The position numbers and the translations under genes were made by a program. From the NCBI GenBank assembly GCA_022712895.1, contig JAFLJS010000035.1, positions 1 through 32,960 on the forward strand: a stretch of DNA of 32,960 bases, written 5' to 3'. Below, piece after piece: positions 1-32,960 of the stretch. The DNA is from Desulfocapsa sp. GTDB lineage: Bacteria > Desulfobacterota > Desulfobulbia > Desulfobulbales > Desulfocapsaceae. The notes below the pieces were generated by a model. The model was given only the letters and a program-made list of their open reading frames with translations, ran no database searches and had not been told where the DNA came from. How positions within the stretch are numbered: position 1 is the stretch's first letter; every line of letters begins with the position of its first letter.

Positions 1-1
1 C

Positions 2-350
2 AGTAATGGTTCAAGTTCAGGCGCGGTAACTGCCGCCGCCGCAGCCGGTCAGGACACAGCAGCAATCGCCCAGGCATCCAGTAGCGGTTCAAGTTCAGGT
101 GCAGTAACCGCCGCAGCCGCCGCGGGTGAAGATGTGGCTGCGGTATCCCAGGCATCCAGTAGTGGTGCAAGTTCCGGAGCCGTCGGGGCCGCAGCCGCTA
201 CCGGTCAGGATACAGAAGCCGTTGCCGCCGCTGCCAGCAGTGGTTCCTCAGAAGGTGCGGCGCAAGGTGCAAGCGATGCAGGCCAGGATGTTGCAGTGGT
301 GGTCGCAGCAGCCCAAATCGGATCCGCCCAGGGGGCAGCAACCCCTGCAG
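2..350 (+). repeat. 78-bp in-frame tandem repeats
   Basis: Units of 78 bp (26 codons) begin at about 2, 80, 158 and 236, with a shortened fifth unit from 314. Units 1 and 2 are nearly identical and later units diverge progressively. The array probably continues upstream of the window. In-frame repeats of this kind can change number without breaking the reading frame. Confidence 0.8.
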
Positions 351-478
351 AGCCGGAAGCATTTGAGCCGGCAGAAGATACACCGGCCGATACCCCTGTA
401 GCCGATACACCCCTGGAACCGGAAGCCATAGAGGTTCCTCCCACCCAGGATGATACAGAACCAGCAAGCCCGGTTTGA
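2..478 (+). CDS. 3' part of an Ala/Ser/Gly-rich tandem-repeat protein
   Basis: The frame is open from base 2 to the TGA at 476-478, so the start lies before the window. The visible 158 residues hold four 26-residue repeats (units start near bases 2, 80, 158 and 236) with the pattern SSGSSSGAVTAAAAAGQD followed by an AAxAQAS-like end. The repeats decay into a Pro/Glu/Asp-rich acidic tail rich in DTP motifs. This frame was chosen over the other open frames because the repeat unit is conserved in it and it stops 37 bases before the barrel gene. No catalytic domain is visible. The low-complexity, small-residue composition fits a surface-exposed or cell-envelope protein whose functional domain is upstream. 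A FecR-type or adhesin-like N-terminus is possible but cannot be seen. Confidence 0.65.
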   Translation, partial: SNGSSSGAVTAAAAAGQDTAAIAQASSSGSSSGAVTAAAAAGEDVAAVSQASSSGASSGAVGAAAATGQDTEAVAAAASSGSSEGAAQGASDAGQDVAVVVAAAQIGSAQGAATPAEPEAFEPAEDTPADTPVADTPLEPEAIEVPPTQDDTEPASPV

Positions 479-515
479 TGGAATTTGAATTGCAAACTAA
501 TCTGGAGAGCTCGAA

Positions 516-1727
516 ATGATATTCAAGAAAAGCACATCTGCACTAAGCTTTACCATATTAATTTTATTGATTTCCCTTTACGCCGTCACAATTGCCTTTG
601 CCGGAAGAAGCATCATTAAACCCTATGTTGAAACCGGATATCAAAGGGACACCAACTTTTACAAGTCAACAGATGATACCAAAACAGTGGACACCTTCAA
701 TGCCAAAGGCGGTGTTGTACTGGGCTATACCACGGACAAAAGCAATGTCAATCTGGACTATTATTTTAATGTCCTCAGGTACAATGACAGGGATTATATC
801 GCACCCACTCAGTTTGAGGCCGATTCATTTGACTACACGGAACAACGGGCCAGTTTCACTTCTCAAATCCAGGCGACGGATCGACTGCTCCTCGGGCTTG
901 ACGATCTGTTCTGGAGAACCCGTGACCCGGCCAACTCCGATGACACTAATAATGGAACTGACCGGTTCATGTATGATATGAACCGGTTCACGCCGAGATT
1001 AACCTATAAGCTGGGTGAAAAATTCGGTCTGGGATTGAAATACGATAACCTGCTTCTGGATTACAAGGATGATGCAGTGGGACAGGGAGAGGACTCCATT
1101 GAAAACCGGGGAACACTTGTCCTGTCCTACTACTTAAATTCCAAAACCTTCTTTGACCTGGACTACCAGATCTGGGCCATGGATTATGATAAACAATCTG
1201 TGGATTATACCTCAAACCAGGTCATGGCCCGTATAAACCATCAGTTCAACTATATCATCCTGGCGGCTGGCGCCGGTTATCAGAGCAGGGATTTTGACAG
1301 TCCCGGCGTGGATGACCTGGATAAGTTTGTTTGGCAGTTGTCTGCTTCGGGTGAAAAACCCTCGGAGACAGGTAGTATCCCGAGAAGTTCCATGTTAATC
1401 ACCTTTGGCAGTAAAGTGAATGATAACGGTGCCGGCAACTCCTACTACGATGCCCTGCGACTGGATGTCCGGTTGACCTATCTTTTTATCGAAAAAATCA
1501 ATTGCACCCTGGGCGGGTATTACCAGAATTCCGATTATGAAACCTCCACCCGAAAAGATAACCGGTATTACATTTCCATGGCCGCTGATTATCTGATCAC
1601 CGATTGGCTCAGCCTGGGACTTGAGGGCGGGAGAGAAGACCGGAATTCCAATTTTGCTGCCAAGGATTTTACCAATAATTTTATCCAGATCAACGCCAAG
1701 TTTAATTATAATCTGGGAGCCAAATAA
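516..1727 (+). CDS. Outer-membrane beta-barrel protein of polysaccharide export locus
   Basis: A 403-residue protein that starts with a clear signal peptide (basic MIFKKS, then a hydrophobic stretch to about residue 28, with a plausible cleavage after AFA). The mature part has alternating aromatic and polar residues, many Tyr/Asp-rich strands (for example LDYYFNVLRYNDRDY), and ends in a short strand-like segment NAKFNYNLGAK, as barrel proteins do. A GGAG site lies about 9 bases before the ATG. The style matches the putative beta-barrel porin group (BBP2-like) often found next to Wza/Wzz genes. It probably forms or supports the outer-membrane conduit for the polymer; the specific role is inferred from position. 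Confidence 0.8.
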   Translation: MIFKKSTSALSFTILILLISLYAVTIAFAGRSIIKPYVETGYQRDTNFYKSTDDTKTVDTFNAKGGVVLGYTTDKSNVNLDYYFNVLRYNDRDYIAPTQFEADSFDYTEQRASFTSQIQATDRLLLGLDDLFWRTRDPANSDDTNNGTDRFMYDMNRFTPRLTYKLGEKFGLGLKYDNLLLDYKDDAVGQGEDSIENRGTLVLSYYLNSKTFFDLDYQIWAMDYDKQSVDYTSNQVMARINHQFNYIILAAGAGYQSRDFDSPGVDDLDKFVWQLSASGEKPSETGSIPRSSMLITFGSKVNDNGAGNSYYDALRLDVRLTYLFIEKINCTLGGYYQNSDYETSTRKDNRYYISMAADYLITDWLSLGLEGGREDRNSNFAAKDFTNNFIQINAKFNYNLGAK

Positions 1728-1756
1728 CAAACATCCATTAAGATTGCAGACGCAAC

Positions 1757-1795
1757 AAAATAATGGTACAAAAATATTTTTTGTACCATTATTTT
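1757..1795 (+). terminator. Perfect 18-bp hairpin between barrel and exporter genes
   Basis: Bases 1757-1774 and 1778-1795 are exact inverted repeats around a 3-base loop, with GGTAC/GTACC at the middle of an otherwise A/T-rich stem. The 3' arm ends in a T-run, so it could act as a weak intrinsic terminator or attenuator. It lies 30 bases after the barrel stop and 30 bases before the exporter ATG. It could instead be an operator or an mRNA-stability element. Confidence 0.45.
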
Positions 1796-1824
1796 TGCCT
1801 AAACCCCTAGCTGCTGGGAAAATT

Positions 1825-2769
1825 ATGTTACGATTTTCAAATAAATGTTCCGCCTCTTTTTTGTACCTGTCTTTTTTGTTTCTATCGTTGTTTGTGACCA
1901 GCACATGCTTTAATCTGGGAGTTAGCCAGGCAAGCTCAAAAGAGTCTGACTACCGGCTGGGGGCGGACGATGTATTGACCATCACCATTTTTGTGGGGGG
2001 AGAAAAACAGGTGGAAACCGAAATGGTGGTCGGTGGTAACGGCAGTGTGAATGTGCCCTTTATCGGGAAAGTTCAGGCGGCAGGATTGACCATGGAAGCG
2101 TTTGAAAAAGTGATAACCCTTCCCCTGGAGCAGGACTATTTTGTAAACCCCCAGATTCATCTTCAGATAAAAGAATACCACAGCCTCCAGTTTTTTATCT
2201 CCGGCGCGGTTAAGAACCCGGGAAAGTACGAACTGGATTTTATACCCACGGTCATGGATCTGGTGGCCAATGCCGGCGGTGTGCTGCCGGAAAGGGGAAA
2301 TCTTGCCTATATTCTTCGGGGTGCGGCAGCCGAGAAAATTAAAGATGCTGATTTAAAAGATGCTGAGATAACAGACACCCTGTCCAGGACAGAACCCATT
2401 CGGGTGGATCTGATAAAGCTGCTGGATGAAGGGGATATGTCGGAAAATATCCGCCTTCAATCCGGTGATACGATTTACATCCCCCTTGGTACCAAGTTGA
2501 ACCAGACAGCCACCAACGTCTACGTCCAGGGAAAGGTCAAAAAACCCGGGGTTTTTGAGTATCAACCGGGTCTCACCGCGCTGTCCGCCTGTATCATGGC
2601 CGGGGGATTCGCCAAATTTGCCGCTCCCAACCGGGCCAAGGTGATCCGCCAGACAAAAGAGGGCCCGGAAACCATTAAAATCAATCTTGAAAAGGTCATA
2701 TCCGGCGATATGGCCGACCTTCCCCTGAAACCCGGTGACCGTATCCACATTCCTGAATCCTGGCTCTAA
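1825..2769 (+). CDS. Wza-type polysaccharide export protein (Poly_export + SLBB)
   Basis: A 314-residue periplasmic/outer-membrane export protein. The ATG at 1825 was chosen, rather than an upstream in-frame start inside the barrel gene, because it gives a proper export signal (MLRFSNKC followed by a hydrophobic core to about residue 28). Residues 43-118 match the polysaccharide export domain (YRLGADDVLTITIF). Two SLBB-like segments follow at about 122-200 (FFISGAVKNPGKYEL) and 230-300 (VYVQGKVKKPGVFEY). A Cys at residue 28 follows TST, which is not a standard lipobox, so lipidation is uncertain. In this family the protein forms the export channel with a Wzz partner, encoded directly downstream with a 14-base gap. 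Confidence 0.88.
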   Translation: MLRFSNKCSASFLYLSFLFLSLFVTSTCFNLGVSQASSKESDYRLGADDVLTITIFVGGEKQVETEMVVGGNGSVNVPFIGKVQAAGLTMEAFEKVITLPLEQDYFVNPQIHLQIKEYHSLQFFISGAVKNPGKYELDFIPTVMDLVANAGGVLPERGNLAYILRGAAAEKIKDADLKDAEITDTLSRTEPIRVDLIKLLDEGDMSENIRLQSGDTIYIPLGTKLNQTATNVYVQGKVKKPGVFEYQPGLTALSACIMAGGFAKFAAPNRAKVIRQTKEGPETIKINLEKVISGDMADLPLKPGDRIHIPESWL

Positions 2770-2783
2770 AATAAGGAGTAAAC

Positions 2784-4301
2784 ATGCAAGATTCCCCCAT
2801 GGACGAATCGTTTCAGGAAAAAGAGATCCATCTTTCCGAGTACCTGATGGTCCTTCTGAAAAGAAAAAGACTGATCCTTCTTGTCTTTATCCTGACAGTT
2901 TCAGCCACCCTGTTTTATACATTCGCATCTGATCCCATATACGAATCCTCTGCCAAGCTGATCATTGACAAAGAAAACTCATCCTCCCCCATTACAGGAG
3001 AACGGACCGACTACGAGAGCTACCACTCCCAAACCATGACCTTTAATACCAGTATCAAAATGATCACCTCCATCCCGGTCATCCGGGAGGTGATCACCGC
3101 CCTGAAACTGGATGCAGAAAACAATGATTTGGAGGTGAATTTTGTCCGGGAGATTATTTCCCAGTTCAAGGCCAATATCAAGCTTTTGCTCAACTCGGAT
3201 GAGGCCGGGAAATTTTCCCCTGAAGAGTTGAAAAACCGGGAAATGCAGGAGCTCATTGCCACCATCCAGGAAAAAATCAATGTCCAACAGATCCGGGACA
3301 CAAGGCTTTTGAAGATGTCGGTCAAAGATAAGGACCCCGAGCGCGCCACCAATATGGTTAACATGCTGGCAAAAAAATACATGGAGTTCAACCTGACAAA
3401 TAAAATGGAGTCTTCCAAACAAACCCTGGAATGGCTCAATAATGAACTTTATGAACTGAGAAAAAAGCTGGAAGATGACGAGAGAAAATTCTTTGAATAC
3501 AAACAGCAGAACAAGGTGTTTTCCATTGAGGGCAAACAGAAGCTGGCAGAACAGAAAATCCAGGAATTTAACAACAAATACCTGGAAACCCGAAACAAGC
3601 GGTTGGAACTGGATGCCAAAATTAATGAACTGAGCAAAAATATCAACGGGATCAAAGGGGTGGCCAATGTCCGCTCCCTGATCAACAATCCCATGATTGA
3701 AAATATTTATGGCAAGATGGTGGATATTGAGATCGAGCTAACCCGCCTGTCAAAAGTTTATAAATCCAAACACCCCAAGATTGTTCAGGCAAAAAGTGAG
3801 CTGGAGAAAACTGAAAAACGCCTGGCCCTGGAAATCCAGAAAGAACGGGCAAATTTAAAATCCGAGCGCAAGGTGCTGCATGCAAGGGAAGCCACTCTGG
3901 AAAAGACCATTTCCGAATTTGAGACCGATGCTCTTGATACCTCGGGTAAGGAACTTAAATTTACGATTCTTCAGAGAAACATGAATACCAGCCAGAACCT
4001 CTACGATCTCATGGTCTCCCGGGTAAAGGAATCCGACATCCTCCAGACCAGCAGCAGCTCCAATATCCGCCTGGTGGAAACCGCACAGGTTCCCTTATTT
4101 CCCGTATCCCCCAAAAAGAAAAGAAATCTCCTGCTGGGCATTGTCCTGGGGCTTTTTGCCGGCGCAGGCCTTGCGTTTTTCTTCGAATACCTGGATCAGA
4201 CCGTCCGGACCGAAGAAGATATCCAGAACCATTTCAACCTTCCCGTTCTTTCTGTCATCCCTAAAGCTGACAGATCCGCTTCCTATGGAGACAACTATTG
4301 A
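2784..4301 (+). CDS. Wzz/GNVR chain-length determinant protein
   Basis: A 505-residue inner-membrane protein with an AAGGAGT ribosome site and ATG at 2784. There is one membrane segment at about residues 29-48, a long charged coiled-coil region from about 190 to 400, the PVSPKKKRN motif at about 440-448, and a second membrane segment at about 449-466. The cytoplasmic tail ends with a short segment typical of the Wzz side of PCP-2a proteins (TVRTEEDIQNHFNLPVLSVIP). No kinase domain is fused; the kinase is the next gene, overlapping by four bases. The family sets polymer length and couples kinase state to export. Confidence 0.92.
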   Translation: MQDSPMDESFQEKEIHLSEYLMVLLKRKRLILLVFILTVSATLFYTFASDPIYESSAKLIIDKENSSSPITGERTDYESYHSQTMTFNTSIKMITSIPVIREVITALKLDAENNDLEVNFVREIISQFKANIKLLLNSDEAGKFSPEELKNREMQELIATIQEKINVQQIRDTRLLKMSVKDKDPERATNMVNMLAKKYMEFNLTNKMESSKQTLEWLNNELYELRKKLEDDERKFFEYKQQNKVFSIEGKQKLAEQKIQEFNNKYLETRNKRLELDAKINELSKNINGIKGVANVRSLINNPMIENIYGKMVDIEIELTRLSKVYKSKHPKIVQAKSELEKTEKRLALEIQKERANLKSERKVLHAREATLEKTISEFETDALDTSGKELKFTILQRNMNTSQNLYDLMVSRVKESDILQTSSSSNIRLVETAQVPLFPVSPKKKRNLLLGIVLGLFAGAGLAFFFEYLDQTVRTEEDIQNHFNLPVLSVIPKADRSASYGDNY

Positions 4302-5527
4302 TTTTTAGAAAAAAAGAAAAAAGATCCGCAGAAAAAGACAGGGAACATTTGCTGTTAACATTTCCCGGCAACTCAAGATATGCAGAATCCTACAGAACCT
4401 TGAGAACCAATCTTTTCTTCGCTCAAACGGACGAGGAAGTGAAATCAGTGGTCGTCACAAGCTCTGTGGAAAAAGAAGGCAAAACCACCACGGCGGTCAA
4501 CCTTGCCTACACCATCGCCCAGACAGACCGGAAGGTGCTGCTCATGGATTGTGACCTTCGTCGCCCCCACCTGAGCAAGTTGTTTTCCAATGAACAGGAA
4601 ACTGGAGTCTCAGAACTGGTGACCGATGTGTTCGGCACCCGGCTGACCAACGGCAGCCTGGACATCTTTTCGATCAGCGATCTTGTGCTGCTGACCAAAC
4701 TGCAGAGAAGATCATGCCGGCTGGACATTGAGAACCAGAATACCCAGGTGGCCATCTATTTTGACCGGGGTGTGATGACCGACATCTACTGGAAAAATCG
4801 GCCCGACGCCAAAAAACTGGCTAACATCCTGATCCGGGATAAACTGCTAACGGAAAAAGAGGCCTACCTGGCCCTGGGCCACCAGAAAAAATCGATTCAG
4901 CGGTTGGGCACCATCCTCTACACCATGGGATTTGTCTCGAAAAAAGATGTTTCCAAAGCCCTGTCCGTCCATACCATAGAGGCGATCCGGGCGGTTTCCT
5001 CCATGGAAGCGGGGCAGTTTATCTTTTATCCCCTTGCCAATGGGGAAGGTAAATCGGCCATCAGCCAGAACATCGATTTTGAAAGGCTCTATGGGGAATT
5101 CTCCTCCAGTGAAGACAGCCTGAAATACATCAAAACCGCCATTGACAAAGCAGTAAAGGAAACGGAAACCCCCAATTTGTTTATCCTGCCCGGCGGCAAG
5201 GTGCCTCCCAATCCATCGGAAATGATCGGATCAAAGCGGATGGAGTTTTTAATTCAATACCTGAAAAACAGCTTTGATTTCATTGTCATTGATACCCCGC
5301 CGGTCATGCCAGCCACCGACGCCATTCTCCTGGCCCCGAGCACCGACGGCACCATCTTTGTCATTAAATCCGGCAACACGGACCGTAAAATTATCCAGGA
5401 CGTCATTGACCAGTTCAAAGCCGCTAACCAGCCCATCATCGGCTCTGTCCTGAACCTGGTGGACATGAAAAAAGAAGGGTATTACCGGTATTACAGCAAA
5501 TATTATTCTTCTTACTATGGACAATAA
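4298..5527 (+). CDS. BY-kinase (CpsD/CapB-like) with inserted DUF4388-like domain
   Basis: A 409-residue cytoplasmic tyrosine autokinase. The start is TTG at 4298, overlapping the wzz stop, with GGAG about 8 bases upstream. A Walker A segment (EKEGKTTT, residues 58-65), Walker A' (LLMDCDLRRP, 81-90), Walker B (FIVIDTPP, 328-335) and a C-terminal cluster of eight tyrosines (GYYRYYSKYYSSYYGQ) are all present. Between GVSELVT (about 109) and NLFILPGG (about 293-300), where usual CpsD proteins have about 20 residues, there are about 180. This stretch begins GSLDIFSISDLVLLTKLQ and has IYFDRGVMTDIYW and LLTEKEAY...LGTILYTMGF segments, resembling the DUF4388/PatA N-terminal domain used in delta-proteobacterial signalling. 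Kinase function is well supported; the identity of the insert is by motif appearance only. Confidence 0.9.
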   Translation: MIFRKKEKRSAEKDREHLLLTFPGNSRYAESYRTLRTNLFFAQTDEEVKSVVVTSSVEKEGKTTTAVNLAYTIAQTDRKVLLMDCDLRRPHLSKLFSNEQETGVSELVTDVFGTRLTNGSLDIFSISDLVLLTKLQRRSCRLDIENQNTQVAIYFDRGVMTDIYWKNRPDAKKLANILIRDKLLTEKEAYLALGHQKKSIQRLGTILYTMGFVSKKDVSKALSVHTIEAIRAVSSMEAGQFIFYPLANGEGKSAISQNIDFERLYGEFSSSEDSLKYIKTAIDKAVKETETPNLFILPGGKVPPNPSEMIGSKRMEFLIQYLKNSFDFIVIDTPPVMPATDAILLAPSTDGTIFVIKSGNTDRKIIQDVIDQFKAANQPIIGSVLNLVDMKKEGYYRYYSKYYSSYYGQ

Positions 5528-7082
5528 GGTTTCGACACCCCTTAAACTCATTCTGATCGGCATTTTATCCGCCCTGCTCATTATCTGCGGTTCTCTTTTT
5601 TGGCCCAGATTCCTCTACCAGGAAGGAATCACTCAGCGTAAACTGAAACACTATGAAAAGGCCACCCTTTATTTTAAGAAAGCGGAACAGGCCATGCCAA
5701 AATCCATTGCCTCCTGGTTTGCCCGGGCAGATCTGTTCAGGATTTATACAAACCACGGCCAGGCACTATACCATCTGGGTGCTGGCGACTGGAAGGAAAA
5801 CGGCTTGTCCCTTTCATCCTATGGCCTGTTGGTCCGGTCAAAATATTATCTTACCCAGGCCTCAATAATAGAACCCGCTCATTACATAAACGCGTATTGG
5901 CTGAGTCAAACCGAAGAAGGACTGGAAAAAGCCTATCCATGGCTTTACCCTAAAAAAAGCAATCAGTTCAATGCAGACACCTATTATCAGAAAGCCATTT
6001 CCCTGCGACCCTCTGGGATCACTGTCCGGTATGCATACCTGAAATATCTCCACTACAAAGGCCAAAACTCAAAAATTCCGGAACTGGTTCAATACATGAT
6101 GGAAATTCACCCCCCTACATACCGGCATCTGAAAAAAGAATCCTTTTATACCAAGGATCTGATACCCTATGTCGAAAAGGGGCTTCATCTGGCAGTTGAA
6201 CAGGAGACCCTTTCAAGGGATTCTTTCAAAGCCCTCTCGGATATCTATTTTAACCAGAATGATTTTGAAACTGCCATCTCCTATTACAAGAAGCTTCTCG
6301 AGTATAAGCCATCCTTAAACGGATCAAATGAATATATCCACATGGCAAGCCTGTATTTAAAGGGGCAGCAAACCGAAAACAGTTTTAAATATTTTGAACA
6401 AGCGCTTCTGGAATCGAAAAATACCTCATCAACCATCCATCGCATTTATAATATATTTAAACGGGAAAAACGGTTCTCGGAATTTATCGGGCTGTATGTT
6501 CACATCCAGGCAAAGGGGATGGAAACCCAGGAGATTGAGATGGCCCTGGCAAAAAACTGGATGGAGATGGGAAGACCTGCCCTTGCAAAAGCCAGACTTA
6601 CCCGGATAAATGCCGCCAACCCCCATGCCCCTGCCTATTATCTTCTGGCAAAAATAGCCCAAAAAGAAAAAAACTGGGATCAGATGGAAACATCCATCCA
6701 GAAGGCCACCCGGCTGGACCCTTCAAACCCGGGTTACTACTATCTGTTTTCCCAGGCCCTTAATTATCAGAAAAAATACACCCATGCCGAAGAAGCCGCC
6801 ACAAAAGCCATCCAGCATGCTCCCAAAGAAAACCCCTGGTATTTCAATCACCGGGCCTGGATCAGATGGCGCCAGAAAAAATATGGTCAATCCGCCGAAG
6901 ACTGGCAAAAGGCCTTTGCCATAAAGCCGGACAGAAGTGATTTTCCCTATAGGATCGCGCTGGCCCAGGAGCAGGAAGGAAAGTTTGAAAAGGGGCTTGC
7001 CTATATCCAAAAGGCCATTGCCCTGGACCCGGATAACCCAAAATATAAAGAGCTCAAAATCAGACTGAGCACCCATAAATAG
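5517..7082 (+). CDS. Membrane-anchored TPR protein (copy 1)
   Basis: A 521-residue protein starting at the ATG at 5517, which overlaps the kinase gene by 11 bases and suggests translational coupling. One N-terminal membrane segment (about residues 9-29) ends in WPRFLYQEGITQRKL. The rest is tetratricopeptide repeats, clearest at about 220-290 and in the C-terminal 200 residues (A-LDP-NP style ends). It probably sits in the inner membrane with a periplasmic scaffold domain. It is a full-length paralogue of the protein at 30177, with about 70 extra residues (roughly two TPR units) near the C-terminus. A role in polymer assembly or secretion is inferred from context; no enzymatic motif is seen. 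Confidence 0.85.
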   Translation: MDNKVSTPLKLILIGILSALLIICGSLFWPRFLYQEGITQRKLKHYEKATLYFKKAEQAMPKSIASWFARADLFRIYTNHGQALYHLGAGDWKENGLSLSSYGLLVRSKYYLTQASIIEPAHYINAYWLSQTEEGLEKAYPWLYPKKSNQFNADTYYQKAISLRPSGITVRYAYLKYLHYKGQNSKIPELVQYMMEIHPPTYRHLKKESFYTKDLIPYVEKGLHLAVEQETLSRDSFKALSDIYFNQNDFETAISYYKKLLEYKPSLNGSNEYIHMASLYLKGQQTENSFKYFEQALLESKNTSSTIHRIYNIFKREKRFSEFIGLYVHIQAKGMETQEIEMALAKNWMEMGRPALAKARLTRINAANPHAPAYYLLAKIAQKEKNWDQMETSIQKATRLDPSNPGYYYLFSQALNYQKKYTHAEEAATKAIQHAPKENPWYFNHRAWIRWRQKKYGQSAEDWQKAFAIKPDRSDFPYRIALAQEQEGKFEKGLAYIQKAIALDPDNPKYKELKIRLSTHK

Positions 7083-7249
7083 GACGCAGATGAACGCAGA
7101 TTATCAGGATTTTAAGCATACAGTGCTGACCCAGAAGATCATTGAAATCTTCTATCGGGTTTATAACAAGGTGATTGTGGAAATAAAGGCAATACAAATT
7201 TAACACCGGAAAATAACCTATCTGCGTTCATCCGCGAAAATCTGCGTCC
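7082..7249. repeat. Inverted repeats bounding a GxxExxY remnant
   Basis: GATGAACGCAGAT at 7089-7101 is an exact inverted match to ATCTGCGTTCATC at 7220-7232. GGACGCAGAT at 7082-7091 is inverted at 7240-7249. The two arms enclose a 38-codon decayed gene. As I recall, repeats of this sequence commonly flank GxxExxY genes in diverse bacterial genomes, so this looks like a shrunken copy of that unit. Confidence 0.7.
7090..7203 (+). pseudogene. Internally deleted GxxExxY-family gene
   Basis: A 37-residue reading frame starts MNADYQDFKHTVLTQKI, then IEIFYRVYNK, and jumps directly to VIVEIKAIQI before a TAA. In the GxxExxY family the first part is the N-terminus (followed by LGxGFLExxYE) and the second is the KVIVEIKA strand some 50 residues later. 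The GxxExxY core is therefore missing and the two ends are joined in frame. The ATG falls inside the left inverted repeat. The protein is unlikely to be functional. Confidence 0.75.
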
Positions 7250-7344
7250 CATAAAAAAATGACCCCATGAACATACCCTTTTACATAATCTGCACCCTGA
7301 TAGTTTTTACCCCTAATTCACGCAATTCCCATACCGGCCCTTAG

Positions 7345-7447
7345 AATGCCGTTTTTGACCCCGAAAAGTGGTGTCTAAGAGATAAAAGATAGGTTTTTCA
7401 AAGCAATTTACCTTTAATAACATATTAGGTCAGCGGGGTCAGACCCC
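7345..7447. repeat. Left imperfect direct repeat of methyltransferase cassette
   Basis: The segment beginning AATGCCGTTTTTGACCCC and ending in the palindrome GGGGTCAGACCCC (7435-7447) matches, with substitutions and small indels, the segment at 9471-9581 in the same orientation. Shared blocks include TTGACCCC-GAAAAGTGG, a purine-rich AAGRGATRAAARATAG run, and the terminal palindrome. Confidence 0.65.
7435..7447. repeat. REP-like palindrome GGGGTCAGACCCC
   Basis: A 13-base palindrome (6-bp arms around one A) ends 4 bases before the methyltransferase ATG. The same 13 bases occur at 9569-9581. Its position occupies the place of a ribosome-binding site, so a hairpin here could limit translation. 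Confidence 0.7.
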
Positions 7448-7451
7448 ACCT

Positions 7452-8918
7452 ATGAAACAGCAAATTATGAAAGTCAATGTTTCTGATTTAACCTGGGATC
7501 CATTCATTTACCCCAGGGGGGCGAGAAGCCAAAAAACCATCACTGCCTATGGTGAAGCCTTTGCAGTCGGCGCTATATTTCCACCAATAATGATTCAAAG
7601 GGTCTTCAACTACCCGGGTATAGAGACCCTGGTAACCATTGTCGTAGATGGGATTCATCGCTGGTCCACCTTTCAGGAAAATGGGATCAAAGAGATTTGT
7701 GCAGTTGAATTCAAGGATACCCCCCTTGATTACGAGGAGAATAAAACCATGCTTCTCCTTGAATCTGCTCAATGCAACACCAGCCATGGAGATCGTTTAA
7801 GTTCAAACGATAAAAAACGAGTCGCCCGGGATATCGCATCAACGGACCCGGAGTGCAACTATACTGAAGATGCCCTTGCCCAAAAATTAGGGGTTACCCG
7901 GCAAACCATCAACACCTGGATTTCAGATATCCGTGCCCGGCAGAAAACAAACAGAAATTCTATTATCATCCGCTTAAGCCGCCTTGGATGGACCCAGGAA
8001 AAAATTGCACAAATAACGGAGATGACCCAGGGTAGAGTGGCTCAAATTATTAATAATGCAAATCTTTGCGAAATTAATAATTTGCTCACCCAGGGCCGTA
8101 ACATGGAATACATAGCCGCCCATTACCAGATGGACCTCGCCCTTACCTGGGCCATAAGATTACAGGGAAAGACTGATCAGGAAAAATTTAAAGAGCTTGG
8201 CTGGGGCCTTCGCACCTGGGACCAGTGGAATTTTAACGAATGCGATGAACGATTCGGGGACGACTGGCCCGGCCGTATCCCGGCCCAGCTCATTGCCCAC
8301 ACCTTGTACTATTTCACAAAACCCAACGACCTTGTCCTTGACCCAATGGCCGGCGGAGGCGTAGTCCCGGACACATGCCTCCTCTTTGAGCGGAAATGCC
8401 AGGCCTTTGATCTGGCGGCCCAAGACAAGCAAGGCAAGCGCCCGGAAATAGAATACCACCACTGGGATCCCAAAACAGAAACATGGCCCGTTACAAAAAA
8501 ACCAGACCTGATCTTTTTTGATCCCCCTTATTACACCAAGAAAAAAAAGGAATACGAACAAAAAACAAATAAGGATACCAGTTCCATATCCTCTTACACA
8601 AAAAAGGACTATAAACAATTTTTTAAAAATTTTTTCACCCTGGCCCATAAAAACGCAAAACCATCGACAACCCTGGCTTTCCTCAATGCTGACTGGCGTG
8701 ATTTTGAATCCACACCCGCTGCAGAAGAAAAATCCGATAAAGCCATCACCATATTTGACTACCACAGCCTTTTATCAGAAACGGGATGGAAAACAATCTT
8801 TCGCATAGAATGCCCCCTGTCCTCTGAACGCCTGACCGGGAACCAGGTGCAGAAAATGCAGGACAAACGGATCCTCGGAACCATCGGAAGAACACTGCTG
8901 ATTGCAAAAATTAAATAA
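7452..8918 (+). CDS. ParB-N / HTH / DNA methyltransferase fusion
   Basis: A 488-residue multi-domain protein. Residues about 6-110 resemble a ParB/Srx nuclease-like domain, including VVDGIHRW at 64-71. Two helix-turn-helix segments follow: about 139-160 (ALAQKLGVTRQTINTWI) and 172-200 (LGWTQEKIAQITEMTQGRVAQI). The C-terminal half is an amino-methyltransferase fold with a SAM-binding motif I (LVLDPMAGGGVVPDTC, 294-309) and catalytic DPPY (357-360). The DPPY and FxGxG-like motifs support N6-adenine or N4-cytosine methylation; the target is unknown. No restriction enzyme is adjacent, so it may be an orphan modifier or an epigenetic/mobile-element regulator. There is no clear ribosome site before the ATG at 7452. 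Confidence 0.88.
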   Translation: MKQQIMKVNVSDLTWDPFIYPRGARSQKTITAYGEAFAVGAIFPPIMIQRVFNYPGIETLVTIVVDGIHRWSTFQENGIKEICAVEFKDTPLDYEENKTMLLLESAQCNTSHGDRLSSNDKKRVARDIASTDPECNYTEDALAQKLGVTRQTINTWISDIRARQKTNRNSIIIRLSRLGWTQEKIAQITEMTQGRVAQIINNANLCEINNLLTQGRNMEYIAAHYQMDLALTWAIRLQGKTDQEKFKELGWGLRTWDQWNFNECDERFGDDWPGRIPAQLIAHTLYYFTKPNDLVLDPMAGGGVVPDTCLLFERKCQAFDLAAQDKQGKRPEIEYHHWDPKTETWPVTKKPDLIFFDPPYYTKKKKEYEQKTNKDTSSISSYTKKDYKQFFKNFFTLAHKNAKPSTTLAFLNADWRDFESTPAAEEKSDKAITIFDYHSLLSETGWKTIFRIECPLSSERLTGNQVQKMQDKRILGTIGRTLLIAKIK

Positions 8919-8941
8919 ACCATCTGAGTCAAAGGAGGAGT

Positions 8942-9202
8942 ATGAAATTAATAGAATGGGAAGTAAACGAAGACAACTACCAGGAACAAATCCTCATTCC
9001 CGAGGCCCAGAGAAAGCTTGCTGCAACCGAGGGAATCAGCACTGAAAACAAACAGAAAATCGCTGCCCGGATACAAAACCTGAACACAGGAGAGATCTAC
9101 ACAGCAAGGCTTGCCATCACAGGAAACCATCAGCTCTACCTGCCAACAGAAATTCAAAAGATGCTGGAAGACGCCGGCCGGATAAGAATACAGCTCCTGT
9201 AA
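8942..9202 (+). CDS. Small unknown protein coupled to the methyltransferase
   Basis: An 86-residue protein with a very strong AAAGGAGGAG ribosome site just before the ATG at 8942, 23 bases after the methyltransferase stop. It is charged and has no membrane segment. It starts MKLIEWEVNEDNYQEQ, has a helical, Lys/Glu-rich middle, and ends LYLPTEIQKMLEDAGRIRIQLL-like (a short hydrophobic strand last). I do not recognise the family. Its tight placement and good ribosome site suggest it is co-expressed with the methyltransferase and may be a partner or regulator. Confidence 0.7.
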   Translation: MKLIEWEVNEDNYQEQILIPEAQRKLAATEGISTENKQKIAARIQNLNTGEIYTARLAITGNHQLYLPTEIQKMLEDAGRIRIQLL

Positions 9203-9229
9203 AAAGATGCTGAACAACAGACTTATCAA

Positions 9230-9385
9230 GGTCATGAACTTTGCCTTGCCATCCGATGGGAAGGCAAAGGCATTGATGAAAAAGGCATTAACCCGGCCAA
9301 CGGCAAAACCATTGTTGCCGTGGACAAAAGATATTTTCGCCCAACAGAAGTGGAAACCCTTCTGGGGTCATCCTGCATTTATTAG
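9230..9385 (+). pseudogene. gmd: Decayed 3' fragment of gmd (GDP-mannose 4,6-dehydratase)
   Basis: In the frame of base 9251, the DNA reads IRWEGKGIDEKGI, then NGKTIVAVDKRYFRPTEVETLLG, before leaving homology and hitting TAG at 9383-9385. This is the C-terminal region of Gmd (EGxGVDEKG ... VDPRYFRPxEVxxLLGDP). The match stops exactly where GGGGTCA begins (9364), and the GDP-KAREKLGW continuation is absent. No N-terminal part is present nearby, so only a relic of about 40 codons remains. Confidence 0.8.
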
Positions 9386-9395
9386 TTCTGACCCC
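9364..9395. repeat. GGGGTCA / TGACCCC inverted pair at gmd break
   Basis: GGGGTCA at 9364-9370 and TGACCCC at 9389-9395 are 7-base inverted repeats separated by 18 bases. They use the same core as the 13-base palindromes at 7435 and 9569. The left arm coincides with the point where gmd homology ends. Confidence 0.55.
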
Positions 9396-9470
9396 AATTT
9401 CATGGACAATATTACCCAGGGCGAAGATCGCCTTGAGGATTATGCACTCCATGAATTACAAAATGCTTAC

Positions 9471-9581
9471 AATGCTGTTTTGACCCCTGAAAAGTGGGTT
9501 TTAAGGGATGAAAATAGATTTTTTTGGAGCGATTCTGCTTTAACAACAAATACTTAGTGGGGCTTAGTGGGGTCAGACCCC
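9471..9581. repeat. Right imperfect direct repeat of methyltransferase cassette
   Basis: This segment starts AATGCTGTTTTGACCCC and ends in GGGGTCAGACCCC (9569-9581), matching the left copy at 7345-7447 in order and orientation. A further partial core, TTCAGACCCCACT, follows at 9588-9600. The remaining bases of the 9203-9684 gap hold the gmd relic and no intact gene. Confidence 0.65.
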
Positions 9582-9684
9582 GCTCCCTTCAGACCCCACT
9601 TGCACTTGCGTGATAGCATATCAGTAATAATAACAATCAGTTACCAATGGCGGTCAACCGCCAAAGCCCAGACAGGCCCCTTAT

Positions 9685-11283
9685 ATGACAACTATTTTAT
9701 TCGCATTTATCCTGGCCCTGTTCCTCTCCCTTTGCATTACGCCCCTGGCCCGGTTCCTCGGCCGGCGCTGGGGTGCCATGGACCTTCCCAGCGGCAGAAA
9801 GATGCACACCCTGCCCGTCCCCAGGATCGGCGGGGTCGGCATCTTCCTGGCCTTTGCTATTACTCTGCCAGCTTTCAGTCTTTTCCTTGCCACGGATATC
9901 TCCCGGCTGCTTGTTCTTGACACCCGGGCCACGGCCCTTATAGCCGGGGCCGTTATCTGTTTTCTGACCGGGTTTGTGGACGATTTCAAGGGCTTGCCTG
10001 CCTGGGTCAAATTACTGTTTCAGATTCTGGCCGCTTCCTTGGCTTACTACGGGGGGGTAAGGATCGATAAAGTGTTCATTGGTGTCGGAGAGTTGAAACT
10101 TGGTTATTTCGGCCTTCCCCTCACAGTTCTCTGGTTCCTGGTCTTTATCAATGCCATCAACCTGATCGACGGTTTGGACGGTCTGGCCGGTGGCATTACC
10201 TTCATTGCCGCCATGCTCATGGTGCTGCTCTCCCTTATGGGGGAAAATTACCTGATTGCCCTGCTCTTTGCTGTACTGGCCGGCAGTATCATGGGGTTTC
10301 TCTACTACAATTATAACCCGGCCAGCATCTTTCTCGGTGACGGGGGCAGTTATTTCCTCGGCTTTGCCTTTGCCGGCCTCTCCCTCTACGGCAGCATGAA
10401 AGGCCAGATGGGATCGGTCATGCTGATTCCCATAATTGCCCTGGGAATCCCTTTGTTTGATGTCATCCTCTCCAGTATGCGCCGGTTCCTAGAAGGGAAA
10501 AAAATATTCAGTGCGGACAAGGATCATATCCACCATCGCCTTGTCAGTTTGGGCCTCAGCACCCGGCGGGTCGTCCTGCTGATGTACGGAATCAGCATAG
10601 GGCTTTGCCTGACGTGCCTGCTGCTGGTCAATGTCCGGAATGAACGGGTTGCCGTCATCCTGTTGCTGCTGGCCGTGGGGGCAGTGTTCTTTGCCCGCAA
10701 GCTGGGATACTTTGATTATATCGGTTCCCAGCAGATTTATAACTGGATGAAGGATCTGACGGAGGAGACAGGCCTTTCCCGCGAACGACGAAGTTTCTTA
10801 AGTCTGTTGTTTCAGATATCCCGAACACAGAGTCTGGAAGAATTATGGGAAAAAATGGGCCAGGTTTTTGTATTGTTGGAGGTAGATCACTGTATGCTCT
10901 ACCTCAGTAACGGCTGGGCACCTGGGTCTTTAAACCAGGATAATCCTCTCGAAAACAATAATCGCCGAAGCAGCCCATTGGAAATAAGCAGCATCTGCCT
11001 CCGGAAAAACCCGCCGGACTATAAATGGTTTGGTCCCGGTTTTGTGATGTCCAATAATTTGTCCGGTCGTTTTCTTTACCGGTTGGAATTGCCCCTGACC
11101 GCCGCAAAGGGTCATCAACTCTACGGAACCCTGGTCATGATCAAGGACGGCTCTCAGGGTGACATAAGCCATTATTCATTGAAACGGATCGAACATCTGC
11201 GTCGTTCAGTGGCACTGAAGCTGTCAGTCCTGGCGGGGCAAACCACAGCTGCCAACCTGAATCTGTCGGCAAATAGAACTTAA
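9685..11283 (+). CDS. WecA/MraY-family undecaprenyl-phosphate sugar-1-P transferase with C-terminal extension
   Basis: A 532-residue inner-membrane enzyme expected to start polymer synthesis by moving a sugar-1-phosphate (GlcNAc-1-P in WecA) onto undecaprenyl phosphate. About ten membrane segments fill residues 1-340. Family motifs are intact: FVDDFKG (97-103), NLIDGLDGLAGG (159-170), FLGDGGS (216-222) and HIHHR (281-285). Beyond residue 345 lies a further 185-residue soluble region (IYNWMKDLTEETGL ... SLEELWEKMGQVFVLLEVDHCML), absent from ordinary WecA of about 350-370 residues. Its alternating strand pattern is vaguely GAF-like. The substrate is not certain. The ribosome site is weak. This is the last gene before the AT-rich block. 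Confidence 0.9.
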   Translation: MTTILFAFILALFLSLCITPLARFLGRRWGAMDLPSGRKMHTLPVPRIGGVGIFLAFAITLPAFSLFLATDISRLLVLDTRATALIAGAVICFLTGFVDDFKGLPAWVKLLFQILAASLAYYGGVRIDKVFIGVGELKLGYFGLPLTVLWFLVFINAINLIDGLDGLAGGITFIAAMLMVLLSLMGENYLIALLFAVLAGSIMGFLYYNYNPASIFLGDGGSYFLGFAFAGLSLYGSMKGQMGSVMLIPIIALGIPLFDVILSSMRRFLEGKKIFSADKDHIHHRLVSLGLSTRRVVLLMYGISIGLCLTCLLLVNVRNERVAVILLLLAVGAVFFARKLGYFDYIGSQQIYNWMKDLTEETGLSRERRSFLSLLFQISRTQSLEELWEKMGQVFVLLEVDHCMLYLSNGWAPGSLNQDNPLENNNRRSSPLEISSICLRKNPPDYKWFGPGFVMSNNLSGRFLYRLELPLTAAKGHQLYGTLVMIKDGSQGDISHYSLKRIEHLRRSVALKLSVLAGQTTAANLNLSANRT

Positions 11284-11396
11284 AAAGGTAAAAAAACATT
11301 GAGTACAGGCATAAATAGAGAGCTTTGCACAGCCCTTAAAACACCCTTAGAAAACAAACTGATTTTTATTTAAAGTTCTCACAGGATATTTCATAC

Positions 11397-13151
11397 ATGA
11401 ATTCGTTAGACATTAAAACCTATCGGAAAGATATAGATGGCCTAAGAGCAATTGCAGTAATTGCAGTAATTGCTTTCCATTTTGGTCTCCTTCCTAATGG
11501 ATTCCTGGGTGTTGATGTTTTTTTTGTTATTAGTGGATATTTAATAACCGGAATCATTTTTAGAGAGCTAAAAAACAATCGATTTTCAATTCTCAATTTC
11601 TATATGCGTCGCACAAGACGAATATTACCGTTAACTTTATTTGTGGTTTTTTGTTCGTTGCTGATTGGGATGGTTTTTATGCTGCCAGATGACCTGGAAA
11701 ATTTGGCTCAATCAGTAGTTGCTACAAATTTATTTGGGAATAATGTGCTACAAGCTATTACAACAAAAAATTACTGGGATGTTGTCAACGAATATAAGCC
11801 ATTGATGCATACTTGGAGTTTAGGTGTTGAAGAGCAGTATTATATAATATATCCTTTACTGTTGTTATTTATTGGAAAATATAATCGTAGATGGTTATTA
11901 CCGATGATTTCTATTCTCGGAATTACATCGCTATTATTGTACTTCTCTCCGTTCAACGAGTATAAAAAATTTTATTATCTTCCTTTTCGATTCTTCGAGT
12001 TAGCATTAGGTAGTATTGCGGCATTATATTTAAAAGATAAGCGTCTTATTCACAATTATGCGGCAATTTTAGTTAGCGCTTTAATTGTGATTTTATTGGT
12101 AGATCCGAAATTTCTTCCTGGGCAATTTACGCTGCCTATCACGGCATTACTAACCGTAGCTGTAATAATTACAAATAATGAGAAAAGTAAGGTCGCTGTG
12201 TTTTTATTGCAAAACAAGCTATCTGTTGCGATAGGACTACTAAGTTTTAGTCTATACATATGGCATCAAGTCATCTTCGCTTATTTTAAATATTTTGTAC
12301 TTCAAAAGCCAGAACTAATGCATATGGTTTTAATGTTTCTTTTTACTCTAATTCTATCGGTACTTAGCTATTATGTTATTGAACGGCCATTTCGAAATAA
12401 AAATAGAATTAGTAATCGTGTACTATTCTCGGTTTTAGGATTGTTTTTTGTTGTTACCACACTACCTTCGCTCTATATATATTGGAAGGGCGGAGTTATA
12501 AGAGATATACCAGAACTGGGCATCACTAAGGAGAACGCGACCAGGGGGCTCCATAAAAAATACAACGCTCGCATTTATGGTTATGATAAACCTTTCAGCA
12601 ATAGGCTAAATAAAATAAAAGTGCTTGTGATAGGGAATAGCTTTGGCAGAGACTGGGCAAATGTTTTGCTTGAGTCAAAATACAGTAACTTGATCAACCT
12701 ATCTTATATTTATAACCCATTTAAACATCCTGAATTGCAGTCAAGAGCAGTTTCAGCGGATATTGTTTTCTATTCAACCGCTAAAAGAAAAGATGTGGAG
12801 CAACTCAAGTTATATAGTTCTAAGTTTTTTGTTATTGGTACAAAAAACTTTGGAATAAATAGTGGGTATTTTTTTAATTTCTCTGGAGACAATTATTTCA
12901 GACAAAGAACATTGATGGAAGACGGCTATCTGGAGATAAATAAGAAATTAAGGCAGGAATGGGGAAGCAGGTATATTGATTTGATTTCAAAAGTAATAGA
13001 TGGAGAAAATACAGTTCCCGTTTTTACACCAGGAAAAATGTTTATTAGTCAAGATTGTCGGCACTTAACAGAATCTGGCGCAAAATATTTTGCTTATTTA
13101 TTTGAAGACACTTTATGGAAATTATTCGATAGTGTCAAATCATTCACTTAA
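11397..13151 (+). CDS. Acyltransferase-3 / SGNH O-acetyltransferase
   Basis: A 584-residue OafA-type protein. The N-terminus has the family opening YRKDIDGLRAIAVIAV and FLGVDVFFVISGYLIT, with about ten membrane segments to residue ~375. The C-terminal periplasmic SGNH-like domain has VIGNSFGRD (near residue 414) and a DCRHLT Asp/His pair (near 552-555). Together these fit O-acetylation of a polysaccharide. It begins the AT-rich block. No strong ribosome site is visible, although an AGGA lies about 10 bases before the ATG. The specific acetylated sugar cannot be told. Confidence 0.88.
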   Translation: MNSLDIKTYRKDIDGLRAIAVIAVIAFHFGLLPNGFLGVDVFFVISGYLITGIIFRELKNNRFSILNFYMRRTRRILPLTLFVVFCSLLIGMVFMLPDDLENLAQSVVATNLFGNNVLQAITTKNYWDVVNEYKPLMHTWSLGVEEQYYIIYPLLLLFIGKYNRRWLLPMISILGITSLLLYFSPFNEYKKFYYLPFRFFELALGSIAALYLKDKRLIHNYAAILVSALIVILLVDPKFLPGQFTLPITALLTVAVIITNNEKSKVAVFLLQNKLSVAIGLLSFSLYIWHQVIFAYFKYFVLQKPELMHMVLMFLFTLILSVLSYYVIERPFRNKNRISNRVLFSVLGLFFVVTTLPSLYIYWKGGVIRDIPELGITKENATRGLHKKYNARIYGYDKPFSNRLNKIKVLVIGNSFGRDWANVLLESKYSNLINLSYIYNPFKHPELQSRAVSADIVFYSTAKRKDVEQLKLYSSKFFVIGTKNFGINSGYFFNFSGDNYFRQRTLMEDGYLEINKKLRQEWGSRYIDLISKVIDGENTVPVFTPGKMFISQDCRHLTESGAKYFAYLFEDTLWKLFDSVKSFT

Positions 13152-13600
13152 CCCAAATACTTCAAGTCGCAAACGAACGCACCTGAAAGTCAATGCCTTT
13201 CCTTAACATGAGATTGCATAAACCTCTGACATCGATCAAAATTTTGTATTGACCTCAAAATAAATGTTTTTAGTTGGTGTTTTAACGAACTTTTTGACGA
13301 AATATCGGAATTTTAGATGTAAAACCCGTTCGTGCAAAGGTTTCATTTGATAGGTGTTGCTGGGAAGAAAAAATGGGGAGTCTGAGTAAAATCAATAAGC
13401 GAGTTGTTTAGATGACCAAGGAAATTAAATATATTTATGTACAGGTCTTGCATTGTGTGGTTGGCTCCTCTCAGAAATTTGTATGGGAAGATTGAGTTTT
13501 TTTACTATTTGCATTTTACTACAACAAAAAAGGAATTGTCATTAGTTGGTGCGATTTATTTGTAATTTTATATGGTTATAATTCTGGATGGAGACTAAGT
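13152..13600. other. 449-bp AT-rich gap without an intact gene
   Basis: I see no reading frame of credible length on either strand and no convincing repeat or transposase match. The end of the gap may hold the promoter for the downstream genes: TTGTCA at 13536-13541 is a fair -35, but no well-spaced -10 follows. A perfect TATAAT at 13577-13582 lies too close to the ATG to be easily accepted. The gap is much longer than any other spacing in the AT-rich block, so a transcription-unit boundary is likely. Confidence 0.5.
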
Positions 13601-14797
13601 ATGAGTGTTGAGGGAATGCATATTTCTTTTTTTCAATTTGTTCCAAGATACGGCGGCGCAGATCGATGTACCGTTGAGTTCGCGGCTAGACTTAGCAAGT
13701 ATGTTAAGGTCTCTATCGTGGATCCTTTTGGCTCCTGTGAAGCATATCGCCGAGCAGTTGAGGATGCGGGGCTTGATTATTTTGTATTATTCCCCCAAGA
13801 TGAAGTTGGTGATATCGGTGGCAAACGCAACGTTGTAAAAAGAGTTGTTGCACTGGCTAAATTTCTTCCTCAAATGATGAAGATCAGCAGATTGACTAGA
13901 CAACTATATATGAGAATCAAACCTGATATCATACTAACGCATAATTTCAAAAGTGGAATGGTTTTAATGATGAATAGGGTGCTACGTATGATTCCGTGTT
14001 GCTACTATCTCCATAACTGGTATAGGCCCCCGCAAATGACAGTAGTTGGTAAATGGTTACTAAATAATCATGCCTCTGGGGTTTTAGGCGTTTCATATGC
14101 AACCATGCAGGCATGTATATGTGCTGGGATACCAATGAATAAACTCAAGGCATTGTATAATCCAATTGATGTTGAAGAATATCAGCAACGTTCAGAGGGA
14201 AATCTGGATGATCCGTTGCCGCAAATTAATAGGAGTCTAAAAATATTATTACCTGCCGGTTTGAGGCGAGTAAAAGGACATAAGATTGCGATTCAAGCGA
14301 TGTCAAAAATTTTAAAATGGCAGGATGACGCAGTATTATGGATACCGGGTGAGTATAAAGGAGATAATGCAGATCTCGAATATGTTTCTCATTTAAAGAG
14401 GGAAATCTCACTTGAAGGAGTCTCCGATCATGTCGAATTTATAGGGCACCGTAATGATTTGCCCCAAGTAATGAAAAATGCAGATGTTTTAATCTTACCC
14501 AGCCTTTACGAGGGGCACCCAAGGGTGATCTTAGAAGGAATGGCAATAAAAAAACCATTTATCGGGACCCCTGCCGGTGGCACATTAGATATGCTGAGCC
14601 CAGGGTTAACCGGAGAGTTAATAAGGTTTGAAAATTCAGTGGACCTGGCAGAGGCCATTATCAAAGTTATAACAAACCCAGAAAGAACTTCAAAAATGGT
14701 AGAACGTTCGCACGAATGGGTTTGTAACTGTTTTACCCCTGAAGCTCACACAAAGAATATGCTCAAGTATTGTAACGAGATCGTATCAAAAAAGTAA
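13601..14797 (+). CDS. Glycosyltransferase family 4
   Basis: A 398-residue GT-B glycosyltransferase. The N-terminal domain opens ISFFQFVPRYGGADR, as donor/acceptor loops of this family do. The C-terminal domain carries ILLPAGLRRVKGH and the nucleotide-sugar E-x7-E motif in LPSLYEGHPRVILEGMA (near residue 304-312). A GGAG lies 9 bases before the ATG. It probably adds one sugar of the repeating unit on the cytoplasmic side of the membrane. The donor sugar is unknown. The next gene, a flippase, follows after 7 bases. Confidence 0.88.
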   Translation: MSVEGMHISFFQFVPRYGGADRCTVEFAARLSKYVKVSIVDPFGSCEAYRRAVEDAGLDYFVLFPQDEVGDIGGKRNVVKRVVALAKFLPQMMKISRLTRQLYMRIKPDIILTHNFKSGMVLMMNRVLRMIPCCYYLHNWYRPPQMTVVGKWLLNNHASGVLGVSYATMQACICAGIPMNKLKALYNPIDVEEYQQRSEGNLDDPLPQINRSLKILLPAGLRRVKGHKIAIQAMSKILKWQDDAVLWIPGEYKGDNADLEYVSHLKREISLEGVSDHVEFIGHRNDLPQVMKNADVLILPSLYEGHPRVILEGMAIKKPFIGTPAGGTLDMLSPGLTGELIRFENSVDLAEAIIKVITNPERTSKMVERSHEWVCNCFTPEAHTKNMLKYCNEIVSKK

Positions 14798-14804
14798 GTT
14801 TTTA

Positions 14805-16088
14805 ATGACCCTTTTTAAAAAATACAGCCTCCGGGTAAACTTCAGTATGATGTTTAGTTCATCATTTTTAAGCGCTTTTTTGCGTTGGGGAATAGTATGT
14901 GTGATTGTCAAATTAGGAGGGAAGCAGGGACCAGAAATGCTTGGATTGTGGACATTGGCACAAGCTCTTACCATGCCTGTAATGTACATTACTGATCTGA
15001 ATTTGCGAACTGTTCTGATAACTGATTCTAAACGTACGTATCCGCTTAACCATTTTTTTGCACTTAGATTGATAACAAATTTTGTGCTAGTCACCATCGT
15101 AACTATTATTTGCATAATCATGGGAATTGATCTTTATAGAACGATATGTATCGTTCTATTTTCTATTAGTACAGGGGTATTCTCCTTTCGCGAGTTGTTC
15201 ATGGCAATATCCATTAGGAATGAATCGACAAAAATTAATGCGATCTCAACATTTTTAGTTTCTTTGCTTTCTTTTGTCACGTTTGCTATAGCTTTATATT
15301 ATACAAATTTACTTTTATGGGGCATAATTTCCATAGTAGTTTCAAGACTTCTAATAATGCTTTTTTACGATTTCCCTGTTGTTATGAGAATGGAAAATTT
15401 TTTTAACAACCAAAAAATGATAGATTTCATCCCTCACTTTTCAAAAGATACTCTTAATCTTTTGATAATATCGATTCCAGCCGGTCTAAGCGTTTCAATA
15501 TTATCGTTGTGCAATAACGTCCCAATCTATCTTTTGGACTATTATAGTGGCCCAGAAAAAACAGGTCTTTATGGAGGGCTAAATTTTTTTTTCCTTGCGT
15601 TGAATATCGCATTGACCCCATTGTTTTCCACAATTGGTCCCCGACTATCTCGTTCATTTAATAATGATATAGCAGATTTTATCAAAATTGTTTCATTGCT
15701 TAGCGGGTGTATTATTTTTTCATCAGTAATTATAGCAGTATTAGCGAAATATTTTGGAGCATACGTTTTAACAATAGCACTATCTAAAGAATTCTCCGGA
15801 CTTGCAGACCAGTTCTCATTGCTTATGATAGCCGCAGGATTTTGGTTCAACTGGGCTTTTATGAATTTCGTGATCCAAGCGGCACGTTATTATTGGTTAC
15901 TTGCATCGTTTAATTTATTCATGTTGGCAATTTCAATTTGTATTGGACTGTATTGGATACCAGGGAAATCGCTTGATGGCGCAATATTGTGTCGGTTAAT
16001 GACTACAGTTTTAGGCGCATTGTTTAGTGTCCCATTAATTTGGTGGATAGTGAGAAAAAAAAGAACTGAGGTTTTAGAAAATAAGTAA
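14805..16088 (+). CDS. Wzx-like polysaccharide flippase
   Basis: A 427-residue integral membrane protein with about 12 hydrophobic segments spread along its length and little soluble domain. The opening MTLFKKYSLRVNFSMMF and a lone-charge membrane style fit the MOP/PST exporter superfamily (Wzx). It is expected to flip the undecaprenyl-linked unit to the periplasm. It lies directly after a GT4 gene (7-base gap) and before an acetyltransferase. Like most Wzx proteins it has few signature residues, so identification rests on topology and context. Confidence 0.78.
   Translation: MTLFKKYSLRVNFSMMFSSSFLSAFLRWGIVCVIVKLGGKQGPEMLGLWTLAQALTMPVMYITDLNLRTVLITDSKRTYPLNHFFALRLITNFVLVTIVTIICIIMGIDLYRTICIVLFSISTGVFSFRELFMAISIRNESTKINAISTFLVSLLSFVTFAIALYYTNLLLWGIISIVVSRLLIMLFYDFPVVMRMENFFNNQKMIDFIPHFSKDTLNLLIISIPAGLSVSILSLCNNVPIYLLDYYSGPEKTGLYGGLNFFFLALNIALTPLFSTIGPRLSRSFNNDIADFIKIVSLLSGCIIFSSVIIAVLAKYFGAYVLTIALSKEFSGLADQFSLLMIAAGFWFNWAFMNFVIQAARYYWLLASFNLFMLAISICIGLYWIPGKSLDGAILCRLMTTVLGALFSVPLIWWIVRKKRTEVLENK
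15136..15159. repeat. 11-bp inverted repeat inside flippase gene
   Basis: ATAGAACGATA at 15136-15146 and TATCGTTCTAT at 15149-15159 are exact inverted repeats around a 2-base centre. It lies within coding sequence (DLYRTICIVLF) and might be chance. Confidence 0.35.
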
Positions 16089-16121
16089 CTATGAATTATC
16101 GTTTCATGCAAGGTATATTTT

Positions 16122-16733
16122 ATGGATTTTAAAAATCGACTATTTGAAGATTATCATATGATGTCCGTATACAGGAAGGAAGCTAATTGGGGGCGAATTA
16201 TATGGTTTTATATAAAAAGATTGAATTTTCGTATTCTTGTTTGGCACAGGTTTGGCAATTTTTTTAGAAAAAAAGGGTATAGATTTTTAGCAGCATGGAT
16301 GGATAGAAGAATATGGAAGTATGGAGTAGATATCTGTTCTTCTGCGAAGATTGGAAAAGGAATTAGAATGGCTCATCCTCATGGCGTTGTTATCGGTGAG
16401 GCGGTTCAGTTAGGAGAATATAATTACATTCAGCAAGGTGTCACACTTGGTGGGAATAGTGGTAAAGTTCGCTCGGAAGACAGTTCTTGGTCTATGCCTA
16501 GAACCGGTAATTTCGTTTTTATAGGACCTGGCGCAAAAGTTTTGGGGCCGATAAGGATAGGGAATCACGCTATGATTGGAGCGAACGCAGTCGTAACTAA
16601 TGATATCCCTGATTTTGGTCTTGTAGCGGGAAACCCCTGTAAACTAATTAGAATTATGAGTTTAGAAGAGTCATTAAAAGTGAAACCTTGGATTGATATA
16701 TCGATAATACGGTCTATAGAAGAAAAGGAATAG
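16122..16733 (+). CDS. Serine-acetyltransferase-like hexapeptide acetyltransferase
   Basis: A 203-residue left-handed beta-helix acyltransferase. The hexapeptide-type repeats run from about residue 66 (GVDICSSAKIGKGIRM) through HPHGVVIGEAVQLGE and QQGVTLGGNSG to a loop, then GPGAKVLGPIRIGNHAMIGANAVVTNDIP and the typical ending VAGNPCKLI. The HPHGVVIGE and GVTLGG elements are those of the CysE group. In a sugar locus it more likely acetylates a sugar than serine. It is a single-domain protein, shorter than CysE (about 270). No evidence for cysteine-operon context is seen. Confidence 0.85.
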   Translation: MDFKNRLFEDYHMMSVYRKEANWGRIIWFYIKRLNFRILVWHRFGNFFRKKGYRFLAAWMDRRIWKYGVDICSSAKIGKGIRMAHPHGVVIGEAVQLGEYNYIQQGVTLGGNSGKVRSEDSSWSMPRTGNFVFIGPGAKVLGPIRIGNHAMIGANAVVTNDIPDFGLVAGNPCKLIRIMSLEESLKVKPWIDISIIRSIEEKE

Positions 16734-16738
16734 TCGTT

Positions 16739-17965
16739 TTGAAAAATGATTTAAATTACTACCCCAGAAGAGTTCTGTTAGTTCGTATGGCCCCATTTAA
16801 TACGACACCTGCTATACCAAGAATGGTTTCACTTTTGAAAAAAGGAGGAACAAAAATAAACATTTTGGCAGTGGATCGATATAATGAACATGAACCTAAC
16901 GAAGAATATGAGGGTTGTAACGTTTTTTGGTATAAAAAGCCTTATACTTCTGGAAATAAGATCTCTTTTCTTTCTACCTGGATTAATTGGTGGATTTGGG
17001 TTATTGGGCACTTATTTAAAAGGCAATATGATATTGTTCATATGTACAATTTGGAATCGGTCATTCCAGGAATTATCGGCCGATGGATTTTTCGAAAAAA
17101 ATACAAGTTGATATTCGATGTCCGTGATCCATGGGGGATGACACAGACCAACCCACAAGCGTTATTAATGAGGCTCTTCAAAGTTCTTGAACGGTGGGCC
17201 GCAAGCAACGTAGATGGGCTTTTGCTGAGTCAAGGGCGATTGGGTCGCACTGGTAAATATTTCGGTTCGAAAATTTGTCGATCCATACCAACTGTTCAGG
17301 TATTGAATGTACCCGATACTGACTTAGGGAAAGATACTAAACGAATTAAAACAAATAAAATTCGAATAAATTTTAGCGGACATATATCATATGCTCGTAA
17401 TGCTCAAGCAATATTAGATTTAGCACATCGCAGACCAGAAACAGTAGAAGTGGATGTCGTTGGACATGTAAGGGACAAAAAACTGTTAAAAGAGTTATCT
17501 GCCTGCCAAAATGTTAAGCTCTATGGTTATTTACCTTTTGATCAGGCAATGAATCTTATTGTACAAGCAAATTTGGTATCAATCCTTTATGATACAAAAA
17601 CTGAGATTGCAATAGTTGCAAGTGCAAATAAAATGTTTGAGGCAATGATGTTGTCACGACCCTATATAGCTTCTCAAGGTGGATTTCCGGGAGCAATAGC
17701 AACAAAACATTGTGTCGGTTTCTCAGTCCCTTACGGTGATTCTGAAGCATTAATTGCTATGATTGATGAGATTCATGACAATCCTTTCTTGATAGAAAGG
17801 GTTTCTGATAATGCCAGGAAATGCTACTTGCAGTATTTTCGGTGGGAAGTGCAGCGTCAGAACATAGCTATATTATATGAATACTTGAAAAATCCAGAAA
17901 GAATTCAATTTCAAAAATATGAAAAATGGTCCAAGCTGATTGGAACATTTATTAAGAGAATATAG
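16739..17965 (+). CDS. Glycosyltransferase family 4-like protein
   Basis: A 408-residue GT-B type protein with a TTG start at 16739, supported by AAGGA about 9 bases upstream and 5 bases from the previous stop. The N-terminal half has VLLVRMAPFNTTPAIPRM, KRQYDIVHMYNLES and FDVRDPWGMTQTNP. The C-terminal half has INFSGHISYARN and a nucleotide-binding region NKMFEAMMLSRPYIASQGG. The motifs fit a sugar transferase working on the cytoplasmic side. The donor is unknown. Confidence 0.83.
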   Translation: MKNDLNYYPRRVLLVRMAPFNTTPAIPRMVSLLKKGGTKINILAVDRYNEHEPNEEYEGCNVFWYKKPYTSGNKISFLSTWINWWIWVIGHLFKRQYDIVHMYNLESVIPGIIGRWIFRKKYKLIFDVRDPWGMTQTNPQALLMRLFKVLERWAASNVDGLLLSQGRLGRTGKYFGSKICRSIPTVQVLNVPDTDLGKDTKRIKTNKIRINFSGHISYARNAQAILDLAHRRPETVEVDVVGHVRDKKLLKELSACQNVKLYGYLPFDQAMNLIVQANLVSILYDTKTEIAIVASANKMFEAMMLSRPYIASQGGFPGAIATKHCVGFSVPYGDSEALIAMIDEIHDNPFLIERVSDNARKCYLQYFRWEVQRQNIAILYEYLKNPERIQFQKYEKWSKLIGTFIKRI

Positions 17966-18026
17966 AAGTATTTTAAGGCCAAATAATTATCATAGCGTAC
18001 AAAGTTTGAATTGCCTGGAGCAACGA

Positions 18027-19382
18027 ATGATATTTAATAAATCGTATACCACTGTCAGATGCTACAATCCGCTTCTTAAAATGAATAGGCGAAAACAAAT
18101 CTCCTTAAAAATAAAAACGGATATTAGTAGATATTCATTGATATGCATTAGCGGTTTGGGCGTATTGCTTTTTTTAGAATTTGTTCCTTTTGGGGTGAAG
18201 GCTCTTATCTTCGGTAGCTTTTGTATTTTGTCAGCGATATATCCGACTGTCGGATTTTTTACGATTGCAACTACACAAGTAATACCTGATATTTTTTATT
18301 CAAGCAATGTTGGGAATTTTGAGGTCTTAACTCCATTTCTTATTCTTTCAATTATCAGATGGTATAAACCAATGGTAATTATTTCGGAAAAAATTGGTAT
18401 CGGTTCTAAAACACTCATTATATATTTTTTGTGGACGGTAATTATTTATATAGTCAAGGATAATTTTCGCTTGATAATCCAAACTTCTTCTATCTTGATA
18501 ATTTTTTTATATACAACTCTTGCATTCTATAGGGCCAACAATGAAAATATAATTAAGGAATATATGTTTGCCTTGGGTATAGGGTTGTTAATTTTGGCCG
18601 TTACTTATTATTTATGGAAAATTGGATTTGGGATAGTGTCTCAAGGGCGTATGGCAGATCTTAATGAGCTGGTTATAATGCGACAAGGTGTTCAGCGTTT
18701 AGCATTTGGCCGAGGAGATTTTAATTTTGTTGCCGGTGCTATGATTTTTGGGCTCTCTATGGTGTTATTTTCGATGTCGACTAAAAATATCTGGATCCAA
18801 GCTGCATTAATTTTTTTTTGCGCCTATCCTGTGTTGTCAACAATGTCTAGAATGGGCATTATTATGTATATTTCTACTGCGTTTTTTTGGATGGTTTGGT
18901 TATTTAAACAAAGAAAAATTTCATTTCATCTTCCTTTGGTATTTATGGCAACCATCATTGCTGTGATTTATATAAATTATGAGTATTTCGAAGCTTTTAG
19001 GGACGCTTTGAGATATTCAGCCTTATCGGGTTATGAAAGTCGCTCTGACACTTTTGGGTTTCTCTTCTATAAAATATTAAATAACCCACTGTTAGGGTTA
19101 CAACAGGATTATGGGTATAAAATTTATGCACATAACGCTTTTTTAGAATTTGCTATGTCAGTTGGCTTACCTGGTCTTTTTTTGATTTGTTTTTGGATAT
19201 TTTATCCATTTTTATATGTTAAAACAATGTATGTAAAACATTCAGCTTGGCCATATTTTGTTATGACTGTTTTAGGGATGATGATGTTTAGCTTGTCTTG
19301 TAGTGGCTTTAAAACAATATTTGTATTTGTTGGTATTTGTTATTGCTCTATTACCGAAAAGGACACTAGGATTAGATCATGA
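18027..19382 (+). CDS. Wzy-like O-antigen polymerase
   Basis: A membrane protein of about 451 residues from the ATG at 18027. This start has GGAG 6 bases upstream. An upstream in-frame start at 17940 would overlap the previous gene and add a hydrophilic tail, so it was not chosen. About ten membrane segments are visible, with a large periplasmic loop. An AHNAFLEFAMSVGLPGLFL segment near the end and a RGDFNFVAGAM segment are features of the Wzy_C/O-antigen ligase superfamily. In this block it is best read as the polymerase for the repeat unit. It ends in an ATGA overlap with the next gene. Confidence 0.8.
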   Translation: MIFNKSYTTVRCYNPLLKMNRRKQISLKIKTDISRYSLICISGLGVLLFLEFVPFGVKALIFGSFCILSAIYPTVGFFTIATTQVIPDIFYSSNVGNFEVLTPFLILSIIRWYKPMVIISEKIGIGSKTLIIYFLWTVIIYIVKDNFRLIIQTSSILIIFLYTTLAFYRANNENIIKEYMFALGIGLLILAVTYYLWKIGFGIVSQGRMADLNELVIMRQGVQRLAFGRGDFNFVAGAMIFGLSMVLFSMSTKNIWIQAALIFFCAYPVLSTMSRMGIIMYISTAFFWMVWLFKQRKISFHLPLVFMATIIAVIYINYEYFEAFRDALRYSALSGYESRSDTFGFLFYKILNNPLLGLQQDYGYKIYAHNAFLEFAMSVGLPGLFLICFWIFYPFLYVKTMYVKHSAWPYFVMTVLGMMMFSLSCSGFKTIFVFVGICYCSITEKDTRIRS

Positions 19383-20383
19383 TTCTTTTTTGTGGGGATA
19401 CCTTCCTCAAAACTAAAAATAATGTGGCACCTTTTGAATATGTGAATCATTATTTCAAAAATTTCACAGTCTGTATAAACTTAGAAACATCCTTAAAAAC
19501 AGATGTTCAAGTCAAGAAACATGTCTGTTTAAGTATTTCGAAAAACGCTGTTAGAAACATTCCCAAAGCGATTAAAATTATTTCTTTTGTTAATAATCAT
19601 GTATCTGATAGTGGAAGTCCTGATGAATTAGTTCAAGAGTTAAAAAATGCAAAGAGATGTGTGGTGGGACCAAATAATCCAACCAAACTTTCCGCGAATA
19701 TCAATGGAAGTTCTGTTGACTTTTTTAGTGTTTTTTTGGGGCTTCCACGGCTACGATTGAGTTATAATGGGCTAAAAGTAGATAGATTAATAAAGTTGCT
19801 AAAACAATCAACAGCCCAGACCAAAATAGTTAACATGCATTGGGGGTATGAGCATACAACTATCCCTGCTCCCTTCCAGGTAAAATTGGCAAGAACTTTG
19901 GTCGATAATGGGGCCTCTCTTATCATTGGGCATCATCCACATGTTGCGCAAGGATGGGAATGCTATAGAAACAAATACATTTTTTATTCTTTAGGTAATT
20001 TTAATTTTTGGCAGTTTGATACCAAGATGACAGAGAAAAATCGTTGGGGATTCATGGTGAAGTATGACCATATCAATAGCACAGTTAACCCGATTTATTA
20101 TCGAATTAATGAAAACTATCAGCCTTATATTATAGACGAAATTGCCAAGAAGAATTATGATGAGAAGATGAAGCATTTATCTATAGCGCTTCCTGAAAGT
20201 GATGAGAATACATGGTTTAAAGAGGTGTATTCAGGATGGTACAATCGTGAGTTGACAGTTTGGAAAAAAAGGTGCCTTAATACAAGCTCTTTTCTATTGT
20301 GGATAAAATTTTGTATTTGGTTAATACTTCCAATACAATTGCGATACTATTTTATTCGCTTTATTTCAAGTCTTAGAAAGTGA
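19379..20383 (+). CDS. CapA-like metallophosphatase-fold protein
   Basis: A 334-residue protein of the PGA_cap/CapA family. The ordered motifs are visible: FCGDTFL at the start, INLETSL (about 34-40), FVNNHVSD (about 74-81), MHWGYEH (about 153-159), GHHPHVAQG (about 182-190) and SLGNFNF (about 202-208). These are metal-site loops of a calcineurin-like fold. The start ATG overlaps the polymerase stop by four bases. The N-terminus lacks the membrane anchor of classical poly-gamma-glutamate CapA, but hydrophobic C-terminal residues (LLWIKFCIWLILPIQL) could anchor it. Its reaction here is unknown. Confidence 0.86.
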   Translation: MILFCGDTFLKTKNNVAPFEYVNHYFKNFTVCINLETSLKTDVQVKKHVCLSISKNAVRNIPKAIKIISFVNNHVSDSGSPDELVQELKNAKRCVVGPNNPTKLSANINGSSVDFFSVFLGLPRLRLSYNGLKVDRLIKLLKQSTAQTKIVNMHWGYEHTTIPAPFQVKLARTLVDNGASLIIGHHPHVAQGWECYRNKYIFYSLGNFNFWQFDTKMTEKNRWGFMVKYDHINSTVNPIYYRINENYQPYIIDEIAKKNYDEKMKHLSIALPESDENTWFKEVYSGWYNRELTVWKKRCLNTSSFLLWIKFCIWLILPIQLRYYFIRFISSLRK

Positions 20384-20502
20384 AATTAAAAAATAGATTC
20401 TTACTGGGTTATGAATTGTACCCATTTACGGGGTTAGAGTAGTTAGATACCGATTAATTTTTAAACTTTGAAGCTCATTTAGGATGGAAAGGGAATATTG
20501 AG

Positions 20503-21900
20503 ATGAAAAGTAAGGTAGATCTTGAATCGCTTTATTTAAAAATGCCTGTTTGTATTCAAAACCTATTGGTGTCGGTAGAAGGTTATCGAATTCATAAACG
20601 CCGCTATGATGATCATTTTTTTTCATTATTTAACAACAGATTGGGAAATGAAATAACTTTTGAGGGTTCATATCATTCTGAATATCAAAATAAGAGGCTA
20701 CGGAATTTTTTAAAGCATTCTCAGAAATTTGATTTTTGGAGAAAACGTTGTGATGTCTATGGTGTGGATATCAAAGCTGATATTATTTTTGAAGAATTAG
20801 AAAAACTACCCGTTTTAAGAAAAGATGAGGTTAAAAACAAGAACTGCGATCTCTACCTGTCGGGTCAAGAAGGGTTGGAAACAATAACCTGCCATACCAG
20901 CGGTACAACAGGTAGTGGAATGGTCTTTCCTGTTTCCAGAGATGCCGAAAGGGAACAGTGGGCAACGTGGTGGAGGTATCGGTCATGGCATGGCATTCTA
21001 CTTGATACTTGGTGTGGATATTTCGGCGGGAGATCCTTGGTTGCTCTTGGGCAAGAGAGTCCTCCTTTTTGGCGGATTAATCGACCTGGCCATCAAGTTA
21101 TGTTCAGTGCTTATCATTTGAGTACACAAACTGCAAAACATTATATTGATGCTTTAAACCGATACCAAGTGCCTTGGATTCATGGTTATCCATCGACCTT
21201 AGCTTATTTGGCTGGATTAAAACGTGACCTTTGCTTGCCAGGTATCCCAAGCCTTAAAATGATTACAGTGGGAGCAGAAAGTCTTCTTCCCCATCAAAAA
21301 AAAATGATGGAAAGTGTTTTTGGAGTAGCCGTTCGAGAGCATTATGGAATGGCAGAAGGCGTTGCCAATATTTCTGAATGCTCAGAGGGTTGCCTCCATG
21401 TGGATGAAGATTTTTCATATGTAGAATTTCTTAAAATACCCGGAGAAGAAAATTTATATAAAATTATTGGTACAAATTGGGCAAATACGGCCTTTCCTTT
21501 ATTGCGTTACGACACCGGGGACATTGCAACAATTGAGGAAAGAAAGTGTTCATGTGGAAATATGGGCCGGATAGTATCTAATATTGATGGGCGTAAAGAG
21601 GATTTTGTAATTTTACCATCCGGTGCAAAAATTGGTCGATTGGATCATATTTTTAAAGATATGGTTGAAATTAATGCTGCCCAGATTTACCAACCAGATG
21701 AGAGTAAAATTATTTTAAAAATTGTACCCGGTAATGGATATGACAAATCAAAAGATGAGATAGCTTTATTGAGTGAAACCCGGAAGCGTCTGGGGCATGA
21801 GATTAAAATTGACGTGAACTATGTGGATGATTTGCCAAGAACGAAAAATGGCAAACTTCGTTTTGTGGTTTCCGACATAGAAACAAATAAGGTTGCTTGA
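20503..21900 (+). CDS. CapK-like AMP-binding protein
   Basis: A 465-residue protein of the phenylacetate-CoA ligase/CapK group. The ATP-binding loop TSGTTGSGMVFPVS lies near residue 131, EHYGMAEG near 279, and the late AMP-binding motif LLRYDTGD near 333. A Cys-rich turn CSCGNMGRI is also typical. A conserved Lys in KNGKLRF near the C-terminus is the usual adenylation residue. In polysaccharide loci such proteins activate a carboxylic or amino acid for attachment. The substrate is not known. It is the last AT-rich gene and abuts the next gene's start. Confidence 0.86.
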   Translation: MKSKVDLESLYLKMPVCIQNLLVSVEGYRIHKRRYDDHFFSLFNNRLGNEITFEGSYHSEYQNKRLRNFLKHSQKFDFWRKRCDVYGVDIKADIIFEELEKLPVLRKDEVKNKNCDLYLSGQEGLETITCHTSGTTGSGMVFPVSRDAEREQWATWWRYRSWHGILLDTWCGYFGGRSLVALGQESPPFWRINRPGHQVMFSAYHLSTQTAKHYIDALNRYQVPWIHGYPSTLAYLAGLKRDLCLPGIPSLKMITVGAESLLPHQKKMMESVFGVAVREHYGMAEGVANISECSEGCLHVDEDFSYVEFLKIPGEENLYKIIGTNWANTAFPLLRYDTGDIATIEERKCSCGNMGRIVSNIDGRKEDFVILPSGAKIGRLDHIFKDMVEINAAQIYQPDESKIILKIVPGNGYDKSKDEIALLSETRKRLGHEIKIDVNYVDDLPRTKNGKLRFVVSDIETNKVA

Positions 21901-21901
21901 T

Positions 21902-24067
21902 ATGAAACAAATCCTACAGTCTTATAAAACCGGTGAGCTTTGGCTTGCTGAAGTTCCTGTACCTATCTGCAAATCCGGTGGTATTGTTGTCCAAACCAGA
22001 AGCTCCTTTGTTTCTGCTGGAACCGAGCGGATGCTGGTGGATTTTGCCAGGAAAAATATACTTGGTAAAGCCCTGGCTATGCCGGATCAGGTTAAAAAAG
22101 TCCTGCGGAAAATGAAGACAGAAGGGATAATATCCACCCTTGAGAAAGTTCAGACTAAACTGGACCAGCCTATTCCTCTTGGGTATTCCTGTGCTGGTAT
22201 TGTTGAGGAAGTGGGCAGGCAGACAATGGGATTGTCCGTGGGGGACCGGGTGGCCTGCGCCGGGGCTGGCTATGCCAACCATTCTGATTATAATTACGTG
22301 CCGAAAAATCTGGTGGTAAAAATTCCAGAGTCTGTTTCCTTTGAAGATGCGTCCTGTGCCACGGTGGGCAGTATTGCCCTTCAAGGTATCCGTCAATGTG
22401 ATTTGCGGTTGGGGGAGACGGTTTGTGTCATGGGGCTTGGGCTGCTGGGTATTCTGGCGGTTCAGATGTTCAAGGCAAGCGGTGTACGGGTGATCGGGTT
22501 TGATCCTGATGCGGGGCGCTGCGAGCTGGCCCGGGAGCTGGGTGCAGATGTGGTGGTCTCTTCCGATTTGGAAGCGGCGTGTGATGAGTTCTCCCAGGGA
22601 TATGGGGTGGATGCTGTTTTGATCACGGCCGCCACAAAATCCAATGAACCGGTTACTGTGGCCGGAGAGATATGCCGGATGAAGGGCAAGGTGGTGGTGA
22701 CAGGTGTGGTGGGTATGGATGTGCCCAGGGATATGTACTATAAAAAGGAGCTTGATTTTAAACTCAGCCTTTCCTATGGGCCAGGTCGTTATGATTCCAA
22801 TTATGAGGAAGGAGGGCATGATTATCCATTCGGGTATGTGCGCTGGACAGAGCAGCGGAATATTCAGGCGTTTCTGGATTTGGTTGAATCAGGGGCGGTG
22901 ACGCCTTCAAAGTTGGTTACCCACAGGTTTGCCATGGATGATGCTTTGGATGCTTATCAATTGATTTTGGGTAAAACCCAGGAGTCCTATCTTGGTATTG
23001 TTCTTAATTATCCTGAAAAATCCCCGGGGATTACACCGGAATTAAGGACAACTGAGATCCGGCAGGTATCAAAAAGGGTATCCGAGAACACTACTGGATC
23101 TTTGGGGGTTGGTTTTATCGGGGCGGGTAATTTTACCAAGGCTGTTTTGTTTCCTGTCCTTAAAAAACAAAAAGATATCTGCCTGAAAACAATCTGTACG
23201 GCAACAGGAATGAATGCCGGGCAGACAGCAGAAAAACAAGGGTTTGCCTGTGCTACTACAGATTATAAAGAGTTGCTCAATGATCCGGAAATCAATACGG
23301 TTTTTATCACCACCCAGCACAACAACCATGCGCATTTTGTAAAAGAGGCCATGGAGGCAGGCAAGCATGTGTTTGTGGAAAAGCCCTTGTGTTTGACCCC
23401 TGAGGATTTAACTGATCTGAGGTCTGTGTATAATGATTCTGGTCAGCATCTTTTGGTGGGATTCAACCGCAGATTTTCTCCCCATGCTAAATTGATTAAG
23501 GATTATTTTAAGGAGCGCAGAACCCCCATGATGGTCAATTACCGGGTGAATGCCGGAATTATACCGCCTGATGTGTGGATTCAGGATCCTGAGGTGGGCG
23601 GGGGGCGTATTATCGGGGAGGTCTGTCACTTTATTGATTTTGCCTCCTTTGCTATTGGCAGTGACCCGGTTGAAGTCCAGGCCATGTGTGCGGCAAGCTC
23701 CAATGCATCCCTGGTGGATGAGGATAATGTGACCATCTCCATAAAATACAGGGACGGATCTGTGGCCCAGATTTTTTATGCGGCAGTGGGGGCAGCGGAT
23801 CTGTCCAAGGAATATTGTGAAATATTTGCTGATGAATCAACCGCTGTGATGGATAATTATTGTTCAACTATGTGTATGGGTAAAAGGGGGAAGAAAAAAC
23901 TTACGGGGAGTCAGGAAAAGGGATTTACAGAGGAGGTGTCGGCATTTTTGACCGCTGTCAGGCAGGGGGGTAAAACGCCTATTGATTTTCAATCCATTGT
24001 GGATACGACTGCCTGTACCTTTGCTGTTTTGGAATCCTTGAAGACAAAAAGGGCCGTAAAAATTTAA
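21902..24067 (+). CDS. Bi-domain oxidoreductase (ADH + Gfo/Idh/MocA)
   Basis: A 721-residue fusion. The ATG at 21902 was taken, one base after the previous stop, rather than a TTG three codons earlier. Residues about 1-360 form a zinc-type/medium-chain alcohol dehydrogenase with a Rossmann motif VCVMGLGLLGILAVQMF. From about 398 onwards is a Gfo/Idh/MocA domain with GFIGAGNFTKAVLFPVL and the EKP catalytic segment VFVEKPLCLTPEDL. The family is common next to CapK, heparinase-like and WbuB-like genes in envelope clusters, and is presumed to act on a sugar nucleotide or sugar. The exact substrate is unknown. Base composition returns to the GC-richer style here. Confidence 0.9.
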   Translation: MKQILQSYKTGELWLAEVPVPICKSGGIVVQTRSSFVSAGTERMLVDFARKNILGKALAMPDQVKKVLRKMKTEGIISTLEKVQTKLDQPIPLGYSCAGIVEEVGRQTMGLSVGDRVACAGAGYANHSDYNYVPKNLVVKIPESVSFEDASCATVGSIALQGIRQCDLRLGETVCVMGLGLLGILAVQMFKASGVRVIGFDPDAGRCELARELGADVVVSSDLEAACDEFSQGYGVDAVLITAATKSNEPVTVAGEICRMKGKVVVTGVVGMDVPRDMYYKKELDFKLSLSYGPGRYDSNYEEGGHDYPFGYVRWTEQRNIQAFLDLVESGAVTPSKLVTHRFAMDDALDAYQLILGKTQESYLGIVLNYPEKSPGITPELRTTEIRQVSKRVSENTTGSLGVGFIGAGNFTKAVLFPVLKKQKDICLKTICTATGMNAGQTAEKQGFACATTDYKELLNDPEINTVFITTQHNNHAHFVKEAMEAGKHVFVEKPLCLTPEDLTDLRSVYNDSGQHLLVGFNRRFSPHAKLIKDYFKERRTPMMVNYRVNAGIIPPDVWIQDPEVGGGRIIGEVCHFIDFASFAIGSDPVEVQAMCAASSNASLVDEDNVTISIKYRDGSVAQIFYAAVGAADLSKEYCEIFADESTAVMDNYCSTMCMGKRGKKKLTGSQEKGFTEEVSAFLTAVRQGGKTPIDFQSIVDTTACTFAVLESLKTKRAVKI

Positions 24068-24921
24068 TGCATGCATCCAGTTTAAAATTGGTGTTGTTTT
24101 GGGGATTTTTGCTTGTCATGATCCCGACCAGTGCCGGGCTTTACGGGTCAAGGGCGATTGGCGGGAAAGATGCCTTGAGCGTGATGACCTGCAATGTAGG
24201 GGATATCGAGGGGAGTCAGGAACCAGTACGCGAGGCGGTTGTTGATTTTTTAAAAAAGCTTGGTGATTTTGACCTGCTGTTTTTGCAGGAGGTTGGGAGT
24301 AAAGACGACACAGAGTATTTTTCAAAAGAATTGGGGCTGCCCTACTTTGTTTTTCTAAATGATTTTCAGCGAACCTATGGTATTGCAATCCTGTCTAAAA
24401 TACCCTTGTTAAATGATGATTGGATTTATTTTAAGGCCGGTAAACGGGGAAGCGGAGCGATAAGTGCCGAAATCATGGCAGGGGATAAGAGAGTGCAGGT
24501 GGTGAATGTCCATATGGAAAGTGTTGACCCTGTCTCCATTGAAAATGGAAAAGTAGCGGTTAATTTAAAGGCTGTAATCGGGTTTGTTAAAACTGAAATC
24601 TGTGGGGAGTCTATTCGTAGCCAATCTGCCAGGGAGCTGATTCAATGGCTTGGGGAGAAAAAAGCAGAGAGGGTTATCATTGGCGGTGATTTTAACACGG
24701 TTCCGTTTTCAAAAACCATACAAATCATGGGGGCTGCTTTTGATGATGCACTGTGGCCGTCATTGGCCTATTTTACCGGGACCTATAAAAAACTGGATTT
24801 CCCCCTGTCACCCAGGATTGATTTTTTTTTTATTTCTGCAAATCTGTCTTGCAGGGATGCCTATGTGCTGGCCCGGGGCATGGGTGACCATCTGCCTGTG
24901 AGAGCTGTCATCGGCGTATGA
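24067..24921 (+). CDS. Exported endonuclease/exonuclease/phosphatase-family protein
   Basis: A 284-residue EEP-fold protein with motifs CNVGDIEG (near 40), FLQEVG (near 75), GGDFNT (near 203), RIDFFFIS (near 253) and a GDHLPV ending. The first 30 residues are a hydrophobic signal or anchor (LKLVLFWGFLLVMIPTSAGL), placing the enzyme outside the cytoplasm. Its start overlaps the previous stop by one base. The fold hydrolyses phosphodiester bonds in DNA, lipids or phosphoinositides. In this operon a phosphodiester in a glycan or lipid carrier is a possible target, but that is inference. Confidence 0.82.
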   Translation: MHASSLKLVLFWGFLLVMIPTSAGLYGSRAIGGKDALSVMTCNVGDIEGSQEPVREAVVDFLKKLGDFDLLFLQEVGSKDDTEYFSKELGLPYFVFLNDFQRTYGIAILSKIPLLNDDWIYFKAGKRGSGAISAEIMAGDKRVQVVNVHMESVDPVSIENGKVAVNLKAVIGFVKTEICGESIRSQSARELIQWLGEKKAERVIIGGDFNTVPFSKTIQIMGAAFDDALWPSLAYFTGTYKKLDFPLSPRIDFFFISANLSCRDAYVLARGMGDHLPVRAVIGV

Positions 24922-26528
24922 ACATCCCCCGCCTTTTTCATACGATCCGATATCTTAAACCCATTCAGATCTATGGTCGGCTGTGGTTTAAGTTATATCA
25001 GCCCAAAGTGGACTTGTCCCTGGCTCCGGCCAGGAGGGCGATAACAGGGGATTGGTCAGGGCCCTGTAAAAAACCAGTTTCTCTTGCTGCCCCTTTTCAA
25101 TTTAAATTTTTAAATGAGGTTCATGATCTCAGGTCAGTGGAAGACTGGAACAACCTTGAATGGGAAAAACTCTGGCTGTATAATCTGCATTACTTTGATG
25201 ATTTGCAGGCCTGGGATGCGAGCAGTAAAAAGAAACTGCATTCGGATCTGGTTGACAAGTGGATCCGGGAGAATCCGCCCGGCATGGGCAATGGGTGGGA
25301 ACCCTACCCAAGTTCTTTGCGAATTGTTAACTGGATCAAATGGGGTCTGGCAGGGAATAGTTTGTCTGATGAGGCCTTGCACAGTCTGGCTGTTCAGGCC
25401 CGGTGTTTGTTTAAAAAACTTGAGTATCATTTACTTGGCAATCATTTGTTTGCCAATGCCAAAGCCCTGATTTTTGCAGGGCTTTTTTTTGATGGACCCG
25501 AAGCCGGGTCTTGGCTGAATAAAGGGTTGCAGATATTAGACAAACAAGTGGGCGAACAGATTCTGGCAGATGGCGGGCATTTTGAATTAAGCCCCATGTA
25601 TCATTCGATTATTCTTGAGGATCTGCTGGATCTTGTGAACCTCATGAATACCTATGGCATGGAGGTTCCTGGCATATGGCTCAATTCGATTCCCAGGATG
25701 ACCTATTGGCTGGAAGGGATGTGTCATCCGGATGGGGATATCTCTTTTTTTAATGATGCGGCATTGGGGATTGCCTCAACGTTAAAGGATCTAAAAGCGT
25801 ATTCCCGGCGCCTGGGTTTTGTGGAAACAGCGTTGTCAAGGAAAGGTCTTTCTGAATTCCGGGAATCCGGGTATGTGAGGCTGGAAAACAGGGGGGCTGT
25901 TTTAATTGCGGATGTGGGTAAGATCGGGCCTGACTATCTGCCGGGCCATGCCCATGCAGACACCTTGAGTTTTGAATTGTCTGTTCAAGGGCAGCGGATC
26001 TTTGTGAATTCCGGGATTTCATGTTACGGAAATTCTCAGGAACGGCTTGCCCAGCGGGGAACTGAAAGTCACAATACCATGTCCCTTGACCACAAAAATT
26101 CTTCCCAGGTTTGGTCAGGGTTTAGGGTGGCTAAAAGAGCCTATCCCCTTGGGTTGGAAGTGGAGGCCATGTCTGATAAGAGTTTTCGGATACGATGCGG
26201 ACATGATGGGTATACACGGCTTGCTGGCAAACCGGTTCACTGGCGGGAGTGGCTGTTAACACAGGCCGTTCTTGAAATCAAAGATTGTGTGACAGGAGGC
26301 GGGTTGCGGGGTCGGGCTTCCTATTATCTTTATCCCGGGGCAACAGTGAGTATAGAAAGAAAGGAAATCAGTCTGGATGATATCCGCATTAAATTCCAGA
26401 CAGGGGATGAGATTCGTGTCAAAGACACATTTTATTACCCTGAATTTGGCAAGGCCATTGCCAATAAATGCCTTGTGCTTGAATCCATGAGCGACGTGTG
26501 TTCCATTAAATTTATTTACAGGGATTGA
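24918..26528 (+). CDS. Heparinase II/III-family (alginate-lyase-like) protein
   Basis: A 536-residue protein, starting in an ATGA overlap with the previous gene. The N-terminal (alpha/alpha) toroid has NLHYFDDLQAW, GNGWEPYPSSLRIVNWIKW, HLLGNHLFANAKAL and ELSPMYHSIILEDLLDL. The C-terminal heparinase II/III part has PGHAHADTLSFELSVQG and FVNSGISCYG, where His and Tyr residues of the fold lie. The group cleaves or edits uronate-containing polymers, and is often in export loci, where it may release or trim nascent polymer. No signal peptide is obvious, so its location is uncertain. Confidence 0.86.
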   Translation: MNIPRLFHTIRYLKPIQIYGRLWFKLYQPKVDLSLAPARRAITGDWSGPCKKPVSLAAPFQFKFLNEVHDLRSVEDWNNLEWEKLWLYNLHYFDDLQAWDASSKKKLHSDLVDKWIRENPPGMGNGWEPYPSSLRIVNWIKWGLAGNSLSDEALHSLAVQARCLFKKLEYHLLGNHLFANAKALIFAGLFFDGPEAGSWLNKGLQILDKQVGEQILADGGHFELSPMYHSIILEDLLDLVNLMNTYGMEVPGIWLNSIPRMTYWLEGMCHPDGDISFFNDAALGIASTLKDLKAYSRRLGFVETALSRKGLSEFRESGYVRLENRGAVLIADVGKIGPDYLPGHAHADTLSFELSVQGQRIFVNSGISCYGNSQERLAQRGTESHNTMSLDHKNSSQVWSGFRVAKRAYPLGLEVEAMSDKSFRIRCGHDGYTRLAGKPVHWREWLLTQAVLEIKDCVTGGGLRGRASYYLYPGATVSIERKEISLDDIRIKFQTGDEIRVKDTFYYPEFGKAIANKCLVLESMSDVCSIKFIYRD

Positions 26529-26529
26529 T

Positions 26530-27759
26530 ATGAAAATACTTTTTATAACGGATAATTTTCCACCTGAGGTGAATGCACCTGCCAGCAGGACATTTGAGCA
26601 TTGCCGGGAATGGGTGAAATCAGGTCACGAGGTTACGGTGATTACCTGTGCGCCTAATTTCCCAAAGGGCAGGGTATACGAGGGATATAAAAACAGGCTT
26701 TATCAGACAGAAATACTTGACGGCATTCATGTGGTCAGGGTCTGGAGCTATATCACGGCCAATGAAGGGTTTGCAAAAAGGATTCTGGACTATGTCAGTT
26801 TTATGGTCTCTGCTGTTATTTTATCCCCTGTGGTTAAGTCCCCTGATCTTGTGATCAGTACATCCCCCCAGTTTTTTTCTGCCTGTGCTGCCTGGATGAT
26901 CAGTTTTATGAAAAAGAAACCCTATGTATTTGAACTGCGTGATATCTGGCCGGAATCCATCAAGGCGGTGGGGGCAATGAAAGATTCTTTGGTAATCCGG
27001 CTGCTTGAAAAAATTGAAATCTTTTTATACAACAGAGCGGTTAAAATTATATCTGTGACCCACTCCTTTAAACAGACCCTGGTTAAAAGAGGGATTGAAC
27101 CGGATAAAATATCAGTGATCACCAACGGGGTTGATTTAAGCCGGTTCCAGCCCCGGGAAAAGGATGCCGGGCTTGTTAAAAAATATGGTCTGGAGAATAA
27201 ATTCATTGCCGGATATATCGGCACCCACGGCATGGCCCATAGTCTTGAAACCATTCTGGATGCAGCCCAGAAGATAAGTAAGCAGGATGGGGGAGATGAT
27301 TTCCGGTTTGTATTTCTTGGCAATGGGGCCAGGAAAAGGGTATTGATGGAACGGGCGGAGGCAATGGGGCTTGAAAATGTTATTTTTATTGATTCAGTTC
27401 CCAAGGCCGAGGTGGTTCAATATTGGTCTTTGCTTGATGTCTCTGTGATTCATTTGAGAAAAACAAAGCTGTTTACCACGGTGATTCCCTCAAAGTTGTT
27501 TGAATGCATGGGAATGGGGATCCCTGTCCTCCATGGAGTGCTCGGGGAATCCGCTGGTATTGTGGAAAAAGAAGGGGTGGGCCTGTTGTTTGAACCGGAG
27601 AATTCAGATGCCCTATGTGAGGGACTTTGGAAATTGCGGGATGATAGAAAGCTTTACATGAAACTAAAAGCAAATTGTCTGGACAATGCCCCCAAATATG
27701 AGCGCCGGGTGCTGGCCCAAAATATGCTGGCGTTGCTTAAGGACTGTGTGTTGAAATAA
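26530..27759 (+). CDS. WbuB-like GT4 glycosyltransferase
   Basis: A 409-residue GT-B enzyme starting KILFITDNFPPEVNAPASRT, with the FELRDIWPESIKAVG segment at about 136-150 characteristic of the WbuB/WcaI-like subgroup. The C-terminal domain has VIPSKLFECMGMGIPVL for donor binding. WbuB-type enzymes transfer N-acetylated 6-deoxy sugars such as FucNAc in known loci; the donor here is not settled. One base separates it from the heparinase-like stop. Confidence 0.85.
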   Translation: MKILFITDNFPPEVNAPASRTFEHCREWVKSGHEVTVITCAPNFPKGRVYEGYKNRLYQTEILDGIHVVRVWSYITANEGFAKRILDYVSFMVSAVILSPVVKSPDLVISTSPQFFSACAAWMISFMKKKPYVFELRDIWPESIKAVGAMKDSLVIRLLEKIEIFLYNRAVKIISVTHSFKQTLVKRGIEPDKISVITNGVDLSRFQPREKDAGLVKKYGLENKFIAGYIGTHGMAHSLETILDAAQKISKQDGGDDFRFVFLGNGARKRVLMERAEAMGLENVIFIDSVPKAEVVQYWSLLDVSVIHLRKTKLFTTVIPSKLFECMGMGIPVLHGVLGESAGIVEKEGVGLLFEPENSDALCEGLWKLRDDRKLYMKLKANCLDNAPKYERRVLAQNMLALLKDCVLK

Positions 27760-29019
27760 ATGGATAAAAACCGGCTGATATACAAGAATCCTGTTTTTCT
27801 GATGGTCTGTACCCTGATTGTCATGACACCCTTATTCAGGGGATCTGTCCATGCATGGGCACAAACCCTGATTCAGATTGCAGCCGTTGCAGGGGTGATC
27901 GTCCTTGTAATAAACAAGGACAGGGCGGAACATGGGTCCTCTTTTGCTGAATCAGATCATGTTTTTATTCTTCTTTCCTGTATGCTGCCTGTGCTGACAG
28001 TCACCATGGCCTCTGCTGTATTTTCTCCCGGGACAAACCTGCCAGTGGACGGGGTTCTCATGTTTTTAACCTATCTGGCCGTTTTTTATATGACGGTTCA
28101 TACTGTCAACACCAGGGCTGAACAGCGGACCCTTGTGTCTGTGATTGTTTGTACTGCTATTTTTATCTCTGTCATTGGGGTGCTCAAGCGATTTGGAATA
28201 AATTTTTTGTGGCTGTGGGAATACCCGGATATAAATTGGGCGTATTATAAATCTTTGACAGGGCCCTATGTGAATCGCAACCACATGGCAGGCTTCCTTG
28301 ATATGGCGATTCCCTTACTATTGGGATTATTTTTGACAAAAGAGAGGACCAGGGAAAAAAATCTGGGCATGGTGTGTATGGTTCTTTTTTTGATCGTTAC
28401 CCAGGGGCTTACCTTGTCCCGGGGGGGATGGACTGCCACTGCCTGTGCCTTGGTCTTTATGATGGTTGTTTTGCTTTTTCAGAAGAGTTTTAAGAGAAAG
28501 GTTTTTTTGATTGCCATGGCAGCCTTTATAATTGTGGGGCTGGTTCTGCTGGTGAATACCCCGGTGGTTAAACGTATAATGACATTGACTCAGCAGGATA
28601 CAGCAGACAATTTGAAAAACCGTGTCATTGTGTGGGAAGGAACCATGAAAATTATTCAGGACCATTTGGCCTGGGGTACCGGACCCGGAACCTTTTCAAA
28701 AGTTTACCCGGCCTATCAGAAGCCAGGTCTTTCCAAAATGGCCGTGTATGCCCACAATGATTACCTGCAGTTTGTTTCTGATACAGGGATATTTTTTATT
28801 CCGGTGATGTTCTGGCTGCTTTATTTATTTTTTAAGACAGGATTTAAAAAACTCAAAAGCCGCAGCCGCCAGAAAAGGGGGTTAACACTGGGTGCCATGG
28901 GGGGTGTCGTCGCAATCCTGGTCCACAGCTTTAGCGATTTCAATCTTCACATTCCTGCAAATATAATTCTCTTTACCGTACTATCCGCCATTGTAATGAC
29001 CCCTGATAGGAAACGATGA
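27760..29019 (+). CDS. O-antigen ligase-family membrane protein (copy 1)
   Basis: A 419-residue membrane protein with about ten membrane segments. The family markers are YVNRNHMAGFLDMAIPLLLG near 168 and AHNDYLQFVSDTG near 328. The ATG at 27760 immediately follows the glycosyltransferase stop. Its opening FRGSVHAWAQTLIQI is very close to ARGSVQSWAGTIIQI of the 31519 protein, and the ends match also (SFSDFNLHIPANIILFTV), so the two are paralogues. It could be a ligase or a polymerase. Confidence 0.82.
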   Translation: MDKNRLIYKNPVFLMVCTLIVMTPLFRGSVHAWAQTLIQIAAVAGVIVLVINKDRAEHGSSFAESDHVFILLSCMLPVLTVTMASAVFSPGTNLPVDGVLMFLTYLAVFYMTVHTVNTRAEQRTLVSVIVCTAIFISVIGVLKRFGINFLWLWEYPDINWAYYKSLTGPYVNRNHMAGFLDMAIPLLLGLFLTKERTREKNLGMVCMVLFLIVTQGLTLSRGGWTATACALVFMMVVLLFQKSFKRKVFLIAMAAFIIVGLVLLVNTPVVKRIMTLTQQDTADNLKNRVIVWEGTMKIIQDHLAWGTGPGTFSKVYPAYQKPGLSKMAVYAHNDYLQFVSDTGIFFIPVMFWLLYLFFKTGFKKLKSRSRQKRGLTLGAMGGVVAILVHSFSDFNLHIPANIILFTVLSAIVMTPDRKR

Positions 29020-29034
29020 CACATAATGGTGTCA
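29017..29034 (+). promoter_or_regulatory. Small hairpin at ligase stop
   Basis: TGACAC at 29017-29022 and GTGTCA at 29029-29034 form a 6-bp perfect stem with a 6-base loop, overlapping the ligase TGA. No T-run follows directly, so termination is doubtful. It may only be a chance or mRNA-stability feature. Confidence 0.25.
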
Positions 29035-29079
29035 GGCTTGGCTTGTTGGCCTTTTACTAAAATAATCTGAAGGTGAAAA

Positions 29080-30180
29080 ATGAAAGGTAAAATTTTGAAA
29101 ATACATTTGATTGCTGCGGCAAGGCCTAACTTTATGAAGATAGCCCCTCTTTACCATGAGTTGAAAAGAAGAGAGTGGGCAGACCCTATGATTGTACACA
29201 CAGGCCAGCATTATGATCTGAATATGTCGGATGTTTTTTTTAAGAATTTCGGGCTTCCTGAATCCCATATTCACCTGGGGGTGGGAAGTGGGACCCATGC
29301 TCAACAGACCGGTAATGTGATGATTGAATATGAGAAAATTCTTTTTGAAAGCCCCCCGGATCTGGTGGTGGTTGTGGGGGATGTGAATTCCACTGTTGCA
29401 GCTACTTTGGCAGCAGTTAAACTGGGGGTTAAGGTGGCACATCTGGAGGCCGGATTGAGATCGTTTGACCGGACTATGCCCGAAGAGATCAACCGGCTTG
29501 TAACCGATGCGATTGCCGATTATTTGTGGACCCCTTCTGTGGACGGAAATCAAAATCTTGAAAATGAAGGCGTCAGTCCTGAAAAAATTACCCTGGTTGG
29601 CAATATTATGATTGATTCCTTTGTCATGGCAAGAAAGAATATTGAGATGCTGGATGTCTATTCAGGGCTTGGATGTAAAAAGGGTGAATTTGGTCTTGTT
29701 ACGCTTCATCGGCCTTCAAATGTTGATAACGGAGACGGGCTTGCTCGGTTGTGTGAACATCTTGTGGCGATTTCTAAAAAAATACCCTTGATATTTCCGG
29801 TTCACCCAAGGACATTAGGCAAATTAAAGGCGTTTGGCATCGTGTCTTTGAATGAAGCTGAAAATATCCATTTGACAGACCCCCTGGGGTATAATGATTT
29901 TATGAATCTTGTATTTAATAGCAAGCTGATCATTACAGATTCGGGTGGCGTTCAGGAAGAGACTACCTATCTCAAAATCCCTTGTATAACACTTCGAGCC
30001 AATACAGAGCGGCCGGTAACCGTTACCCAGGGCACGAACCAATTGTGTAAGCCTGAAGAACTTTGTAAAAAAGTTGATTCAATTCTGGAAGGTAGTTTTA
30101 AGAAAGGGAGCATCCCTGAATTCTGGGATGGGAAAACAGCCGGGAGGATTGCGGATTTGATTAAGACCTATAAATTATGA
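29080..30180 (+). CDS. wecB: UDP-N-acetylglucosamine 2-epimerase
   Basis: A 366-residue cytosolic enzyme that interconverts UDP-GlcNAc and UDP-ManNAc. Motifs are intact: AARPNFMKIAPL, THTGQHYDxxMS-like TGQHYDLNMSD, HLEAGLRSFDRTMPEEINR, VTLHRPSNVDN and TDSGGVQEE. The length is normal for the non-hydrolysing family. A GAAGGTG ribosome site lies 6 bases before the ATG. The 60-base gap before it contains a 6-bp hairpin (29017-29034) overlapping the upstream stop. Its stop overlaps the TPR gene in ATGA. Confidence 0.94.
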   Translation: MKGKILKIHLIAAARPNFMKIAPLYHELKRREWADPMIVHTGQHYDLNMSDVFFKNFGLPESHIHLGVGSGTHAQQTGNVMIEYEKILFESPPDLVVVVGDVNSTVAATLAAVKLGVKVAHLEAGLRSFDRTMPEEINRLVTDAIADYLWTPSVDGNQNLENEGVSPEKITLVGNIMIDSFVMARKNIEMLDVYSGLGCKKGEFGLVTLHRPSNVDNGDGLARLCEHLVAISKKIPLIFPVHPRTLGKLKAFGIVSLNEAENIHLTDPLGYNDFMNLVFNSKLIITDSGGVQEETTYLKIPCITLRANTERPVTVTQGTNQLCKPEELCKKVDSILEGSFKKGSIPEFWDGKTAGRIADLIKTYKL

Positions 30181-31518
30181 GGATAATGAATTTCAGAGGA
30201 TTTAAGGTTTTTTCCCTTTGTATGGTCCTGGTGTTGATCGGGGTGTGTGGTTCCCTGGTCTGGCCACGGATTCAATACGAACGCGGGCTGACACAGCTGC
30301 GCCTGAAAGAATATGGCCCGGCCGTGATCCATCTTGAAACGGCGGAAAAGGGACTGTCCGGTATTGTGGGAAGGTGGTTTGCCCTGGCGGATATGTTCCG
30401 GGTTCAGTCCAACCTGGGCAATGCCAGATATCACCTGGGGATAAACGAGTGGCAGGAAAAGGGGGTTACCCCAAGGGCGCTGGCGTTTTTTAAACAGGGG
30501 AAATTAAACCTTGCCAGGGCATTTGACATCGAATCCGAAGACTATATCAACGCGTACTGGTTGGCCCGGACAGAGGAATCATTGGAAATAGTCTATCCGG
30601 TACTGCACCCCCATCAAAAAAATCCCTATGATGCCCTTTCATATTTTCAGAGAGCTCTTGGGTTGAGACCCTCGGGTATCTCGGTCCGGTATGTTTATGC
30701 CCGGTATCTTTACCGAAAAGGGATGCGGGGAAAAATCCCCCCTATTGTCCAGGAGATGATTGCAGTTTATCCCCTGGCGTATAAGGATTTGAAGGAGGAG
30801 GCGTTCTTTAATGCGGCCTTGATTCCCTATGTAGAGCAGGGGCTTCAAACCGCCCTGAAAAATAAGATTTTGGCCCGGGATGCCCTGAAATCGCTTTCCC
30901 GGGTGTATTGGGATCAAAAAGTTTATGGCCAGGCCATTCAGTTATACAATGATCTGCTGTCCGGAGAGGTGAATCAAAACACGGATGCGGATTATATTTA
31001 CATGGGGTCGCTGCTGGTGGCGGCGGGACAGAAGTCCGAGGGGTTTGGGTCTTTTGAGAAGGTCTTGGGTTCAAAAACAATTACCGATGAAAAGATCAAT
31101 ACGATTTATGAATTTTTTGAGAAGGCCGGGCAATTGGACGAATTTCTTGAGTTTTCATTTCATGCCAGGGACAAGGGGCTTTCCTCTGTCGGGCTGGACC
31201 TGTGTGTGGCCAAAAGCCTGATCAAGGCAGACCGACTGCCGTTTGCCAGGGCCAAACTGATACAGATCAATGCGAAAAAAGAAGACCCCAGGGCCTATTT
31301 TCTCCTGGCCGAAATCGCCGAACAAGAAAAGGACTGGGAGGATATGAAGGATATGGTACAGATCGCGCAGGTATTTGCACCCGAGTCGGCCCGGGTGCAG
31401 TATCTGCTGTCAAAGGCCTTTGAGGGAATGGGGCAGTTTGCTAAGGCCAAGGCCTCTGCGACCAAAGCGGTCCGGCTGGATCCTTTTAACAGACAATACA
31501 AACACCAGGAAAGAAAAT

Positions 31519-31535
<17 letters not shown>
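30177..31535 (+). CDS. Membrane-anchored TPR protein (copy 2)
   Basis: A 452-residue protein that starts in an ATGA overlap with wecB. One N-terminal membrane segment (about residues 11-28) is followed by WPRIQYERGLTQLRLKEY, matching WPRFLYQEGITQRKLKHY of the 5517 protein. Downstream segments are also shared: SEDYINAYWLARTEESLE, GLRPSGISVRYVYARYL, and ARAKLIQINA. TPR repeats fill the remainder. It is shorter than copy 1 by about 70 residues near the C-terminus. Its 3' end overlaps the start of the next ligase-family gene by 17 bases. Confidence 0.86.

Positions 31536-32960
<1,425 letters not shown>

Follow-up and report, generated by a model that had tools for sequence, protein, structure and literature searches.

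BY-kinases of the CpsD/CapB type are accompanied by a separate Wzz protein of the CpsC/CapA type (PCP-2b), and Wzc is the fused form of such a pair. These kinases have the Walker A, A' and B motifs, an ExxRxxR motif and a tyrosine-rich tail in common. The ExxRxxR motif has a role in the ring assembly of BY-kinases. The Wzc octamer has been described to alternate between an assembled and a dissociated state with phosphorylation of its tyrosine tail, thereby regulating polymerisation (PMC11986026). EcpK of Myxococcus has been presented as a stand-alone BY-kinase fold partnering a PCP-2 protein that has no kinase domain itself (PMC12004946). The cues that trigger BY-kinases are referred to as largely unexplored in one account (PMC5035731).

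MshEN domains contain a pair of motifs with a 24 + 5 + 24 layout, as given in the MshEN paper, the main text of which uses the word kinase twice, for CheA and for Ser/Thr kinases, and names no tyrosine kinase (PMC5013675). In the open-access literature that was searched, no BY-kinase was described that has PATAN or MshEN inserted into it, and nothing was retrieved on DUF4388 in connection with c-di-GMP. DUF4388 itself came up in a paper about a nitrite reductase of Chloroflexi, and in two papers that mention both PATAN and MshEN the latter appears once, among the references.

A tyrosine kinase gene next to a Wzz gene

The window is the whole stretch of DNA that was analysed, 32,960 nucleotides of contig JAFLJS010000035.1 of Desulfocapsa sp. 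(assembly GCA_022712895.1). The kinase gene and its neighbours are:

516..1727, + strand: outer-membrane beta-barrel (BBP2_2)
1621..2769, + strand: Wza-type export protein (Poly_export, SLBB); the true start is probably downstream of the listed TTG
2784..4301, + strand: Wzz/GNVR chain-length protein without kinase domain, the presumed kinase partner (Pfam Wzz, GNVR)
4298..5527, + strand: tyrosine autokinase of 409 aa containing the nested insert, TTG start (TIGR01007, E 7.9e-52)
5517..7082, + strand: TPR protein following the kinase

The kinase core is made up of:

4298..4624, + strand: N-terminal part of the core, residues 1-109
4385..4405, + strand: ExxRxxR motif (ESYRTLR), residues 30-36
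4460..4486, + strand: Walker A (EKEGKTT), residues 55-63, with K62
4541..4567, + strand: Walker A' (MDCDLRRP), residues 82-90, with D84 and D86
5153..5524, + strand: C-terminal part of the core, residues 286-409
5279..5302, + strand: Walker B (VIDTPP), residues 328-335, with D332
5477..5521, + strand: tyrosine-rich tail, 8 Tyr

Judged from its sequence, the product of 4298-5527 is a CpsD/Wzc-type BY-kinase, complete in its catalytic motifs, with a predicted activity. The protein scores 175.8 bits with the family model TIGR01007 (cut-off 108). The kinase motifs had been called intact in the first-pass annotation, and indeed Walker A, A' and B were found with their catalytic lysine and aspartates (K62, D84, D86 and D332), together with the ExxRxxR motif, a C-terminal tail with eight tyrosines and the predicted core fold. 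This fold and the adjoining Wzz gene are further features common to CpsD, CapB and Wzc; the TTG start of the kinase gene overlaps the stop codon of the Wzz gene immediately upstream. EcpK lacks the Walker motifs and the tyrosine tail, whereas the window kinase has both, and an EcpK-like pseudokinase was therefore rejected. The residues preceding EGK are variable in the 52 ordinary kinases used for comparison as well.

Nature of the insert in the kinase core

The core is interrupted between GVSELVT, which ends at residue 109, and NLFILPGG, which starts at residue 293, and both the boundaries and the length of this stretch agree with the earlier description. Three ordinary kinases of the host genome (C34, C25 and C43) align on both flanks of the insert, C43 being a weaker relative than C34 and C25 in this three-way comparison. 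Their gap measures 0, 6 and 5 aa versus 168, 174 and 173 aa in the window kinase, which amounts, relative to each of them, to a net excess of 168 residues in the stretch from Walker A' to Walker B. This excess, predicted to form a separate domain, distinguishes the window kinase from CpsD, CapB and Wzc. Scanning of 55 kinase frames with a core-only profile showed an essentially undivided core of about 180-215 residues in 52 ordinary kinases and a core split in two in the other 3 (L097, L098 and L104), which are insert kinases already counted among the 26 discussed below. The parts of the inserted segment in the window are:

4631..5161, + strand: inserted segment as delimited for the analyses, residues 112-288
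4652..4813, + strand: PATAN/DUF4388, first half, residues 119-172 (Pfam)
4814..4885, + strand: MshEN-like motif I, residues 173-196, degenerate
4886..4900, + strand: 5-residue spacer, residues 197-201
4901..4972, + strand: MshEN-like motif II, residues 202-225; the equivalent of Gln61 is His
4973..5089, + strand: PATAN/DUF4388, remainder of the match, residues 226-264 (Pfam)

The insert had been proposed to be a DUF4388-like domain, which is borne out by Pfam DUF4388 (PF14332) at residues 119-264 (52.8 bits, E 5.1e-14; gathering cut-off 25 bits). DUF4388 was found in 26/26 inserts (10/10 and 17/17 in two sets that both include the window), and the insert measures 176-179 aa between equivalent positions in all 26 kinases; its presence is therefore not a matter of chance. 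The match in the window takes 146 residues over only 109 profile positions, so that an extra element must lie inside it. Where a PATAN domain has a helical insertion, this is a four-helix bundle. An alpha-helical insertion as a feature that PATAN can have is named in the title of a 2006 paper by Makarova et al. Among the eight DUF4388 matches of the host genome, three (window, C53 and C8) have a helical insertion. NF053729, an NCBIfam model for an MshE-related c-di-GMP motif, matches 3/3 copies with the insertion and 0/5 copies without it, which suggests that the PATAN helical insertion is an MshEN-type module, at least in this genome. Elsewhere in the host genome DUF4388 is stand-alone, or joined to CRP-like or receiver-like sequence (as assigned by eye), whereas in the window it is located inside an enzyme core.

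Two 24-residue motifs separated by a 5-residue spacer (24 + 5 + 24, 53 residues) are found at residues 173-225 of the window kinase, in agreement with the MshEN layout. NF053729 matches residues 174-223 with borderline scores (34.2 and 36.1 bits with hmmscan, 38.3 bits in the genome search; cut-off 38). At E<=0.01 this model matches 26/26 inserts. Seven of the ten relatives that were scored individually are at or above the 38-bit cut-off, with a top score of 54.8 bits; the closest relative (L072) scores just 24.3 bits. A phmmer search of PDB sequences with the insert returned PilB and the MshE-c-di-GMP entry 5htl (E 0.0026-0.017). With a profile of ten inserts PilF (4.6e-10), PilB (4.9e-7) and MshE (8.4e-7) were matched, confined to positions 53-115 of the profile. 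The Pfam MshEN model PF05157 gave no match in the window kinase, at E<=0.01 in the host-genome search and at E<=1 in the Pfam scan. Since PF05157 matches the segment after the motif pair in the host-genome proteins C22 and C43, the window kinase seems to lack the C-terminal subdomain of MshEN. Thus, of the two domains put forward for checking, DUF4388 was recognised by Pfam, and MshEN was recognised as an MshEN-like motif pair by the insert profile and, with borderline scores, by NF053729, not by PF05157. On these profile matches the make-up is nested, with an MshEN-like module in a PATAN domain and the PATAN domain in a tyrosine kinase; the inner module had been missed in the first-pass annotation. 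The 24 + 5 + 24 layout, the hydrophobic skeleton and several contact residues are shared with the MshEN/GSPII c-di-GMP receptors MshE, PilB, PilF and NfrB. Unlike these receptors, the module of the window is nested in PATAN, and it is without the motif I residues Arg and Gly and the motif II residue Gln.

A possible parallel is provided by the EpsG tyrosine kinase model TIGR03029, positions 2-60 of which match the MshEN-like part of 4/10 scored inserts (L061, L064, L065 and L010; E 3e-6 to 1e-3). Ordinary kinases enter this model mostly from about position 56-82, with a few from 36-52. This hints at an MshEN-like segment at the N terminus of the EpsG BY-kinase family. As judged from the TIGR03029 model, the apparent segment of EpsG is N-terminal, not inserted, and implies no PATAN domain. 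No EpsG above the TIGR03029 cut-off was found in 198 genomes.

Folding of the insert as a separate domain had been named as supporting evidence in the first-pass annotation, and AlphaFold predicts such a fold, with the kinase core kept. The insert alone was modelled with pLDDT 79 and pTM 0.75 in the order E-H-E-E-E-[H-H-H-H]-E, and the predicted beta-alpha-beta-beta-beta ... beta order, with the Pfam match in all 26 inserts, constitutes the likeness to PATAN/DUF4388. The whole protein (10-sequence alignment) was modelled with mean pLDDT 69 and pTM 0.68, with mean pLDDT values from 45 to 69 over five models, three of which were under 50. The four-helix module block has pLDDT 48-63 in the whole protein and 63-83 in the insert alone. 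Comparison of the whole-protein model with solved structures gave Z 25.2 for VpsO (198 aa, rmsd 3.0), 24.2 for CapA1B1 and 23.5 for Wzc, and Z 20.5-25.2 for 19 solved BY-kinase entries among the matches listed. The VpsO, CapA1B1 and Wzc alignments comprise about 195-200 residues between 21 and 391 and leave about 170 unaligned, which fits with the insert being skipped and the core being kept. The best match of the insert model is MshE with c-di-GMP (Z 4.6, 54 residues, rmsd 2.6), followed by PilF GSPII-B (Z 4.5) and Xanthomonas PilB N-terminal/PilZ entries (4.1, 3.8 and 3.8). No match in this comparison reached Z 5, because the similarity is restricted to the small helical bundle. Foldseek comparison of the insert model with the PDB gave no match at E<=0.001, with MshE at rank 2 (E 0.41, prob 0.99), and no PATAN structure was recognised among the matches listed; to our knowledge no PATAN structure has been solved. 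For the MshEN-like identity the sequence evidence is stronger than the structural evidence, the models being less certain in the module than elsewhere.

Distribution and history of the insert kinases

A search for the same architecture in other Desulfobacterota, as the first-pass annotation had advised, was successful, with 26 distinct kinases, from related sulphate-cycling bacteria and the window itself, carrying the insert at the same site. Judged by length and match figures, five of the nine loci of the contig scan described below (L068, L070, L073, L074 and L075) are on the same contigs as loci under G handles and were counted once in this number. The family profile matched 10/257 genomes of the order at E<=1e-70 and 13/395 genomes sampled over the phylum at E<=1e-55, the host genome included. 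Within the family, 36/93 genomes match the window protein at E<=1e-20, and the match crosses the insert in only 7 of these. The NF053729 module itself occurs in 58/59 genomes of the phylum; its location inside a kinase is rare. Scanning of contigs with a single peptide pattern gave 9 loci, all named Desulfobacterota. A universal architecture was rejected in view of the 13/395 phylum genomes and the undivided core of 52/55 kinase frames. Matches to the kinase were obtained in 364 plasmid records, in none of which a single place covers 80% of the query.

A kinase-core tree was made with the 26 insert kinases and 52 ordinary kinases, after three duplicate rows had been dropped. In this tree 20 insert kinases, including that of the window, form one clade (100/99). 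The character requires two changes for all 26 on the best tree, versus a shuffled mean of 21.9. The 26 insert kinases appear as a single group in 2% of 200 bootstrap trees, and one clade for all 26 was not rejected in the AU test (p 0.251). A single origin of all 26 is not shown; the 20-member clade, the two changes and the AU result argue for one or a few origins, followed by inheritance. A neutral passenger insertion or an assembly or annotation artefact would be in line with the rarity of the insert (13/395 genomes) alone. It is hardly credible for 26 distinct sequences that share one insertion point and have open frames, grounds on which an assembly or frame artefact was rejected, and for 20 kinases in one supported clade. 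In the tree the window protein groups with L072 of Desulfobacula, to which it is 71% identical, and L067 of Desulfotignum (66%), whereas the homologue in a Desulfocapsa genome of the same genus (G006, contig of L073) is 45% identical, a pattern suggestive of a lateral transfer of this locus.

Proposed function and candidate ligand

The insert probably serves as a built-in regulatory domain, with the phosphorylation cycle of the Wzz/kinase co-polymerase as its target. An autonomous regulatory domain would have entered a CpsD/CapB-like kinase at the loop that leads to the strand NLFILPGG, the PATAN fold and its MshEN-like four-helix interruption acting as cytoplasmic input. When a signal, either a small molecule or a protein, is bound, the four-helix module may shift relative to the PATAN sheet. 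Because both ends of the insert are anchored in the kinase core, such a shift could alter the packing of the kinase ring or the access to the Tyr-rich tail. This in turn would affect how the Wzz/kinase ring assembles and disassembles under the drive of phosphorylation, and thereby polymer length and export. By analogy with Wzc, a domain anchored in the kinase core would be well placed to bias an assembly cycle of this type. The insertion loop presumably precedes an edge strand distant from the nucleotide site, as in the ParA/MinD topology; an allosteric effect by way of the ring's rim, and not a block of ATP binding, would therefore be expected. The insert would offer a direct and testable input to BY-kinase control, and the nested arrangement could reveal which signal controls the kinases of polymer length and export. 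The candidate sensor is here part of the kinase itself, which in most cases is a different protein from the membrane partner, so that the question of the signal can be addressed with one purified protein.

The insert could also be a structural spacer with no sensing function that alters the geometry of the ring or the way in which the ring meets the Wzz base. Its highly constant length would agree with this, as would the gene neighbourhood. In 24/25 loci (all but that of the window were examined) Wzz-like sequence adjoins the insert kinase or shares its frame, the exception (L074) being at a contig edge, and in four loci (L057, L062, L064 and L065) the kinase is in a frame of 862-962 aa together with the Wzz part. 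However, the insert is made of two known signalling-type modules rather than of featureless sequence, and related kinases manage without it, 26/30 loci fetched in a core-only search being ordinary kinases. A mere spacer is therefore considered improbable.

For a built-in regulatory domain, c-di-GMP is the leading candidate ligand of the family, with the chances about even that it binds at least some members. The seven of ten relatives at or above the NF053729 cut-off, the well-kept motifs of L061 and L064 and the GGDEF matches of the host genome speak for this. The window kinase has 8/14 key positions of MshEN identical, or 9/14 when hydrophobic swaps are included, a level reached by 5 of 9116 other (non-independent) 53-residue stretches in the 26 proteins. 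The substitutions in the window are R9->K, G11->A, G18->K, L25->A, L54->V and Q61->H. The full set of consensus contact residues R, L, G and Q of both motifs was not found in the window, and because of this departure the module is named MshEN-like instead of c-di-GMP receptor. Several of these substitutions recur in the 26 inserts: position 9 is occupied by Lys in 16 inserts and by Arg in 2, position 11 by Ala in 15 and by Gly in 5, and position 61 by Gln in 11 and by His in 9. In GSPII-A of PilF, Ala at the Gly position was reported to lower the affinity about 10-30-fold, and restoration of the Arg and both Gln residues was reported as required for measurable binding (PMC12002112). As a ligand of the window copy, c-di-GMP is thus a doubtful candidate, and its direct gating of the window kinase is possible.

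These degenerate ligand residues would also suit a protein-docking module that no longer binds nucleotides. Such a module would recruit a partner protein, for which a GTPase, a response regulator and the neighbouring TPR protein are candidates, to position or control the export complex. TPR sequence adjoins the kinase in 15/25 loci, many of which have little flank. Furthermore, the pilus apparatus is the presumed target of PATAN response regulators, and PixE has been hypothesised to bind PilB1 (PMC7690835). Docking alone, however, would not predict the near-complete motifs of the best-kept relatives (L061 with 12/14 and L064 with 11/14 key positions), nor the retention of Q32 in 22/26 and of L10 in 25/26 inserts, and this explanation is regarded as rather unlikely, clearly behind that of a built-in regulatory domain.

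The most specific form of the regulatory proposal is that c-di-GMP binds the doubly nested module in the catalytic core and allosterically gates the phosphorylation cycle. This would be a direct second-messenger input to the Wzz/kinase length-export switch that arose once or a few times in Desulfobacterota, with the apparent N-terminal MshEN-like segment of EpsG as a parallel. Taken as a whole it is put forward tentatively, as the less likely outcome. The host genome has 25 GGDEF matches, and its canonical motif pair (C22) keeps 12/14 key positions.

Relatedness of the export block

516-7082: block of Wza, Wzz, kinase and TPR genes

This block was compared with relatives from Desulfobacula (L072) and Desulfotignum (L067), to which it showed the closest likeness in tblastn searches. 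Wzz identity to the window was 80% for the Desulfobacula and 76% for the Desulfotignum sequence, and kinase identity was 70% and 66%, respectively (tblastn). Yet the kinase homologue in a genome classed in the window's own genus reached 45%, and this contrast in sequence identity makes lateral transfer of the export block probable.

7452-8918: frame of 488 aa inside the polysaccharide locus, showing helix-turn-helix matches as well as one that is DNA-methylase-like

Motifs in and around the kinase insert

4781-4804: D-x-x-W-x-x-R-P signature (residues 162-169)

The signature lies shortly before the four-helix module (MshEN-like motif pair) of the PATAN/DUF4388 insert. Among the inserts of 26 distinct insert kinases, the W is conserved in 22/26, the R in 20/26 and the P in 24/26, marking a possible second functional site of the insert. 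The start of the EpsG tyrosine kinase model TIGR03029 (positions 2-60) resembles the MshEN motif pair, apparently representing an independent association of MshEN with a BY-kinase.

PATAN and DUF4388 proteins elsewhere in the genome

Contigs C53 and C8 (L038, L039): a pair of stand-alone PATAN proteins that resemble each other, each with an MshEN-like insertion; frames of 212 and 207 aa
Contigs C29, C70, C73 and C28 (L040-L043): four CRP/cNMP-like + DUF4388 frames, 360-376 aa

In the latter four, a C-terminal DUF4388 follows, as judged by eye, a CRP/cNMP-type sensor-like part; the helical insertion is absent from their DUF4388. These frames look like a small paralogous family.
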